Assembly: GCA_017307955.1 (NCBI GenBank) | Contig: JAFKFV010000016.1 | Span: 1 to 64,000 of the forward strand | Direction: 5' to 3' | Origin: Allobosea sp. | Lineage (GTDB): Bacteria > Pseudomonadota > Alphaproteobacteria > Rhizobiales > Kaistiaceae | DNA: 64,000 nt | In this document: piece after piece, positions 1 to 64,000 of the stretch | How the letters are laid out: every line of letters begins with the position of its first letter | How positions within the stretch are numbered: the first letter of the stretch is position 1 | Made by a program: the position numbers and the translations under genes | Notes under the pieces: model-generated | What the model was told of the DNA's origin: nothing | The model's database searches: none | Seen by the model: only the letters and a program-made list of their open reading frames with translations

Positions 1-126
1 GCGAGCGAGATCTCCACCACGTCGCAGCGCGAGGAAGCGCCAACGCATTGTCAAGTCGGAACACGAGCAGCGCTAAGCCACTATATTCACCGCCCCAACA
101 TTTGTTGACCATGTGAATAAGCGTAC

Positions 127-1794
127 TTACTGGTACAGTGAGTACATTTGACCAGCAAACGTACCTTGTTTGGCTCGGGTCGGGGTAGCCGAAGGTTGTC
201 GCTTCGACTTGTTCTTTGGGCATTGGTGACTAGTGGCGTTGCCGTGGCCCGTCTGGCGGCATGAGGCGCACTTAAGAGGCTCCTTGTGCTTTGGCCACAT
301 GCACACGATATTGTCATGTTCGAGTAGCGCACGGAGCCGGGCATTGGCATCGCGCTTCGAAGTATTTTGAAGCGCTCGGCGGTAGCCACCGATCATTGCT
401 TCGACTCCTTGTTGCGAGAACTCGAGCAGAGTTGACCGGTAGCGCCTGACGTACGGCATCACGTGATAGCGAAGTACGTGGATGCTGTTGGGCAGCCTTT
501 CGAGGCAGGTCGAGTGCATGATCTCACTGGCGAAGGTCTTGATGTGCTGCTCTAGGGAGTGGATGTCGTCGTCGGTGACGTTGCGGTTGCTGCGCATCAG
601 CATGGAGAAGATGCTGCAGTAGCTATCGATCGCCTGGTGGTACGGTCGATACGCATCCGAGAGCAAGATCTCCGGTGCTGCACGGCAGAACTTCTCGCAG
701 TCGTGACCGATGAACGACGGCCTGTCGGGAAAGCCGTCCTTCCATGCAAAGGAGAACTTCCTGTCGAGGACCTCACTGATGGCCGCAGCAAAGTCAGCGA
801 CAACTTGCCGTCGGTACCTCGCGCTCTCTGCTGTCGGTCGACCGACACCGGTGTTCGAACGAGCGGTGGTGTGCTGCTTGGCTCCGTAGAACAGGTGGAC
901 TGCGATCTCGTGCACAAGCTTCTCGAGCGAGCGCATCATGAGGTGGAGCGTGTCAGGAACGATACACTCGAACTCCATGATGATGATCGGCTTCTTGATT
1001 TGGCCCATGTTGTTCTTGCCGCCGTGGTCGAGCAGAAACGCACAGCGATCGACCGAGCGCAGATAGTGCTCATTCTGCCCACAGGTGCGCCAGGGCTCGG
1101 CTGGGTCCCATGGAATGAGCGTGAACTCGGGCTCCATGTCGCGCACTTGAGACTTGGTTGGATCGTAGCGAGCCTTGTTGATATGAGGCGCCTCGCAGTG
1201 TGAACAAAAGAACTTGGCACTGCAACCAGGCTGCCCGAGTACCACGCGCAGGAACTTGAGATCCGAGGAGAAGAAGTACTCGATACGTGGATGCGGCTTG
1301 AGCGAAGCGCGGAACATTGAGTCGAGGGCGTCGTACGTCTCGTTGCTGCTTCCAATCGCTACGGTGACGTTCGCAGCTCGAGAGTGCGGATGATCGGCGT
1401 CGAGCGGGACCTCCTCGCCGAGATTGGTGCGGAAGGTGATGAGCGGCGGATCGGAAGCGGTGGCGGAGAGATCGACGGCCAGAAACGGCACATCCGCGAC
1501 CTCGATCGCGACTTTTTCGACCGGCGTCACCAGCACATAGCCGCCATCGGCCTCGCGCCGCAGCACGCTGGCGAAGAGGCGCACGAGTCCTTCGCGCAGG
1601 ATCGGCTCGCCCTCGTGATGCCAGCCGCCGTCGCGGTCGATGCGGATGTCGATGCGGCCGGAGATCGGCGGATTCCACAGATGGACCGGCGCCGGGCGGA
1701 AGGGCGGCAGCGAGTCCGCGAGCCGTTCGGCGAGGTCCTGCGGCGGACCGCCTCTCGTCGCGGCCTTCGTTTCGCCTTGCTTTGACCTTGCCAT
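127..1794 (-). CDS. Chimeric ORF: DUF1285 N-terminus fused to eukaryote-like protein
   Basis: The start chosen is ATG 1794 (MARSKQGE), where the DUF1285 match begins. The frame is open further, to 1923, without an obvious ribosome site. Residues 1 to about 136 look like a normal alphaproteobacterial DUF1285 protein (LWNPP, GGWHHEGEPI, FRTNLGEEVPLDADHP). After DADHP the family sequence stops abruptly. The remaining ~420 residues resemble an uncharacterised eukaryotic family, perhaps transposon-derived, recalled from memory: DLKFLRVVLGQPG, a CSHC pair, CIVPDTLHLMMRS, HVLRYHVMPYV, FSQQGVEAM and a C-terminal zinc-knuckle-like CASCRQTGHGNATSHQC. Hand-counted GC is about 48-55% in sampled lines of this part against about 68-70% in the DUF1285 part. 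The usual C-terminal half of DUF1285 is missing. An assembly chimera or contamination at a contig edge is the simplest explanation; true insertion is the alternative. Bases 1-126 carry no gene I recognise. Confidence 0.6.
   Translation of the reverse strand: MARSKQGETKAATRGGPPQDLAERLADSLPPFRPAPVHLWNPPISGRIDIRIDRDGGWHHEGEPILREGLVRLFASVLRREADGGYVLVTPVEKVAIEVADVPFLAVDLSATASDPPLITFRTNLGEEVPLDADHPHSRAANVTVAIGSSNETYDALDSMFRASLKPHPRIEYFFSSDLKFLRVVLGQPGCSAKFFCSHCEAPHINKARYDPTKSQVRDMEPEFTLIPWDPAEPWRTCGQNEHYLRSVDRCAFLLDHGGKNNMGQIKKPIIIMEFECIVPDTLHLMMRSLEKLVHEIAVHLFYGAKQHTTARSNTGVGRPTAESARYRRQVVADFAAAISEVLDRKFSFAWKDGFPDRPSFIGHDCEKFCRAAPEILLSDAYRPYHQAIDSYCSIFSMLMRSNRNVTDDDIHSLEQHIKTFASEIMHSTCLERLPNSIHVLRYHVMPYVRRYRSTLLEFSQQGVEAMIGGYRRALQNTSKRDANARLRALLEHDNIVCMWPKHKEPLKCASCRQTGHGNATSHQCPKNKSKRQPSATPTRAKQGTFAGQMYSLYQ
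1377..1389. other. Junction between bacterial and foreign sequence
   Basis: On the minus strand the DUF1285 reading DADHP ends at 1387 and the next codons no longer match the family. Composition changes within the same few tens of bases. The hexamer CTCGAG (an XhoI recognition site) lies at 1377-1382, right at the break. That could be chance or a trace of a ligation event. No terminal inverted repeat or target duplication is visible. Confidence 0.5.
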
Positions 1795-1909
1795 GCCTGA
1801 GGAAATCCGTGGTCCGGCGACTGGCGCCGCCGGTCCGATCTGCCAAGATGAAGGAGCGGCGCGGCAAAACCATCTCGCCGATCCGTCTCCTGAAACTATA
1901 TGGGCCGAC

Positions 1910-2926
<1,017 letters not shown>

Positions 2927-2930
2927 CGGC

Positions 2931-3866
2931 GTGACGCAAGCGGCCTCTTCCGCCCCCTCCCCTCCCGGCGCAGACCGTCCCCTCGCCGAAGCCAGCAAGC
3001 TCGCCGAGGCGAAGACGCTCGCCGACAGCCTGCCCGGCCTGCTGGTCGAGGCGCGGCGCATCGCCACCACCGTCCTCGCGGGCTGGCACGGGCGGCGGCG
3101 CGCCGGCCCCGGCGAGACCTTCTGGCAGTTCCGCCCCTTCCTCGCAGGCGAGGCGCCGGGCCGGATCGACTGGCGCCGCTCGGCCCGCGACGACCATCTC
3201 TATGTCCGCGAGCGCGAGTGGGAAGCAGCGCACACGATCTGGCTCGCCGCCGATCTGTCGCGCTCGATGGAGTTCCGCTCGCGCCTTGCGAGCGCCTCGA
3301 AGCGTGACCGCGCCGTCGTGCTGCTCCTGGCGATTGCCGAGCTTCTGGCCGGCGCCGGCGAGCGCATCGGCCTCATCGGCCTTTCCGATCCCGTGCTGGC
3401 ACGCAACGCCGCCGAGCGGCTCGCCGAAACGCTGCTGCATCGCGGCCAGGACTCTACCGGGCTGCCCGATACCCGCCGGCTGACCCGCTTTGCCGATCTC
3501 GTGATGATCGGAGACCTGCTCGATCCGCTCGCCGAGATCGACGCGACGCTGGCCGATTGCGCCCGCGCCGGCGCGACCGTGCATCTCATCGAGATCCGCG
3601 ATCCGGTCGAGGAGACCTTCCCCTATGCCGGCCGGGCCGAGTTCCGCGATCCGGAGAGCGGGACGATCTATGTCGCCGGCCGCGCCGAACAGCTCGCCGA
3701 GGATTATCGCCGCCATCTCGCGGCCCGGCGCGAGCATCTCGCAGCCACCTGCCGGCGGCTCGGCTGGAGCTATCTCGTCCACCGCACGGACCGGCCGGCG
3801 ACCGAGCCGCTGCTGGCGCTGCATGCCCGCCTGTCCGATCGCAGCCTCGGCGGGGGAGCCGGCTGA
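2931..3866 (+). CDS. DUF58 domain-containing protein
   Basis: A 311-residue protein starting at GTG 2931. It contains the DUF58 signature region: GRRRAGPGETFWQFRPF, then GRIDWRRSARDDHLYVRERE, then a VWA-like core with LAADLSRSM (a partly conserved metal-site DxSxS). DUF58 proteins are the usual partners of MoxR ATPases and are presumed substrates or clients; no enzyme activity is established. There are no transmembrane segments in this version, so it is probably cytoplasmic or peripheral. Its TGA stop shares one base with the ATG of the next gene (3866), indicating translational coupling. Confidence 0.9.
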   Translation: MTQAASSAPSPPGADRPLAEASKLAEAKTLADSLPGLLVEARRIATTVLAGWHGRRRAGPGETFWQFRPFLAGEAPGRIDWRRSARDDHLYVREREWEAAHTIWLAADLSRSMEFRSRLASASKRDRAVVLLLAIAELLAGAGERIGLIGLSDPVLARNAAERLAETLLHRGQDSTGLPDTRRLTRFADLVMIGDLLDPLAEIDATLADCARAGATVHLIEIRDPVEETFPYAGRAEFRDPESGTIYVAGRAEQLAEDYRRHLAARREHLAATCRRLGWSYLVHRTDRPATEPLLALHARLSDRSLGGGAG

Positions 3867-6685
3867 TGGGTGGCCTTCCGCTCGCCTTCGCCACACCGCT
3901 CGTCCTCTCGGCGCTCGTCCTGCTGCCGGCGATCTGGTGGCTCTTGAAGCTGACGCCGCCGCGCCCGCGCATCGAGACCTTCCCGCCGACGCGCATCCTC
4001 GCCGAGATCGTGCCGAAGGACGAACAGCCGGCGCGCAGCCCCTGGTGGCTGACCGCGCTGCGTCTCCTGCTCGCGGCGCTGATCATCCTGGCGCTGGCGG
4101 GTCCCGTCTGGCGGCCGGCCGGCGAGAGCGCGCCGGGCGACGGCCCGCTGCTCGTCGTGCTCGACAATGATTGGGCGGCGGCGCGCAACTGGCCGGCCCG
4201 CGTCGAGACGGCGAAGCGCATCGTGGCACTGGCCGAACGCAGTGGTCGCCCGGTTACGCTGATCGCCACCGCCGAGGCGCCGGCGCAGGAATTCGCGCCC
4301 TCCGACGCCGCCACCGCCATTGCCCGCATCGACGCGCTGCAACCGCGCCCCTATCCCGCCGACCGCGCCGCCATCGCCGCGGCTATGGCGCCTGCCGTCG
4401 CGGCACGCCCGTTCGGCGGCGTCGCCTGGCTCGCGAGCGGGCTCGGCGGCGAGGACGCGGCCGCCTTCGCGCGGTTCCTGAACGAGACGGTCAAGGCGCC
4501 GGCGAGCGTCTATGACGGCGACGGCACCACGCTGGAGGGCCTGCTGCCGCCCGCCACCGGTTCGGATGCGCTGACGCTTGCCGTGATCCGCAGCGACAGC
4601 CGCCTCGTGGATGCCGGACAGATCGAGGCCCGCGACCTCAAGGGCCGCTCGGTCGGCGTCGCGCCCTTCGCCTTCAAGGCGGGCGAGACCAAGGCCGAGG
4701 CGGTGTTCGATCTTCCGACCGAACTGCGCAACGAGATCGTCCGCGTCGAGATCGCCGGCAGCGCCAATGCCGGCGCAGTGCAGCTCCTCGACGATCGCTT
4801 CAAGCGCCGCCGCATCGGCATCGTCTCCGGCGGCTCCAATGACAGCAACGCCCAGCCGCTGCTCTCGCCGCGCTATTACCTGACCCGCGCGGTCCAGCCT
4901 TTCGCCGACGTCATCAATGCCAGCGACGCGAATGCCGCGACCGCGATCCCCCAGCTCATCGACGGCGGCGCCGCGGTGATCGTGCTCGCCGATATCGGCA
5001 CGCTGACGCCGGAGATCGAGGAGCGGCTCTCGAAATGGGTCGAGGACGGCGGCACGCTGCTGCGCTTCGCCGGCCCGCGCCTCGCCGCCGCGACGACAGG
5101 CGAGAACACTCTCGTGCCCGTGCGGCTTCGCGAAGGCGGCCGCTCGCTCGGCGGCAGCCTCTCCTGGTCCAGCCCGCAGCCGCTCGCCTCCTTCGCGCCT
5201 GGCGGCCCCTTCGCCGGCATGGCGGTCCCGGGCGATGTCACGGTCAGCCGCCAGGTGCTCGCCGAGCCTGACGCCAACCTGCAGGCCCGCACCTGGGCGG
5301 CGCTCGCCGACGGCACGCCGCTCGTGACCGGCGCGCGGCTCGGCAAGGGCTGGCTGGTGCTCTTCCACGTCACGGCCGATACGAGCTGGTCCAACCTGCC
5401 GCTCTCGGGGAGTTTCGTCGACATGCTGCGCCGGATCGCGGCCTTCTCCGCCGTTCCCGCCACCGCGGCGAAGGCGGGCGCCGTCGAAGGTTCCGCCGGC
5501 GGCGTCATGCTGCCGCCCTGGCGGCTGCTCGACGGCTTCGGGCGCACCGTCACCACCGATCCGCTGGCCCGGCCGCTGCCGGCCGCGGCGGAGGCCGTCG
5601 CGCCGACCCGCGAGCATCCGCCCGGGCTCTACGGCAATGACGACGCCTTCCGCGCCGTCAACCTGCTCGCCGCCGATGCGACGCTGCCGCCCTTCGATGC
5701 GACGCTCGTCAATGGCGCCAGCACCGCCGCCTATCCGACCACGGCGCCGACCGATCTTTCGCCCTGGCTGCTCGTCGTGGCTCTCGCCTGCCTCGTCGCC
5801 GATGCGCTCGCCGTGCTCTGGCTGAATGGCGGCCTCCGCCTTCGCCGCGCGGCGCCGGTCGCGGTTCTCGCGCTGGCTCTGATGGCAGCGCTCGCGCCAC
5901 GTCCCGCCCATGCCGACGCGGCTTCCGACCAGTTCGCGATGGACGCGGTCAACGCGACCCGGCTCGCTTACGTCGTCACCGGCAATGCCACGATCGACGA
6001 GGTGAGCAAGGAAGGCCTCGCCGGCCTCTCGCGCGAGCTCGCCAACCGCACGGCGCTGGAGCCGAGCGATCCGATCGGCGTCGACGTCGCCAAGGACGAG
6101 CTCTCCTTCTTCCCGCTGCTCTACTGGCCGATCGACCCGTCATCGCCCATGCCGAGCTCCGAGACGCTCGCGCGCATCGACGCCTATATGAAGCAGGGCG
6201 GCACGATCCTCTTCGACACCCGCGACGAACTGGACCGCCCGCTGGGCAGCGACGGTTTCGCCGGCACGCCGGAGGCCGAGCGGCTGCGCGCCATGCTCAC
6301 CGGCCTCGACATCCCGCCGCTGGAGCCGGTGCCGAGCAACCATGTCCTGACCAAGGCCTTCTATCTGCTGGCCGATTATCCCGGCCGCTATTCCGGCAGC
6401 CCGCTCTGGGTCGAAACCTCGGCCGCCGATGACGAGGCGAGCGGCGACCGGCCGGTGCGGCCCGGCGACGGCGTCTCCTCGATCCTGATCACCGCCAATG
6501 ACCTCTCCGGCGCCTGGGCGACCGATGCCGACGGCCGCTTCCTCTATCCGACGGTCCCGCCCGATCCGCGCCAGCGCGAGATGGCATACAGGACCGGCAT
6601 CAACATCGTGATGTACACGCTGACGGGCAACTACAAGGCCGACCAGGTGCATGTCCCGGCCCTGCTCGAGAGGCTCGGTCAGTGA
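3866..6685 (+). CDS. BatA-like / DUF4159 membrane protein
   Basis: A 939-residue membrane protein. The N-terminus has two transmembrane helices (PLVLSALVLLPAIWWLLKL and LRLLLAALIILALAGPVW) typical of the BatA/aerotolerance N-terminal domain. A long periplasmic or cytoplasmic VWA/GATase-like region follows, then a transmembrane pair near residue 630 (SPWLLVVALACLVADALAVL and a second helix ending in APRPAHA). The C-terminal ~210 residues are DUF4159 (FFPLLYWPID, GGTILFDTRDE, NIVMYTLTGNYKADQVHVP). Its role in the MoxR system is not established; membrane anchoring of the complex is inferred. The start ATG 3866 overlaps the stop of DUF58 and its own TGA overlaps the GTG of the next gene (GTGA), so all four genes are coupled. 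Confidence 0.88.
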   Translation: MGGLPLAFATPLVLSALVLLPAIWWLLKLTPPRPRIETFPPTRILAEIVPKDEQPARSPWWLTALRLLLAALIILALAGPVWRPAGESAPGDGPLLVVLDNDWAAARNWPARVETAKRIVALAERSGRPVTLIATAEAPAQEFAPSDAATAIARIDALQPRPYPADRAAIAAAMAPAVAARPFGGVAWLASGLGGEDAAAFARFLNETVKAPASVYDGDGTTLEGLLPPATGSDALTLAVIRSDSRLVDAGQIEARDLKGRSVGVAPFAFKAGETKAEAVFDLPTELRNEIVRVEIAGSANAGAVQLLDDRFKRRRIGIVSGGSNDSNAQPLLSPRYYLTRAVQPFADVINASDANAATAIPQLIDGGAAVIVLADIGTLTPEIEERLSKWVEDGGTLLRFAGPRLAAATTGENTLVPVRLREGGRSLGGSLSWSSPQPLASFAPGGPFAGMAVPGDVTVSRQVLAEPDANLQARTWAALADGTPLVTGARLGKGWLVLFHVTADTSWSNLPLSGSFVDMLRRIAAFSAVPATAAKAGAVEGSAGGVMLPPWRLLDGFGRTVTTDPLARPLPAAAEAVAPTREHPPGLYGNDDAFRAVNLLAADATLPPFDATLVNGASTAAYPTTAPTDLSPWLLVVALACLVADALAVLWLNGGLRLRRAAPVAVLALALMAALAPRPAHADAASDQFAMDAVNATRLAYVVTGNATIDEVSKEGLAGLSRELANRTALEPSDPIGVDVAKDELSFFPLLYWPIDPSSPMPSSETLARIDAYMKQGGTILFDTRDELDRPLGSDGFAGTPEAERLRAMLTGLDIPPLEPVPSNHVLTKAFYLLADYPGRYSGSPLWVETSAADDEASGDRPVRPGDGVSSILITANDLSGAWATDADGRFLYPTVPPDPRQREMAYRTGINIVMYTLTGNYKADQVHVPALLERLGQ

Positions 6686-8760
6686 ACTGGTCGCTCACCT
6701 TCGCGCCGCTGCTGCCGCTCTGGCTGATCGCCGTCCTCGGCGTCGCCGGTCTCGCCGCGATCGCGCCGCTGGTGCTGCGGCGGACGCGCGGGGCGCTGCT
6801 GCGCCTCGCCGCTCTGGCCGCGCTCGTCTTCGCCCTGCTCGGGCCGGTACTTCTCGACGAACAGCGCCAGGCGCTGCCGACCGTCGTCGCCATGGTCGTC
6901 GACAAGAGCGCCAGCCAGTCCTTCTCCGACCGCGCCGCGGCGACCGAGCGCATGCGCGAGGCGCTGACGAAGCGCTTCGGCGATCTCCGCGACATCGAAC
7001 TGCGCACCGTCGAGGTCGGCCCGACTGCCAATGGCGCGCCGGTCGACGGCACCGAGCTCTTCAAGGCCGTCTCGACCGAACTCGCCGATGTCGCGCCCGA
7101 GCGGATCGGCGCGGTCGTGATGCTCACCGACGGCGAAGTACACGACGTCCCCGCCAACCCGTCCGAAATCCTCGGCAGCGCGCCTTTGCACGCGCTCGTC
7201 TCCGGCCGCGACGACGAGATCGACCGCCGCCTCGTCATCCGCCAGGCGCCGCGCTTCGGCATCGTCGGCGAGAAGCAGACGATCACCTACAGCGTCGACG
7301 ACAGCGGCCCGGCACAGTCGGGCCCCGTCAAGGTCACCATCTCGCGCGACGGCGACCCCATCGCCACCGAGACGGTCACGCCCGGCACCGACAACCGCTT
7401 CGAGATCGAGATCGGCCATGCCGGGCAGAACATCTACGAGTTCGAGGCCGAACCGCTGGCGAACGAACTGACGGCGGTCAACAACCGCGCCGCGGTCGTG
7501 ATCGACGGCATCCGCGAGAATCTGCGCGTGCTGCTCGTCTCGGGCGAGCCGCATGCCGGCGAGCGTATCTGGCGCAATCTCCTGAAATCCGACGCCTCCG
7601 TCGATCTCGTCCATTTCACCATCCTGCGCCCGCCGGAGAAGCAGGACGGCACGCCGATCGACGAATTGTCGCTGATCGCCTTCCCGACGCGCGAGCTGTT
7701 CTCGGTCAAGATCAACCAGTTCGACCTGATCATCTTCGACCGCTATGCCCAGCAGGGCGTGCTGCCGATCCTCTACTTCGACAACATCGCGCAATATGTG
7801 CGCAACGGCGGCGCGCTGCTCGTCGCCTCTGGCCCCGATTACGCGTCCGACGCCAGCCTCTATACGACGCCGCTCGCCGATGTCCTGCCCGCCGCGCCGA
7901 CCGGCCGGGTGATCGAGAAGCCGTTCTTCCCCGAGGTCACCGATCTCGGCAAGCGCCACCCGGTGACGCGCGGGCTCGAGGGCGGCGACACGAGCCCACC
8001 GCATTGGAGCCGCTGGTTCCGCCAGGTCGAGACCGACCGGCCGGGCGGCGAGGTCGTGATGAAGGGCGCCGATGGCGACCCGCTGCTCGTGCTCGAGCGC
8101 GAGGACAAGGGCCGCGTGGCGCTGCTGCTTTCGGACCAGGTCTGGCTCTGGGCGCGCAATTTCGAGGGCGGCGGGCCGCATGTCGACCTGCTGCGCCGCC
8201 TCGCCCACTGGCTGATGAAGGAGCCCGACCTCGAGGAGGAGGCCCTTCGCGCCAGCGCCAAGGGCGCGACGCTCACCATCGAGCGCCAGACCATGCGCGA
8301 CGCCATCGATCCGGTGACGGTGATCGCGCCATCGGGCGCGCGCAGCACGGCGACGCTCGCCCCCGACGGTCCCGGCCGCTTCCGCGCCGAGATCGCGGCG
8401 CCCGAGATCGGCCTCTGGCGGGTCGAGGATGGCGAGCGCCGCGCCTTCGCGCTGGTCGGTCCCGCCAATCCGCGCGAGTTCCAGGATGTGCGCTCGACTT
8501 TCGACAAGCTGCAGCCGGTCGTCGAGGCCTCGGGCGGCCGCATCGCGCGCATGGAGACGACGGCCGGAGCGGCGGACGTCCCGCGCATCGTCCCCGTCCA
8601 TTCCGGCCGCAGCGTCTCCGGCCGCGACTGGATCGGCGTGCGCATGACCGAGGCCTCGCTGCTCACCGGCGTCGAGCGCCTGCCGCTCTTCTCCGGCTTC
8701 CTGGGCCTCGCGATCCTTCTCGGCCTCGCCGCCGCCACCTGGTATCGCGAAGGCCGCTGA
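6682..8760 (+). CDS. Large membrane protein of the MoxR operon (VWA/GATase-like)
   Basis: 692 residues, start GTG 6682 overlapping the previous stop. Two N-terminal transmembrane helices (FAPLLPLWLIAVLGVAGLAA and LRLAALAALVFALLGPVLL) lead into a VWA-like region (VVAMVVDKSASQSFSD, GAVVMLTDGEVHDV). The middle carries a class I glutamine-amidotransferase-like fold (LRVLLVSGEPHAGERIWRNL, FDLIIFDRY, GGALLVASGPDY) of the kind often annotated without a catalytic cysteine. One transmembrane helix (GFLGLAILLGLAAATWYREG) ends the protein. It is the last gene of the moxR-DUF58-DUF4159 operon. Function in envelope homeostasis is inferred only from the operon. Confidence 0.85.
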   Translation: MNWSLTFAPLLPLWLIAVLGVAGLAAIAPLVLRRTRGALLRLAALAALVFALLGPVLLDEQRQALPTVVAMVVDKSASQSFSDRAAATERMREALTKRFGDLRDIELRTVEVGPTANGAPVDGTELFKAVSTELADVAPERIGAVVMLTDGEVHDVPANPSEILGSAPLHALVSGRDDEIDRRLVIRQAPRFGIVGEKQTITYSVDDSGPAQSGPVKVTISRDGDPIATETVTPGTDNRFEIEIGHAGQNIYEFEAEPLANELTAVNNRAAVVIDGIRENLRVLLVSGEPHAGERIWRNLLKSDASVDLVHFTILRPPEKQDGTPIDELSLIAFPTRELFSVKINQFDLIIFDRYAQQGVLPILYFDNIAQYVRNGGALLVASGPDYASDASLYTTPLADVLPAAPTGRVIEKPFFPEVTDLGKRHPVTRGLEGGDTSPPHWSRWFRQVETDRPGGEVVMKGADGDPLLVLEREDKGRVALLLSDQVWLWARNFEGGGPHVDLLRRLAHWLMKEPDLEEEALRASAKGATLTIERQTMRDAIDPVTVIAPSGARSTATLAPDGPGRFRAEIAAPEIGLWRVEDGERRAFALVGPANPREFQDVRSTFDKLQPVVEASGGRIARMETTAGAADVPRIVPVHSGRSVSGRDWIGVRMTEASLLTGVERLPLFSGFLGLAILLGLAAATWYREGR

Positions 8761-8824
8761 TCACCGCCGTTCCGGGCGACCACTTCCTCTGCTAAGGAAG
8801 GTCCGGTGTCGGGGGACATTGATC

Positions 8825-9757
8825 GTGCGTTGGGGCAGGACGCCGGCCGTGGGGCAATTGCCTGATCGCGGCTGGGAGCGGCCGAGGCTAGGGGCCGGGA
8901 TCCGCAGGGTAGCGAAGCTGCTCGCGGCGCCGATGCCCGATCGTCAATACTGCTCGCTTCGCTACCTCGCGCTGCATGGACGCCTGCCGGACATCGACCG
9001 TCCGCAGCGCTTCAGCGAAAAGCTGCAGTGGCGCAAGCTCTATGACCGAAACCCGCTCTTTCCGGTTCTCACCGACAAGCTCGCCTGCAAGGGTTTCGTC
9101 GCCTCGCGGGTCGGTGGCGACTTCGTGGTCCCGACGCTGTGGTCCGGAACCGACCTCCGCGCGGTCGACTGGACGAGCATCACCTTTCCGGCCGTCATCA
9201 AGCCCGCGCATGCGAGCGGCCTCGTCTCGCTGCTCAAGGATCGCCGCGACGCCGAGGCCTTTATCGCGGCCGCGACGGCCGAACGCTGGCTGCGGATCGA
9301 TCATTCGCTCGTGAACCGGGAATGGGCCTATGGTTCGGTGCCGCCGCGCCTCTTGATCGAGCCCGCCTGCCTCGCCGCCGGACGGCTGCCGGCCGATTGT
9401 CGCTTGCACATGTTCGGCGGGCAGCTCTCGCATATCGAACTCGATTTCGAACGCGACGGCCGCTGGTCCTATGCCTATCGCGGGCCCGACTGGGCGCCGC
9501 TCGCCGTCCACGATCCCGATGCCGGCGGCCACTTTTCCGGGGATGTGCCGCCGCCCGGTTCGATCGGCGCCATGATGGAGGCCGCGATCCGGCTGTCGGA
9601 GGACATCGATTATGTCCGCGTCGACTTCCTCGTCACGGATGAGCGCCCTTACGTCGGGGAATTGACGGTCTATCCCGCCGCCGGCTTCGAGCGCTTTGAC
9701 CCGCCCTCGTTCGATATCGAACTCGGTGGACGTTGGCGGCTGCCGATAACTCGCTGA
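8825..9757 (+). CDS. TupA-like ATP-grasp protein
   Basis: A 310-residue member of the TupA-like ATP-grasp family. Seen in the sequence: PDRQYCSLRYLALHGRLPD, PQRFSEKLQWRKLYDRNP, the lysine-bearing FPAVIKPAHASG strand, and YVRVDFLVTDERPYVGELT, which supplies the metal-binding Asp/Glu pair. Family members ligate glutamate or other groups onto surface glycans or glycan precursors. Here it stands alone, with no polysaccharide genes alongside, so the substrate is unknown. GTG 8825 is preferred over TTG 8819 because the GGGGGA ribosome site at 8811-8816 is at proper distance from it. Confidence 0.8.
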   Translation: MRWGRTPAVGQLPDRGWERPRLGAGIRRVAKLLAAPMPDRQYCSLRYLALHGRLPDIDRPQRFSEKLQWRKLYDRNPLFPVLTDKLACKGFVASRVGGDFVVPTLWSGTDLRAVDWTSITFPAVIKPAHASGLVSLLKDRRDAEAFIAAATAERWLRIDHSLVNREWAYGSVPPRLLIEPACLAAGRLPADCRLHMFGGQLSHIELDFERDGRWSYAYRGPDWAPLAVHDPDAGGHFSGDVPPPGSIGAMMEAAIRLSEDIDYVRVDFLVTDERPYVGELTVYPAAGFERFDPPSFDIELGGRWRLPITR

Positions 9758-9767
9758 GGCTCGCGGG

Positions 9768-10268
9768 CTACGATGCCCGGCGCGCCGCGCCGCCGAGCCC
9801 GTCCAGCGAGCCTTCGGCGAGCGGGCAGACGAGCACGCGCGCCGGATCGACCGGTGCCGGCAGCGTGATCCGGTAGGGCTCCAGCCGGACGAAGCCGAAC
9901 GGGCCGTAATAGGGCTCGTCGCCGACGAGCAGCACGACGGAATGGCCGGCCTCGGCCGCCGCCGCCAGCGAGGTGCGCATCAGCGACTTGCCGGCGCCGC
10001 GTCCCTTCCAGCCCTCGACCACCGCCAGCGGACCAAGCAGGATCGCCGGTCGATCGCCGATGAAGATCGGCGTCAGCCGCACCGATCCGATGAGCGTGAG
10101 CCCCGCCGTGGCGACGAAGGAGAGCGCCGGATCGTGGGCAACGCCCTCGCGCAGCAGCGAGGCGGCGCGGGCGAAGCGGCCGGGGCCGAACGAGGCCTCG
10201 TGCAGCGCCTCGATGGCATCCGCATGCTCAGGCCGCTCGGCCTGGACGGTGAAACTGTCGATCATCAT
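9768..10268 (-). CDS. GNAT family N-acetyltransferase
   Basis: About 166 residues, a compact single-domain GNAT close to the YhbS type. The acetyl-CoA-binding segment is LGPLAVVEGWKGRGAGKSLM, with the Q/RxxGxG/A pattern as KGRGAGK. VLLVGDEPYYGPFGFVR is the conserved end of strand 5. The acceptor substrate is unknown. The start could be ATG 10268 or 10265 or GTG 10283; none has a clear ribosome site. It is followed after 10 bases by the convergent end of the ATP-grasp gene. Confidence 0.85.
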   Translation of the reverse strand: MMIDSFTVQAERPEHADAIEALHEASFGPGRFARAASLLREGVAHDPALSFVATAGLTLIGSVRLTPIFIGDRPAILLGPLAVVEGWKGRGAGKSLMRTSLAAAAEAGHSVVLLVGDEPYYGPFGFVRLEPYRITLPAPVDPARVLVCPLAEGSLDGLGGAARRAS

Positions 10269-10482
10269 GGAGAGCTGGCTCACGTCGGAAGGGTGATCGT
10301 CCGACGGATGGCCACGCTTCAGGCTTGCGCGGACCGGCGGACGAGGAGACGAGCGGCATCGCGCGACGCAGCGTCGCGGCCGTCGGTTCGTCGTCGCAGG
10401 GAGAGCCGCGCGGGCATCGCCGTTTCCATGTTCAAGCCAGTTCGGCGCATATCACGCGTTTTGGTCGGACGTAAAGCGGCAA

Positions 10483-10974
10483 TCACCAGATTGGTTCCTT
10501 CGCGGCGCCGTCCATGATCTCGGCAAGACGCCGCCGTGTCGCCGGCGAGAGATCCGCGGGCAGCGCTTCCGGCGCGAAAAGGCCGACCTCGGCGATCTCG
10601 CGATTCGGATAGGAAGGCGGGTTCGGCCGGTCGAAACCGCGGCTGACATAGACGAGCACATGATCCCGCATCTGGCGGCGGTTGTGATAAACGCCGAACA
10701 GCGACGGCTCGGCGCGCAGCACGATCCCGCCCTCCTCATGGAGTTCGCGCACCAGCGCGTCATGCACGGTCTCGCCGCGCTCGACGCCGCCGCCGGGGAG
10801 ATACCAGCCCGGCATATAGCTGTGCCGCAGGAGGAACACCCTTCCCTCGTCGTCGAAGCAGGCGCAGCGGACGCCGAGCGTCATGCCGCGCGTCAACGGC
10901 GCCACCGAGCCGGCTAGCCAGGAAATGACGGATGTGATCGGCACGGTGGCGGATCCTCGATGACCTCCCGTCAT
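10483..10974 (-). CDS. Nudix hydrolase
   Basis: A 163-residue Nudix protein. The full Nudix box is present: GGGVERGETVHDALVREL followed by HEEGG, matching Gx5Ex7REUxEExGU. The N-terminus RGMTLGVRCACFDDEGRVFL and the segment YMPGWYLPGGG fit a nucleoside-diphosphate-X hydrolase. The substrate cannot be told from sequence. The gene is divergent from the metallophosphoesterase at 11077. The 214 bases between its stop and the GNAT gene contain only a 7-bp GC hairpin at 10362-10378 without a T-run. Confidence 0.88.
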   Translation of the reverse strand: MTGGHRGSATVPITSVISWLAGSVAPLTRGMTLGVRCACFDDEGRVFLLRHSYMPGWYLPGGGVERGETVHDALVRELHEEGGIVLRAEPSLFGVYHNRRQMRDHVLVYVSRGFDRPNPPSYPNREIAEVGLFAPEALPADLSPATRRRLAEIMDGAAKEPIW

Positions 10975-11076
10975 TGACCATCACAATCGCGGCGTCAGCA
11001 AGGTCGTGGCCAGGGTCACGAGGGCGCACCCGCCGCGCCTATCGCCCGGCCGCAAAAACCCCTATTGCCTGAGGCA

Positions 11077-11973
11077 ATGTTCGTTCTCGCCCATCTTTCC
11101 GATCCCCATCTCGGCCCGCTGCCGCGCGCCAGGATGCGCGAGCTCGCATCCAAGCGGATGCTCGGCTTCGTGAACTGGCGCCGCGGCCGCATGCATGCGC
11201 TGGCCGGCCCGGTGCTTTTGGGCCTCCTCGACGATCTCGCGCTGCAGAGGCCGGACCATGTCGCGGTGACCGGCGATCTCGTCAATATCGGCCTGCCGGG
11301 CGAGATCATCGCGGCGCGCGACTGGCTGGAGGCCTTCGGCCCGCCGCACGACATCTCCGTCGTGCCCGGCAATCACGATGCCTATGTGCCCGGCGTCCTC
11401 GCAAAGGCGCTCGCCGCCTGGCATCCCTATGTGATCGGCGACGGCGCCGCCCATCCCGGTGCGGCGCGCTTCCCCTATGTGCGGCGGCGCGGGCCGGTGG
11501 CGCTGATCGGTATGTCCAGCGCCCGAGCCTCGGCGCCATTCATGGCGACCGGCCATGTCGACACCGCGACGCTGCCGGCGCTGCATGACGAACTCGACCG
11601 CGCGCGGCGACAGGGTCTCTTCCGCGTCGTCATGATCCACCACCCGCCCTCGCCCAACGCGACGCTCTGGCACAAGCGGCTGGTCGGCTCGGGCCGCGTC
11701 CGCGCGGTCATCCGGGAGGCAGGGGCCGAACTCGTCATCCATGGCCACACGCATCTCGACAGCCATGTCGAGATCGAGGGGCGCGACGGTCCGGTCCCGG
11801 TCATCGGCGTGCCGAGCGCGTCGAATGCACCAGGCGGCGAAAAGCCGGCGGGCCGCTACAATCTCTTCTCGATCGAGGGCGAGCCCGGCGCCTGGCGCTG
11901 CCAGATGACGGAGCGCGGCTATGCCGGTCCGGGCGCGGCAATCGGGATCATCCGCGAGCGCCGTCTATACTAG
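11077..11973 (+). CDS. Calcineurin-like metallophosphoesterase
   Basis: 298 residues with the complete set of metal-binding motifs in order: HLSDPHLG (DxH), VTGDLVN (GD), VPGNHDAY (GNHD), MIHHPP and VIHGHTHLDS (GHTH). It belongs to the cytoplasmic phosphodiesterase/phosphohydrolase superfamily; candidate substrates include cyclic nucleotides or lipid-linked phosphates, undecided. ATG 11077 is chosen over TTG 11065. No operon partner is visible: the next gene (11991-12629) is convergent with 17 bases between the stops. Confidence 0.9.
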   Translation: MFVLAHLSDPHLGPLPRARMRELASKRMLGFVNWRRGRMHALAGPVLLGLLDDLALQRPDHVAVTGDLVNIGLPGEIIAARDWLEAFGPPHDISVVPGNHDAYVPGVLAKALAAWHPYVIGDGAAHPGAARFPYVRRRGPVALIGMSSARASAPFMATGHVDTATLPALHDELDRARRQGLFRVVMIHHPPSPNATLWHKRLVGSGRVRAVIREAGAELVIHGHTHLDSHVEIEGRDGPVPVIGVPSASNAPGGEKPAGRYNLFSIEGEPGAWRCQMTERGYAGPGAAIGIIRERRLY

Positions 11974-11990
11974 CTGCGTATTCCGCGGCC

Positions 11991-12629
11991 TCAGCCGATC
12001 TTGAACCAGGCATAGGCGAGCAGCGCCGCGACGCCGACCAGAAGACCACCGAGGAACGCCACGGCGGCCATGGTCGCGCTGCTGCGCGATTGATGGCCCG
12101 CCGGCTGAACGCTGCCGTCCCGCACCTTGCGCAGCAGCGCTGCCCGGCGCTCGCTCGCCGGCTTCTCGGCCTTTTGCGGCTCGTCGGCGCGCAGGATCCG
12201 CTCGGCCAGCCAATCGGCCTCGAGCGCGCGCTCGCGCTCGATGATCCGCTCAGCCACATATTGCGTCACGCAGTCGGCCATGTCGTCGAGATCCGCCGTC
12301 TCCAGGATGACGGTGCGGCCGAAGCGGGTATCCTTCACGAAGCGATAGGTGCGGCGGTCGCGCGCCATCATCACCAGCGAGGTCATGTCGATCCACAGCC
12401 GCGGCTGCGTCCCGCCCGAAATCTGGAAGATGAACTGCTCGTCCCCGTCCGGCACCTCGGCGAAGACGTTGCGCAGCTCGTCGGCCAGCATGTCCAGCCG
12501 CGCGCGTTCCGCCTCGCGCAGCTCGACGACGACATCGGTGCGCTCCGATTCCGCGACGCGGGCCTTGCGGATCGCATCGGTGAGGCTGCGCACGTTGGAC
12601 GTGCCGCTCCGACCGTTGGTTTCGCTCAT
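11991..12629 (-). CDS. Conserved hypothetical protein with C-terminal membrane anchor
   Basis: I do not recognise a named domain. The 212-residue protein has a charged N-terminal half with ELREAERARLDMLADELRNV (likely helical), a middle beta-rich stretch (QFIFQISGGTQPRLWIDMTS), a basic linker, and a single C-terminal transmembrane helix (AAVAFLGGLLVGVAALLAYA) ending in WFKIG. The topology suggests a tail-anchored cytoplasmic protein. ATG 12629 is preferred over TTG 12632 because GGAG lies 7 bases upstream of it. It is divergent from the YbaK gene. Confidence 0.7.
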   Translation of the reverse strand: MSETNGRSGTSNVRSLTDAIRKARVAESERTDVVVELREAERARLDMLADELRNVFAEVPDGDEQFIFQISGGTQPRLWIDMTSLVMMARDRRTYRFVKDTRFGRTVILETADLDDMADCVTQYVAERIIERERALEADWLAERILRADEPQKAEKPASERRAALLRKVRDGSVQPAGHQSRSSATMAAVAFLGGLLVGVAALLAYAWFKIG

Positions 12630-12737
12630 CAAGCAGCTCCGAATTGACGCGAAGTCTTTAGACTCCGTTTAGCAAATCTGGTCACATCACGCATCATCCG
12701 TCCACCGCCCGCGGGCAGAGGAGGTTCATTCCCGACG

Positions 12738-13214
12738 ATGACCGAGATCACAGGACCCGCCTCGCGTGTTCGCGACGCCGCCGAATCCTTCGGCTTATCC
12801 GTGATTCCGCGGATTATGCCCGAGAAGACCCGCACTGCGGAAGAGGCTGCGGCCGCCTGCGGCTGTTCGGTCGGCGAAATCGTCAAATCTCTCGTCTTCC
12901 GCGGCAAGGCGACGAGCGACGGCATCCTGCTGCTGGTCTCCGGCGTCAACCGCGTCGACGAGGCGAAGGTCGGCGCGCTCATCGGTCAGGAGATCGAACG
13001 GCCGGACGCGGCCTTTGTTCGCGCGCTCACCGGATTTGCCATCGGCGGCATCCCCCCGCTCGGCCATGCGACGCCGCTGCCCACCTATATCGACCGCGAC
13101 CTTCTCGTCTATGACACCGTCTGGGCGGCGGCCGGCACGCCGAATGCCGTCTTCGCCGTCGATCCGAAGCGCCTCGCCGCCGCGATCGGCGCGACGACGA
13201 TCGCCATGGCTTGA
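12738..13214 (+). CDS. YbaK/EbsC family aminoacyl-tRNA deacylase
   Basis: A 158-residue single-domain YbaK/ProX-type protein. Such proteins hydrolyse mischarged aminoacyl-tRNAs (for example Cys- or Ala-tRNAPro) in the cytoplasm. The conserved lysine is in EIVKSLVFRG. The FAIGGIPPLGHA segment is the glycine-rich loop that closes the substrate pocket, and the C-terminal GTPNAVFAVDPKRLAAA is also typical. Which tRNA it edits is not decidable. An isolated gene with a GA-rich ribosome site (GAGGAGG) upstream. Confidence 0.9.
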   Translation: MTEITGPASRVRDAAESFGLSVIPRIMPEKTRTAEEAAAACGCSVGEIVKSLVFRGKATSDGILLLVSGVNRVDEAKVGALIGQEIERPDAAFVRALTGFAIGGIPPLGHATPLPTYIDRDLLVYDTVWAAAGTPNAVFAVDPKRLAAAIGATTIAMA

Positions 13215-13325
13215 GATGATCGCCGACCTCCTGCCTCGCGCGTGACCGCCGTCATATCCCTCGCCCGCCTCGACGCCCATTGCTGAGGCCATTCGTTTCC
13301 CCGCCAGACAGAGTTCATCCTCATC

Positions 13326-14903
13326 ATGCAGTCCTCCCTGTCGCGCGGCGCCTTCGCCTTCGCTCTCGCCTCGATCGCCACCATCCTGCAGCCGGCGGCA
13401 GGCGAGGCGGCGACGGTGCTGCGGCGCGGTCTCGTCGGACCGGTCGAGACCCTCGACCCGCAGAAGGCGGCGACCGTGGCCGAGACGATGCTGGCGCTCG
13501 ATCTCTTCGAGGGACTGGTGCGCCGCGATGGCGCGGGACGCCTCGTTCCCGGCGCCGCGAGCGCGTGGGAGGTTTCGGCGGACGGCCTCGTCTATACCTT
13601 CACGCTGCGCGAGGGCGCCCGCTGGTCGAACGGCGACGCGGTCAAGGCCGGCGACTTCGTCGCGTCCTTCCGACGCCTTTTCGATCCCGCGACCGACGCC
13701 ACCGAGGACGGCCCGCTACAGGCCATCGCCAATGCCGGAGCGGTCAAGACGGGCCTCGCCAAGGCTGACGCGCTCGGCGTCTCGGCGTCCGACGACCGCA
13801 CGCTCGTGATCCGCCTCGACCGGCCGACGCCGACCTTTCTCGATCGGCTCGCGGCGCCCGCCGCCTTGCCGGTCAACGTCTCCGCCAGCCGCAAGCTCGG
13901 CAGCGACTTCAGGACCGGCACGAAGCTGGTCACCAACGGCGCTTATGGCCTCGCCAGCAATGCCAAGGGTGTCTTCACCCTCGCCCGCGATCCGAAGCGC
14001 AGCGGCGACGGCGCGGCCGCGATCGATACCGTCACCTATCGCCGCTTCGAGACGGCTGCCGACTGCCTCGCCGCCTTCCGCAGCGGCGAGGTCGACATCT
14101 GCCCGGATGCCCCGACCGAGAAGCTCGACGAGCTGAAGGCCGAGCTCGGCGCTGCACTGCGCATCGAGCCCTATGCCGGCACCTATTTCTACGCCTTCAA
14201 CACCACCCGCGCGCCCTTCGACGATGCCCGAGTCCGCCGCGCGCTGTCGCTGGCGATCGACCGCGAGGCACTGGCGGCATCCGTCTGGTCGGGCGGCATG
14301 CTGCCGGCGGCGACCCTCGTCCCGGCCGCGCTCCTGCCGAACCAGCCCGCATCCGAGCAGCCGATCGCGGCGCGGCGCGAGGAAGCGCGTTCGCTCCTTT
14401 CCGCCGCCGGCTTCGGCGACAAGAAGCCGCTGACCGTCGCCATTCGCACCGGCAGCGGCGTCGCCAATGAGGCGACCGCGGCCAAAGTGATCGCCGACTG
14501 GAAGGCGGTGGGCGTCGACGGCCGGCTCGACACCAGCCATGCCGACGGCCATTTCGCGGCGCTGCGCGACAAGGCGGATTTCGACATCGCGAGAGCCGGC
14601 TGGATCGCCGACGAGCCCGATGCGCTCGACTTCCTCGAGATCTTCAAGAGCGGCGGCCGCTTCAACTATGCCCGCTATGCCAGCCCGGACTTCGACAGGC
14701 TGGTGACAGCGGCGGAGACCGAGACGGACGGCACGAAGCGGTCGGCGGATATCGCCGAGGCGGCGACGATGCTGGCGACAGATGCGCCGGTCATCCCGCT
14801 CCTCTCCTATGCCTCGCTGTCAATCGTTTCCCCCAAGGTCGGGGGCTGGGCGGCGAACCCGCTGGACCAGCATCCGACCCGGACGTTGAATCTTGTTGAC
14901 TAA
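13326..14903 (+). CDS. Peptide ABC transporter substrate-binding protein (SBP family 5)
   Basis: 525 residues with an N-terminal signal peptide ending near GEAAT. The family 5 layout is clear: VETLDPQKAATVAE, LDLFEGLVRRDGAGRLVPG, AWEVSADGLVYTFTLREG, ARWSNGD, and the C-terminal DIARAGWIADEPDALDFLE. It would bind peptides (OppA-like) or other solutes in the periplasm. No cognate permease or ATPase genes lie nearby, so it is an orphan binding protein. A strong hairpin terminator follows 9 bases after its stop. Confidence 0.9.
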   Translation: MQSSLSRGAFAFALASIATILQPAAGEAATVLRRGLVGPVETLDPQKAATVAETMLALDLFEGLVRRDGAGRLVPGAASAWEVSADGLVYTFTLREGARWSNGDAVKAGDFVASFRRLFDPATDATEDGPLQAIANAGAVKTGLAKADALGVSASDDRTLVIRLDRPTPTFLDRLAAPAALPVNVSASRKLGSDFRTGTKLVTNGAYGLASNAKGVFTLARDPKRSGDGAAAIDTVTYRRFETAADCLAAFRSGEVDICPDAPTEKLDELKAELGAALRIEPYAGTYFYAFNTTRAPFDDARVRRALSLAIDREALAASVWSGGMLPAATLVPAALLPNQPASEQPIAARREEARSLLSAAGFGDKKPLTVAIRTGSGVANEATAAKVIADWKAVGVDGRLDTSHADGHFAALRDKADFDIARAGWIADEPDALDFLEIFKSGGRFNYARYASPDFDRLVTAAETETDGTKRSADIAEAATMLATDAPVIPLLSYASLSIVSPKVGGWAANPLDQHPTRTLNLVD

Positions 14904-14907
14904 GCAA

Positions 14908-14936
14908 GAAAAAAGCCCCGGCGAACCGGGGCTTTC
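14908..14936. terminator. Bidirectional rho-independent terminator
   Basis: A perfect 10-bp stem, AAAGCCCCGG at 14913-14922 with CCGGGGCTTT at 14927-14936 and a CGAA loop. The minus strand gives the longer T-run (six T, then CTT), so it best serves the minus-strand lipoprotein gene at 14964. It also lies 9 bases after the stop of the plus-strand binding-protein gene. Confidence 0.85.
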
Positions 14937-14963
14937 GTTGAATCTGTCGGGCGCGACGGGGCG

Positions 14964-15230
14964 TCAGCGGCAGGGCACGTAGTTGCGCCGGCCATAGGCA
15001 TCGACCCAGTAGCAGCGCTTGCTGGCCGCATCCGCGATCACCGCGCCGCCGATGGCGCCGACACCGGCACCGATCGCCGCGCTCTGGACATTGCCGCCGG
15101 CGATGCCGCCGACCGCCGCGCCGGCGAGACCGCCGACCACCGCGCCGTCACCCGCCGCCGAGCCCGTCGAGCAACCGGCCAGCGCTGCACCGGCGAGCGA
15201 AACCGCCACGATCAAAAAGGATGCCTTCAT
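14964..15230 (-). CDS. Glycine-zipper lipoprotein (copy 1)
   Basis: 88 residues. A signal peptide with a lipobox (LAGC) is followed by a glycine-zipper region (GAVVGGLAGAAVGGIAGG and IGAGVGAIGGAVIAD) of the kind found in outer-membrane-associated YMGG/SlyB-like proteins. It ends in a short Cys-bracketed tail, CYWVDAYGRRNYVPC. Likely a lipid-anchored envelope protein; no enzymatic role is expected. It is a tandem paralogue of the gene at 15467, with the same domain order and tail, so the pair arose by duplication. Confidence 0.8.
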   Translation of the reverse strand: MKASFLIVAVSLAGAALAGCSTGSAAGDGAVVGGLAGAAVGGIAGGNVQSAAIGAGVGAIGGAVIADAASKRCYWVDAYGRRNYVPCR

Positions 15231-15415
15231 CTCGCTACCTCCTCTGGCCCGGCCCGATGCCGGCGCGTCATTCGTCGGAGGGGGAATGCCGGAGCGGCCG
15301 TTCCGTTCCCGAAAGCGTCAGCGGAGCCGGGCATTTTGCTGCCCGCCAAGGCGAGGAGACGACGGGAATGCGGCGAAAAGCCATGTGTCCGGACAGGATG
15401 TTGGCGGGAAAAAGC

Positions 15416-15440
15416 AAACGGCCGGGGCAAGCCCGGCCGT
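15416..15440 (-). terminator. Rho-independent terminator
   Basis: A 9-bp stem, ACGGCCGGG at 15418-15426 with CCCGGCCGT at 15432-15440 and loop GCAAG. On the minus strand it is followed by TTTGCTTTTT, so it terminates the lipoprotein gene at 15467-15739 and separates it from copy 1. The rest of the 236-base gap between the two genes shows nothing else I recognise. Confidence 0.8.
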
Positions 15441-15466
15441 CCTCGTTCTGTCTGTCGCGTGAGCGA

Positions 15467-15739
15467 TCAGCGGCAGGCCGTGTAGTGCTTCTGGCCGTTC
15501 TTGTCGACCCAGTAACACTTGCCGGTCGCGTCGGCGATGATCGCGCCGCCGATGGCGCCGACGCCCGCGCCGATCGCCGCGCCGCCCCAGGTGCCGGTCG
15601 CGAGACCGCCCACGGCAGCGCCGGCGAGACCGCCCACCACCGCGCCGTCGCCGGCACGCGAGCCGGTGGTCGGGGTCGAGCAGCCGGCAGCGAGCGCGCC
15701 GAGCAGCGCGACGGAAACGAGGATCGTGGCCTTCTTCAT
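15467..15739 (-). CDS. Glycine-zipper lipoprotein (copy 2)
   Basis: 90 residues. The signal peptide ends in a lipobox (AAGC); glycine-zipper repeats follow (GAVVGGLAGAAVGGLATG, IGAGVGAIGGAIIAD), and the tail is CYWVDKNGQKHYTAC, closely matching copy 1. Probably lipid-anchored in the envelope. Each copy has its own terminator, so they are probably separate transcription units. The 210 bases upstream, to the end of rhaI, hold no gene I can see. Confidence 0.8.
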   Translation of the reverse strand: MKKATILVSVALLGALAAGCSTPTTGSRAGDGAVVGGLAGAAVGGLATGTWGGAAIGAGVGAIGGAIIADATGKCYWVDKNGQKHYTACR

Positions 15740-15949
15740 GTCGAACTCTCCTTGTGACGCGAGCCGGCTTGACCGGCTCCGGGCCTTTTGGCCGCATCGG
15801 AACGCCCAGGCACGGAACGAGCATACGCAGCGTTCCGCACCGTCCCCCCGCGGGGTCCGGGCTCGAGCGTGAGCCTAGCCTTTCCCTCGCCTGTCGCAAA
15901 GAGGCAGGTGCAACCTCACCCGCCGCTTGTGACAGGCTTCACAGAAGGA

Positions 15950-17242
15950 TCAGACGATGCCGCTCGAGCTGCCGCCCGTCGCCGGCCGCTCGGCCGTGAC
16001 GCGGGCGCGATAGCCCGAGGCGCGATAGGTGGCGATCGGATCGATCGCCCCGCCCTTGGCAAGCCGGGCCTTGGCGATGATCGGCGATACGTCGGTGTTG
16101 TAGGCGCGTTTCAGCGTCTCCCGCGCCATCAGCACGTCGTTCGCCTCCTGGAAGGCTTCGAGCACCGGCCGGTCGACCAGCAGCGCCTGCGCATAGGCGC
16201 GCTGGATTTCGATCGCGCTCGCCATCAGGCTCTCGATCGGATCAGTCACATTGTGCGACTGGTCGATCATGTAGGCCGGGTCGAAGGCCTCGGCCTTGCG
16301 ATACTCGGCGTCGACCAGCTCGTTGAAGACGAGGAACAGCTGGAACGGATTGATCGAGCCGGCGTCGAGATCGTCGTCGCCATATTTCGAATCGTTGAAG
16401 TGAAAGCCGGCGAGCTTCCTGAACTGGATCAGCCGGGCGACGATCATCTCGATATTGACGTTCGGCGCATGGTGGCCGAGGTCGACGAGGCAGAAGGCCT
16501 TGGGGCCGAGTTCCTGGGCGATCAGGTAGTTGGTGCCCCAGTCCTGCACGACCGTCGAATAGAAGGCCGGCTCGTAGAGCTTGTGCTCGGTGAAGACGCG
16601 CCAGTCGTCCGGCAGCGCCGCATAGACCGCCTTCATGGCGTCGAGATAGCGCTCGAAGGCGCGGGTGAAATTCGACTGGCCGGGGAAATTCGAGCCGTCG
16701 CCGATCCACACGGTCAGCGCCTTGGAGCCGAGCACGCGGCCGATCTCGATCGTCTCGATATTGTGCTCGATCGCCTGCTGGCGGACCGCCTTGTCGGTGT
16801 GCGACAGCGAGCCGAACTTGTAGGAGAGCGCCTGGTCCTTCGCGTCGGAGAAGGTGTTCGAGTTCATCGCGTCGAAGCCGAGCCCGAGCGCGTCGCCCTT
16901 CGCCTTGATCGCCGCCGGATCGGCCTTGTCCCACGGAATGTGCAGCGAGACGGTCGGCGTCGCGCGGGTCAATTGCTGGATGACGGCGCAGTCGTCGAGC
17001 TTGTCGAAGATGCCGCGCGGCTCGCCCGGGCCGGCAAAGCGCGCGAAGCGCGTGCCACCGGTGCCGACGCCCCAGGAGGGGATGGCGACGCCGAACGACG
17101 CGACCTTGCGCGTCACCACGTCGATGTCGATGCCGCGACGGTCGAGCTGCTCGCCGAGCGCCGAATAGTCGTTGGCGAGGGCGGCCTCGGCGGCCCGGTT
17201 GTTCTCGGCGACGATCGCCTCTTGGATCGGTAGATCGGTCAT
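15950..17242 (-). CDS. rhaI: L-rhamnose isomerase, rhizobial/Pseudomonas type
   Basis: 430 residues, converting L-rhamnose to L-rhamnulose in the cytoplasm. It belongs to the xylose-isomerase-like TIM-barrel group of rhamnose catabolism isomerases found in rhizobia and Pseudomonas, not the Escherichia coli RhaA type. Seen: VSLHIPWDKADP, FTEHKLYEPAFY, DLGHHAPNVNIEMI and FHFNDSKYGDDDLDAGSI, which hold the metal-binding Glu/Asp/His residues. The start ATG 17242 is set by homology (MTDLPIQ); the frame is open further upstream. It follows rhaD after 89 bases that contain a 7-bp GC hairpin (17290-17309), and is probably co-transcribed with it. Confidence 0.92.
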   Translation of the reverse strand: MTDLPIQEAIVAENNRAAEAALANDYSALGEQLDRRGIDIDVVTRKVASFGVAIPSWGVGTGGTRFARFAGPGEPRGIFDKLDDCAVIQQLTRATPTVSLHIPWDKADPAAIKAKGDALGLGFDAMNSNTFSDAKDQALSYKFGSLSHTDKAVRQQAIEHNIETIEIGRVLGSKALTVWIGDGSNFPGQSNFTRAFERYLDAMKAVYAALPDDWRVFTEHKLYEPAFYSTVVQDWGTNYLIAQELGPKAFCLVDLGHHAPNVNIEMIVARLIQFRKLAGFHFNDSKYGDDDLDAGSINPFQLFLVFNELVDAEYRKAEAFDPAYMIDQSHNVTDPIESLMASAIEIQRAYAQALLVDRPVLEAFQEANDVLMARETLKRAYNTDVSPIIAKARLAKGGAIDPIATYRASGYRARVTAERPATGGSSSGIV

Positions 17243-17331
17243 GCTGCGGGTCCTCCCGGAATTGATCGTCGATCGCCGCGTCGCGTCACGCCCGGGCGAG
17301 GCCCCGGGCCTGACGGAGGCGGGCATGGCCG

Positions 17332-19428
17332 CTAGCGGGTGAAGCTGATCGCGTTGCCCGCGTCGACATTGATGATGTTGCCGGTCGACTTCGCGGAGAG
17401 GTCGGCGGCGAGGAAGAAGGCGGCTTCCGCGATATCCTCCGGGAACACCGAGCGCTTCAGGAGCGAGCGGTTGCGGTAGAACTCCTCCAGGTCGTCCTCG
17501 CCGATCTTGTTCGATTCCGCCCGCTGCTGGCGCCACTCGCCCTGCCAGATCTTGGAGCCGCGCAGCACCGCGTCGGGATTGATCGTGTTGACGCGGATGC
17601 CGAACGGCGCGCCCTCGAGCGCCAGGCAGCGGGCGAGATGGATCTCCGCCGCCTTGGCGGCGCAATAGGCCGAGGCGCCCGCCGAGGCCGCGAGCCCGTT
17701 CTTCGAGGCGATGAACACCATCGATCCGCCGAGCTTCTGCTTCTTCATGATCCGATAGGCCTCGCGCGAGACGAGGAAATATCCGGTCGCGAGGATCGAG
17801 ATGTTGCGGTCCCAGACGGCGAGCGTCGTGTCCTCGAAGGGCGAGGCCGACGAGATGCCGGCATTGGAGACGAGGATGTCGAGCCCGCCATATTCGACCA
17901 GGGAATCACGGAAGGCCTTCTCGACCGCCGCCTCGTCGGTGACGTTGGCGAGGACGCCGCGGACATTGTCCTTGCCGAACCGCTTGCCGAAGCCCGCGAC
18001 GGCATCGTCGAGCGAGGCCTGGTCGATATCGGCGAGTACCACGACCGCGCCCTCGGTCAGGTAGCGCGTGGCGATGGCCGAGCCGATGCCGCCGGCGCCG
18101 CCGGTGATGAAGGCGATACGGCCGGCAAGCGCCTTCGGCTTCGGCATCCGCTGCAGCTTCGCTTCCTCGAGCAGCCAGTATTCGATGTCGAACGCTTCCT
18201 GCTCGGAGAGCCCGACATAGGTCGAGACCGTCGAGGCGCCGCGCATCACGTTGATCGCGTTGACATAGAACTCGCCCGAAATGCGCGCCGTCGCCTTGTC
18301 GCGGGCGAAGGTGATCATGCCGACGCCGGGGATGAGATAGACGACGGCGTTCGGATCGCGCATCGCCGGGCTGTCCGGGTGCTTGCAGCGCTCGTAATAG
18401 GCGGCGTAGCCGGCGCGATAGGCCTCGATGGCGGCGTCGAGGCCGGCGACGACCTCGTCGAGATTGTCGCGCGCCGGGTCATAGTCGAGGACAAGCGGCC
18501 GGATCTTAGTGCGAAGGAAATGGTCGGGGCAGGACGTCCCGAGCGCCGCGAGCGGCTTCAGCTCGGCCGAGTTGACGAAGTCGAGCACCGCCTGCTGGTC
18601 GTCGAAATGGCCGACCTTCGATTCCGTCTTGCCGATGCGGCCGCGGATTTCGGGCATCAGCCGCGCGGCGACGGCCCGGCGCTTGTCGGCGTCCAGCGAC
18701 GTCGCGACGGCGCCGCCGAAGATCGCCTTGCCCTTGGTCTTTTCCTCGAACCAGCCGATCGCCTTGTTGATGATTTCCAGCGTCAGCTCGTAGCAGGCCT
18801 TGGCGTCGTCGGCCCAGGTGAAGAGCCCGTGGCTCTCCAGCACGACACCCTTCGCGGCCGGGTTCTCGGCGGCGAATTTCGACAGCCAGAGGCCGAGCTC
18901 GAAGCCAGGGCGCTTCCAGGGCAGCCAGCCGATCTCGTCGCCATAGATCTCCTTCGTCAGCTCCTTCGAATTCTGCGAAGCGGCGATGGCGATGATCGCG
19001 TCGGGATGCATGTGGTCGACATGCCTGTAGGGCACATAGGCATGCAGCGGCGTGTCGATGGAGGCGGCGCGCGGGTTCAGATTGAAGGTGCAGTGCGGCA
19101 GGTAGCCGACCATCTCGTCCTCGAAGGCGAGCCCGCGATAGATGCCCTTCAGTGCCTCCAGCTTCGACTGGTAGAGCGTCGCGAAGCCATCGAGCTTGAT
19201 CGAGCCGACATCGCCGCCCGATCCCTTCACCCAGAGAACCGTGACGTCCTCGCCGGTAAGCGGATCCTTCTCCGTCACCTTGGCGGAGGTGTTGCCGCCG
19301 CCGAAATTGGTGATGCGCTTGTCGGAGCCGAGCAGGTTCGAGCGGTAGAGCAGCAGCTCGGGCTCGCTCATTCCGCTGGTCTTGGCGTCGTCCCAGCGGT
19401 TGTCGAGGAAGAGAGAAGCGCCTGTCAT
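17332..19428 (-). CDS. rhaD: Bifunctional rhamnulose-1-phosphate aldolase / short-chain dehydrogenase
   Basis: 698 residues, a natural two-domain enzyme of the rhizobial rhamnose pathway. The N-terminal class II aldolase (about 1-420) has GGGNTS at 43-48, GSGGDVGSIK, and the zinc-binding His region HVDHMHPDAI plus LESHGLFTW. It cleaves rhamnulose-1-phosphate to lactaldehyde and dihydroxyacetone phosphate. The C-terminal SDR domain has the NAD motif TGGAGGIG near 441-449, SNAG, and the catalytic Y588-x3-K592 (YCAAK), and is expected to oxidise lactaldehyde. ATG 19428 is chosen by family start (MTGASLFLDNRW). It is the first gene of the minus-strand rhaD-rhaI unit, divergent from rhaR. Confidence 0.93.
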   Translation of the reverse strand: MTGASLFLDNRWDDAKTSGMSEPELLLYRSNLLGSDKRITNFGGGNTSAKVTEKDPLTGEDVTVLWVKGSGGDVGSIKLDGFATLYQSKLEALKGIYRGLAFEDEMVGYLPHCTFNLNPRAASIDTPLHAYVPYRHVDHMHPDAIIAIAASQNSKELTKEIYGDEIGWLPWKRPGFELGLWLSKFAAENPAAKGVVLESHGLFTWADDAKACYELTLEIINKAIGWFEEKTKGKAIFGGAVATSLDADKRRAVAARLMPEIRGRIGKTESKVGHFDDQQAVLDFVNSAELKPLAALGTSCPDHFLRTKIRPLVLDYDPARDNLDEVVAGLDAAIEAYRAGYAAYYERCKHPDSPAMRDPNAVVYLIPGVGMITFARDKATARISGEFYVNAINVMRGASTVSTYVGLSEQEAFDIEYWLLEEAKLQRMPKPKALAGRIAFITGGAGGIGSAIATRYLTEGAVVVLADIDQASLDDAVAGFGKRFGKDNVRGVLANVTDEAAVEKAFRDSLVEYGGLDILVSNAGISSASPFEDTTLAVWDRNISILATGYFLVSREAYRIMKKQKLGGSMVFIASKNGLAASAGASAYCAAKAAEIHLARCLALEGAPFGIRVNTINPDAVLRGSKIWQGEWRQQRAESNKIGEDDLEEFYRNRSLLKRSVFPEDIAEAAFFLAADLSAKSTGNIINVDAGNAISFTR

Positions 19429-19719
19429 GATCGGATTTGTCCGCTTTTTGAGAGCTGGACCGCCCGGCGGCGGGCCGGCCGGCACGGTAAGGCACGCCGC
19501 GACGCGAGGCCGGGCGAAGATCGGCCAAGCTTTCCCAGCGCCCGGCCGCTTTGTCAATCATCGACCGTCATAAATGATCATATCGCGATGCAATATCGAG
19601 CAACATCGCCAGATTGCGCCGCAAAACCACGCTGCTGCGACGCAATATAACTGTATTTGATCGAAAATGATTGACACGGCGCGTTTCGGCGGCAAGATCG
19701 GCGGCGTCTGGGAGGAGAC
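19429..19719. promoter_or_regulatory. Divergent rhaD / rhaR control region
   Basis: 291 bases between the two divergent starts, with an AT-rich core at about 19550-19680 inside a GC-rich locus. A TTGACA -35-like hexamer faces rhaR at 19671-19676, and another on the minus strand (19557 to 19552) faces rhaD; neither has a convincing -10. Possible DeoR-type operator elements are the palindromes ATCGCGAT near 19583 and TGATCA near 19574, and a GCAATAT direct repeat near 19589 and 19642. The actual RhaR site is not proven. rhaR has a GGAGGAG ribosome site at 19711-19717. Confidence 0.5.
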
Positions 19720-20528
19720 ATGCACGAAATCGAGCGCCAGAGGATCATCCTCAGCGAGATCGCCGACCGTCCGGTCGTGACGGTCGCGCAGCTGGTTGAG
19801 CTGACCGGCGCCTCCGAGGCGACGATCCGGCGCGACATCAACGCGCTGCATCAGGACGGCAAGCTCAACAAGGTGCGCGGCGGCGCCGAAGCGCTGCATC
19901 CCCCGCAGCTCGTCGGCATTGGCGGGCGCCATTTCGCGGCCAGCGAGCAGATGAACCTGGCCGAGAAGCGGGCGATCGCCCGCGCGGCGGTCGAGCTTTG
20001 CGCCGACGGCGATTCGATCATCATCAATGGCGGCACCACGACCTATCAGATGGTCGATCACCTGGCGCGTCGCCGGATGCAGATCCTGACCAACTCCTTC
20101 GCCATCGCCGAGACGCTGGTCCGCACGTCGAAGAACACGATCGTGCTGCCGGGCGGCGCCGTCTACCGCGAACAGAGCCTCGTGCTTTCGCCCTTCGAAA
20201 ACGACGTGACCCGCAATTTCTACGCGCGGCGCATGTTCATGAGCGCCAAGGGCATCAGCCCGAGCGGCGTCATGGAGGGCGATCCGCTCCTGATCCAGGC
20301 GGAGCAGAAGCTGATCAACCAGGCGGACGAGCTTATCCTCCTTGCCGACTCCTCGAAATTCGAACGCCGCTCGCCGCTGATCCTGTGCCCGCTCGACCGC
20401 GTGAGCATGATCATCACCGACAGCGGTCTCTCGCCCACCCATGCCAAGATGATCGAGGAGGCCGGCATCCGGCTCATCGTCGTCGAGCCCGATTCCCAGG
20501 ACAGCACGGAGGCCGTGGGACGCCGTGA
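19720..20528 (+). CDS. rhaR: DeoR family rhamnose regulator; stop codon out of frame
   Basis: DeoR/GlpR repressor: an N-terminal winged helix (VTVAQLVELTGASEATIRRD, HQDGKLNKVRGGAE) and a C-terminal sugar-phosphate sensor domain (INGGTTTYQMVDHL, LPGGAVYREQ, LILLADSSKF). Its position between rhaD and the importer fits control of the rha genes. Oddity: the frame does not stop at the usual ~270 residues. It continues without a stop to 21573, through the next gene, as an arginine-rich meaningless tail. The expected stop, a TGA at 20526-20528 overlapping the GTG of the next gene, is one frame away. A single missing base near 20490-20525 (for example in GTGGGA) would explain this. The end given here is the expected one. 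Confidence 0.7.
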
Positions 20529-22105
20529 CCGACACCGGAAGGACCGCCAAGCCCATGACAGCGACCCCTGCGAGCTCGGCCGAGACGGCACCGCCGCTCG
20601 TCGAGCTCAGGAACACCTCCAAGACGTTCAGCGGCATCAAGGTGCTGAAGAATGTCGGCTTCGACGTGCGGCCGGGCGAGGTCCACGCCCTGCTCGGCGA
20701 GAACGGCGCCGGCAAGTCGACGCTGATCAAGATCCTTTCGGGTTTCCATACCCCGGACGAAGGGGGCGAGATCCGCGTCAACGGGCGTCCGGTCTCCTTC
20801 TCCTCGCCCCGCGACGCGCGCAAGGCCGGCATCGCGACGGTCTACCAGGAGCTGCTGCTCTTCCCCGACATGACGGTCGCCGAGAACATCTTCATCGGCC
20901 ATGCGCCGCGCGCCGGCATGGGTGCGCTCGACTGGAACGAGATGCGCCGCCGTGCCCGGGCGCTGCTCGACGATCTCGACAGCCACGACCTCGATGTCGA
21001 TGCGCGCGTCGGCGGCCTCTCGGTTGCCAACCGCCAGCGCGTCGAGATTGCCAAGGCGCTGTCGCAGGACGCGCGCCTGCTGATCATGGACGAGCCGACC
21101 GCCTCGCTGGCCGACGCGGACGTCCGCCGCCTGCTCGACGTGGTTCGCCGCCTCCGCGAGCGCGGCGTCGCCATCATCTATATCAGCCACCGCATGCCGG
21201 AGATCTTCGCCCTCGCCGACCGCGTGACGGTCCTGCGCGACGGGGCGCTGATCGGCACCAAGGATATCGAGGAGGTCGACGACGCCTCGCTCGTCTCGAT
21301 GATGGTCGGCCGCTCCATCGACCAGCTCTTCCCCAAGGTCGTCGTGCCGATCGGCGCGCCGGTGCTGGAACTGCGCAAGGTCTCGTTCAAGGACGAGGTG
21401 CAGGACATCTCGCTCACGCTGCGCGCCGGCGAGATCCTCGGCATCGCCGGTCTCGTCGGTTCCGGCCGCACCGAGCTTGCGCTGACCATCTTCGGCATCA
21501 CGCCGGCGACCTCGGGCGAGATCCTCCTGAACGGCCGGCCCGTCACGATCCGCAGCCCGCAGCAGGCGCGTGACCTCGGCATCGCCTATGTTCCGGAAGA
21601 TCGCGGCCTGCAGGGCCTCGTGAAGCCGCAGACCATCCGCGAAAACGTGTCGATGGCGCTGCTCGACCGCATCTCGAAGGGCTCGATCGTCGACCGCGTC
21701 AAGGAATCGGCGCTCGCCCGCGACGCCATCGCCCGCTTCGGCATCCGCGCCCGCGGCCCCGAGCAGCGCGCCGGCCAGCTTTCCGGCGGCAACCAGCAGA
21801 AGGTCGTGCTGGCCAAGTGGGTTTCGACCAATCCCAAGGTCCTCATCATGGACGAGCCGACGCGCGGTATCGACGTCGGCGCCAAATCGGAGATTCACGC
21901 GCTGATGTGCAAGCTCGCCGGCGAGGGACTCGCCGTGATCATGATCTCGAGCGAACTCCCCGAAGTGCTCGGCATGAGTGACCGGATCATGGTGATGAAC
22001 GGCGGCCGCATGGTGCGCACCTTCGATCGCAGCGAGGCGACGCCCGACGTCGTCGGCGCGGCCATGACCCATGCCGGCGCCAGCCATGCGGGAGGCGCGG
22101 CATGA
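20525..22105 (+). CDS. rhaT: Rhamnose ABC importer ATPase (two nucleotide-binding domains)
   Basis: 526 residues with two fused ATP-binding cassettes, as in RbsA/MglA-type sugar importers. First domain: Walker A GENGAGKST, signature GLSVANRQRVEIAKAL, Walker B LLIMDEPTASL. Second domain: a divergent Walker A GLVGSGRTEL, signature LSGGNQQKV, Walker B VLIMDEPTRGID. It powers uptake with RhaP, RhaQ and RhaS. The start may be GTG 20525 or ATG 20555; both have imperfectly spaced ribosome sites. Its stop overlaps the rhaP start (ATGA). Rhamnose specificity is inferred from the locus. Confidence 0.9.
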   Translation: MTDTGRTAKPMTATPASSAETAPPLVELRNTSKTFSGIKVLKNVGFDVRPGEVHALLGENGAGKSTLIKILSGFHTPDEGGEIRVNGRPVSFSSPRDARKAGIATVYQELLLFPDMTVAENIFIGHAPRAGMGALDWNEMRRRARALLDDLDSHDLDVDARVGGLSVANRQRVEIAKALSQDARLLIMDEPTASLADADVRRLLDVVRRLRERGVAIIYISHRMPEIFALADRVTVLRDGALIGTKDIEEVDDASLVSMMVGRSIDQLFPKVVVPIGAPVLELRKVSFKDEVQDISLTLRAGEILGIAGLVGSGRTELALTIFGITPATSGEILLNGRPVTIRSPQQARDLGIAYVPEDRGLQGLVKPQTIRENVSMALLDRISKGSIVDRVKESALARDAIARFGIRARGPEQRAGQLSGGNQQKVVLAKWVSTNPKVLIMDEPTRGIDVGAKSEIHALMCKLAGEGLAVIMISSELPEVLGMSDRIMVMNGGRMVRTFDRSEATPDVVGAAMTHAGASHAGGAA

Positions 22106-23088
22106 GCTTCGAGACAGCCACCGTCCGCCGGTCCGCCTCCACGGGCTTCGCCGCGCGCACCTTCGCGACCTATGGCCAGGAATTCATCATCCTCGCCTGC
22201 ATCGTCGTGCTTTTCGTCGCTGTCGGCCTCATCGCGCCGCGCTTCATCAGCCCGACCAATCTCACCACAATCTTTGTCGGCAACGCCTATATCGCGGTCG
22301 CCGCGATCGGTATGTCGATGGTCATCATCTCCGGCCATATCGACGTTTCGGTCGGTTCGCTGATCGGCGTCCTCGCGACGATCTCGGGCACGCTCGCCGT
22401 GTCGGGCTATCCGGTCTGGTTCGCCTGGCTGGCGCCGGTCATCGTCGGCATGGTTGTGACGTCCTTTATCGGCGTGCTCGTCGCGTATGTCCGTATCCCG
22501 TCGATCGTCGTCACGCTCGGCATGCTGTCGATCCTGAAGGGCGGCCTGATTTCCGTGACGGGCGGTGCCTGGATCACCAACCTGCCGCCGGACTATCTGA
22601 TCGCGCAGTTCCGCCTATTCGGCATCCCCTCGCCCGTCTGGTTCATGATCTTCCTGACCGCGGTTGCGGCGATGTTCATGCGCTACACCGCCTTCGGCCG
22701 GTCCATCTATGCGATCGGCGGCAATGGCGAGGCGGCGCGTGTCGCCGGCATCCCGGTCGAGCGCACGACGGTCACGATCTTCGCCATACACGGCCTCTTC
22801 GCCGGCATCGCGGCGGTGCTGTTCGCGACTCAGCTGCAGGTCATCCAGTCGACCGTGCCGCCCAATCTGGAGCTCACCGTCATCACCGCCTCGGTGGTCG
22901 GCGGCGTCTCGATCCTCGGCGGCACCGGCACGGTCGTCGGCTCGACGCTCGCCGCGATCCTCTTCGCCGCGATCGGCTCCTCGCTGATCTTCCTCAATGT
23001 CTCGGCCTACTGGCTGCGCGCCGTGCAGGGTCTCCTGATCCTCGCCACCGTGCTCGCCGACATGGCCCGCCGCCACCGGATCGGATGA
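22102..23088 (+). CDS. rhaP: Rhamnose ABC importer permease
   Basis: 328 residues, a polytopic inner-membrane permease of the BPD_transp_2 (ribose/xylose/rhamnose) family. About 8-10 hydrophobic segments are visible, for example FIILACIVVLFVAVGLIAP and IAVAAIGMSMVIISGHIDVS. The GHIDVSVGSLIG and GGVSILGGTGTVVG stretches are the family signature. The ATGA overlaps at both ends (with rhaT and rhaQ) indicate translational coupling in the order T-P-Q. Confidence 0.92.
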   Translation: MSFETATVRRSASTGFAARTFATYGQEFIILACIVVLFVAVGLIAPRFISPTNLTTIFVGNAYIAVAAIGMSMVIISGHIDVSVGSLIGVLATISGTLAVSGYPVWFAWLAPVIVGMVVTSFIGVLVAYVRIPSIVVTLGMLSILKGGLISVTGGAWITNLPPDYLIAQFRLFGIPSPVWFMIFLTAVAAMFMRYTAFGRSIYAIGGNGEAARVAGIPVERTTVTIFAIHGLFAGIAAVLFATQLQVIQSTVPPNLELTVITASVVGGVSILGGTGTVVGSTLAAILFAAIGSSLIFLNVSAYWLRAVQGLLILATVLADMARRHRIG

Positions 23089-24044
23089 CCGACATGACGC
23101 TCTCGCTCCGATCCTTCATGCGCCACGAGGCCGTGCTCGGCATCCTGCTCGTGCTCGTGCTCTTCGTGCTGGCACAGCAGTCCGACAAGTTCTTCACGAC
23201 GGCCAACATCCTGAACCAGGGCCGCCTGATGACGGAGATCGGCCTCATCGCGCTGCCGATGACCTTCGTCATCATCACCGGCGGCATCGATCTGTCGGTC
23301 GGCTCGATCCTCGGCCTCTGCGCCATCCTGCTCGGCGTCTTCTGGCAGAATCTCGGCCTGCCGCTTCCCGCCGCCATGGCGCTTGCCGTCTGCGTCGGCG
23401 CGCTGGCCGGGCTGGTGAACGGCCTCATCATCACCCGCTTCAAGGTGCCGCCGCTCATCGCGACGCTGGCGACGCTCGCGCTCTATCGCGGCCTCGCCGA
23501 GGGCATCAGCCAGGCGCGCTCGGTGCGCGGCTATCCGGAATGGTTCTTCGTGCTCGGCCAGGGCGAAGTGCTCGGCGTTCCGACTCAGCTCTGGATCCTG
23601 ATCGTTTTCGCGATCGGCGCCGCGGCGATCCTCGGCCTCACCACCTTCGGCCGGGCCACCTATGCCGTCGGCGCCAACGAGACGGCCGCGCGGTTCTCCG
23701 GCATCAATGTCGACCGCACCAAGCTCCTGATCTACACGGCGTCCGGCCTCGTCTCCGGTATCGCCGCGGTGATCTTCGTCTCGCGCGTCTCGACGACGCG
23801 CTCCGACATGGGCACCGGCGTCGAACTCGACGTGATCACGGCCGTGGTGCTCGGCGGCACGTCGATCTTCGGCGGCCGAGGCACCATCATCGGCACCGTC
23901 ATAGGCCTCATCCTGGTGCAGGCTCTCAAGAACGGCCTCGCGCTCTCGGGCGTGAAGGGCGACGGCACGATCGTCGTCATCGGCGTCGTGCTCATCTTCG
24001 CCATCCTGGCGAGCAACCTCTTCAGCCGCAACGGCGACGGCTGA
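23085..24044 (+). CDS. rhaQ: Rhamnose ABC importer permease
   Basis: 319 residues from ATG 23085, whose ATGA overlaps the rhaP stop; ATG 23094 is an alternative. A second BPD_transp_2 permease that would pair with RhaP in the membrane. Typical stretches: FVIITGGIDLSVGSILGLCA, VPPLIATLATLALYRGLAEG, TAVVLGGTSIFGGRGTIIGT. Rhizobial rha loci often carry rhaU (rhamnose mutarotase) after rhaQ. Here the next gene is rhaS, 76 bases on, and no mutarotase is seen anywhere in the window. Confidence 0.92.
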   Translation: MTDMTLSLRSFMRHEAVLGILLVLVLFVLAQQSDKFFTTANILNQGRLMTEIGLIALPMTFVIITGGIDLSVGSILGLCAILLGVFWQNLGLPLPAAMALAVCVGALAGLVNGLIITRFKVPPLIATLATLALYRGLAEGISQARSVRGYPEWFFVLGQGEVLGVPTQLWILIVFAIGAAAILGLTTFGRATYAVGANETAARFSGINVDRTKLLIYTASGLVSGIAAVIFVSRVSTTRSDMGTGVELDVITAVVLGGTSIFGGRGTIIGTVIGLILVQALKNGLALSGVKGDGTIVVIGVVLIFAILASNLFSRNGDG

Positions 24045-24120
24045 GACGACAGAAGAAGAACTGCGGACGCCATCGCCGAAAACGGCATCCGCGCCAACAT
24101 GTTCGAGGAGGAGAAGGAAC

Positions 24121-25224
24121 ATGAAGACCAAGACCATCCTGATGGCAGCCGGCCTGGTGCTGGCGAGCTCGGCCGCCTATGCGGCCAGCTGGACCGGCGG
24201 CGATGACCTGCCGACCAATCCGCTCGCCTGCGACGCCACGCCTGGCGAAGTCGTGGCAAAGCCTTATGACGGCGGCGTGCCGACCAATGCGCCCGACCGC
24301 AACGGCAAGAAGATCACCGTCGTCGACGTTCCGAAGCTGATCGGCGTCGGTTACTTCAGCGCCACGACCAAGGGCCAGGCCGAGGCCGCCAAGGAACTCG
24401 GCAATGTCGACGTCAAGACCGACGGCCCGACCAAGGCGAATATCGACGAGCAGATCACCTTCATCGACAACTACGTGACCTCGGGCGTCGACGGCATCCT
24501 GTTCGCCGCCAATGACCCGGTGGCCATCGCCCCGGTGCTGAAGAAGGCGCTCGCCGCCGGCATCAATGTCGTCGGCTATGACGCCAACTCGACGCCGGAT
24601 GCGCGCCAGTGGTTCGTGAACCAGGCCGAGTTCAACGGCGTCGCGAAGTCGCTCGTCGACAACCTCGCCAAGGAGATCGGCGAGGATTCCGCCTTCGCGA
24701 TCGTCACCTCGACCTTCACGACGCCGAACCAGGCGCGCTGGATCGCCGAGATGGCCGCCTATGCCGCGAAGTGCCATCCGAAGCTCGAGTTCCTCGAGAC
24801 CGTCGAGGCGCAGGAAGACAACGTCCTGTCCTTCAACCAGGCCACCACGCTGATCAACAAGCATGGCGACAAGCTCAAAGGCATCGTCGGCATGACCTCC
24901 GTCGCGACGCCCGCGGCGGCCGAAGCCGTGACGCAGTCGGGTCTCTGCGGCAAGGTCGCCGTCGTCGGCCTCGCCACGCCGAACGCGATGAAGCCCTATG
25001 TCGAGAAGGACTGCGTGAAGTCGGTCGTGCTGTGGAACCCCGTCGATCTCGGCTATGCCGCGATTTACGTGCTCCGCGCCGCCGCCGACGGCACGCTGAA
25101 GCCGGGCGACACCTCGGTCAAGGCCGGCAAGCTCGGCGAGCTCAAGGTCGTGAACGGCTCCGAGATCCTGCTCGGCTCGCCCTTCGTCTTCGACAAGAGC
25201 AATATCGGCCAGTTCGACTTCTGA
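24121..25224 (+). CDS. rhaS: Rhamnose ABC importer periplasmic binding protein
   Basis: 367 residues with a classic signal peptide (MKTKTILMAAGLVLASSAAY, cleavage near AYA-AS). Periplasmic binding protein family 4 fold: IGVGYFSATTKGQAEAAKEL, FIDNYVTSGVDGILFAANDP, NVVGYDANSTPDARQWFVNQ. A strong GGAGGAG ribosome site lies just upstream. A 12-bp hairpin terminator follows the stop, so rhaS is the last gene before a probable drop in transcription. In several rhizobia rhaS precedes the permeases; here it is placed after them. Confidence 0.9.
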   Translation: MKTKTILMAAGLVLASSAAYAASWTGGDDLPTNPLACDATPGEVVAKPYDGGVPTNAPDRNGKKITVVDVPKLIGVGYFSATTKGQAEAAKELGNVDVKTDGPTKANIDEQITFIDNYVTSGVDGILFAANDPVAIAPVLKKALAAGINVVGYDANSTPDARQWFVNQAEFNGVAKSLVDNLAKEIGEDSAFAIVTSTFTTPNQARWIAEMAAYAAKCHPKLEFLETVEAQEDNVLSFNQATTLINKHGDKLKGIVGMTSVATPAAAEAVTQSGLCGKVAVVGLATPNAMKPYVEKDCVKSVVLWNPVDLGYAAIYVLRAAADGTLKPGDTSVKAGKLGELKVVNGSEILLGSPFVFDKSNIGQFDF

Positions 25225-25240
25225 TCCGGCCCGTCATCGG

Positions 25241-25272
25241 CGCGAGGCATGGGCGACCATGCCTCGCGTTTT
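25241..25272 (+). terminator. Strong intrinsic terminator after rhaS
   Basis: A perfect 12-bp stem, CGCGAGGCATGG at 25241-25252 and CCATGCCTCGCG at 25257-25268, with a four-base loop GCGA and a TTTT run at 25269-25272. It lies between rhaS and the class II aldolase gene, so the aldolase and kinases may be expressed at lower level or from read-through. Confidence 0.8.
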
Positions 25273-25301
25273 CATGTCCACGATTTTCGCGCGATGGCAT
25301 C

Positions 25302-26348
25302 ATGGCCGCATCACCGGCGCTTCAGGCGCTCGCCGCCCTCTCGGCCCACATCGGGCGCGATCCGCTGGTTACCCAGGCGGCCGGCGGCAACACCTCGGTC
25401 AAAGAAGGCGGCCGGCTCTGGATAAAAGCCTCCGGCACATGGCTCGCCGAGGCTGACCAGCGCGACATCTTCCTGCCCGTCGCGCTCGATCCGCTCAGGG
25501 CCGCGATCGAAGCCGGCGACGAGCGCGCCGCCAAGGCGACGGATTTCGTCATCGCCGAAGCCAATCCGCTCGGTCTCCGCCCCTCGGTCGAGACCTCGGT
25601 CCATGCCGTCTTTCCGCAGGCGGTCGTCCTGCATGTCCATTGCATCGAGACGGTCGCTCTCGCCGCCCGCGCCGACGCCGCCGCTGCGATCGAAGCCCGG
25701 CTCGCCGGCCTCGGCGGCGTCGTTTCCTGCCACATCCCCTATCTGAAGCCCGGCCTGCCGCTTGCCCGCGCCATCGCGGCCGAAGCCGGGCCGGAGACGA
25801 ATGTCGTGACGCTTGGCAATCACGGCCTCATCGTCGCGGCGGAGACCGTCGACGAGGCGGGCGCACTGCTCGGCCGCGTCTCGGCCGCCCTCGCCTCCCC
25901 GGCCCGTCCGGCACCGCCCGCCGATATCGGCGGGCTGGAGCGCCTCGCCGAGGGTTCGGACTGGCGCCTACCTTCGGATCCGGTCGCGCATGATACGGCA
26001 ACCGATCCGGAGCGGCTCGGCATTGCCCGGCGCGGCACGCTCTATCCCGACCATGTCGTGTTCCTCGGCAGCGCCGTGGCGGTGTTGTCTGGAGGCGAGA
26101 CCCCCGCGACCTTCGTCTCCGACGCAACGGTGCCGCAGATGCTGCTCGCGGTCCCTGGCCTCGGTGTTCTCGTCCATCGCGCGGCGCTGAACGGCGCCGA
26201 TGCGCTGGCGCGCGCGATCGCCGACGTGGCCGGCCGCATCGATGCCGTCGCCGAACTCCGCTTTCTCACCGCCGCGGAGGAGAGCGAACTCGTCAATTGG
26301 GACGCCGAGATCTATCGCCGCGCCCTCGCCAAAGCCGCCCGGGCCTGA
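25302..26348 (+). CDS. Class II aldolase/adducin family protein
   Basis: 348 residues from ATG 25302 (MAASPALQ); no strong ribosome site. Class II aldolase fold: AAGGNTSVKEGGRLWIKASG (phosphate-binding glycine loop), VLHVHCIETVALA (zinc-binding His pair) and LGNHGLIVA. A C-terminal part with LYPDHVVFLGSAVAVLSG resembles the equivalent part of the RhaD aldolase domain, so it looks like a stand-alone, divergent relative of that domain. Probable role: cleavage of a ketose-1-phosphate such as a rhamnulose, fuculose or related deoxy-sugar product. It is followed at 24 bases by two sugar kinases. Its substrate is unproven. Confidence 0.82.
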   Translation: MAASPALQALAALSAHIGRDPLVTQAAGGNTSVKEGGRLWIKASGTWLAEADQRDIFLPVALDPLRAAIEAGDERAAKATDFVIAEANPLGLRPSVETSVHAVFPQAVVLHVHCIETVALAARADAAAAIEARLAGLGGVVSCHIPYLKPGLPLARAIAAEAGPETNVVTLGNHGLIVAAETVDEAGALLGRVSAALASPARPAPPADIGGLERLAEGSDWRLPSDPVAHDTATDPERLGIARRGTLYPDHVVFLGSAVAVLSGGETPATFVSDATVPQMLLAVPGLGVLVHRAALNGADALARAIADVAGRIDAVAELRFLTAAEESELVNWDAEIYRRALAKAARA

Positions 26349-26372
26349 CCGGCCGATCCGGACGAAAGAACC

Positions 26373-27749
26373 ATGACGACACGCCCCGCCGCCGTCGCCG
26401 TTCTCGATATCGGCAAGTCGAACACGAAGCTCGCTGTGATCGACCGCGCGAACCGTTCCGTGATCGCGATGCGCAGCATGCGCAACACGGTTCGCCCCGC
26501 TCCGCCCTATCCGCATTTCGATGTCGATGCGATCTGGTCCTGGTTGCTCGCCGGTCTCGCCGAGGCCGGGGCCAGCGCCCGGATCGAGGTCGTCGCGGTG
26601 ACGACCCATGGCGCGGCAATCACGCTCATCGCCGACGACGGCCTCGTCCTGCCGGTGCTCGATTACGAGCATCCGGGCCCGGACGAACGCGCCGAGGACT
26701 ATCGCCGCGCCCGCGGCGCCTTCGCCGAAATCCTGTCGCCGGACCTGCCGGGCGGTCTCAATGCCGGCCGCCAGCTCTACTGGCTCGCGCGACGCTTCCC
26801 GGACGACTTCGCGCGCGCAACGGCGATCCTGCCCTATCCGCAATACTGGGTCTGGCGCCTGACGGGGAAGCGCGTCGCCGAGCCGACCGCCTTCGGCGCG
26901 CATACCGACCTCTGGAACGCGAGCTCCGGCCACTATTCCGCGATGGCGCATCGCGAGGGATGGGCGACGCTCTTCCCGCCGCGCATGGCGCCCTGGGAAA
27001 CCGCCGGCAACGTTCTTCCCGAGGTCGCGGCAGCGGCCAGCCTGCCGGAGGATTGCCGCGTCGTTGCCGGTATCCACGATTCGAACGCCAGCCTGCTGCC
27101 GCATATCCTCAAGCGGCCGCTGCCTTTCGCGGTCATCTCGACCGGCACATGGATGATCACCTTCGCCGCCGGCGGCAGCCTCGATCGGCTCGATCCGGCG
27201 CGCGGCGGCCTCGCTTATGTCGATGCCTTCGGCCGGCCGGTTTCATCGACGATGTCCATGACCGGCCGCGAGTTCGAGATCCTGACCGCCGGCGCGGCAG
27301 TCGAGCCCAGCGATACGGACATCGCGGCCGTCATCGAGCGCCGCATCATGGCGCTGCCCGGCTTCGTCCCCGGCTCAGGTCCATTCGGCCAGCGGCGGGG
27401 AGCGTGGTCGCACGACGCTGACGCGCTGACGCCGGGCGAACGGACGGCCGCGGCGACGCTCTATGCCGCGCTCGTCGCCGAGGTGTCGCTCGCGCTCGCC
27501 GGCGCCGAGGGACCGGTGCTGATCGAGGGACCGCTGGCGCGCAATCGGCTGTTCCTCTCGGCCCTCGCGACGCTGGTGGCGCGGCCGGTGATCGGCCGGC
27601 CCGATGCGACGGGCACCACCGAGGGCGCTGCCCTTCTCGCCGATGGACCTGCGGGCGCGGTGGCGCTCGCCGACCCGCCGCCCGCGACGCCTCTCGGCGC
27701 GGGCTTCGCCGACTATGCCGCTGCCTGGCGGACGGCCGCGGGCGCGTAA
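26373..27749 (+). CDS. FGGY family carbohydrate kinase (paralogue 1)
   Basis: 458 residues. FGGY kinase hallmarks: the N-terminal phosphate loop VLDIGKSNTKLAV, the substrate-domain TTHGAAITLI, AGIHDSNASLLPHI, and the second ATP-binding part VISTGTWMITF and GPVLIEGPLARNRLF. It should phosphorylate a ketose or a related sugar. It is strikingly similar over its whole length to the next gene, including NAGRQLYWL, YPQYWVWRLTG and GTTEGAALLADGP. Either this or the next one is the rhamnulokinase of the pathway (RhaK). It follows the aldolase gene by 24 bases. Confidence 0.88.
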   Translation: MTTRPAAVAVLDIGKSNTKLAVIDRANRSVIAMRSMRNTVRPAPPYPHFDVDAIWSWLLAGLAEAGASARIEVVAVTTHGAAITLIADDGLVLPVLDYEHPGPDERAEDYRRARGAFAEILSPDLPGGLNAGRQLYWLARRFPDDFARATAILPYPQYWVWRLTGKRVAEPTAFGAHTDLWNASSGHYSAMAHREGWATLFPPRMAPWETAGNVLPEVAAAASLPEDCRVVAGIHDSNASLLPHILKRPLPFAVISTGTWMITFAAGGSLDRLDPARGGLAYVDAFGRPVSSTMSMTGREFEILTAGAAVEPSDTDIAAVIERRIMALPGFVPGSGPFGQRRGAWSHDADALTPGERTAAATLYAALVAEVSLALAGAEGPVLIEGPLARNRLFLSALATLVARPVIGRPDATGTTEGAALLADGPAGAVALADPPPATPLGAGFADYAAAWRTAAGA

Positions 27750-27830
27750 CGGGAAGCGCGACCGCGGCGGCGGCTTCGGCTATTGTCCGGCCACCGCAAG
27801 GAGCCGCGGCCTCAAGGAGCCGGATCGTCC

Positions 27831-29204
27831 ATGTCGCTTCCCGCCTGCACCGTCGTGCTCGACATCGGCAAGACCAATGCCAAGCTGGCGCTGGTCGATG
27901 CCGGAACGCGCGCGATCGTCGAGATCCGCACCACGGCCAACGAGGTCCTTCGCGAGGGTCTCTATCCGCATTTCGATACCGACCGTCTGTGGAGCTGGAT
28001 CGTCGCCGGCCTCAAGGACTATGCCGCCAAGGGCCGGATCGGCTGCATCTCGACGACGACCCATGGCGCCGCCGTCGCCATTCTCGGCCCCGACGGCCTT
28101 GTCCTGCCGATCCTCGACTATGAATATGCCGGACCCGATTCCGTCGCGGAGGCCTATCGGCCGCTGCGCGGCGCCTTCTGGGAAACGTTGTCGCCCGACC
28201 TGCCGGCCGGTCTCAATGCCGGCCGCCAGATCTACTGGCTCGAGGAGACCTTCCCCTCCGCCTTCGGCCGCGCCACCGCGATCCTCATGTATCCGCAATA
28301 CTGGGTCTGGCGGCTCACGGGAGCCCTCGCGGCCGAGCCGACCTCGCTCGGCTGCCACAGCGATCTCTGGAACCCTGAGGCCGGCACCTTCTCGCGCCTC
28401 GCCGAGGACCGCGGCTGGGCGAAGCTCATCCCGCCCGTGACGCGGCCCTGGGAAACCGCCGGAACGATCCGTCCGGCGCTCGCGGCGAAGACAGGATTGC
28501 CGGAAGACTGCCGCGTCGTCGCCGGCATCCACGATTCCAATGCCAGCCTGCTGCCGCACATCCTGCGCCGAAAGTCGCCTTTCACTGTGCTGTCGACCGG
28601 CACATGGCTGATCACCTTCGCCATCGGCGGCTCGATGTCCAATCTCGACCCGGCGCGCGACTGCCTCGCCAATGTCGATGCCTTCGGCCGCCCGGTCCCC
28701 TCGGCCCGCTTCATGGCGGGACGCGAGTTCGAGCGGCTCACGGAAGGCAGCAAGGCGGAGCCGAGCGAAGCGGACATTCGCTCGGTCGTGGAGAAGAGCG
28801 TCATGGCGATGCCGTCCTTCGCGCCCGGAACCGGTCCCTATGCCTTTCTCGACGGCCACTGGACGGTGGATCCGGAAACGCTCACCGCCGGCGAGCGGGT
28901 GGCGGCCGCCAGCCTTTATTGCGCGCTCGTTGCCTCGACCTGCATGCAGCTCACGAGTTCGGCAGGACCGGTCATCGTCGAAGGGCCGCTGTCGCGGAGC
29001 GCGCTGTTCCTCGGCGCGCTCGCGGCGATCACGGGTCGCCCGGTGACCGCGCGCGCGGACGCCACGGGCACGACCGAGGGCGCCGCGCTGCTTGCCGACG
29101 GGCCGGAGGGCGCCGGCCCGGGAGCGCCGGATGCAGCCCCGGTGCCGCCGCTCGACATCGATCTCTCGGCCTATGCGGCGGCCTGGCGGGCGGCGCTCGA
29201 CTGA
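27831..29204 (+). CDS. FGGY family carbohydrate kinase (paralogue 2)
   Basis: 457 residues from ATG 27831, preceded by AAGGAG at 27813-27818. FGGY kinase with VLDIGKTNAKLALVDAG, TTTHGAAVAILG, AGIHDSNASLLPHILRRK, VLSTGTWLITFAIGG and VIVEGPLSRSALF. A tandem duplicate of paralogue 1, with all motifs retained in both, so neither looks decayed. One presumably phosphorylates L-rhamnulose; the other may serve a related sugar handled by the neighbouring aldolase. Sequence alone does not say which is RhaK. Confidence 0.88.
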   Translation: MSLPACTVVLDIGKTNAKLALVDAGTRAIVEIRTTANEVLREGLYPHFDTDRLWSWIVAGLKDYAAKGRIGCISTTTHGAAVAILGPDGLVLPILDYEYAGPDSVAEAYRPLRGAFWETLSPDLPAGLNAGRQIYWLEETFPSAFGRATAILMYPQYWVWRLTGALAAEPTSLGCHSDLWNPEAGTFSRLAEDRGWAKLIPPVTRPWETAGTIRPALAAKTGLPEDCRVVAGIHDSNASLLPHILRRKSPFTVLSTGTWLITFAIGGSMSNLDPARDCLANVDAFGRPVPSARFMAGREFERLTEGSKAEPSEADIRSVVEKSVMAMPSFAPGTGPYAFLDGHWTVDPETLTAGERVAAASLYCALVASTCMQLTSSAGPVIVEGPLSRSALFLGALAAITGRPVTARADATGTTEGAALLADGPEGAGPGAPDAAPVPPLDIDLSAYAAAWRAALD

Positions 29205-29261
29205 CGGCTCTGCCGTGCTAGGCTCGCCGCCTGACTGACGAGGATCCGCTGCGGGGGGGTG

Positions 29262-30809
29262 ATGATGAAGCGTGTTGGTCTCCTGGCCACCGCCGCGTTC
29301 GGCGCGGCCCTGATGACTGCCGGCGCGGTTTCGGCCGCCACCGTGACCCGCGCCGAGGTCGAGGCCGTTCTGCCGACTTTCGAGGCCATGGTCACCAAGG
29401 CGATCGCCGATGGCGAAGTGCCGGGGCTCTCGATCGCGATCGTTGCCGGCGACGAAGTGGTTTATCTCAAGGGCTTCGGCACGCGCGAAGCCGGCAAGGA
29501 CGAGCCTGTCGGCCCCGATACGGTCTTCCAGCTCGCGTCCTTCTCGAAGCCGATCTCCGCCACCGTCGTCGCAGCGGTCGTCGGCAACAACCAGCACGGC
29601 ATCGACTGGGATTCGCGCGTCACCGATCTCGACCCGTCCTTCCATCTGAAGGAAGCGTGGCCGACCGCGAACCTCACGGTCACAGACCTTTTCGCGCATC
29701 GCAGCGGTCTTCCTGGCAACGCAGGTAATGAGCTCGAGGACCTCGGCTTCGACCGCGCGACCATCATGCACCGCCTAGCCGAGGTGCCGCTGGCGCCCTT
29801 CCGCGCGACCTATTCCTATTCGAATTTCGGCATCACCGAAGGCGCCGACGCAGTCGCCAAGGGCGAGGGCATGGCCTGGGCCGATCTCGCAGAAACGCGC
29901 CTTTTCAAGCCGCTCGGCATGACGCAGACCAGCGCCCGCTATGCCGATTTCCTGGCGCGCCCGGACCGGGCCGTCCTCCATATCGGCGGCACCGGCGCCT
30001 GGAAGCCGGGCCCGCTCAGGAAGCCCGATGCGCAGGCGCCGGCCGGCGGCGTCTCCTCCAGCGCCCGCGATCTCTCCACCTGGCTGCGGCTGGAACTCGG
30101 CAATGGCAGCCTTGGCGGCGAGAAGGTGATCGACGCGGCGGCGCTTGCGGCAACCCATGTCCCGCTGATGGAGCGCGGCAGCAATCCGGTTACCGGCGGC
30201 GCCTCCTTCTATGGCCGCGGCTGGAATGTCGAGTTCGGCCGCTACGGCCTGCAATGGGGCCATGCCGGCGCCTTCTCGAATGGCGCGCGCACATTGGTCA
30301 GCACCCTGCCGGAGCGAGGCATCGGTATCGTGGTGCTTTCCAACGCTTTTCCGACCGGTCTCCCCGAGGGCCTTGCCGACTCGCTCTTCGATCTCGTCTT
30401 CAAGGGGAAGGTGGAGAAGGACTGGATCGGCGCCTGGGACAAGGCCTATGCGGGGCTGTTCGGCCCGGCCATCGAAGCCGCCAAGGCCCGCTTCGCCAAC
30501 CCGCCGACCGAGCCGCGGCCGGCGCTCGCCAATGCCGCTTATCTCGGCCGCTATGCCAATGACTATATCGGCAATGCCGTGATTTCGGAGGAGAACGGCG
30601 CGCTTGTCCTCGGTCTTGGTCCGACCGGCGAACGCCGCTTCCCGCTCACGCATTATGACCGCGATCTCTTCATCATGCATCCGGCGGAGGAAATGCCGGA
30701 CCTGCCAACCGCCGTCACCTTCACAATAGGGGCGGACGGCAAGGCGCAGTCGGTCGCGATCGAGAGCCTCGACGATCTCGGCTTCGGCACGTTGAAGCGG
30801 TCCGACTGA
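29262..30809 (+). CDS. Beta-lactamase family serine hydrolase with C-terminal DUF3471-like domain
   Basis: 515 residues with a signal peptide (cleavage near VSAAT), so periplasmic. Class C beta-lactamase/esterase fold: catalytic S93-x-x-K96 in LASFSKP, the Tyr motif TYSYSNFG, and the HxG-type third motif GHAGAFSNG. The C-terminal ~110 residues (AYLGRYANDYIGNAVISEEN) resemble DUF3471. Likely a peptidase or esterase on D-amino-acid peptides or other esters; beta-lactam resistance is not implied. The start lies in a G-rich stretch: GTG 29259, ATG 29262 or ATG 29265. It is not obviously part of the rha locus. Confidence 0.88.
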   Translation: MMKRVGLLATAAFGAALMTAGAVSAATVTRAEVEAVLPTFEAMVTKAIADGEVPGLSIAIVAGDEVVYLKGFGTREAGKDEPVGPDTVFQLASFSKPISATVVAAVVGNNQHGIDWDSRVTDLDPSFHLKEAWPTANLTVTDLFAHRSGLPGNAGNELEDLGFDRATIMHRLAEVPLAPFRATYSYSNFGITEGADAVAKGEGMAWADLAETRLFKPLGMTQTSARYADFLARPDRAVLHIGGTGAWKPGPLRKPDAQAPAGGVSSSARDLSTWLRLELGNGSLGGEKVIDAAALAATHVPLMERGSNPVTGGASFYGRGWNVEFGRYGLQWGHAGAFSNGARTLVSTLPERGIGIVVLSNAFPTGLPEGLADSLFDLVFKGKVEKDWIGAWDKAYAGLFGPAIEAAKARFANPPTEPRPALANAAYLGRYANDYIGNAVISEENGALVLGLGPTGERRFPLTHYDRDLFIMHPAEEMPDLPTAVTFTIGADGKAQSVAIESLDDLGFGTLKRSD

Positions 30810-30945
30810 CAGCCAGTCGGGCCCCTCGGGCGGCGTGCCGGCCCATACATTTTCGCATGGCCGTGGCACAGGCTTAGACAATTCCTTTGAACGGCGATCG
30901 CGATCAGATTGTTGATCGACAACAGCGTTCAACAGGAATCGACAG

Positions 30946-31353
30946 ATGACCGCGCTTTTCAACGCCGACACGAACGGCACCGCCACCGTCACTGGCATGC
31001 CGCTCATCCTGCTGCGCCTCGAGGGCGCGGCGATGCTGGCGGCCGCGCTTTACGCCTGGCATCTGACGGGTGACAGCTGGCTCGTCTTCGGCCTCCTCTT
31101 CTTCACGCCCGATCTCGCGATGCTCGGCTACCTTGCCGGTCCACGCGCCGGAGCGACCGCCTACAATCTCGTGCACAGCTACGCCGTGGCCGGGCTGATC
31201 GGCGCGATCGGCCTCCTCGCCGGCGCACCGCTGGCGGTGGCGGCGGCGCTGATCCTTGCCGGCCATATCGGCTTCGACCGCATGCTCGGCTACGGCCTCA
31301 AATATCCCGACGCCTTCGGCCACACCCATCTTGGGAAGCTGGGAAAGCGATAA
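30946..31353 (+). CDS. DUF4260 family membrane protein
   Basis: 135 residues with about four hydrophobic helices. DUF4260 signature stretches: FGLLFFTPDLAMLGYLAGPR, AYNLVHSYAVAGLIG, and the C-terminal GHIGFDRMLGYGLKYPDAFG with THLGKLGKR. Function unknown. It stands alone and is convergent with the RpiR gene, the stops being 13 bases apart. The 136 bases upstream show no clear promoter. Confidence 0.85.
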   Translation: MTALFNADTNGTATVTGMPLILLRLEGAAMLAAALYAWHLTGDSWLVFGLLFFTPDLAMLGYLAGPRAGATAYNLVHSYAVAGLIGAIGLLAGAPLAVAAALILAGHIGFDRMLGYGLKYPDAFGHTHLGKLGKR

Positions 31354-31366
31354 GGGATCGCCCCCT

Positions 31367-32209
31367 TCACTCGCGCTCCCGGCGGATGGCTTCGAGGGCT
31401 TCGAGGCGTTGGCGGCCCTGGTCGCCGCGGTCGGTGGCGACGGTGGCGAGGAGGGCTTCGACGATGGCGAGGAGGCCGACGCCGGAATCCCAGACGGAGG
31501 GCGCGGCGACATGGGCGGGGAGCACATGGCGCGCGACCCGCGAGATCGGCGACAGCCATTGGTCGGTGACGAGGACCACCGTCGCGCCGCGGGCATTGGC
31601 GCGCTCGGCGAAATCCGCGAGATCGGCCGAATAGCGGCGGATATCGAACAGGAGCACCACCGAGCGCCGATCGATGTCGAGCAGCTGGTCGAGCCAGGCG
31701 GCGGGCTGGCCGGTGACGCGCCGGCAATTCGGCCGCAACACGCGCAGATGCGCGGCCATGTAGTCGGCGATGGCATCGGTGAAGCGGCCGCCGAGCAGGA
31801 AGACCGAGCGCGCCGGATCGGCCAGCAGCTTCGCGACGGCGGTGAATTCGCCCCGCGGCACATTGGCGGCCGTGGCGCGGAGATTGTCGATGGCCGCGAG
31901 CGCGAAACCGGCGAGCGGGTCGCCGGCGGCGCCGCCAAGACCCTTGGTCAGCGGCGTCGCGCGCCGCGCCGCCAGCTCGGCCTTGAGGTCGTCCTGGAAG
32001 CTGCCATAGCTCGCATAGCCGATCTTGGCGATCATGCGGAGCACGGTCGGCGCGCTGACGCCCGCCGCCTCGCCGAGCTTCGCGGCGCTGTCGAGACCGG
32101 CCATCGGATAGTCGGCGAGCAGACGCTGCGCCGCGCGCTTCTCGTTGGGCGTCAGGCGGCCGAGATCGCGCCTGAGCCTCTCGCCGATCGACGCATCGCC
32201 CTCCGCCAT
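31367..32209 (-). CDS. MurR/RpiR family transcriptional regulator
   Basis: 280 residues: an N-terminal RpiR-type helix-turn-helix (RLTPNEKRAAQRLLADYP, SAPTVLRMIAKIGYASYG) and a C-terminal SIS sugar-isomerase-like sensor domain (SVFLLGGRFTDAIADYMAAH, DRRSVVLLFDIRRYSADLAD). ATG 32209 is chosen by family start (MAEGDASIGERLRR); the frame is open 67 codons further. It is divergent from the N-formylglutamate amidohydrolase gene with 149 bases between starts, so it likely controls that gene and possibly the whole amine-utilisation cluster. The ligand is unknown. Confidence 0.88.
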   Translation of the reverse strand: MAEGDASIGERLRRDLGRLTPNEKRAAQRLLADYPMAGLDSAAKLGEAAGVSAPTVLRMIAKIGYASYGSFQDDLKAELAARRATPLTKGLGGAAGDPLAGFALAAIDNLRATAANVPRGEFTAVAKLLADPARSVFLLGGRFTDAIADYMAAHLRVLRPNCRRVTGQPAAWLDQLLDIDRRSVVLLFDIRRYSADLADFAERANARGATVVLVTDQWLSPISRVARHVLPAHVAAPSVWDSGVGLLAIVEALLATVATDRGDQGRQRLEALEAIRRERE

Positions 32210-32358
32210 GCCTGCCCTGTCCCCGATCCTCGCCGCGTAAGTGCCGCATTCGCAGGCACCTGACGCCACCATTTCAGAATTGACGCAACCATGCGCTGCT
32301 GTAACGTACCGTTCAGAAGACGGCGAAGTCCAGCGCTCGGGCGCCAGGATCACATAGC

Positions 32359-33189
32359 ATGGCGAGATCGGCGATCGGTCAGAGGCATGAAACGCAGGCG
32401 GACGGGGCATCGGCGCCGCTGCTGGCGCCGGACGAGCCTCCGCCGGTGGAGACCATCGCCGCGCGCCGCGACCCGTTCGTCTTCGTCTGCGAGCATGCGT
32501 CGAACCGCATGCCGGCGGCGCTCGGCGATCTCGGCCTGCCGGGCGAGGCCTTCCAGCGCCATATCGCCTTCGACCCCGGCGCCGAGGCGCTGACGCGGAG
32601 GCTCGCGGCCCGCTTCGGCGGCGCGGCGGTGCTGCAGGCCTATTCGCGGCTCGTGATCGACTGCAACCGCGAGCCGACGCTGGCCGACGCGATCACGCCC
32701 TTCTCCGAGGATACGGCGATCCCGGGCAATACGGGGCTCGGCCAGCCGGCGCGGGAGGCGCGGATCGCCGCGGTCTGGACGCCCTTCCATGCCGCGCTCG
32801 ACGCCCTTCTCGGCGCCCGCTTCGCCGAGGGCCGCCCGACGGCGCTGGTCACCATCCATTCCTTCACGCCCGTCTGGCGCGGAGTCGCCCGGCCCTGGCA
32901 TGTCGGCATCATCCAGACCGGCGACCGGCGAATGGCCGATCCGATGCTGGCGGCGCTCGGCCGCGAGGATGGCCTCGTCGTCGGTGACGACCAGCCTTAT
33001 TCGGCCAAGGACAATGTCGACTACACGATCCGCCGCCACGGGCGGGCGCGCGGCATTCCGCATGTGATGATCGAGGTGCGCAACGACCTTCTCGCCGACG
33101 ACGCGGCGGTGGCCGCCTGGACGGAGCGCCTCGCCGCCGCGCTCGAGGAGACGGCGCAGCGCATCGGATTGCCAGCGGCAAGAGACTAG
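32359..33189 (+). CDS. N-formylglutamate amidohydrolase family protein
   Basis: 276 residues of the FGase family (HutG-type and relatives), metal-dependent hydrolases of N-acyl glutamate compounds. Seen: FVFVCEHASNRMPAALGDLG (metal His), IDCNREPTLAD, LVTIHSFTPVWRG (metal His and substrate), ARGIPHVMIEVRNDLL. No histidine-degradation genes are nearby. In this context it may instead hydrolyse a gamma-glutamyl or N-acyl intermediate made by the glutamine-synthetase-like ligase at 35053. It is the first gene of the plus-strand cluster. Confidence 0.88.
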   Translation: MARSAIGQRHETQADGASAPLLAPDEPPPVETIAARRDPFVFVCEHASNRMPAALGDLGLPGEAFQRHIAFDPGAEALTRRLAARFGGAAVLQAYSRLVIDCNREPTLADAITPFSEDTAIPGNTGLGQPAREARIAAVWTPFHAALDALLGARFAEGRPTALVTIHSFTPVWRGVARPWHVGIIQTGDRRMADPMLAALGREDGLVVGDDQPYSAKDNVDYTIRRHGRARGIPHVMIEVRNDLLADDAAVAAWTERLAAALEETAQRIGLPAARD

Positions 33190-33303
33190 GGAGAGCGGCG
33201 CGGAACCGCGTCCGCTCGAGCATAGAGGGCCGATGTGGCTGAAGACCACGGGGCCAGGAAAGGATACGGCGGATCAACCGCCGCGGGAACAGTGACGGGG
33301 CAT

Positions 33304-33317
33304 CGCCCGATCGGGCG
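33304..33317. promoter_or_regulatory. Perfect 14-bp palindrome upstream of permease gene
   Basis: CGCCCGATCGGGCG is a perfect inverted repeat about 46 bases before the permease start, in the 173-base gap after the amidohydrolase gene. It could be an operator or an RNA hairpin; no regulator can be assigned. The permease itself has a GGGAG ribosome site at 33352-33356. Confidence 0.3.
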
Positions 33318-33362
33318 GTCCGGCGGGCGCCGGCCGCCCCGGGTCAGCGACGGGAGCATGGC

Positions 33363-34916
33363 ATGAGCGTGCGCGATTCCTACTCGGAGGCCGACAAGAA
33401 GGCGGACATCCACGTCCTCCATTCCATGGGCTATGCCCAGGAACTGGAGCGGCGGATGAGCCGCTTCTCGAATTTCGCGATCTCCTTCTCGATCATCTGC
33501 ATCCTGTCGGGCGGCATCAACTCGCTCGCACAGGCGACCTCGGGCGCCGGCGGCGCCGCGATCGGCATCGGCTGGCCGCTCGGCTGCCTCATCTCGGGCG
33601 TGTTTGCGCTCGCGATGGCGCAGATCTCCTCGGCCTATCCGACGGCCGGCGGCCTCTATCACTGGGGCTCGATCCTCGGCAACCGGTTCACCGGCTGGGT
33701 GACGGCCTGGTTCAACCTGCTCGGCCTCGTGACCGTGCTCGGCGCCATCAATGTCGGCACCTATTACTTCTTCGTCGGCGCCTTCGGGCCGATGGTCGGC
33801 TGGGAAGATACGATCACCACCCGTGTTCTCTTCCTTGTGGTGCTCACCGGCCTGCAGGCGGTGATCAACCATATGGGCATCGGCCTCACCGCCAAGCTGA
33901 CCGACTTCTCCGGTTATCTCATCTTCGTGACCGCGCTGCTGCTGGCGATCGTCTGCCTCGCCTCGGCGCCGTCCTATGATTTCGCTCGGCTCTTCACCTT
34001 CGCCAACTATTCGGGCGAGGCCGGCGGCAATGTCTGGCCAGAGGTCTCCGGCTGGTGGGTGTTCCTGCTCGGCCTCCTGATGCCGATCTACACCATCACC
34101 GGCTACGATGCCTCGGCGCATACGTCGGAGGAGACGCTGAAGGCCGCCCATTCCGTGCCGCGCGGCATGATCATGTCGGTCGTCTGGTCGGCCGTGTTCG
34201 GCTACATCATGCTCTGCTCGTTCGTGCTGATGATCCCGAACATGGACGAGGCCGCGAAGCAGGGCTGGAACGTCTTCTTCTGGGCGATGGATTCGCAGGT
34301 CAATCCGGCGGTCAAGGTGATCCTCTACCTCGCCATCTTCATCGCGCAGTTCCTCTGCGGGCTCGCGACGGTGACCTCTGTATCGCGCATGATCTTCGCC
34401 TTCTCGCGCGATGGCGGCCTGCCGGCGTCGAAGGCGCTGTCGAGCGTCAGCCCGAAATTCCGCACGCCGGTCGCCGCGATCTGGACCGGCGCGATCCTCG
34501 CGGTGCTCTTCGTCTGGGGATCCTCGCTGGTCTCGATCGGCGAGACGCCTGTCTATACGATCGTCGTCTCCTGCACGGTCATCTTCCTGTTCTTCTCCTT
34601 CGTCATTCCGATCGTGCTCGGGCTCCTCGCCTATGGCACCTCGAAATGGCCGAAGATGGGACCCTGGAACATGGGCCGCGGGCTGTTCACGCTGTTCGCG
34701 CTGCTCTCGATCGTCGCGATGATCCTGATTTTCGTGATCGGCATCCAGCCGCCGAACCAGTGGGCCCTTTACATCACGGTGGGCTTCGTGGTGGTGACGG
34801 CGGTCATCTGGCTCGCGTTCGAGAATCGCCGCTTCCAGGGCCCGCCGATCGGCGACATGATCGCCCGGCGCAAGGCAGCCATCGAGGCCGCCGAGAAGGC
34901 CGTCGGCGAGGCCTGA
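33363..34916 (+). CDS. APC superfamily amino acid/amine permease
   Basis: 517 residues with about 12 transmembrane helices. APC family signatures: SRFSNFAISFSIICILSGGI near the N-terminus, SSAYPTAGGLYHWGSILGNR, ITGYDASAHTSEETLKAAHS, and FAFSRDGGLPASKALSSVSP. This subgroup imports GABA, choline, ethanolamine and similar amines as well as amino acids. With a ligase and dehydrogenases following, it is the probable uptake step for the amine used by the cluster. Spacing to the ligase gene is 136 bases, occupied by hairpins and a small ORF. Confidence 0.9.
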   Translation: MSVRDSYSEADKKADIHVLHSMGYAQELERRMSRFSNFAISFSIICILSGGINSLAQATSGAGGAAIGIGWPLGCLISGVFALAMAQISSAYPTAGGLYHWGSILGNRFTGWVTAWFNLLGLVTVLGAINVGTYYFFVGAFGPMVGWEDTITTRVLFLVVLTGLQAVINHMGIGLTAKLTDFSGYLIFVTALLLAIVCLASAPSYDFARLFTFANYSGEAGGNVWPEVSGWWVFLLGLLMPIYTITGYDASAHTSEETLKAAHSVPRGMIMSVVWSAVFGYIMLCSFVLMIPNMDEAAKQGWNVFFWAMDSQVNPAVKVILYLAIFIAQFLCGLATVTSVSRMIFAFSRDGGLPASKALSSVSPKFRTPVAAIWTGAILAVLFVWGSSLVSIGETPVYTIVVSCTVIFLFFSFVIPIVLGLLAYGTSKWPKMGPWNMGRGLFTLFALLSIVAMILIFVIGIQPPNQWALYITVGFVVVTAVIWLAFENRRFQGPPIGDMIARRKAAIEAAEKAVGEA

Positions 34917-34918
34917 CC

Positions 34919-35020
34919 ATGTCGGGGACGGTTGAAACCGCTCCCCCAGCCAAGGCGCGGCCCTTCGGGGCCGCCCCGATTGCCGCTCCGGCCGTTCCCA
35001 CACCGGCCGGAGCGGCATGA
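34919..35020 (+). CDS. Possible 33-residue Ala/Pro-rich leader ORF
   Basis: ATG 34919 begins 2 bases after the permease stop and reads 33 codons rich in Ala and Pro (ETAPPAKARPFGAAPIAAPA). Its TGA overlaps ATG 35017, an upstream alternative start of the ligase gene (ATGA). The ORF spans two perfect hairpins. It may be a leader or coupling peptide, or meaningless. No ribosome site other than the end of the permease gene is visible. Confidence 0.25.
   Translation: MSGTVETAPPAKARPFGAAPIAAPAVPTPAGAA
34957..35016. other. Tandem perfect hairpins before ligase gene
   Basis: Hairpin 1 is GCGGCCC (34957-34963), loop TTCG, GGGCCGC (34968-34974): a 7-bp stem with a stable UUCG tetraloop in RNA. Hairpin 2 is GCCGCTCCGGCCG (34982-34994), a 9-base loop, then CGGCCGGAGCGGC (35004-35016): a perfect 13-bp stem. 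Neither is followed by a T-run, so they are unlikely to be ordinary terminators. They may stabilise or process the mRNA between permease and ligase. Confidence 0.6.
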
Positions 35021-35052
35021 ACCCACCTCCCGCGATACCCGAAGGAACGACC

Positions 35053-36417
35053 ATGACCGGCACGATGACGCTGAAGGAACTCGAAGCCGCGATCGCCGCC
35101 GGCACGATCGACACCGTGATCGTGGCCTTTCCCGACATGCAGGGGCGCCTCGTCGGCAAGCGCTTTACCGGCGCGTTCTTCCTCGACAGCGCCATCCACG
35201 AGACGCATGCCTGCAACTATCTGCTCACCGTCGACATCGACATGGAGCCGGTGCCGGGCTACCAGGCCGCGAGCTGGGAAAAGGGCTATGGCGACTTCGT
35301 CCTGAAGCCCGACATCGCGACGCTGCGGCGCATCCCCTGGCTCGAGGGCACGGCGCTGATGCTCGCCGATGTCTGCGACCATCACGGCGAGGAGCTGGCG
35401 CACAGCCCGCGCGCGATGCTGAAGGCGCAATTGAAGCGGCTCGCCGAGCGCGGCATGTCGGCCTTCTTCGCCTCGGAACTCGAATTCTACGTCTTCGACG
35501 AGACCTTCGAGAGCGCCTCGGACAAGCGCTGGCGCGAGCTGAAGACGATGGGGAACTACATCGAGGATTATCACATCCTCCAGACGACCAAGAACGAGCC
35601 GCTCCTCAGGGCGATCCGCAACGGGCTGATGGCCGCCGGCATCCCGGTCGAGAACTCCAAGGGCGAATGGGGGCCGGGCCAGGAGGAGGTGAACATCCGC
35701 TATGCCGAGGCGCTGACGATGGCCGACTGGCACGTCGTCATGAAGAACGGCATCAAGGAGATCGCCCATCTGCAGAACCGCTCGGTCACCTTCATGGCCA
35801 AGTGGCGCTACGACCTCGCCGGCTCGTCCTCGCATATCCACTCCTCGCTCTGGGACCAGAAGGCGAAGAAGCCGCTGTTCATGGACGAGAAGGATCCGCT
35901 CGGCATGTCGGCGACGATGAAGTCCTGGCTCGCCGGCCATCTGACGCTGGCGCCGGACTTCACCTATTTCCTCGCGCCCTACATCAACTCCTACAAGCGC
36001 TTCCAGGTCGGCACCTTCGCGCCGACCAAGGCGGTCTGGTCGGTCGACAACCGCACCGCCGGCTTCCGCGTCGTCGGCGAGGGCAAGTCGGTGCGCACCG
36101 AATGCCGCATCGGCGGCGCCGATCTCAATCCCTACCTCGCCTTCTCCGCCCTGATCGCCGCCGGGCTGCACGGCATGGACGAGAAGCTGGCGCTGGAGCC
36201 GACCTTTTCCGGCGACGCCTATGGCGCCTCCGGCGTCCGCGAAGTGCCGAAGACCTTGCGCGATGCCCTCGCCGCGCTCGACGGCTCGGCCGTGATGCGC
36301 GCCGCCCTCGGCGACGCCGTCGTCGATCACTATCTGCATACCGGACGCTGGGAGCAGTTCGAATACGACCGCCGCGTCACGGACTGGGAGTTGCAGAGAG
36401 GGTTCGAGAGGTATTAG
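35053..36417 (+). CDS. Glutamine synthetase family protein (gamma-glutamylamide ligase-like)
   Basis: 454 residues of the glutamine synthetase fold, in the group that includes PuuA and other glutamate-amine ligases rather than ammonia-assimilating GlnA. Seen: PDMQGRLVGKRFTGAFFL, FFASELEFYVFDE (metal Glu), WGPGQEEVNIRYAEA, SSSHIHSSLWDQKAKKPLF (metal His), NSYKRFQVGTFAPTKAVWS, RTECRIGGADLNPYLAF. The ATG 35053 start is chosen because GAAGGA at 35041-35046 sits 6 bases before it; ATG 35017 is possible. Expected reaction: ATP-dependent joining of L-glutamate's gamma carboxyl to an amine. The neighbours (permease, alcohol and aldehyde dehydrogenases, amidohydrolase) suggest an amino alcohol such as ethanolamine. 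Confidence 0.87.
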   Translation: MTGTMTLKELEAAIAAGTIDTVIVAFPDMQGRLVGKRFTGAFFLDSAIHETHACNYLLTVDIDMEPVPGYQAASWEKGYGDFVLKPDIATLRRIPWLEGTALMLADVCDHHGEELAHSPRAMLKAQLKRLAERGMSAFFASELEFYVFDETFESASDKRWRELKTMGNYIEDYHILQTTKNEPLLRAIRNGLMAAGIPVENSKGEWGPGQEEVNIRYAEALTMADWHVVMKNGIKEIAHLQNRSVTFMAKWRYDLAGSSSHIHSSLWDQKAKKPLFMDEKDPLGMSATMKSWLAGHLTLAPDFTYFLAPYINSYKRFQVGTFAPTKAVWSVDNRTAGFRVVGEGKSVRTECRIGGADLNPYLAFSALIAAGLHGMDEKLALEPTFSGDAYGASGVREVPKTLRDALAALDGSAVMRAALGDAVVDHYLHTGRWEQFEYDRRVTDWELQRGFERY

Positions 36418-36420
36418 ATA

Positions 36421-36460
36421 AACACACACCGTGTAGTTGACACACACACTGTTTGTGATA
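36421..36460. promoter_or_regulatory. Candidate promoter/operator of the PIN module
   Basis: Immediately after the ligase stop lies a stretch of alternating ACAC and GTGT elements: ACACCGTGT (36426-36434), GTGT-N5-ACAC (36431-36443) and CACA-N5-TGTG (36445-36457). TTGACA at 36437-36442 could be a -35 hexamer; no well-spaced -10 is seen. Short repeated inverted half-sites like these are usual for autoregulated toxin-antitoxin operons. A GGAGAGGAG ribosome site follows at 36475-36483. Confidence 0.5.
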
Positions 36461-36490
36461 GCCTTTCCATCCTTGGAGAGGAGCCCATGC

Positions 36491-36934
36491 ATGAGCAAAT
36501 ATGATCCGCTTGAGCAGCATCTTGCCCGCCAGCCGAGGCAAGAGCTGCCCATGACGTTCGAGGAGATCGAAGCCGTCATTGGCTTTGCGCTTCCCCCATC
36601 ATCGCGCACGCACCGGGCCTGGTGGAGCAACAATCCCAGTAACAACGTAATGACGAAAGCTTGGCTTGCTGCGGGATATGAGACGGAACAGGTCGACCTC
36701 GAAGGTCGAAAGCTCATCTTTCGACGCACTGCGCCACAAACAAAAGCATCAGCGCCTGAGGACGCGCGCAGCCCCGAGCCGAAACCGCGCAGGCGCCACC
36801 CACTCTTTGGATGGATGAAAGGGACATTCACGATCGCTCCAGGCACAGACCTCACGGAGCCGGCCGACCCTGAATGGGCCGACATTGCGTGGGGTCCTGA
36901 GAAGAAGGACGAGGCGGGGAAAGACGCAGCGTGA
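36491..36934 (+). CDS. DUF7662 protein with Phd/VapB-like C-terminal tail, probable antitoxin
   Basis: 147 residues from ATG 36491, 7 bases after GGAGAGGAG. Residues ~1-75 match the DUF7662 pattern: KYDPLEQHLARQ, MTFEEIEAVIGFALPPSS, HRAWWSNNPSN, TKAWLAAGYETEQVDLEGR. A proline/basic linker leads to a tail, LFGWMKGTFTIAPGTDLTEP and ADPEWADIAW, that closely resembles the toxin-wrapping end of Phd/VapB-type antitoxins (FGxMKGTxTIxPGTDLTEP). No AbrB, ribbon-helix-helix or Phd DNA-binding domain is present, so DUF7662 would have to replace it. Hand-counted GC is about 52-58%, below the flanks, suggesting transfer. It overlaps the PIN gene by 4 bases (GTGA), the usual antitoxin-toxin coupling. Confidence 0.75.
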   Translation: MSKYDPLEQHLARQPRQELPMTFEEIEAVIGFALPPSSRTHRAWWSNNPSNNVMTKAWLAAGYETEQVDLEGRKLIFRRTAPQTKASAPEDARSPEPKPRRRHPLFGWMKGTFTIAPGTDLTEPADPEWADIAWGPEKKDEAGKDAA

Positions 36935-37344
36935 CGGATCTCCTGCTCGACACCTGCGCGGCGCTCTGGATATCCGAGAGCGCCGCATTGGCCCAGGCCG
37001 CGGAAGATGCGCTCGACCGTGCGGCAGACCAGGGAGCCCCGATTTTTGTTTCCCCCATCACCGCGTGGGAGATCGGCCTTCTGACGGCAAGAAACAAACT
37101 CTCGCTGCCGATGTCGCCACAGAACTGGTTCGCGCGCCTCATGCGCGCACCCAATCTTCGCCTCACCGAGCTTGCGCCTGTCATTCTGCTGGATTCATGC
37201 TTTCTCCCAGCCAGACCACCGCGCGACCCGAGCGACCGCATCATCATTGCGACCGCTCGCGCTCTCGACTTGACGATCGTCACGCGAGACCGGCTCATCC
37301 TCGGCTATGCTGAAGCAGGGCATGTTCGTGCCCTCGCCTGCTGA
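36931..37344 (+). CDS. PIN domain toxin, VapC-like
   Basis: 137 residues from GTG 36931. PIN nuclease fold of the Sll0205/VapC-like subgroup: LLLDTCAALW (first acidic residue), SPITAWEIG (conserved Glu), DPSDRIIIATARALDLTIVT followed by RD (the remaining acidic residues). All catalytic acids appear intact. Such proteins cleave RNA, often tRNA or rRNA, and are held inactive by a co-expressed antitoxin. The partner upstream is a DUF7662 protein instead of a standard Phd/VapB. Together the pair splits the ligase gene from the aldehyde dehydrogenase gene. Confidence 0.88.
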   Translation: MTDLLLDTCAALWISESAALAQAAEDALDRAADQGAPIFVSPITAWEIGLLTARNKLSLPMSPQNWFARLMRAPNLRLTELAPVILLDSCFLPARPPRDPSDRIIIATARALDLTIVTRDRLILGYAEAGHVRALAC

Positions 37345-37356
37345 AAGGCAATTTCG

Positions 37357-38760
37357 ATGAACGCACCCGTCTTCAAGATCGTCACGCCCGTCGACGGCTC
37401 CGTCTATGCCGAGCGGCCGCTTGCCAGCCAAAGCGAGGTGCTCGCCATCCTGGAGCGGGCCCGCGTTGCGCAGCGCGCCTGGCGCAGCTCGTCCATGGCC
37501 GAGCGGCAGAAGATCGCCAGCGCCTTCACGGACGCCATGGTGGCCGAGAAGGACCGCGTCGCCGAGCTGCTCGCCTGGCAGATGGGCCGTCCGATCCGCT
37601 ACGGCCATGGCGAGATGCGCGGCTTCGAGGAGCGCGCGCGCTACATGATCGACATCGCGCCCTCCGCCCTCGCCGATATCGATGTCGGGCCGAAGGAGAA
37701 CTTCAAGCGGTATATCCGCCGCGAGCCGTTCGGCGTCTGCCTCAACCTGCCGGCCTGGAACTATCCCTATATGACGGCGCTCAACGCCGTGCTGCCGGCG
37801 ATCCTCTCCGGCAACACCGTCGTCATGAAGCATTCGAGCCAGACGGCGCTGGTCGCGGAACATTTCGCGGCCGCCTTCGCCAAGGCCGGGCTCTGGCAGG
37901 ACGTGTTCCAGTTCGTGAACATGTCGCATGAGGTCACCGACCGCGTCATCCGCTCCGGCCTCGTCGACCAGGTCGGCTTCACCGGCTCGACGGCCGGCGG
38001 GCGGCACATCATGGCCTCGGTCGCCGGCGCGCCGAATTTCCCGGCGACGACGCTGGAGCTCGGCGGCAAGGATCCGGCCTATGTGCGCCCCGATGCCAAT
38101 CTCCCCTTCGCGATCGAGAACATCGTCGATGGCGGTTTCTTCAATTCCGGCCAGTCCTGCTGCGCCATGGAACGCGTCTATGTCCATGAGAGCGTCTATG
38201 ACGCCTTCGTCGAGGGCGCGGTGGCGACGGTGAACGCCTACAAGCTCGGCAGCCCGACCGATCCGGCGACGACGCTCGGCCCGGTCGTCCGCGCCTCGGC
38301 GGCCAAGTTCATCAAGGACCAGCTCGACGAGGCCGTCCATGCCGGCGCGAAGCCGCTGATCGACCCGTCGCGCTTCCCGGAAGCCGCCGAGGGCACGGCC
38401 TATCTGGCGCCGCAGGTTCTCGTCGATGTCGACCATTCGATGCGCTTCATGATGGAGGAGACCTTCGGCCCGGCCTTCGGCATCATGAAGGTCTCGTCCG
38501 ACGAGGAGGCGGTCGCGCTGATGAACGATTCGCCCTTCGGCCTCACCGCCGCGATCTGGACCGAGGACCTTGAGGCGGCCGAGAGCATCGGCGACCGCAT
38601 CGAGACCGGCACGGTCTATATGAACCGCTGCGATTTCCTCGATCCCGCTCTGCCCTGGGTCGGCGTCAAGCAGACCGGCCGCGGCGCGACGCTTTCGCGC
38701 GTCGGCTACGAGCATCTGACGCGGCCGAAGGCCTTCCATCTGCGCCTCAGCGCCAAATAG
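37357..38760 (+). CDS. NAD(P)-dependent aldehyde dehydrogenase
   Basis: 467 residues of the ALDH superfamily. Seen: LNLPAWNYPYMTALNAVLPA (cofactor-binding region), FTGSTAGGRHIM, TLELGGKDPAYVRPDA (catalytic Glu), FFNSGQSCCAMERVYVHESV (catalytic Cys), EETFGPAFGIMKV and ESIGDRIETGTVYMNR. It should oxidise an aldehyde to the acid in the cytoplasm. Paired with the iron alcohol dehydrogenase 58 bases downstream, it would carry an alcohol group through aldehyde to carboxylate. It has an AAAGG ribosome site in the 12 bases after the PIN gene stop. Confidence 0.92.
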   Translation: MNAPVFKIVTPVDGSVYAERPLASQSEVLAILERARVAQRAWRSSSMAERQKIASAFTDAMVAEKDRVAELLAWQMGRPIRYGHGEMRGFEERARYMIDIAPSALADIDVGPKENFKRYIRREPFGVCLNLPAWNYPYMTALNAVLPAILSGNTVVMKHSSQTALVAEHFAAAFAKAGLWQDVFQFVNMSHEVTDRVIRSGLVDQVGFTGSTAGGRHIMASVAGAPNFPATTLELGGKDPAYVRPDANLPFAIENIVDGGFFNSGQSCCAMERVYVHESVYDAFVEGAVATVNAYKLGSPTDPATTLGPVVRASAAKFIKDQLDEAVHAGAKPLIDPSRFPEAAEGTAYLAPQVLVDVDHSMRFMMEETFGPAFGIMKVSSDEEAVALMNDSPFGLTAAIWTEDLEAAESIGDRIETGTVYMNRCDFLDPALPWVGVKQTGRGATLSRVGYEHLTRPKAFHLRLSAK

Positions 38761-38818
38761 GCCTCAAAGGCAAGTAGGCCTCAGGGCCGGCAAGACCCGT
38801 TTCGATCCCGGAGAGATC

Positions 38819-39997
38819 ATGCTCGACAGCTACGCCTCGCTCACTGCCAACTGGTCCTATCCGACCGCGATCCGCTTCGGCGCCGGGCGCATCGGCGAGC
38901 TGGCCGACGCGGTCAAGGCGGCGGGCATCGCGCGGCCGCTCTTCGTGACCGATCCGGGCATCGCGGGGCTGCCGATCGTCGCGAAGGCGCTGGCGGTGCT
39001 CGACGGGGCCGGCGTCGCCTATACCGTCTTCTCCAAGGTCGACGGCAACCCGACCCTCGCCAATCTCGACGACGGCCTCGCAGCCTATCGTGCCGGCAGC
39101 CATGACGGCGTGATCGCCTTCGGCGGCGGCTCGGCGATGGATATCGGCAAGACGATCGCCTTCATGGCCGGCCAGAGCCGCCCGGTCTGGGACTTCGAGG
39201 ACCGCGAGGACTGGTGGACGCGCGCCGATGCGAACGGCATCGCGCCGATCGTCGCGGTGCCGACCACCGCCGGCACGGGCTCCGAAGTCGGCCGCGCCGC
39301 GGTCATCACCGATCCCGCCGACCACACCAAGAAGATCATCTTCCACCCGAAGATGCAGCCGAAACTCGTCATCGAGGATCCGGAGCTCACGGTCGGCCTG
39401 CCGCCGAAGATCACCGCCTGGACGGGCATGGACGCGCTCAGCCATTCGCTGGAGGCCTGGTCGAGCCCGTTCTTCCATCCGCAATCGGCGGGCATCGCGC
39501 TCGAAGGCATGCGGCTCGTCAAGGACTGGCTGCCGGTCGCGGTGAAGGATGGCAGCCGCATCGAGGCGCGGGCCTATATGCTGATCGCCTCGTCGATGGG
39601 CGCCGTCGCCTTCCAGAAGGGCCTCGGCGCGATGCACGCCATGAGCCATCCCTGTTCGAGCCTGCGCGGCACGCATCACGGCCTGACCAATGCCGTGGTC
39701 ATGCCCTATGTGCTCGCCTTCAACGCGCCGGCCATCTCGGAGAAACTCGCGGCGCTCGCGCGCTATCTCGATCTTCCCGGCCAGTCGGCGACGAGCGTCA
39801 TCGACTGGGTGCTGGCGCTGCGCGCCGAGCTCGGCATCCCGCACACGCTGAAGGAGATCGGCGTCGACGAGAGCGTGCTGCCGGAGGCGGCGAAGATGGC
39901 CGAGCACGATCCGTCCAACGGCGGCAATCCGGTGCCGCTCGACGCCGCAGGTTATGAGACGCTGTTCCGCCGCGCCATCGAGGGAACGGTCAAGTAG
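38819..39997 (+). CDS. Iron-containing alcohol dehydrogenase
   Basis: 392 residues of the group III (iron) alcohol dehydrogenase family. The NAD-binding GGGSAMDIGKTIAFMA and TTAGTGSEVGRAAVI are present, and iron ligands are in GMDALSHSLEAW (Asp, His) and AMHAMSHPCSS (His) plus a later THHGLTNAVVMPYVL. It would oxidise a primary alcohol, or reduce the aldehyde. The preceding 58 bases contain a 9-bp direct repeat TAGGCCTCA of no clear meaning. It is the last gene of the cluster; a LysR gene is convergent 64 bases on. Confidence 0.92.
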   Translation: MLDSYASLTANWSYPTAIRFGAGRIGELADAVKAAGIARPLFVTDPGIAGLPIVAKALAVLDGAGVAYTVFSKVDGNPTLANLDDGLAAYRAGSHDGVIAFGGGSAMDIGKTIAFMAGQSRPVWDFEDREDWWTRADANGIAPIVAVPTTAGTGSEVGRAAVITDPADHTKKIIFHPKMQPKLVIEDPELTVGLPPKITAWTGMDALSHSLEAWSSPFFHPQSAGIALEGMRLVKDWLPVAVKDGSRIEARAYMLIASSMGAVAFQKGLGAMHAMSHPCSSLRGTHHGLTNAVVMPYVLAFNAPAISEKLAALARYLDLPGQSATSVIDWVLALRAELGIPHTLKEIGVDESVLPEAAKMAEHDPSNGGNPVPLDAAGYETLFRRAIEGTVK

Positions 39998-40061
39998 CCG
40001 GAATCAATTTCCGAACGTCCCTCCGCAAGCCGCTGATCCGACTCGCGGTTTGCGCCCGTCT

Positions 40062-40976
40062 TCATGTGACGGGTGAAGACGCGTCCCGCCGGATGAAATC
40101 GATGAAGGCGCGGAGCGGCGCCGGGACGAGGCGGCGGCCGGGATAGTAGAGGAACGGGCCGGAGAAGGACTGCCACCAGTCTTCCAGCACCGGCTCCAGC
40201 GCGCCGGTGGCGAAATAGGGTCGCAGCCAGTCCTCGAAGATCATGACGATGCCGAGCCCGCCCGCCGCGGATTCGATCGCGAGATCGAAGGCGGCGCCGG
40301 GCTGGATGACGAGCGGGCCGCCGACCCGCACCACTTCGACCCGGCCGCCCTGCTCGAACTCCCAGTCATGCATGGCGCCGCTGGCGAGCCGCGCGGTGAT
40401 GCAGCGATGCGCGACGAGATCGCGCGGATGCTCGGGCCGGCCGAAGCGCGCCAGATAACCGGGAGAGGCGGCGCAGCCGAAGCGCTGGCGGCGCGGGCCG
40501 ATCGGCACCGCGATCATGTCCTGCGGCAGCCGCTCGTCATAGCGGATGCCGGCATCGCAGCCGACGGCGACGAGATCGACATAGGCGTCCTCGGCGGTGA
40601 TATCGAGCCGGATCTCCGGATAGGCGGCAAGGAACGGCGCCACGATCGAGGGCAGGACGAGCCGCGCGGCACTGAACGGAACATTGAGCCGCAGCGGCCC
40701 CGCCGGCCGGTCGCGCAGGCTGTTCACGGCATCGAGCGCCGCCTCGACCTCGCCGAGCGCCGGCTGCAGCCGCTCCATGAGACGCCGCCCGGCCTCGGTC
40801 GGCACGACGCTGCGCGTCGTCCGATTGAAGAGCCTGAGGCCCAGCGACTCCTCGAGCCGCCGCACCGCCTCGCTGACGCCGGACGGACTGACACCAAGCG
40901 TCTTGGCGGCGCCGCGAAAGCCGCCGGCCCGCGCCACGGCGAGAAAGGCGGAGAGATCGCCGAGATCGGGTTTCAT
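40062..40976 (-). CDS. LysR family transcriptional regulator
   Basis: 304 residues. The N-terminal LysR helix-turn-helix is complete (DLSAFLAVARAGGFRGAAKT, SPSGVSEAVRRLEESLGLRL, FNRTTRSVVPTEAGRRL), followed by a type 2 periplasmic-binding-like effector domain (GPLRLNVPFSAARLVLPSIV). It diverges from the PdxI-like reductase gene at 41072 with 95 bases between starts, so that gene is its likely target. The effector is unknown. Confidence 0.92.
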   Translation of the reverse strand: MKPDLGDLSAFLAVARAGGFRGAAKTLGVSPSGVSEAVRRLEESLGLRLFNRTTRSVVPTEAGRRLMERLQPALGEVEAALDAVNSLRDRPAGPLRLNVPFSAARLVLPSIVAPFLAAYPEIRLDITAEDAYVDLVAVGCDAGIRYDERLPQDMIAVPIGPRRQRFGCAASPGYLARFGRPEHPRDLVAHRCITARLASGAMHDWEFEQGGRVEVVRVGGPLVIQPGAAFDLAIESAAGGLGIVMIFEDWLRPYFATGALEPVLEDWWQSFSGPFLYYPGRRLVPAPLRAFIDFIRRDASSPVT

Positions 40977-41071
40977 TGTTCGCCACTCCGCACAGCCCGT
41001 GCCGATAATGACAGATTATCGATCAGCCGTTGAGCCCCCAGCTATTGCTTGTCCTCGACAGGAGACTCCCG

Positions 41072-41977
41072 ATGGCCAAGACGTCCACAGCCACATCCAC
41101 AGCCTCGACCCTCGCCTCCCCCACGTTCATGCTGGGCGATCGCCGCGTGAAGCGCATCGGCTATGGCGCCATGCAGCTCGCCGGCCCCGGCGTGTTCGGC
41201 CCGCCCCGCGACCATGACGCGGCGCTCGCCGTGCTGCGCGCCGCGATCGAGCGTGGCGTCGACCATATCGACACCGCCGACATCTATGGCCCGCACATCA
41301 CCAACCGCCTCATCAAGGAGGCGCTGCACCCCTATCCGGACCATCTCACCATCGTCACCAAGATCGGCGCGCGGCGTGGCAGCGATGGCTCGTGGAACCA
41401 GGCGGGCTCGCCTGAGGAACTCGCCGTGCAGGTCGACGAGAACCGCGCCAATCTCGGCCTCGACCGGCTGGAGGTGGTCAATCTCCGCCTGATGTTCGAC
41501 ACGATGGGGCCGGCCGAAGGTCCGGTCGAGGAGGCCGTCGAGGCGCTCGCCGACATGAAGCGGCGCGGCCTCGTCGGCCATATCGGCATCAGCAACGCGA
41601 CGCCGGCGCAGGTCGCGGCGGCGCGGGCGATCACCGACATCGTCTGCGTGCAGAACCTCTACAACATCGCCCATCGCGGCGACGACGCACTGATCGATGC
41701 GCTGGCGAAGGACGGCATCGCCTATGTGCCCTTCTTCCCGCTCGGCGGTTTCTCGCCGCTGCAATCGGAAACGCTGAACGGCGTCGCCACGCGCCTCGGC
41801 GCGACGCCGATGCAGGTGGCGCTCGCCTGGCTGCTGCAGCGCGCGCCGAACATCCTGCTTATCCCCGGCACCTCGTCGATCACCCATCTCGACGAAAATC
41901 TCGCGGCCGGCGATCTGGCGCTTCCCGAGGATGCGCTCGCCGAGCTCGACGCGATCGGCGGCGGGGCCAACGTCTGA
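41072..41977 (+). CDS. pdxI: PdxI-like aldo-keto reductase (pyridoxal reductase family)
   Basis: 301 residues, strikingly like Escherichia coli PdxI (YdbC), an NADPH-dependent pyridoxal reductase of vitamin B6 salvage. Recalled shared stretches include RIGYGAMQLAGPGVFGPPRD, YGPHITNRLIKEALHPY, TIVTKIGARRG, VCVQNLYNIAHR, YVPFFPLGGFSPLQS and NILLIPGTSSITHL. As in PdxI the usual AKR catalytic His position reads LRLM. ATG 41072 has AGGAGA at 41060-41065; the frame is open 14 codons upstream without a ribosome site. It is controlled, probably, by the divergent LysR. Confidence 0.78.
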   Translation: MAKTSTATSTASTLASPTFMLGDRRVKRIGYGAMQLAGPGVFGPPRDHDAALAVLRAAIERGVDHIDTADIYGPHITNRLIKEALHPYPDHLTIVTKIGARRGSDGSWNQAGSPEELAVQVDENRANLGLDRLEVVNLRLMFDTMGPAEGPVEEAVEALADMKRRGLVGHIGISNATPAQVAAARAITDIVCVQNLYNIAHRGDDALIDALAKDGIAYVPFFPLGGFSPLQSETLNGVATRLGATPMQVALAWLLQRAPNILLIPGTSSITHLDENLAAGDLALPEDALAELDAIGGGANV

Positions 41978-42097
41978 CGATCGTCGAAGCGCGGGCAATT
42001 CCCGTCTTCGCGCCTTGCACGAATTGCTCTATCCCTTTGCGGCGACGCGCCTTCCTGGTGCGCCGCCGTTTTCGTGTCCGCTCTGGGAGGAGCCGTC

Positions 42098-43015
42098 TTG
42101 AGCCCCGACATCATCTGCATCGGCGAGCCGATGTTCGAGCTGAACCAGCCCAAGGGCGAGACCGTCTTCCATCCCGGCCATGGCGGCGACGCCTCCAACG
42201 CGGCGATCGCCGCCGCGCGGCAGGATGCGTCGGTCGGCATGCTCACCGCGATCGGCACCGATGCCTTCGGCGACTCGTTCATCGATCTGTGGCGGTCGGA
42301 AGGCATCGACACGAGCGCGGTGAAGCGCGATCCGAACGCGCCCACCGGCCTCTATTTCGTGACGCATGGCGAGGAGGGGCACCAGTTCTCCTATCGCCGC
42401 GCGGGATCGGCGGCGAGCCTGTTCGGCCCCGGCGAACTGCCGCTCGACTATGTCCGCGGCGCCCGCATCCTGCACGCCTCCGGCATCAGCCAGGCGATCT
42501 CGACGGCGGCCGCCGACGCGGTCTTCCTCGCCATGCATACGGTACGGGCGGCCGGAGGACTCGTTTCCTACGACACCAATCTCCGCGCCCGGCTCTGGCC
42601 GATCGACCGGGCGCGGGCGATCATCCACGCCTCGGCGAGCCTCGCGCATATCCTGAAGACGAGCATCGAGGACGCGACCGCGCTGACCGGGCTCACCGAT
42701 CCGCTCCGAATCGCGAACTACTATCTGCATCTCGGCGCGCGGATCGCCATCGTCACGCAGGGCGGCGCCGGCACGCTGGTGGCGACGCATGAGAAGAACC
42801 GGCAGATCGACGCCATCAAGGTGAAGCCCGTCGACGCCACGGGCGCCGGCGACACCTTCGACGGCGCGTTCCTCGCCGAATATCTGAAGCACGGCGACCC
42901 CTTCGCCGCCGCGCTCTATGCGAACGCGGCGGCCGGTCTCGCGACCGAAGGCTATGGCGCGGTGGCACCGATGCCGCGTCGCGCGGCCGTGGAGGCCGCG
43001 CTGGCCGGTCGGTAG
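42098..43015 (+). CDS. PfkB family sugar kinase, probably 2-keto-3-deoxygluconate kinase-like
   Basis: 305 residues from TTG 42098, chosen because GGGAGGAG sits 6 bases upstream; GTG 42074 lacks a site and lies before it. Ribokinase/PfkB fold: IICIGEPMFELNQP, HPGHGGDASNAAIAAAR, GTDAFGDSFIDLW, SYDTNLRARLWP, and the active-site loop VDATGAGDTFDGAF with the catalytic Asp. The N-terminal pattern resembles KdgK. It could phosphorylate 2-keto-3-deoxy-sugar acids or another sugar. No pathway partner is next to it. Confidence 0.82.
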   Translation: MSPDIICIGEPMFELNQPKGETVFHPGHGGDASNAAIAAARQDASVGMLTAIGTDAFGDSFIDLWRSEGIDTSAVKRDPNAPTGLYFVTHGEEGHQFSYRRAGSAASLFGPGELPLDYVRGARILHASGISQAISTAAADAVFLAMHTVRAAGGLVSYDTNLRARLWPIDRARAIIHASASLAHILKTSIEDATALTGLTDPLRIANYYLHLGARIAIVTQGGAGTLVATHEKNRQIDAIKVKPVDATGAGDTFDGAFLAEYLKHGDPFAAALYANAAAGLATEGYGAVAPMPRRAAVEAALAGR

Positions 43016-43056
43016 CGCGATCGTTGCGGGGCGTTGGCCGTAGCTGCGGGAGCAAG

Positions 43057-43108
43057 CACCCTCACCTCTCCCATGGGGAGAGGTCGGACCCCAGGTCCGG
43101 GTGAGGTG
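43057..43108. repeat. REP-like palindromic element
   Basis: A 52-base interspersed-repeat-like sequence: outer complementary arms around CACCCTCACC and GGTGAGGTG, an inner hairpin CTCTCCCATGGGGAGAG and a second, GGACC-CCA-GGTCC. It folds as a cloverleaf. Very similar elements, with CCCTCACC...GGGTGAGG ends, are scattered in intergenic regions of many Hyphomicrobiales. It lies between the PfkB and znuA-like genes, which converge. One copy only is seen in this window. Confidence 0.65.
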
Positions 43109-43127
43109 AAGGACCGCGTCGCGTGCC

Positions 43128-44051
43128 TCAGCTGCCGCCGATGGCGGAGAGGAGCTGGGCCTCGTTGTTCTTGAACATCTTGATATAGGTCGGCGCCGGG
43201 CCGTCGGGCGGGGAGAGCGCGTCCGAGAAGAGTTCGCCGCCGACCTTCACGCCCGTCTCGCGCGAGATCTGCTCGACGAGGCGCGGATCGCTGATGTTCT
43301 CGACGAACATCGCCTGGATCTTCTCGTCCTTGATCTGGCGGACGATCTTGGCGACGTCGGCGGCCGAGACGTCGGCCTCGGTCGAGATGCCTTCCGGCGC
43401 GATGAACTGGATGTCGTAGGCGGCGCCGAGATAGCCGAAGGCATCGTGGCTGGTGACGATCCGGCGATGGCTGGCCGGAACCTTGGCGAAGGCGGCCTTG
43501 AGGTTCTGGTCGATCGCGACCAGCTCGTCCTCGAGCTTCTTGCCGTTCGCCTCGTAGTCGGCCTTGTTGGCCGGATCGGCAGCGGCGAAGCCGGCGACGA
43601 TGTTCTTCACGTAGAGGACGCCGTTCTTCGGGTCCTGCCAGGCATGCGGATCGAGCGCATGGCCGTGATCGTCATGCGAGAGCTCGGCGGCCTCTTCGGC
43701 ATCGCCCTGCCACTCGCGCGGCTTCACGCCCCTGGAGGCGACGATCGCCTCACCCTTGAAGCCCGAGGCCGAGACGAGGCGCTCCATCCAGTTCTCGAGC
43801 CCGAGCCCGTTCTCGACGAGGACCTTGGCCTCGGACAGCGCCTTGGCGTTGGTCGGCGACGGCTCGAAGGTATGCGCGTCGCCATCCGGGCCGACCAGCG
43901 TCGTGACGGTGACATGGTCGCCGCCGACTTCCGCGGCGAGATCGCCGAGGATCGAGAAGCTCGCCACCACCTTCATCGGCTCGGCCGCGAAGGCAGGGCT
44001 GGAGAGCACCGTCGCCAGGGCGGCGGCGGTCAGGAAACGGTTTATCCGCAT
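43128..44051 (-). CDS. znuA: Zinc (metal) ABC importer binding protein
   Basis: 307 residues, cluster A-I solute-binding protein. A signal peptide ends near AFAAE. Metal-binding His residues are in PDGDAHTFEPSPT, in a short His-rich loop DDHGHALDPHAW and in RRIVTSHDAFGYLG, with the last ligand in QAMFVENISD or nearby. ATG 44051 is set by the signal peptide. It is the last gene of a four-gene minus-strand operon. Zinc rather than manganese is inferred from the His-rich loop and the Zur box upstream of the operon. Confidence 0.88.
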   Translation of the reverse strand: MRINRFLTAAALATVLSSPAFAAEPMKVVASFSILGDLAAEVGGDHVTVTTLVGPDGDAHTFEPSPTNAKALSEAKVLVENGLGLENWMERLVSASGFKGEAIVASRGVKPREWQGDAEEAAELSHDDHGHALDPHAWQDPKNGVLYVKNIVAGFAAADPANKADYEANGKKLEDELVAIDQNLKAAFAKVPASHRRIVTSHDAFGYLGAAYDIQFIAPEGISTEADVSAADVAKIVRQIKDEKIQAMFVENISDPRLVEQISRETGVKVGGELFSDALSPPDGPAPTYIKMFKNNEAQLLSAIGGS

Positions 44052-44077
44052 GGAAGTCTCCGTCTGTTGAGGAAGGA

Positions 44078-44950
44078 TCAGCCCCTCAGATGCTGCGCAC
44101 GCAGCGCCTGTCTCAGGATGCTGCCGTTCGGTCCGGCAAGGATCGAGACGGCATGGATGGCGCCGGCCGCGAGAATGATCGCCGGCGAGGTCGGCAGGCC
44201 GAGATGGTAGGAAACGATGAGCCCGACCACCGACGAGACGATGCCGATGACCGCGGCCGCCACGATCTGCAGGCCGATGCCCTCGCTCCAGAAGCGGCTG
44301 GAGGCCGCCGGCAGCACGATCAGCCCGACCACCATCAGCGTTCCGAGCGCGTTGAAGCCCCCGACGAGGTTGAGCACGACGAGGACGAGAAAGACGAAAT
44401 GCACCGCGCCGCCGGCGCCGCCGATCGTCCGCAGGAAGCCGGGATCGAAGCACTCCGCGACGAGCAGCCGGTAGATCACCGCGAAGGCGAGGAAGGTCAC
44501 GGTCGCGATCGACGCGATGAGGATCAGCGAGGCATCGTCGAGCGCCAGCACATTGCCGAACAGGACGTGCAGGAGATCGATATTGGAGCCCTTGAGCGAG
44601 ACGATCAGGACGCCGAGCCCGAGCGAGACGAGATAGAAGGAGGCAAAGCTCGCATCCTCCTTCAGCGGCGTCGCCCGCGAGATCGCGCCGGCCGCCAGCG
44701 CCACCGCGAGCCCGGCCACGACGCCGCCGAAGGTCATCGCGAAGAGCGAGAAGCCGGAGAGAAGGAAGCCGACGGCCGCGCCGGGCAGGATGGCATGCGC
44801 CATCACGTCGCCCATCAGGCTCATGCGCCGCAGCACAAGGAAGACGCCGATCGGCGCGCCGGAGAGCGAGAGCGCGACGCAGCCGATGAGCGCACGCCGC
44901 ATGAAGCCGAACTCGATGAACGGCCCCGCCACGATATCGAGAAGGGTCAT
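44078..44950 (-). CDS. znuB: Zinc ABC importer permease
   Basis: 290 residues with about eight transmembrane helices. ABC-3 permease signature: RRALIGCVALSLSGAPIGVF, VLRRMSLMGDVMAHAILPGA, FGNVLALDDASLILIASIAT, NALGTLMVVGLIVLPAASSR. Its ATG overlaps the end of the ATPase gene by 4 bases and its stop lies 26 bases before the znuA start, so the three are coupled. Confidence 0.9.
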   Translation of the reverse strand: MTLLDIVAGPFIEFGFMRRALIGCVALSLSGAPIGVFLVLRRMSLMGDVMAHAILPGAAVGFLLSGFSLFAMTFGGVVAGLAVALAAGAISRATPLKEDASFASFYLVSLGLGVLIVSLKGSNIDLLHVLFGNVLALDDASLILIASIATVTFLAFAVIYRLLVAECFDPGFLRTIGGAGGAVHFVFLVLVVLNLVGGFNALGTLMVVGLIVLPAASSRFWSEGIGLQIVAAAVIGIVSSVVGLIVSYHLGLPTSPAIILAAGAIHAVSILAGPNGSILRQALRAQHLRG

Positions 44951-45696
44951 GCCGCGGGCCGCTCGCAGGCTTCGGCGCCATCGTCGAAGGCCTCGGTGAG
45001 GCGGCGCGACCGGTCGATATTGGCCTCCGTCAGCACGTCCGCGGTCGGGCCCCAGGCGATCGGATCGCGGGCGATCAGGAGCGTCTCGGGAATGGAGCGG
45101 CGGACCGCTTCCATGTCGTGCAGCACGGCGATGATCGTGCGCCCTTCCCGGTGCCAGCGGCCAACCAGCGCCAGCAGCGCCTCGGCCGTGCGCGCATCGA
45201 TGGCGGCGAAGGGCTCGTCGAGCAGGATGAGCCGCGAATCCTGCAAGAGCAGGCGGGCGAACAGCGCGCGCTGGAACTGGCCGCCGGAGAGGCTGCCGAC
45301 CGTGCGGTTCTCGAAGCCGGAGAGGCCGACGGCCTCGAGCGCCGCCTCGGCCCGCGCCAGCATGGCGCCGCTGATGCGGCCGAAGGCGCCGGACTGGCGC
45401 CAGAGGCCCATCGCCGCAAGGTCGAGCACCCGCATCGGGAAGCCGCGGTCGAGCGCGCTCTGCTGCGGCAGATAGCCGATCTCGGTGCGGCGGATGCCGT
45501 CGATCTCGATGGTGCCGCTGTCGGGCCGGATCAGCCCGACGATCCCCTTGAGGAGCGTCGACTTGCCGGCGCCGTTCGGGCCCACGACGGCGGTGAAGGA
45601 GCCCGGCGCGAAGCGGCCGGAGAGATGATGCACGGCCGGATGGCGCCGATAGGACAGCGTCAGGTCGCGGCAGAGGATCGAGGGTGCGTCGGCCAT
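44947..45696 (-). CDS. znuC: Zinc ABC importer ATPase
   Basis: 249 residues, a single ATP-binding cassette: Walker A VVGPNGAGKSTLLKG, Q-loop YLPQQSALDRGFP, signature LSGGQFQRALFARL, Walker B LILLDEPFAAID, H-loop AVLHDME. Powers metal import with ZnuB and ZnuA. Second gene in the operon, 12 bases after the His-rich small protein. Confidence 0.9.
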   Translation of the reverse strand: MADAPSILCRDLTLSYRRHPAVHHLSGRFAPGSFTAVVGPNGAGKSTLLKGIVGLIRPDSGTIEIDGIRRTEIGYLPQQSALDRGFPMRVLDLAAMGLWRQSGAFGRISGAMLARAEAALEAVGLSGFENRTVGSLSGGQFQRALFARLLLQDSRLILLDEPFAAIDARTAEALLALVGRWHREGRTIIAVLHDMEAVRRSIPETLLIARDPIAWGPTADVLTEANIDRSRRLTEAFDDGAEACERPAA

Positions 45697-45708
45697 GATC
45701 GAGGGACC

Positions 45709-45969
45709 CTAGGTGAGCGCCCAGACGACGCCGATCCACACGAGACCGGTGAGGACGACGGCGAGCGCCAGCCGGTCGAGCGCCGAGGCGAGGAAGGGAG
45801 AAAAGCGGCCGGCCGACATGCGCGCGTCATGGGCGCCGTGTTCATGCGCGCCATGTTCATGCGCATCGTGATCATGCGTTGCGCCGTGAAGCGCGGCGGC
45901 GTGGTGGCGATGTCCGTGACGCGCCGCGGACGGCGCAGGGAGGGCGCCGGCTTCGCTGTCGATGGTCAA
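45709..45969 (-). CDS. Small His-rich single-pass membrane protein
   Basis: 86 residues. The first ~50 are dense in His/Asp/Glu (GHRHHAAALHGATHDHDAHE, then HGAHEHGAHD), a plausible zinc-binding stretch. One transmembrane helix follows (LALAVVLTGLVWIGVVWALT) at the very end. Basic residues just before the helix favour a cytoplasmic N-terminus. The start is TTG 45969, decided by a perfect GGAGGTGA ribosome site 6 bases upstream. It leads the zinc importer operon directly below the Zur box. I recognise no named family; metal buffering or delivery to the importer is inferred. Confidence 0.7.
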   Translation of the reverse strand: MTIDSEAGALPAPSAARHGHRHHAAALHGATHDHDAHEHGAHEHGAHDARMSAGRFSPFLASALDRLALAVVLTGLVWIGVVWALT

Positions 45970-45998
45970 GGGGGGTCACCTCCGGATCACGGCTGTTG

Positions 45999-46021
45999 GC
46001 GATGTTATGTTATATCATTTC
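45999..46021 (-). promoter_or_regulatory. Zur box
   Basis: Read on the minus strand, the 23 bases from 46021 to 45999 begin GAAATGATATAACATAACAT and match the E. coli Zur consensus GAAATGTTATA-N-TATAACATTTC, as I recall it, at 19 of 22 defined positions. The site ends 30 bases before the TTG start of the His-rich gene and contains a TATAAC -10-like hexamer. Zinc-bound Zur would repress the operon. It may also affect the divergent imelysin gene 149 bases away. Confidence 0.75.
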
Positions 46022-46068
46022 ACAAAGCGCAAGCGCCTTTTCCCGAAATGCTGGCGCCAAGTCTGGAA

Positions 46069-46083
46069 TTGGAACAATTTCAA
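46069..46083. promoter_or_regulatory. Possible iron-control (Irr/ICE-like) box
   Basis: TTGGAA-CAA-TTTCAA is an inverted repeat resembling the rhizobial iron-control element TTTAGAA-N3-TTCTAAA, about 10 of 14 defined positions in a 17-base alignment. It is 87 bases before the imelysin start, where an iron-responsive regulator would be expected. The match is weak. Confidence 0.3.
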
Positions 46084-46169
46084 AGAGTTGGATGTCCTTG
46101 ACTTCGCTGCTCGCGAGGGTGAAACGTGCGCCAAACCGCAGGTGCGGTCGATCGAAGGAGACGGGACTG

Positions 46170-47447
46170 ATGATCGGAAAGACGTTCCTCGCCGCTGTCG
46201 CGGCAGCGGCCATCATGGCTGCCATGCCGGCTCGGGCGGCCGACGGCCCGACGGCCGAGGCGGTCCTCAAGACCTATGCCGACATCGCCGCCGCGAAATA
46301 TGCCGACGCCGTGACCGGCGCCAAGGCACTGGACGCGGCCATCGACGCGCTGATCGCCAGCCCGACGCCGGAGACGCTGGCCGCCGCCCGCACCGCGTGG
46401 AAGGCGGCGCGCCCGGCCTATATGGAGACCGAGGGCTACCGCTTCGGCAATCCGATCGTCGACGACTGGGAGGGCAAGGTGAATGCCTGGCCGCTCGACG
46501 AAGGCCTGATCGACTATGTCGACACCAAGTCCTATGGCGACGCGTCGGATTCGAACCCGCTCTACACGGCCAATGTGATCGCCAACAAGGAGATCCAGAT
46601 CGGTCCGGACAAGGTCGATGCGACGGTGATCAATGCCGACCTCCTGAAGAAGCTGCAGGAGGCGGGCGATGTCGAGACCAATGTCGCGACCGGCTATCAC
46701 GCCATCGAATTCCTGCTCTGGGGCCAGGACCTGAACGGTAACGGCCCCGGCGCCGGCAATCGGCCCGCGAGCGACTACGACACCAAGAACTGCACCAACG
46801 GCAATTGCGACCGCCGCGCCGCCTATCTCAAGGCCGCGACCGAATTGCTGATCTCCGATCTGACGGAGATGGCCGACGACTGGAAGGACGATGGCCAGGC
46901 GCGCAAGGAGCTCGCCGCCAAGGGCGCCGATGGCGGCCTCGTGACCATCCTCACCGGCCTCGGCTCGCTCTCCTATGGCGAGCTGGCCGGCGAGCGCATG
47001 AAGCTCGGCCTGCTGCTGCACGATCCGGAGGAGGAGCATGACTGCTTCTCCGACGATACCGCGGACAGCCACTATTACGACCAGGCCGGCATGGTCTCGA
47101 TCTGGCAGGCGAAGTACACGCGCGCCGACGGCACCGTGATCGAGGGCGCCAGCATCCGCGACTATGCCGCCGCCCGCGACGCGGACGCCGCCAAGCGCGT
47201 CGACGATGCGCTCGCCGCGACCACGGCCAAGATGCAGGTCATGAAGGACACGTCCGATGGCGGCGAGGCCTATGACCAGATGATCGGCGCCGGCAACGAC
47301 AAGGGCAACAAGATCGTGCAGGACGCGATCGACGGCCTCGTCGCGCAGACCCGCGCCATCGAGGGCGTCGTCGCGGCGCTCGGCCTCAAGATCGAGGTCG
47401 AGGGCTCGGACAGCCTCGACAATCCGGACGCCGTGACGTCGGAGTAA
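46170..47447 (+). CDS. irpA: Imelysin family (peptidase M75-like) iron-uptake lipoprotein/periplasmic protein
   Basis: 425 residues from ATG 46170, with AAGGAG 9 bases upstream and a signal peptide ending near ARAAD. Imelysin domain with the GxHxxE motif as GYHAIEFLLWG (H177, E180), EGYRFGNPIVDDWEGKVNAW, and a cysteine-containing loop NCTNGNC. Family members are periplasmic, iron-regulated and implicated in iron acquisition; despite the M75 name peptidase activity is doubtful. First gene of the iron cluster; a terminator-like hairpin follows, so it may be made in excess over the downstream genes. Confidence 0.88.
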   Translation: MIGKTFLAAVAAAAIMAAMPARAADGPTAEAVLKTYADIAAAKYADAVTGAKALDAAIDALIASPTPETLAAARTAWKAARPAYMETEGYRFGNPIVDDWEGKVNAWPLDEGLIDYVDTKSYGDASDSNPLYTANVIANKEIQIGPDKVDATVINADLLKKLQEAGDVETNVATGYHAIEFLLWGQDLNGNGPGAGNRPASDYDTKNCTNGNCDRRAAYLKAATELLISDLTEMADDWKDDGQARKELAAKGADGGLVTILTGLGSLSYGELAGERMKLGLLLHDPEEEHDCFSDDTADSHYYDQAGMVSIWQAKYTRADGTVIEGASIRDYAAARDADAAKRVDDALAATTAKMQVMKDTSDGGEAYDQMIGAGNDKGNKIVQDAIDGLVAQTRAIEGVVAALGLKIEVEGSDSLDNPDAVTSE

Positions 47448-47494
47448 GGGGCGAGACGCCGCATCGACCGCCTCGCGGCCGACACCTAGATAGG

Positions 47495-47520
47495 ACCCGG
47501 CCGCACGCGCGGCCGGGTTT
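47495..47520 (+). terminator. Hairpin terminator/attenuator between imelysin and multicopper oxidase
   Basis: A perfect 10-bp stem, ACCCGGCCGC (47495-47504) and GCGGCCGGGT (47509-47518), loop ACGC, followed by TT and TCGGG. The T-run is short, so partial termination with read-through into the oxidase gene 18 bases on is plausible. Confidence 0.65.
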
Positions 47521-47537
47521 CGGGACTTCAGTCCATC

Positions 47538-48995
47538 ATGCTCAGCCGCCGTTCCTTCCTCGCCGGCACCGCCGCGCTCACCGGCGCGGCCCTGTTCGGG
47601 CGCCCCGCCACCGCGCCGGCCGATGCACGCGCGCTGCCGCCGCCGCTGCCGCCGGGGCCGGCCGGAACCGTGAAGCTCGATCTCACCGCCGCCGAACGCG
47701 CGCTCGCCCTCCCCTGCTCCAATGGGAAGGCGCTGCCGCTCTGGACCTTCACCGACAGCGCGCTGCCGCCGGTGGTGCGCGTCAAGCTCGGCGAGCGGCT
47801 CGACACCCATCTCGTCAATGGCCTGACGCGGCCCGGCGAGCATGTCTCTGTGCACTGGCACGGCATCCGCCTGCCGAATGCCGAGGACGGCGTGCCCTAT
47901 CTCGTGCAGAAGCCGGTCGAGCCCGGCGAGAGCTACGACTATTCCTTCGTCCCGCCCGATCCCGGCACCTTCTTCTTCCACACCCATTGCAACACGGTCG
48001 AGCAGCTCGGCCGCGGCCTGATGGGCGTTCTGATCGTCGAGGGCGACGAGGTCGAGCCCTATGACGCCGAACGCGTCCTCGCCATCCGCGACTGGCGGCT
48101 CAACGAGGCCCGCGACGGCTTCCTGCCCTTCCTGACGCTGGAGGGCGCCGGGAGAGCCGGCACCTTCGGCACGGTCAGGAGCGTCAACGGCGCGGAGATG
48201 CCGGATATCGACGTGCCGGCCTCGGCCGATGTGCGGCTGCGCATCCTCAATGTCGACCCGACGCGGGTCATGGAGTTCGGCATCGAGGGCGCGGACGCGG
48301 CCGTGGTGGCGATCGACGGCCTCGCCTGCCCGCCCTTCCCGCTCCGCTCGTGGAAGATGGGCCCGGCGATGCGCATCGACGTCATCGTGCGGACGCCAGA
48401 GGGCGGCGGCAGCGCGGTGGTGCTCGACTATTTCGCGGCGAAGCCGGTGCCGCTCGCCCATCTCGTCGCGCGCGGCCCGGCGGTCAGGAGCGGGCCGTTC
48501 CAGCCGGCACCGCTCGCCGCCGCGCGGATCGCCGCGCCGGATCTTTCCACCGCCGAGCCGCAGCTCTTCACCTTCTCCGCGACCGCGACGGCAGCGGCTG
48601 TGCAGGCGGCGGCCGGCGAGGACGGCGGCTTCATCGGGCCGCTCTGCCTCTCCGCCGCGAGCCTCTGGTCGATCAACAAGCAGTCCTGGCCAGGCAGCGG
48701 CATGGACCGCCTGCCGCCGCCGATCGCCCGCTTCGAGCGCGGCCGCAGCTACCGGGTGACGCTGAAGAACGTGACGCCGCGCATGCATCCGATCCATGTG
48801 CACGGCCACAGCTTCACGGTGCTGAAGTCGAACAAGCGCGACCTGCCGCCCCATCTCGCCGATACGGTCCTGCTGCTGCCGAACGAGGTGATCGAGGTCG
48901 CCTTCGTCGCCGACAATCCCGGCCGCTGGATGATGCATTGCCATATCATCGAGCATCAGGAGACCGGCATGATGGCGTGGTTCGAGGTCGCGTGA
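47538..48995 (+). CDS. Multicopper oxidase, Tat-exported
   Basis: 485 residues. A twin-arginine signal (LSRRSFLAG) directs it to the periplasm. All copper motifs are present: HWHG at 106-109, HTHC at 148-151, HPIHVHGH at 417-424, and HCHIIEH starting at 467 with a methionine a few residues later as axial ligand. Such enzymes oxidise Fe(II), Cu(I) or phenols with O2. Sitting inside an iron-uptake cluster, a ferroxidase role is the best inference. Its stop overlaps the next start (GTGA). Homologous imelysin clusters that I recall lack this gene. Confidence 0.9.
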   Translation: MLSRRSFLAGTAALTGAALFGRPATAPADARALPPPLPPGPAGTVKLDLTAAERALALPCSNGKALPLWTFTDSALPPVVRVKLGERLDTHLVNGLTRPGEHVSVHWHGIRLPNAEDGVPYLVQKPVEPGESYDYSFVPPDPGTFFFHTHCNTVEQLGRGLMGVLIVEGDEVEPYDAERVLAIRDWRLNEARDGFLPFLTLEGAGRAGTFGTVRSVNGAEMPDIDVPASADVRLRILNVDPTRVMEFGIEGADAAVVAIDGLACPPFPLRSWKMGPAMRIDVIVRTPEGGGSAVVLDYFAAKPVPLAHLVARGPAVRSGPFQPAPLAAARIAAPDLSTAEPQLFTFSATATAAAVQAAAGEDGGFIGPLCLSAASLWSINKQSWPGSGMDRLPPPIARFERGRSYRVTLKNVTPRMHPIHVHGHSFTVLKSNKRDLPPHLADTVLLLPNEVIEVAFVADNPGRWMMHCHIIEHQETGMMAWFEVA

Positions 48996-50191
48996 GCGCG
49001 CGCCGCCTCGTCCTGATGCTGGCGGCCGTGGCGGCGCTGCCGGCGCTGGCGCTCGCCGATGGACTGGAACGGGCGGCGGGCAAGGCGCTGTTCGACCGGC
49101 TCTGGGTCGCGGCGCCGTCCTCGACGCTCGCCAATGACGGGCTCGGCCCGCTCTTCATCGAAAAGAGCTGCGCGAGCTGCCACATGGGCAAGGCTTTCGC
49201 CGGGCAGATGAGCGTCGCGGGGGACGGAACGGTGATAGCGCGCGGCCTCGCGACACGGCTCGGTAACACGGCCGGTACGGGCGATCCCCTCTATGGACGG
49301 CAGATCCAGCCGCGGGCGGTGCACGGCCTCGCGAGCGAGGGGACGGTCAGCTACCACGTGGCCCCCGGCGAGCCGACAAGGCCCGATTTCGCCCCGGCCT
49401 TCGGCGCGCTTGCCGCGACGACGAAGCTCGGGCCGCGCCTCGCGCCGCCGCTGGCCGGCATCGGCCGCATCGGGCTCGTCGACGAGGCGGCGATCCTCAC
49501 CGGCGCCGATCCGGACGATCGCGATGGCGACGGCGTACGCGGCCGCGCCCGCATCCTCGCCGACGGCTCGGTCGGGCGCTATGGCTGGAAGGCGTCGGCC
49601 GCGACGCTCGACCAGCAGGTGGCCGATGCCTTCATGCTCGATATCGGCCTTTCAAGCCCGCTTGCCCCCCATCCCGCCGGCGACTGCACGACGGCCGAGA
49701 CCGCGTGCCTCGCCGCGCCGGACGGCCGCGATGCGAGCTTCGACGGCGAGGAAGTCTCGCGCCAGATGGTCGGCCTCATCACCGCCTATCTTGACGGCCT
49801 GCCGGCGCCGAATGTCCCGACCGGGAGCGACGCGGGCGCGGCGCTGTTCGCGAGCGCCGGCTGCGCGTCCTGCCATGTTCCGGCGATGCCGAAGCGCGGC
49901 GGCGGCGCGGTGACGCTCTACAGCGATCTGCTGCTGCACGACATGGGCGCGGCGCTCGACGACGGCGTCGGTGAAGGAGGCGTCGCCTCGAAAGAGTGGC
50001 GCACGCCGCCCCTTATCGCGCTCTCCCTTCGCCAGGGAGGCGAGACGCGCTATCTCCATGACGGGCGCGCGGCGACGCTCGACGAAGCCGTGCGGGCGCA
50101 CGGCGGCGAGGCGTCACGCGCGCGTGCCAATTATGACGCATTGTCGGATGCCGATCGGGCGAAGCTCATCGAATTTCTGGGACGGTTATGA
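48992..50191 (+). CDS. Di-haem cytochrome, DUF1111 family
   Basis: 399 residues from GTG 48992 (overlapping the oxidase stop), with a signal peptide ending near LALAD. Two c-type haem sites CASCH are visible, at C60-H64 and C291-H295, the latter before a C-terminal conserved stretch RTPPLIALSLRQGG and YLHDGRAATLDEA. DUF1111 proteins resemble di-haem peroxidases (MauG/CcpA) and often sit beside imelysins. Role: electron transfer or oxidation in periplasmic iron handling, inferred from context. It overlaps the following imelysin gene by 4 bases. Confidence 0.9.
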   Translation: MSARRLVLMLAAVAALPALALADGLERAAGKALFDRLWVAAPSSTLANDGLGPLFIEKSCASCHMGKAFAGQMSVAGDGTVIARGLATRLGNTAGTGDPLYGRQIQPRAVHGLASEGTVSYHVAPGEPTRPDFAPAFGALAATTKLGPRLAPPLAGIGRIGLVDEAAILTGADPDDRDGDGVRGRARILADGSVGRYGWKASAATLDQQVADAFMLDIGLSSPLAPHPAGDCTTAETACLAAPDGRDASFDGEEVSRQMVGLITAYLDGLPAPNVPTGSDAGAALFASAGCASCHVPAMPKRGGGAVTLYSDLLLHDMGAALDDGVGEGGVASKEWRTPPLIALSLRQGGETRYLHDGRAATLDEAVRAHGGEASRARANYDALSDADRAKLIEFLGRL

Positions 50192-51309
50192 TCGCGATCA
50201 CGAAGAGGCTCCTCCTGCTTTCGCCGCTGGCGCTCCTGGTGCGCAAGGCCTTCGCGGCCGGCGACGATGTCGAGGCGCCGCCGGTCGCCGTAGCGCCGAC
50301 GCCGATCACGCCCGAGCAGCTCGCCGCCGTGACCGAGCGGGCCATCGAGGGCTATCTGCTGCCGGCCTATCGTTCGCTGGCGGAAGCGAGCGCCGCTCTG
50401 CGCGCGGCCACGGTCGCCGCGGCGCCGGAAGCGCCGGCCGAGCCGCCCGAGGCCGTGCGCGCGGCCTTCGCCGCCACGGTCGCCGCCTTCGCCCATGTCG
50501 ATTTCCTGCGCTTCGGCCCCATGGCCGAGAAGGGGCGGATCGAGCGCTTCTCCTATTATCCGGACCGTCATGGCACCGGCGCGCGGCAGCTCCGCCGCAT
50601 GCTCGCCGAGACGGACACCGCGCTTCTGGGGCCGGGCGCGGTCGCCAAGCTCTCGGCCGCCGTGCAGGGCATGCCGGCCTATGAGAGCCTCGTCTTCGGC
50701 GCCTCGCGCGACGCGGAGACACGCGCCTATCGCTGGAAGCTCGCCGCCGCGATCGCCGGCAATCTCGAGACCATCGCGAAGGAGACGCTGGACGGCTGGA
50801 CCGGGGATAGCGGCTGGGCCAAGCTGATGCGCACGCCCGGCGGCTCCAACATCGTCTATCGCGACGCCGAGGAGCCGGTGATCGAGATCATGAAGGCGAT
50901 CACCACCGGCCTGCTGCAGGTGCGCGACCAGCGCATGCTGCCGGCGATCGGCGCCGATTTCGCTTCAGCCAAGCCGGCGCGCGCCGCCTTCGTGCCGTCC
51001 GGCAATGCGCTCGCCTATCTCGCGGCGTCCGGCCGCAGCATCGAGGATCTCGCCCGCACGGCCGATCTCTTCTCGCTGGTGCCCTCCGAGGCGCCGCGCC
51101 TCGGCGCCGCGAGCAGCAAGGGCTTCGCGGCCTATCAGGCCGGGCTCGGCGCCAACGCGACCTGGCAGGACGCGTTCGCCAGCGAGGCGGCCTATGCGCA
51201 TCTTCGCGCCGCCTTCGACGCGCTGAAAGGTCTCGAAGACCTCTACGGCTACCGCTTCCCGACCGATGCCGGCATCTCGCCCGGCTTCAACGCGCTGGAC
51301 GGCGACTGA
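50188..51309 (+). CDS. Imelysin family protein (second)
   Basis: 373 residues starting at ATGA 50188. A signal-peptide-like N-terminus (ITKRLLLLSPLALLVRKAFA) is followed by the imelysin fold of the type that lacks the HxxE motif seen in the first: FAHVDFLRFGPMAEKGRIER, FSYYPDRHGTGARQLRRML, ENGDs absent. The second imelysin of such clusters is commonly divergent. Its stop TGA shares one base with the ATG of the DUF1513 gene. Periplasmic iron uptake is inferred. Confidence 0.85.
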   Translation: MIAITKRLLLLSPLALLVRKAFAAGDDVEAPPVAVAPTPITPEQLAAVTERAIEGYLLPAYRSLAEASAALRAATVAAAPEAPAEPPEAVRAAFAATVAAFAHVDFLRFGPMAEKGRIERFSYYPDRHGTGARQLRRMLAETDTALLGPGAVAKLSAAVQGMPAYESLVFGASRDAETRAYRWKLAAAIAGNLETIAKETLDGWTGDSGWAKLMRTPGGSNIVYRDAEEPVIEIMKAITTGLLQVRDQRMLPAIGADFASAKPARAAFVPSGNALAYLAASGRSIEDLARTADLFSLVPSEAPRLGAASSKGFAAYQAGLGANATWQDAFASEAAYAHLRAAFDALKGLEDLYGYRFPTDAGISPGFNALDGD

Positions 51310-52427
51310 TGGCCGCCACGATCCCCCGGCTCCCGATCGGCCGACTGCGGGACGGCATGGCGGGGCTCTTCCGCATCCACACGGCGGAGGACGGCCTCGC
51401 CGACCGGCCGGCCTATGTCAGCTCCGTGCGGGTCGGGCCGCGGATGCATGCGCTGCTGGTGATCGGCGAGGACGGCCGAGAGATCGGCCGCCTGCCGCTC
51501 GCGGGCCGCGGCCATGACATCGCCGTCGACCGGGTGCGCCGGCGCGTCGCCGCCTTCGCGCGGCGGCCGGGCTATTTCGCCGTCATCGTCGATCTGGGCC
51601 GCATGGCGCCGCTCGCGACCATCAATCCGCCGGATGGCCATCACTTCTTCGGCCATGGCGTCTTCTCGGACGATGGCAGGCTGCTCTTTGCCACCGAGAA
51701 CGCCTTTCTCGGCGAGCGGCCCCGCGGCGTGGTCGGCGTCTATGACGTCGAGGCCGGCGGGCGGCGGATCGGCGAATTCGAGACGCATGGCATGGATTCG
51801 CATGAGATCCTGCTCGCGCCCGACGGCAGGACGCTCGTCGTGGCCAATGGTGGCATCGAGACGCATCCCGAATTCGGCCGCCAGAAGATCGATCTTTCCG
51901 AGATGCGGCCGTCCATCGTCCGCATCGACAGCGACACCGGCGAGTGCATCGGCGAGACGCGGCTCGATGCCAGCCTCAACCGCCTCTCGACCCGGCACAT
52001 GGCCTTCGACGGCAGCGGCGCGCTCTGGTTCGGTTGCCAGTGGGAGGGCGAGCGCACGCGCCGCCCGCCGCTGGTCGGGCGCATCGGCCCCGGCGGCGAC
52101 GGCGATGCGGCGCTGATCGCCTTCCCGGACGACATCGCGCCGCTCGCCCGCAACTATATCGGCTCCGTCACGGCGAGCCGCGACGGCGCGGCGGTCGCCG
52201 TGACCTCGCCGATCGGCGGCACGGTCTTCGTCTTCGATGCCGAGCGGCATTCCCTCGCCAAGGTCCATGCGCTGCGTGACGGCTGCGGCATCGCCGGCGC
52301 GGTCGGGCACGACTTCGTCGCCAGCGCCGGCGACGGTCGCCTCGTCGGCGTCGCCGATGACGGGCTGACGCCGATCACCCGCCCGGCGGGCGTCGAGTTC
52401 GACAATCACATGCGCCGCGTCGGCTGA
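51309..52427 (+). CDS. DUF1513 domain-containing protein
   Basis: 372 residues, last gene of the iron cluster. DUF1513 is a beta-propeller-like family (GHDIAVDRVRRRVAAFARRP, DGHHFFGHGVFSDDGRLLFA, GMDSHEILLAPDGRTLVVAN, DASLNRLSTRHMAFDGSG). Most relatives carry an N-terminal Tat signal, but this one begins MAATIPRLPIGRLRDGMAG with none, so either the export signal is lost or the start is misplaced. No upstream in-frame signal is visible because the previous gene occupies the region. It is convergent with the next gene, with only 2 bases between stops. Confidence 0.88.
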   Translation: MAATIPRLPIGRLRDGMAGLFRIHTAEDGLADRPAYVSSVRVGPRMHALLVIGEDGREIGRLPLAGRGHDIAVDRVRRRVAAFARRPGYFAVIVDLGRMAPLATINPPDGHHFFGHGVFSDDGRLLFATENAFLGERPRGVVGVYDVEAGGRRIGEFETHGMDSHEILLAPDGRTLVVANGGIETHPEFGRQKIDLSEMRPSIVRIDSDTGECIGETRLDASLNRLSTRHMAFDGSGALWFGCQWEGERTRRPPLVGRIGPGGDGDAALIAFPDDIAPLARNYIGSVTASRDGAAVAVTSPIGGTVFVFDAERHSLAKVHALRDGCGIAGAVGHDFVASAGDGRLVGVADDGLTPITRPAGVEFDNHMRRVG

Positions 52428-52429
52428 GT

Positions 52430-53404
52430 TCAGCGCGGCTTGAAGCCGATCCGCCCCTTCACCGCGTCAAAGGCGATCTGCATGTGGCGGAAGACGAGGC
52501 CGCCGGAATTGAAGCCCTTCACGCTGCCATGCGGCGGCGCGAAGCGATAGCGGTCGGTCCAGTGCGCCGTGCCGGCGGTGATGGCGAGTGACATGCCCGC
52601 CTCCGGCACGCGGGTCGTCACCACGCTGCCGGGCCGTACCGTCTTCCCGACCGGATGATCCGGCACCTCGAAACTGCCATTGCCGGCGCCGGTGTCGAAG
52701 ACGGTGCCGTGGCAGCGCTCCGGCCCGTTGTCGACGGAGAAGCAGGTTTTCACGCTCTTGGTGTTCCAGGCCCTGAGGCCGTCCGGCTGGCTGCCGCCCG
52801 TCCAGGCATCGAAGGACGCGAAGGTGAAGCCCGAAAGATCCTCCGCGTCCGGCCCGACGATCACCTGCGGCGTGGTGGCCGGCCGCGCCAGATCGTCGGC
52901 GGCGACGATGAAGCCGTCGGCGAGACGGCCTTCGAGCTGCGCCAGCGGATTGAAGATCGGCGTCGGATTATAGGCGGCGCCGAGCACGCCGGCCTGACTC
53001 TTCGGCCAGCCGGGGCATTCCGGCTTGTCGGGCTTGCAGCTGACGGACTGCACCACCTGGATGGCGATTTCGCGCGGCGTCGCGATCGCGGGCGTGGAAC
53101 CGGGAAAGGCGACGCGGGCATAGCCGAGCACGCCCTTCAGCACATTGCCGCTGGTATAGGAATAGGTGATGGGGATGTCGGTGAGCCGCACATCGGGGCC
53201 GAGCGCCTCGGCGCGGATGCGGAGCCCGTTCGAGCCGGTGTCGAACAGGACATTGGCCGGCGCGCCGCCGCCGACAGCAACGGTCATGATATTGGCGAAG
53301 CCGCTCGGCCCCGGCCGCGCATGAAGCGGGATCACGGCCCGCTGCTCGGCCGCTTCCGCGCCCGCGGCGAGAAGCAGCAAGGCAGCCATAGACACGAGAC
53401 GCAT
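52430..53404 (-). CDS. Pepsin-like secreted protein (DUF3443-like)
   Basis: 324 residues with a signal peptide (MRLVSMAALLLLAAGAEAAE). Two DTG motifs stand at D55 (NVLFDTGSNGLRI) and D237 (TVFDTGAGNG), as expected for the two lobes of a pepsin-type aspartic protease. The segment before the first (FANIMTVAVGGGAPA) resembles bacterial DUF3443 proteins. Cys residues in VSCKPDKPECPG and KTCFSVDNGPERC may form disulfides. Periplasmic or secreted; protease activity is inferred, not proven. Its start is 12 bases from the end of the upstream GNAT gene. Confidence 0.65.
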   Translation of the reverse strand: MRLVSMAALLLLAAGAEAAEQRAVIPLHARPGPSGFANIMTVAVGGGAPANVLFDTGSNGLRIRAEALGPDVRLTDIPITYSYTSGNVLKGVLGYARVAFPGSTPAIATPREIAIQVVQSVSCKPDKPECPGWPKSQAGVLGAAYNPTPIFNPLAQLEGRLADGFIVAADDLARPATTPQVIVGPDAEDLSGFTFASFDAWTGGSQPDGLRAWNTKSVKTCFSVDNGPERCHGTVFDTGAGNGSFEVPDHPVGKTVRPGSVVTTRVPEAGMSLAITAGTAHWTDRYRFAPPHGSVKGFNSGGLVFRHMQIAFDAVKGRIGFKPR

Positions 53405-53415
53405 GGGTGCCGCCG

Positions 53416-54255
53416 TCAGCCGAGCTCGAAGCTCGTGATGCCGTAGGTCGCGCCGAGCGGAAGCTCGGGGGCCGGCCCGCGATACATGCGCGCGGTCTCG
53501 AAGGCGGGCGTCAGCCCATGGCGCTCGGCAAGCGCCAGCGCGGCGCCGTTCGGCTCGGGCGGATCGATGAAGACAGGTTCGCCGCCCGCTTTGGCCGCGA
53601 GGGCGCGGAAGAGCAGCTCGGCAGCCTCCTCATGCGGGGCGAAGAGCGGACCGATCTTGAAGCCGGTGACGGCGGGGCGGATGACGCCATAGCCGGTGAC
53701 GCGCCCGTCCTCGACGAAGGCGAGCGCGAAGCGGCCGCCCTCCCCGTTCAGCCACAGATGCAGGAAGGCGCCGCGCGGGGCGGGGAAGAAAGCCGCGTCG
53801 CAGGCGGCGACGGCGGCGGCCAGTGCCGGGGTCACCGGAACGAGCCGCGCATCGTCCGGCGCCTCCGCCGCGACTCGCCCGCCGAAGCGGATATTGCGAT
53901 GGGCCAGCATGAAGCCCGACTCGCGATAATTGTCCTGCTGCGCCACGACGCCGTCGAGGCCGATGGTGCGCGTCCCGAGGCGGTCGATGCCGGCATGCCA
54001 GGTCTGCATGCCATAGCCGAGGCCGCGGAAGCCGGGATGGCAGATATAGAAGCCGAGAAAGCCGAAATGGGCGCCATAGGCGACGACCGAGATCGTCGTC
54101 ACCGGCTCCTCGCCGATGAAGCCCATCAGGAAGCCGTCCGGATCAGCCGCCCGGTAGGGCAGCGCATCGCCGAGGCCGGGGTTCCAGCCCTCCTCGGCCG
54201 CCCAGCCGATGGCGAGGTCGAGATCGGCCGGCGTCATGACCCGAATCGACAGCAT
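53416..54255 (-). CDS. GNAT acetyltransferase with DUF1248/Acetyltransf_18-like C-terminus
   Basis: 279 residues. The N-terminal half is a GNAT fold (RVMTPADLDLAIGWAAEEGW, FLGFYICHPGFRGLGYGMQT, the acetyl-CoA loop as RGLGYG). The second half (FAPHEEAAELLFRALAAKAG, EPVFIDPPEPNGAALALAER) is like the Acetyltransf_18 domain found in some two-domain acetyltransferases. The acceptor is unknown. It precedes the pepsin-like gene and could be co-transcribed with it. Confidence 0.85.
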   Translation of the reverse strand: MLSIRVMTPADLDLAIGWAAEEGWNPGLGDALPYRAADPDGFLMGFIGEEPVTTISVVAYGAHFGFLGFYICHPGFRGLGYGMQTWHAGIDRLGTRTIGLDGVVAQQDNYRESGFMLAHRNIRFGGRVAAEAPDDARLVPVTPALAAAVAACDAAFFPAPRGAFLHLWLNGEGGRFALAFVEDGRVTGYGVIRPAVTGFKIGPLFAPHEEAAELLFRALAAKAGGEPVFIDPPEPNGAALALAERHGLTPAFETARMYRGPAPELPLGATYGITSFELG

Positions 54256-54398
54256 CTCTCGTCTCCCTTTTGCGCCGTGCGAGCTTACGCGCGGTGAGCC
54301 CCGATGCCCAATCGTCGCGCCACGCGCGATGTCCGGGAACGGCCTTGCCTCACGCCCGCATTGATAGGTAGAGCGTTGCTCGCAAGAGGGAGAGAGCC

Positions 54399-55400
54399 AT
54401 GACCATCGAAACCCGCCCGGCCGGCCGCACGGCGGTCCGCCTCACGACGCTCGGCCTCGGCACGGCGACGCTTGGCGGCAATGTGCGCCCGCCGATCACC
54501 AATGCCGATGCCGCCGCGATCGTCGAGCGTGCCTATGAGCGCGGCATCCGCTTCTTCGATACCGCGCCCTATTACGGTTATGGCCGCTCCGAGCGGCTGG
54601 CCGGCGACACGCTGCGCGGCCGCTCCGGCTGGGTGCTGTCGACCAAGGCCGGCCGACTGCTCAGGCCGCGGACCGAGCCGCAGGAAGCGGGCGACCAGTG
54701 GGTCGCCCCGCTCCCCTTCGAGCATGTCTACGACTATTCCTATGACGGCGTGATGCGCTCCTTCGAGCACAGCCTGCAGCGGCTCGGCCTCGACCATATC
54801 GACCTCCTGCTGCTGCACGACATCGGCAGCGACACGCATGGCGCCGAGAAGAATGCCGAGCTGTTCCCGATCGCCATGGAGGGCGGCTACAAGGCGCTCG
54901 ACGAGTTGCGCACCTCCGGCGCCGTGAAGGCGATCGGCATCGGCGTCAACGAATGGCAGGTGCTGGTCGAGGCTATGCAGCATGGCGACTGGGACACGTT
55001 CCTGCTCGCCGGCCGCTACACGCTCCTGGAGCAGGAGTCGCTGCATACGCTGCTGCCGCTCTGCGAGCGGGCCGGCACCTCGATCATCGTCGGCGGCCCG
55101 TTCAATTCCGGCATCCTCGCCGGCCGCGACACCTGGAACTATTCCCGCGCGCCGCAGCCGATCATCGACAAGGTGAGGCGGATTGCCGCCGTCTGCGATG
55201 CGCATGGCGTGGCGCTGCCCGCCGCCGCCCTCGCCTTCCCGCTCGGCCATGCGTCCGTCGCGAGCGTCATTCCCGGCCCGCGCTCGGCCGCGGAAGTCGA
55301 CGAGATCGTCGACTGGTTCGAGGCGGAAATCCCGCCCTCGCTGTGGAGCGATCTGAAGACGGAGGGCCTCATCGACCCCGCCGCGCCGGTGCCGGCCTGA
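54399..55400 (+). CDS. Aldo-keto reductase, L-fucose/threo-aldose dehydrogenase type
   Basis: 333 residues. AKR fold: TTLGLGTATLGG, FFDTAPYYGYGRSERLAGD, VLSTKAGRLLRP (catalytic Lys), HIDLLLLHDIGSD (catalytic His), GVNEWQVLVEAM. The N-terminus and the DTAPYYGYGRSE stretch fit the D-threo-aldose 1-dehydrogenase / L-fucose dehydrogenase and pyridoxal 4-dehydrogenase subgroup. NAD(P)-dependent oxidation of a sugar or aldehyde is expected; substrate open. TerC follows after 95 bases in the same direction. Confidence 0.87.
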   Translation: MTIETRPAGRTAVRLTTLGLGTATLGGNVRPPITNADAAAIVERAYERGIRFFDTAPYYGYGRSERLAGDTLRGRSGWVLSTKAGRLLRPRTEPQEAGDQWVAPLPFEHVYDYSYDGVMRSFEHSLQRLGLDHIDLLLLHDIGSDTHGAEKNAELFPIAMEGGYKALDELRTSGAVKAIGIGVNEWQVLVEAMQHGDWDTFLLAGRYTLLEQESLHTLLPLCERAGTSIIVGGPFNSGILAGRDTWNYSRAPQPIIDKVRRIAAVCDAHGVALPAAALAFPLGHASVASVIPGPRSAAEVDEIVDWFEAEIPPSLWSDLKTEGLIDPAAPVPA

Positions 55401-55495
55401 CCGCGGCAGAACGGCGTCCTGCTGGACAATGACGGATTTGGCCCCCAGATAGGGCTCACACCCCGCCGCCTTTTTCTGCCGAGGACTGATCGTTG

Positions 55496-56134
55496 ATGGA
55501 TTTCGTCGGTGCCGAACTGATCGCGCTCGCGACCGTCGTCCTCATCGACCTCGTGCTCGCCGGCGACAATGCCATCGTCGTCGGCATGGCGGCGGCGGGC
55601 CTGCCGCCCGACATGCGGCGCAAGGCGATCATCATCGGCATCGGCGCGGCGGCGGCGCTGCGCATCATGTTCGCCTTCTTCGCGACCAAGCTGCTCGGCG
55701 TTATCGGCCTGACGCTGGCGGGCGGCATCCTGCTGCTCTGGGTGTGCTGGAAGCTTTGGCGCGAGATCCGGGCCGGCCATCATCTCGAGACCGAGGAGGC
55801 GCATGCCGCCCTCGAGGACACGCCGGCCGCGACCGGCACCAAGACCCTCGGCCAGGCGCTCAGCCAGATCGTGATCGCCGACGTCTCGATGTCGCTCGAC
55901 AATGTGCTGGCGGTCGCCGGCACCGCGCGCGACCACACATGGGTGCTCATCGTCGGGCTGGTGCTCTCGGTGGCGCTGATGGGCGTTGCGGCGAATTTCG
56001 TCGCCCGCATCATGAAGCGCGCGCCCTGGATCGCCTATGTCGGCCTGCTCGTCATCGCCTGGGTGGCGGCGCGCATGATCTTCGACGGCGGCCTCGAGAT
56101 GTTCCACTTCGCCGACAAGGCCGGCGTCATCTGA
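55496..56134 (+). CDS. TerC family integral membrane protein
   Basis: 212 residues, about seven transmembrane helices. TerC signature: VVLIDLVLAGDNAIVVGMAA and the second inverted repeat IADVSMSLDNVLAVAGTA, whose Asp residues are thought to handle metal or protons. Family members export manganese or support metal homeostasis and tellurite resistance. ATG 55496 is preferred to TTG 55493. No manganese riboswitch is evident in the 95 bases upstream. It overlaps the convergent AGE gene by 8 bases. Confidence 0.9.
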   Translation: MDFVGAELIALATVVLIDLVLAGDNAIVVGMAAAGLPPDMRRKAIIIGIGAAAALRIMFAFFATKLLGVIGLTLAGGILLLWVCWKLWREIRAGHHLETEEAHAALEDTPAATGTKTLGQALSQIVIADVSMSLDNVLAVAGTARDHTWVLIVGLVLSVALMGVAANFVARIMKRAPWIAYVGLLVIAWVAARMIFDGGLEMFHFADKAGVI

Positions 56135-57332
56135 TCCTGCCCGACCGCCGCATCAGTTCGAGGCACGCCCGCGCCTGGTGATAGGGCTCCTTCCAGGGCT
56201 CGACCTTGGGCTTCTTCGGATCCGGCCTTCCAGCCGCATCGACGCGCCAGTGCCATTCGCCCAGCCGGCGGTCGCGCATCACGCCTTCGATATAGTCCCA
56301 GAGGATCTCGGCGCGGGCGAGCATCGCCTCGTCGCCGGTGCGCTGAAAGGCGTTGACGAAGCCGACCACGGCCTCGGCCTGCACCCACCAGACGCGCCAG
56401 GGATCGACGGTTCCGTCCATGGCGCGCTCGGTGAGGAAGCCCCGCGCGCCGCAATAGCCGAACTCGCTCGCGTTCCGTGCCAGCGCGTTTGAAGCGCTGC
56501 GGGCACGCTCGGAGAGCGCGGCGTCGCCGATGACATCGGCGGCGGCATCGATCAGCCAGGCGGTCTCGATGTCGTGGCCCATCGAGATCGGTCCTGGAAG
56601 CGGCGTCAGCCGGTCGTCGAGCATGGCATAGGCATGCGTCGCGCCGGGCGCGAGGAAGCGGCGGAGGATGAGGTCGAGGCAATCGGCGAGCGCTGCCCGG
56701 TGGCTTTCCGCCCCCGTCAGCGCGGCGAGCGCCGTATAGGCCTCCATGAGATGGAGATGGGAATTCATGGTGCGCACGCCGCCGCCGCGGCCGGCTGCCA
56801 GACGCCGGTTGTCGGTCGCGAGCCACATCCGGTCGAAGGCCTCGCGATAGCCGCTTCGGGCCGTGCGGGTGCGATCCTCGATCAGCGCGAAGGTCTCCGC
56901 CGCCACGTCGTGGGCCTCCGCGCTTCCGGTCGCCGCGGCGAAGGCGGAAAGGCCATAGATCGCGAAGGCATGGGCGTAGAGATGCTTGTCGGTCTCGTGC
57001 GGCCGCCCGTCATGCGTCACCGACCAGAAGAAGCCGCCCGACTCGCGGTCGCGCAGCCGATCGAGCAGGAAACGCGCGGCGTGGCGGGCCTGCTCGATCG
57101 AGGAGGCCGAGCCGAGCGAACGGCCGGCCTCCGACATCGTCCAGAGGATGCGCGCGACGAAGACGGTCGATTTCGGGGCCCTGCGGTCGAGGACACCCGC
57201 ATGGCTCATCGCGGCGAAATGGCCGCCATGCGCCCTGTCCTCCATCCGGTGCCAGAACGGCAGCAGGTCATTCTCGAGCGCGTCGCTCGCCGCCCGCCCG
57301 AGCGCGGCAAGACGCGATTGGCCGTCCGACAT
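56127..57332 (-). CDS. AGE family epimerase/isomerase
   Basis: 401 residues from ATG 57332 (GTG 57347 is also open). (alpha/alpha)6-barrel family of N-acylglucosamine 2-epimerase and cellobiose/mannose 2-epimerases: HGGHFAAMSHAGVLDRRAPK, KHLYAHAFAIYGLSAFAAA, RTMNSHLHLMEAYTALAALT, SMGHDIETAWLIDAAADVIG, and EWHWRVDAAGRPD. Catalytic His residues are expected in the NSHLHLMEAY and GHDIETAW regions. Interconverts sugars at C2; the exact sugar is not decidable. Gap to the upstream AKR gene is 27 bases, likely an operon. Confidence 0.87.
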   Translation of the reverse strand: MSDGQSRLAALGRAASDALENDLLPFWHRMEDRAHGGHFAAMSHAGVLDRRAPKSTVFVARILWTMSEAGRSLGSASSIEQARHAARFLLDRLRDRESGGFFWSVTHDGRPHETDKHLYAHAFAIYGLSAFAAATGSAEAHDVAAETFALIEDRTRTARSGYREAFDRMWLATDNRRLAAGRGGGVRTMNSHLHLMEAYTALAALTGAESHRAALADCLDLILRRFLAPGATHAYAMLDDRLTPLPGPISMGHDIETAWLIDAAADVIGDAALSERARSASNALARNASEFGYCGARGFLTERAMDGTVDPWRVWWVQAEAVVGFVNAFQRTGDEAMLARAEILWDYIEGVMRDRRLGEWHWRVDAAGRPDPKKPKVEPWKEPYHQARACLELMRRSGRIR

Positions 57333-57359
57333 CCAACGCGCCCCCACGCCGCGAGATGG

Positions 57360-58379
57360 TCATCCCCTGAGCATGCCGTCGATCGCATGCGTGTCAATCT
57401 CCGCGCGCTCCTCGGCGGAGAATTCCACATGCGCGAGCGCGCCGACCGCGTCCTCGATCTGCGCCACCTTGCTGGCGCCGATCAGCGCCGAGGTCATGCG
57501 CTTGTCGCGCAGCACCCAGGCGAGCGCCATCTGCGCCAGCGTCTGGCCGCGGCGCTTCGCAATGGCGTCGAGCGCCGCGATGCGGGCGAGATTCTGCTCC
57601 GAGAGCGACTTCTCCTGCAGGAAGTGCGAATGGCGCACGCGGCTGTCGTCCGGGATGCCCTTCAGGTAGCGGTTGGACAACACGCCCTGCTCCAGCGGGG
57701 AGAACACGATGCAGCCCATACCCTCCTCCTCCAGCGTGTCGAGCAGATGGTCGCGCTCCGTCCAGCGGTCGAGCATCGAATAGCGCGGCTGATGGATGAC
57801 GAGCGGCGTGCCCAGCCGGCGGGCGATCGCCTGTGCCTCGCGCGTCTGCGCCGAGGAATAGGACGAGATGCCGACATAGAGCGCCTTGCCCTGCCGCACG
57901 ATCGCGTCGAGCGCGCCGATCGTCTCTTCGAGCGGCGTGTCGGGATCGAAGCGGTGCGAATAGAAGATGTCGACATAGTCCATCTTCATGCGGCGAAGGC
58001 TCTGGTCGAGGCTCGCCACGAGATATTTGCGGCTGCCCCATTCGCCATACGGCCCCGGCCACATGTAATAGCCGGCCTTGGTCGAGACGATCAGCTCGTC
58101 GCGATAGGGCTTGAAGTCGCCATTGATGATGGTCGCGAAGAATTCCTCCGCCGATCCGGGCGGCGGGCCATAATTGTTGGCGAGATCGAAATGCGTGATG
58201 CCGAGATCGAAGGCGCGGTGACACATCGCGCGCATGGTCTCGACGCGGCCGTCATAGCCGAAATTGTGCCAGAGCCCGAGCGAGATGGCCGGCAGCTTGA
58301 GGCCGCTGCGGCCGACGCGGTTATAGGTCATCGTGTCGTAGCGGTTCGGCGCGGCGACATGGGGCGTGGCTGGGCGCAT
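57360..58379 (-). CDS. L-glyceraldehyde 3-phosphate reductase-like aldo-keto reductase (YghZ type)
   Basis: 339 residues from ATG 58379, with GGAG 7 bases before it. YghZ/Gpr features: GLKLPAISLGLWHNFGYD, HFDLANNYGPPPGSAEEFF, STKAGYYMWPGPYGEWGSRK, DIFYSHRFDPDTPLEETI. The family reduces L-glyceraldehyde 3-phosphate and other aldehydes with NADPH in the cytoplasm. It starts a probable two-gene unit with the AGE epimerase and diverges from the SDR gene at 58484; 104 bases separate their starts. Confidence 0.9.
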   Translation of the reverse strand: MRPATPHVAAPNRYDTMTYNRVGRSGLKLPAISLGLWHNFGYDGRVETMRAMCHRAFDLGITHFDLANNYGPPPGSAEEFFATIINGDFKPYRDELIVSTKAGYYMWPGPYGEWGSRKYLVASLDQSLRRMKMDYVDIFYSHRFDPDTPLEETIGALDAIVRQGKALYVGISSYSSAQTREAQAIARRLGTPLVIHQPRYSMLDRWTERDHLLDTLEEEGMGCIVFSPLEQGVLSNRYLKGIPDDSRVRHSHFLQEKSLSEQNLARIAALDAIAKRRGQTLAQMALAWVLRDKRMTSALIGASKVAQIEDAVGALAHVEFSAEERAEIDTHAIDGMLRG

Positions 58380-58483
58380 GGCTGGCTCCTCGCAGGCATG
58401 AATCGATTTAAGGTTCGAGCATGTGCGCGCTGGCCGAGCCAGCGTCAAGCGGCTATCAGAGATGAGGAGCGGGAGAACGACTT

Positions 58484-59254
58484 ATGGCGACGAGACTATT
58501 CGACCTGACCGGGCGCGTGGCCCTCGTGACCGGTTCGAGCAGAGGGATCGGGCTTGCCATCGCCCGCGGCCTCGGCGAGGCCGGGGCGACGGTCGTCCTC
58601 AACAGCCGCAGCGCCGAGGCCCTGCGCGAGGCGTCCGGCGTGCTGCGCGACGCCGGCGTCGAGCGGATCGAGACGGCCGCCTTCGACGTGACCGACCAGA
58701 GCGCGGTGACCGAGGCGGTCGCGACGATCGAGGCCGAGATCGGGCCGATCGACATTCTCGTCAACAATGCCGGCCTGCAGAAGCGCCTGCCGCTGGAGGA
58801 GTTTCCGCTCGAGGATTTCCGCCGCGTTCTCGAGACCAATGTCGACGCGCCCTTCATCGTCGGCCAGGCGGTGGCGCGCCACATGATCCCGCGCCGGCGC
58901 GGCCGCATCATCAATATCTGCTCGGTGACGAGCGAACTCGGCCGCGCGACGATCACGCCCTATGTGACCTCCAAGGGCGCCATCAAGATGATGACCAAGG
59001 GCATGTGCGCCGAATGGGCCCGCTACGGCATCAATGTGAACGGCATCGGCCCCGGCTGGTTCAAGACCGAACTCAACCGTGCGCTGGTCGAGAGCGAGAG
59101 CTTCCATGCCTGGCTCGCGCAGCGCGCGCCGATGGGACGCTGGGGCGAACTCGAGGAACTCGCCGGCGCCGCGATCTTCCTCGCCTCCGACGCATCGAGC
59201 TATGTCAACGGCCACATCCTCTATGTCGACGGCGGCGTGACGGCGGTCGTTTAG
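58484..59254 (+). CDS. SDR oxidoreductase, gluconate 5-dehydrogenase-like
   Basis: 256 residues, classical SDR: NAD(P) motif TGSSRGIG, VNNAG, the catalytic Ser in NICSVTS and the YxxxK motif YVTSK are all present, with the C-terminal GHILYVDGGVTAVV. Sequence style fits gluconate/ketogluconate dehydrogenases (IdnO-like). Neighbouring sugar enzymes suggest sugar-acid metabolism. A GGGAGA ribosome site lies upstream of the ATG. Confidence 0.88.
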   Translation: MATRLFDLTGRVALVTGSSRGIGLAIARGLGEAGATVVLNSRSAEALREASGVLRDAGVERIETAAFDVTDQSAVTEAVATIEAEIGPIDILVNNAGLQKRLPLEEFPLEDFRRVLETNVDAPFIVGQAVARHMIPRRRGRIINICSVTSELGRATITPYVTSKGAIKMMTKGMCAEWARYGINVNGIGPGWFKTELNRALVESESFHAWLAQRAPMGRWGELEELAGAAIFLASDASSYVNGHILYVDGGVTAVV

Positions 59255-59431
59255 GAGCCTGTCAGTCGCCGCGGGGCCATGCCCGGGGACCGTGCCATTT
59301 TTGCCGAACCGTCAGGAATGTGGCGACCGCTGCAATCCAGACGCTTGCCGCGAATCTTTCTCACGCTTTAGTCTCGAATAACAGTATTTCCGCACTCGCT
59401 CCAGCATAACGCCCGCCCCGGCAGGCCGTTA

Positions 59432-59457
59432 TGTACAAAAGTGTACACAACTATACT
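59432..59457 (+). promoter_or_regulatory. TGTACA repeats with -10 before autotransporter gene
   Basis: Two copies of the palindrome TGTACA (59432-59437 and 59442-59447) lie 10 bases apart, one helical turn, with TATACT at 59452-59457 as a -10-like hexamer. No good -35 is seen. This AT-rich patch is the only candidate control region in the 271 bases before the autotransporter gene; the rest of the gap shows nothing I recognise. Confidence 0.4.
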
Positions 59458-59525
59458 GTCTTCGCCCGCACGGATTCGTCGGGGGCGCTGCGTTCCCCCG
59501 ACGCGGATTGACGAAAGGCACCGGA

Positions 59526-62500
59526 ATGACGAGGACCGTGCGCGTTGCGCTGTTCGGGATCGCGGCTCGCACCGGGCTTCTTCCGGGCGCGGCCCTCGCC
59601 CTGACAGCCTCGCTCGCGGCCGCACCCTCGCAGGCCCAGACCGCGCAAGTCGGGTCGATCGATGTCTGCATCAGCGCAACATGCGCCAGCGCGCAGCAGG
59701 CCGGCCAGATCGGCGCCGTCTCGGCTTTCGGCACGCTCCTGTCGACGCAAGGCGGCCGCGCGCTGCTCGATGCCAATATGGCGGCGGTCGAAGCGATCTA
59801 CGCGACCTCGACGCCGCATGAGAAGTCGATCGCGGTCCCCAATTCCGAGGACATCTTCGACCCGCCGGCGATTTCCGACCATATCTGGAAGATGGTGCCG
59901 ACCGAGACCGGTACCGTCATGGCCGCGCTGTCCGAGGCCGAGCTGCTGCCGCAGAGCGTCGTCGACCTCCTCAATGTGCCGCTGAACGGCACGCTGCAGA
60001 TCGGCGCCATCAAGGACTTCTATTCGACGGCCAACATCTATGGCCGCGCCTATGGCCTGCTGCCGGGCCATCCGGGAGCAGCGCTCGACCCGCGCCCCTA
60101 TCTGACCTCGGCAGCGATCGCCGACATGCCCTGGTCCAAGATCGCCGGGGTCCCTGAGCACCTCGCCGATAACCAGAAGGAGCAGTGGCAGGAGAACGAG
60201 GCACAGCCCGCCTTCCAGAGCGGGCATACCACGGCGGGCTACACCACGGCGCTCCTCTATGCCGTGCTTCTTCCCGAACAGTATCAGCCTCTGATGGCCG
60301 CGGCGCAGGACTTCGGAGTGAGCCGCAACGTGCTCGGCCTCCACTATCCGACCGACGTGATCGGCGGCCGTATCGTCGCGACCTATGACATGGTCCAGCT
60401 GCTCTCGAACAATCCCGTCTATTCGCCGAATTTCGGCGACGCGATTGCCGGCGCCTCGGCGGATCTGCACGCCATGCTCGGATCGACGGTCTCTACGCCC
60501 TATGCGTCCTGCGCGGGCGGCGTCGCGAATGCCGCCGGCTGCATCGCCGAAGGAACGTTCCCGGACGCATCGAGCCTTGCCGCGGCGAACGCCGCGCATA
60601 TCGCCGCGATCACCTATGGCCTGCCCTCGGTCGGTCCGACCACCGACGCGCCGATCGTGCCGCTGAACGCGGAAACGCTCATCGCCACGCGCTTTCCCTA
60701 TCTCTCGGGCGAGCAGCGCCGCGACGTGCTCGCATCCACCGAGCTGCCGTCCGGCGTGCCGCTCGACGACCACGCGACGGGCTGGGCGCGCCTCAACCTC
60801 TATGCCGCGGCCGGCGGCTATGGCAGCTTCGAGACCGATGTGTCCGTCACCATGGATGCCGGCCGCGGCGGCTTCAACGCCATCGACTTCTGGGGCAACG
60901 ACATCGACGGCCCCGGCGGCCTGATCAAGGCCGGGTCGGGCACGCTCGTGCTCGGCGGCACCAATAGCTATCAGGGCGGAACGACCGTCGCCGGCGGCGT
61001 CCTCGCTCTCTCGGGCACGCTCGGCGGCGACCTCACCATCGGCGAGGCCGGCGCTTTCATCGATGGCGGCGGCTATCAGGTGAACCCGGGCGCCTCGCTG
61101 ATCAACGATGGCACATTCGTCAGCGTCGTCGGCCCGCTGCTCAATGCGGGGGTGATGGTCAACGCCGCCGGCGGAACCGTCATCGGCGACGTGGTCTCCT
61201 CGGGCGTCATCGAGAACAACGGTCTGATCTCCGGATCGGTCACGAATTCCGGCCGCCTCGCGGGCACCGGCACGATGGCGGCGCTCGTGAATGCCGGCGT
61301 CGTGGCGCCCGGCACGCCCGGCGGCCTCGGAACGCTCTCGGTCTCCGGCGCCGCGAGCTTCACGGCGGGTTCGGTCTACGAAGCCGGCATCGGCGCTTCC
61401 GGCCAGAGCGACCGCATCGCCGTCGGGGGAGCGGCGACGCTCGGCGGCGCGCTCGAACTCGTCGCGGCACCGGGCGCGCTCGATGTCCCCTCGAGCTATA
61501 CCGTGCTCGTCGCGAGCGGGGGGATCACGGGCGCGTTCTCATCGGTCAACGATCCGTTCGGATCGGTCTACCCGTTCCTCGATCTCTCGGTCGACACGAC
61601 GACGACGACGGTGACTGCTTCCGCCGTCCCCGACACCGCGACGCTCACATCGGGCTGGGGAACGGAAAACCAGAACGCGGTCGCGGCGGCGCTTGCCGAT
61701 CATCCGGAAGCGGATCGACTGCTCACCGCCGCGTCCGTTCTCGACTATGAGACGGCCGGTCTCGCCTTCGACCAGCTGTCTGGGCAGATCTATCCGGCGA
61801 CGCTGACCGTGATGCAGAACCGGTCCGCCACGCTGCGCGGCGCGATCGGCGACCGGCTGAGACAGGCCGACGATGCGCTCGGAAGCGGCGCCGGACCAGC
61901 CACGGCCGCTCTGGCGCCCGGGCTCGAGCCCTCGGTCTGGATGCAGGGCTACGGCTATTGGGGCGATACGGACGCCTCGGCCAACACCGCCGAACTCACG
62001 CAGGATACCGGCGGCTTCGTCGCCGGCGCCGATGCCGAGTTGACGGACGGCCTTCGTCTCGGCTTTGCCGGCGGCTATGGCTCGACCAGCTATGCGCAGC
62101 CGGCGCTCGGCGCCTCGGCGTCGATGACCAGTTGGGACCTCGCGGTCTATGCCGGCGCCGGGCTCGGGCCGCTCGCACTGCGCTTCGGCGGCGCCTATGG
62201 CTGGCAGGACATCTCGACCTCGCGGACCGTCACGATGGCGTCGTTCGGCGACGCCCTGTCCGGCGATGTCGACGGCAGTACGGGACAGCTCTTCGCCGAA
62301 GTCTCGCATGAAGTCGCGCTCGGGATCACTCGGGTCGAGCCCTTTGCCGGGCTCGCCTATGTCGCCGCCGATCTCGACGGCGCCGGGGAAAGCGGCGGCG
62401 CAGCCGCGCTGGCGATCGAACCCGGCAGCCTCTCGAACACCTATTCGACGCTCGGCCTCCGCTTCGCGGCGCCGCTGCCGATCCTCTCCGAGGCCCTGTC

Positions 62501-62750
62501 GCTGCGTGGCGGGCTTGGCTGGCGCTACGCCTTCGGCGATGTCAGTCCCGTGTCGACGGTCGCTTTCGCGGCGGGCGGCGACGCCTTCACGGTTGTCGGG
62601 CCGGCCATCGGCCGGAACACGGCACTCCTCGACCTCGGGGCCAGCTACCGCTTCGGCCAGGCACTCGCGGCTGATATCAGCTACAGCGGCGCCTTCTCCG
62701 ACAATGGCCAGTCCAACGGGCTGAACGGCCTGCTTTCCGTCCGGTTCTGA
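59526..62750 (+). CDS. Autotransporter with PAP2 (acid phosphatase-like) passenger
   Basis: 1074 residues from ATG 59526 (AAAGG 7 bases upstream). A signal peptide (AAAPSQAQ) is followed by a PAP2/vanadium-phosphatase-like passenger: QSGHTT at 231-236 and S266-R267-x5-H273-x3-D277 (SRNVLGLHYPTD), exact spacing for motif 3. Motif 1 (Kx6RP) is not clear; an RP occurs in LDPRPYL but no Lys precedes it. Next come a PATR repeat (GSGTLVLGGTNSYQGGTTVA) and a long Gly/Ala beta-helix region. The last ~270 residues form a type V beta-barrel ending in LLSVRF, with the terminal Phe. It should display the phosphatase on the cell surface. Confidence 0.85.
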   Translation: MTRTVRVALFGIAARTGLLPGAALALTASLAAAPSQAQTAQVGSIDVCISATCASAQQAGQIGAVSAFGTLLSTQGGRALLDANMAAVEAIYATSTPHEKSIAVPNSEDIFDPPAISDHIWKMVPTETGTVMAALSEAELLPQSVVDLLNVPLNGTLQIGAIKDFYSTANIYGRAYGLLPGHPGAALDPRPYLTSAAIADMPWSKIAGVPEHLADNQKEQWQENEAQPAFQSGHTTAGYTTALLYAVLLPEQYQPLMAAAQDFGVSRNVLGLHYPTDVIGGRIVATYDMVQLLSNNPVYSPNFGDAIAGASADLHAMLGSTVSTPYASCAGGVANAAGCIAEGTFPDASSLAAANAAHIAAITYGLPSVGPTTDAPIVPLNAETLIATRFPYLSGEQRRDVLASTELPSGVPLDDHATGWARLNLYAAAGGYGSFETDVSVTMDAGRGGFNAIDFWGNDIDGPGGLIKAGSGTLVLGGTNSYQGGTTVAGGVLALSGTLGGDLTIGEAGAFIDGGGYQVNPGASLINDGTFVSVVGPLLNAGVMVNAAGGTVIGDVVSSGVIENNGLISGSVTNSGRLAGTGTMAALVNAGVVAPGTPGGLGTLSVSGAASFTAGSVYEAGIGASGQSDRIAVGGAATLGGALELVAAPGALDVPSSYTVLVASGGITGAFSSVNDPFGSVYPFLDLSVDTTTTTVTASAVPDTATLTSGWGTENQNAVAAALADHPEADRLLTAASVLDYETAGLAFDQLSGQIYPATLTVMQNRSATLRGAIGDRLRQADDALGSGAGPATAALAPGLEPSVWMQGYGYWGDTDASANTAELTQDTGGFVAGADAELTDGLRLGFAGGYGSTSYAQPALGASASMTSWDLAVYAGAGLGPLALRFGGAYGWQDISTSRTVTMASFGDALSGDVDGSTGQLFAEVSHEVALGITRVEPFAGLAYVAADLDGAGESGGAAALAIEPGSLSNTYSTLGLRFAAPLPILSEALSLRGGLGWRYAFGDVSPVSTVAFAAGGDAFTVVGPAIGRNTALLDLGASYRFGQALAADISYSGAFSDNGQSNGLNGLLSVRF

Positions 62751-62835
62751 AGCGGCGGTCCGAACAACCGACTGGCAGCCCTGTCGGGATGCCCGTACCT
62801 CGATCGTCCTTGCCTCGACGAGGCGGGAGGATCGG

Positions 62836-63618
62836 ATGCTGCGGGACAAGGTGGCCGTGATCTATGGCGGCGGCGGCGCGGTGGGCGGCGCGGTCGCCGA
62901 GGCATTCGGGCGGCACGGCGCCCATGTCGTGCTGGCCGGGCGGACGGCGGCAAGGCTCGAACGCGTCGCCTGCCGCATTTGGGACAAAGGCGGCCATGCC
63001 GAGGCGATGCCGGTGGACGCGCTCGACGCCGACGCCGTCGAACGCCACATGGCCGCGATCGTCGAGCGCTTCGGCCGCGTCGATATCTCGTTCAACCTGA
63101 TCGATGTCGCCGACATCCAGGGTCCGATGCTGGCGGAGATGCCGGAAGCGGATTTCCTGCAGCCGATCGACCGCGCCATGCGCACGCATTTCCTGACCGC
63201 GACGGCGGCGGCGCGGCGGATGATGCAGAGGAAGAGCGGCGTGATCCTGGCCCTCTCCGCGCAATGCGGACGCCAGGCCTCGCCGACCACCGGCGGCTTC
63301 GGCGTCGCCTGCGCGGCGATCGAGGCGCTGCACCGCCAGCTCGCAGCGGAGCTCGGACCGCACGGGATCCGCGTCGCCTGCATCCGCTCGGCCGGATCGC
63401 CGGACGCGCCGGGCCTTTCCGATCTCTTCGACGCGCAGGCGGCCAAGGAAGGCATTCCGCGCGCCGAGCTCGACGCCCGCTACGGCGCCTCGACCATGCT
63501 CGGCCGGCTGCCGCCTCTCGCCGAGGTCGGCAATGCCGCGGTGCTGCTCGCCTCCGACTATGCAGCCTCGGTGACGGCCGAGATCTTCAACCTGACCGCC
63601 GGGCAACTGGCGGATTGA
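62836..63618 (+). CDS. SDR-fold protein with degenerate active site
   Basis: 260 residues. A Rossmann SDR fold is clear (KVAVIYGGGGAVGGAVAEAF, FGRVDISFNLIDVADIQG). However, the YxxxK motif reads F155-GVA-C159, the NNAG motif reads NLID, and the TGxxxGIG loop is GGGGAVGG. Standard SDR chemistry therefore looks impossible. It may be an inactive binding protein or use another mechanism. The ribosome site GGGAGGA precedes ATG 62836. It lies 85 bases after the autotransporter gene. Confidence 0.75.
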   Translation: MLRDKVAVIYGGGGAVGGAVAEAFGRHGAHVVLAGRTAARLERVACRIWDKGGHAEAMPVDALDADAVERHMAAIVERFGRVDISFNLIDVADIQGPMLAEMPEADFLQPIDRAMRTHFLTATAAARRMMQRKSGVILALSAQCGRQASPTTGGFGVACAAIEALHRQLAAELGPHGIRVACIRSAGSPDAPGLSDLFDAQAAKEGIPRAELDARYGASTMLGRLPPLAEVGNAAVLLASDYAASVTAEIFNLTAGQLAD

Positions 63619-63645
63619 GGGCGGCGCGGCGCCGCCCTCACCGGC

Positions 63646-64000
63646 TCAGCGCCAGTTATAGGCCGGCTTGTAGCCGAGCATCTTCTTTGCCTTGTCGATC
63701 GAGAGCAGCGTCTCGTGCGGGCCGAAGGCGCGCTTGCGGGTGACGCCGGGGAAGACGGTGTCGAGCAGTTCCTCGTTCGGCTTGCTCATGACGCCGTCCT
63801 CATTGGCGATGATGAACACCTCGGCGCCGGAGAGCTTCGATTCGAGCGCGAGGCGGACGGCCTGCGCCGCGTCGCGGGCGTCGATATAGGCCCAGAGGTT
63901 CCATTTGCGCGCGTTGACGTCCTTGTCGAAATCCGGGAATTCCGAATAGCGATAAGGCGCCATGATGTTGGAGAAGCGGAGGCCGAAGATCTTGAACGAC
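63646..64000 (-). CDS. NAD-dependent epimerase/dehydratase family protein, C-terminal part
   Basis: The window holds the last 118 residues or so; the gene continues past 64000. FGLRFSNIMAPYRYSEFPDF and NLWAYIDARDAAQAVRLALE are typical of the extended SDR (epimerase) family substrate domain, and SKLSGAEVFIIANEDGVMSK precedes the C-terminal helix ending in GYKPAYNWR. Any ATG inside the window (63963) is internal, since the frame stays open with family-like sequence to the edge. Sugar-nucleotide specificity cannot be given. Confidence 0.82.
   Translation of the reverse strand, partial: SFKIFGLRFSNIMAPYRYSEFPDFDKDVNARKWNLWAYIDARDAAQAVRLALESKLSGAEVFIIANEDGVMSKPNEELLDTVFPGVTRKRAFGPHETLLSIDKAKKMLGYKPAYNWR

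What the first reader, a model, noticed from the sequence alone, without database searches (positions are those of the whole stretch)
36491..37344. PIN toxin paired with a DUF7662 protein that ends in a Phd/VapB-type tail: candidate new antitoxin architecture
Seen: two genes overlapping by GTGA, repeated ACAC/GTGT half-sites upstream, an intact PIN nuclease, and a first protein with a DUF7662 N-domain and a tail reading LFGWMKGTFTIAPGTDLTEP. Known: Phd/VapB antitoxins end in a similar FGxMKGTxTIxPGTDLTEP segment that blocks a PIN toxin, and normally begin with a Phd, AbrB or ribbon-helix-helix DNA-binding domain. Inferred: DUF7662 takes the DNA-binding place, giving an apparently undescribed antitoxin class.
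Basis: partly seen in the sequence, partly recalled or inferred. Interest (0 to 1): 0.75.

Follow-up and report, generated by a model that had tools for sequence, protein, structure and literature searches.

The report
VapBC-type pair with DUF7662 antitoxin
This is a bacterial toxin-antitoxin gene pair in which a PIN-type RNA-cutting toxin is apparently held in check by a protein that joins a known toxin-blocking tail to an uncharacterised domain (DUF7662), which looks like a new kind of DNA-reading head for such antitoxins.

Summary
The 147-aa protein is DUF7662 (Pfam PF24698, E 9e-18) plus a C-terminal tail, and it overlaps a PIN protein with its acidic residues intact. Across 126 distinct DUF7662 matches, all 94 with the tail have a PIN gene next to them. 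Of 32 without a detected tail, 30 lack this PIN type. A profile built only from DUF7662 tails, searched in 385 genomes, found 12 non-DUF7662 places. Eleven are short Phd/YefM- or VapB-like antitoxins ending in this tail, and ten of those have PIN next. DUF7662 is predicted with high confidence as a small H-E-H-H-H-E-E fold resembling winged helices (weak Z). Upstream regions carry dyad operators of two classes (ACAC...GTGT and ATAGTTAC...GTAACTAT), absent from Phd/VapB loci that share the tail. Operator class co-varies best with residues 52 and 54, at the start of the predicted recognition helix. Other DUF7662 proteins carry different tails and precede other PIN families. No paper held mentions DUF7662. 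Verdict: a type II, VapBC-like system with an undescribed antitoxin head; a new variant of a known kind. Toxicity, neutralisation and DNA binding are untested.

The parts
36422..36457 (+). Predicted operator: two ACACACAC-N2-TGT copies 18 bp apart (36422-36434, 36440-36452); the second lies in an imperfect palindrome CACACACACTGTTTGTG (36441-36457) overlapping a TTGACA at 36437-36442
   Evidence: sequence; repeats; ACACACA in 30 and ATAGTTA in 27 of 94 homologous upstream regions against shuffle means 4.6 and 1.0, and 0 of 12 tail-sharing Phd/VapB loci
36475..36483 (+). Ribosome-binding-site-like GGAGAGGAG before the ATG at 36491
   Evidence: sequence; inference
36491..36934 (+). Antitoxin gene, 147 aa: DUF7662 domain, linker, neutralising tail
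36500..36730 (+). DUF7662 domain (residues 4-80), predicted winged-helix-like DNA-binding head; predicted recognition helix residues 53-60 (36647-36670)
   Evidence: Pfam, AlphaFold2 pLDDT 94-98 per ten-residue block, VIA Z 5.4 to RepE and 4.7 to CtsR, operator covariation at 52 and 54
36791..36886 (+). C-terminal tail (about residues 101-132), consensus FGxMKGTxTIxxGxDLTxPAxPEW, predicted to bind and inhibit the PIN protein
   Evidence: tail profile searches, alignment with Phd/VapB tails, confidence rise in read-through model
36931..37344 (+). PIN-domain (VapC-type) toxin gene, 137 aa, GTG start overlapping the antitoxin stop
   Evidence: Pfam, invariant acidic residues, PIN half of the homologous read-through model matches VapC structures at Z 10-12

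Best explanation
This is a type II, VapBC-like toxin-antitoxin operon. The second gene makes a PIN ribonuclease toxin. The first makes an antitoxin of two modules. Its C-terminal tail (about residues 104-132), the same kind of segment that ends Phd/YefM- and VapB-type partners of PIN toxins, lies on the PIN protein and blocks it. Its N-terminal DUF7662 domain is a winged-helix-like DNA-binding head that reads dyad operators (ACAC...GTGT or ATAGTTAC...GTAACTAT) next to the promoter and so autoregulates the operon. If the labile antitoxin is lost, the PIN protein is freed and cleaves RNA. Shown here by sequence analysis: domains, gene order, obligate tail-PIN linkage, tail relation to known antitoxins, conserved dyads and their covariation with the head. 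Inferred: nuclease activity, neutralisation, DNA binding, autoregulation, RNA target.
For: DUF7662 and PIN domains. Tail-PIN linkage 94 of 94; no detected tail: 30 of 32 without this PIN, and the two exceptions (L026, L182) carry divergent tails visible by eye. Tail profile hits in 385 genomes: 12 non-DUF7662, 11 of them short antitoxin-like proteins (Phd/YefM or VapB/PSK type), ten followed by PIN; one more in a family relative. PIN acidic residues invariant. Winged-helix-like model. In a read-through model of homologue L101 the tail blocks reach pLDDT 96 and 92, against 73, 87 and 78 for the window protein alone. Upstream dyads: 6-bp 114 against 30.5 +/- 6.4. Operator words present with DUF7662 heads, absent in 12 Phd/VapB-head loci with the same tail. 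Positions 54 and 52 best track operator class after stratifying by PIN identity: 0.24 against mean 0.007, sd 0.05.
Against: No experiment. Winged-helix matches are weak (best Z 5.4; Foldseek found none at E 0.001). The read-through model compares different proteins, and neither coordinates nor predicted aligned error were available, so tail-PIN contact is not directly seen. Operator covariation is controlled only by PIN-identity strata, not by a full phylogenetic model. About a quarter of upstream regions hold neither operator word (23 of 91). Pfam matches of some Phd-like proteins are below the gathering score.
Confidence: 0.86

Rival explanations
1. A toxin-antitoxin pair as above, but DUF7662 is not the operator reader: it is a sensor, stability or RNA/protein-binding module, and regulation is by something else.
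For: Winged-helix matches are weak and many winged helices bind protein or RNA. DUF7662 also occurs as short stand-alone proteins without PIN and inside longer proteins. In L178 the region after DUF7662 looks by eye like a second (VapB-like) domain, though Pfam found nothing there.
Against: Upstream dyads track the head, not the tail or toxin, and their class co-varies with residues 52 and 54 at the predicted recognition helix.
Confidence: 0.12
2. The pair is a domesticated regulator or RNase of the neighbouring glutamine-synthetase-like / aldehyde dehydrogenase operon rather than a free toxin-antitoxin module.
For: 30 of 91 loci lie directly behind this glutamine-synthetase-family gene, 27 of them with the aldehyde dehydrogenase next; GS and PIN identities correlate, r 0.75 in 22 loci.
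Against: Sister genomes keep the two flanking genes side by side without the pair (spacer 56 bp in the nearest relative); other relatives hold remnants; 61 of 91 loci were not found behind this gene.
Confidence: 0.05
3. The tail resemblance is convergent or chance and the PIN protein is an inactive or non-toxic relic.
For: The tail is only about 30 residues; no solved structure with this tail was found by sequence.
Against: Independent genome searches retrieve almost only PIN-antitoxin proteins with the tail; active-site acids are invariant; tail and PIN are never apart in the copies counted.
Confidence: 0.03

Closest known systems
Phd/YefM-PIN toxin-antitoxin pairs (PF02604 antitoxin with VapC-type PIN)
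   Same: Upstream small antitoxin, downstream PIN toxin, the same C-terminal FGxMKGTxTI..DLTxP tail
   Different: The N-terminal domain is DUF7662, not Phd/YefM; operators ACAC...GTGT / ATAGTTAC...GTAACTAT instead of the TATGGTCA...TGACCATA-like sequences seen by eye upstream of several Phd loci
VapBC with VapB/PSK-type antitoxins (PF07704/PF09957-like)
   Same: PIN toxin; some of these antitoxins end in the same tail (L165, L169, L173)
   Different: Different DNA-binding head
PIN-associated antitoxin families predicted by Makarova et al. 2009 (PMC2701414): RHH, AbrB, PHD, COG2442/DUF433, COG2886, COG2880, COG1753, truncated MerR
   Same: Same kind of finding: a DNA-binding antitoxin family linked to PIN by gene neighbourhood
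   Different: No family resembling DUF7662 appears in the passages and tables read there
NetFlax network of toxin-antitoxin domains (PMC10440598)
   Same: Argues that antitoxin heads and neutralising tails are exchanged as modules
   Different: No DUF7662 node was seen in the passages read; supplements could not be opened

Membership tests
Type II VapBC toxin-antitoxin system | PIN-domain toxin with conserved acidic residues | tested here: met
   PF01850 E 6.6e-12; D7, E47, D99, D102, D120 invariant in 51 sequences
Type II VapBC toxin-antitoxin system | Small antitoxin gene upstream in the same operon | tested here: met
   4-bp overlap; adjacency in 94 of 94 tail-bearing copies
Type II VapBC toxin-antitoxin system | C-terminal toxin-neutralising segment related to known PIN antitoxins | tested here: met
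   tail profile hits to Phd/VapB-type antitoxins; binding itself not tested
Type II VapBC toxin-antitoxin system | Antitoxin DNA-binding head binds its own operator | tested here: inconclusive
   conserved dyads and residue covariation but no binding experiment
Type II VapBC toxin-antitoxin system | Toxin inhibits growth and is rescued by the antitoxin | not testable with these tools
   needs expression experiments
Phd/YefM antitoxin family (PF02604) | N-terminal Phd/YefM domain | tested here: not met
   Pfam finds only DUF7662 in the protein even at E up to 10; NCBIfam none
AbrB/MazE-type or ribbon-helix-helix VapB families | AbrB or RHH head | tested here: not met
   no such match at E up to 10; predicted order H-E-H-H-H-E-E is neither
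DUF7662 (PF24698) | Match over curated cut-off | tested here: met
   64.3 bits against 26
Winged-helix DNA-binding domains | Fold | tested here: inconclusive
   topology fits; best VIA Z 5.4 (RepE), 4.7 (CtsR); Foldseek E above 0.3

The most novel reading that the evidence does not exclude
DUF7662 is a previously unrecognised, exchangeable DNA-binding head of antitoxins: besides the tail described here it is joined to at least three other, apparently unrelated C-terminal segments, each followed by a different PIN type (L009/L014/L015; L027; L178), so it would rank beside Phd, AbrB and ribbon-helix-helix heads as a hub of toxin-antitoxin evolution.
Probability: 0.6. Interest if true: 0.65.

Novelty: new variant of a known kind. 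Interest (0 to 1): 0.6.

Why it matters
It gives a function to a domain family without one, adds a new head to the small set of DNA-binding modules known in PIN antitoxins, and offers a clean case of module exchange: one tail and toxin type with three kinds of head, and one head with several tails and PIN types. Such antitoxins match no NCBIfam model, so many pairs are probably missed in annotation. The predicted operators and residues 52-56 make the DNA-reading claim directly testable.

Tried and rejected
PDB sequence searches with the antitoxin, PIN and tail profiles found nothing usable. NCBIfam and PADLOC gave no match for either protein. Foldseek against PDB and viral models gave no significant hit for the antitoxin. 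The sigma-70 promoter scan found no promoter, although TTGACA stands at 36437-36442. A first read-through alignment (A4) misplaced antitoxin C-termini and was replaced by A5. My first adjacency count (93 of 114) missed decayed copies (L074, L110) and divergent PINs and was replaced. Literature searches found no paper naming DUF7662 and no description of this architecture; only open-access full texts were searchable. A Bosea VapBC paper (PMC8522696) was checked only by term search and gave nothing on antitoxin heads.

Full report
Observation. The first (36491-36934) encodes 147 aa with DUF7662 at residues 4-80 (E 8.9e-18) and the tail LFGWMKGTFTIAPGTDLTEPADPEW. The second (36931-37344) encodes a 137-aa PIN protein (E 6.6e-12). 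They overlap by GTGA. NCBIfam and PADLOC recognise neither. The genome holds this DUF7662 gene once and 12 PIN matches.

Gene linkage. DUF7662 proteins were collected by family search in 385 class genomes and 398 phylum genomes, by protein search in 61 relatives and by a genome-contig scan (80 loci, mostly Alphaproteobacteria). Counting each DUF7662 sequence once, 94 of 94 with a detectable tail have a PIN gene directly next; 30 of 32 without one do not, and the two exceptions (L026, L182) have divergent tails such as HPLFGIWVGKVTLIPGYDYTKP. The contig scan used tail words and is biased toward tails. In the two family searches alone (40 distinct places), by my count, 13 have tail plus PIN, 6 have another tail and another PIN type, and 21 have no PIN.

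Tail. A profile was built from 46 DUF7662-protein tails only. In 385 class genomes it found, besides DUF7662 proteins, 12 places at E up to 0.02. Eleven are C-termini of short proteins that are Phd/YefM-like (L163, L164, L166, L167, L168, L170, L171, L174) or VapB/PSK-like (L165, L169, L173) by sequence; ten have a PIN gene right after. Of those submitted, Pfam confirms PhdYeFM_antitox for L166 and L171 above cut-off, with sub-threshold matches for L130, L163 and L164; L169 has sub-threshold PSK_trans_fac and VapB_antitoxin matches. A family relative adds L130, a Phd-like protein plus PIN (E 1.1e-5). In an alignment of 14 such tails, two glycines, the D and the P are invariant. The tail is therefore a shared module, not a chance likeness.

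Toxin. D7, E47, D99, D102 and D120 are invariant in 51 sequences, as expected of a PIN active site (established knowledge). In the read-through model of homologue L101 the PIN half matches solved VapC proteins at Z 10-12, for instance Shigella VapC (5ecd), Mtb VapBC15 (4chg), Mtb Rv0301 (3h87) and Rickettsia VapBC2 (3zvk).

Head. AlphaFold2 with 77 sequences gives DUF7662 pLDDT 94-98 per ten-residue block, with H5-13, E18-22, H23-30, two short helices, H53-60, E63-69 and E74-79: a winged-helix order. VIA-align's best rows are the RepE winged helix (Z 5.4) and CtsR (4.7). Foldseek found no significant match. Z below 8 is common, so the fold call is suggestive only.

Tail on toxin. Complexes could not be modelled directly. 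In homologue L101 both genes lie in one frame, and reading through its stop codon gave a 294-residue model with pTM 0.73 and pLDDT 96 and 92 in the two tail blocks, against 73, 87 and 78 in the window protein alone.

Operator. In 89 upstream regions exact dyads are in excess: 281 five-base dyads against 121 +/- 13 in shuffles, and 114 six-base against 30.5 +/- 6.4. Two motifs dominate: ACACACTGTGTGT-like, as in the window, and ATAGTTACTGTGTAACTAT-like. ACACACA occurs in 30 and ATAGTTA in 27 of 94 regions (shuffle means 4.6 and 1.0). Neither occurs in the 12 Phd/VapB-head loci that share tail and PIN; several of those show TATGGTCA...TGACCATA-like sequences by eye. One DUF7662 protein with a different tail and a different VapC (L178) has AATAGTTCCGTAACTATT upstream, read by eye. 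Antitoxin positions 54 (M or I), 52 (N or S) and 64 track operator class. After comparing only pairs of similar PIN identity, 54 and 52 lead with excess 0.24 (mean 0.007, sd 0.05), and 56 and 48 also rank in the top five. These cluster at the start of the predicted recognition helix. For example, L051 and L045 have PINs 74% identical but opposite operator classes and opposite residues there. I read this as the head choosing the operator.

Breadth of the head. L009 (two copies in one genome, the second also seen as L018), L014 and L015 carry DUF7662 with a tail ending FTVSREQIYDxxGRLTGGPxD followed by another PIN (Pfam E 2e-7 to 8e-10; closest NCBIfam TIGR00028, below cut-off). L027 has a long tail followed by a third PIN type (E 2.6e-5). 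L178 has a VapB-like looking tail followed by a fourth (E 6e-4, below cut-off). Other DUF7662 proteins stand alone or lie in larger proteins.

Place. The pair sits between a glutamine-synthetase-family gene and an aldehyde dehydrogenase gene. In the nearest relative (ALDH 97% identical) these genes are adjacent with a 56-bp spacer; in the window they are 939 bp apart. Thirty of 91 loci lie behind the same gene, 27 with the dehydrogenase after them. Some relatives keep remnants: G399's 129-bp spacer ends in a stretch that reads as the PIN C-terminus, and G410's spacer keeps only the tail. The pair is thus an accessory module, gained or lost repeatedly, at a favoured site.

Comparison. The system works like VapBC. 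By the features tested it belongs to the PIN type II systems but not to the Phd/YefM, AbrB or RHH antitoxin families. Makarova et al. 2009 (PMC2701414) list RHH, AbrB, PHD, DUF433, COG2886, COG2880, COG1753 and MerR among PIN partners; NetFlax (PMC10440598) describes modular exchange. No held paper mentions DUF7662. I rate it a new variant of a known kind.

Noticed in passing
window 35017-38760; L202-L231: The pair is inserted between a glutamine-synthetase-family gene and an aldehyde dehydrogenase gene; 30 of 91 homologous pairs lie behind the same gene across many alphaproteobacterial families, sister genomes show the empty junction (56 bp), and others show remnants.
   Followed up: partly
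L009, L014, L015, L027, L178: DUF7662 joined to other C-terminal segments and followed by other PIN types: probably further antitoxin types.
   Followed up: partly
L197:1501-2196 (Paracoccus aestuarii plasmid p9146): DUF7662 followed by a region that looks by eye like a GIY-YIG nuclease domain (not checked by profile), next to a BrnT/BrnA toxin-antitoxin pair.
   Followed up: no
L198:1207-2457 (Thermococcus barophilus plasmid pTBMP1): DUF7662 inside a 416-aa archaeal plasmid protein directly after a gene annotated as ribonuclease J.
   Followed up: no
L008, L010: DUF7662 proteins without PIN share a C-terminal segment LTIAEAKAGLAxxFGxxxxxIEITI of unknown role.
   Followed up: no
L163, L166, L167, L168, L171 upstream regions: Phd-headed loci with the same tail show TATGGTCA/TGACCATA-like sequences upstream, possibly their own operator.
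   Followed up: no
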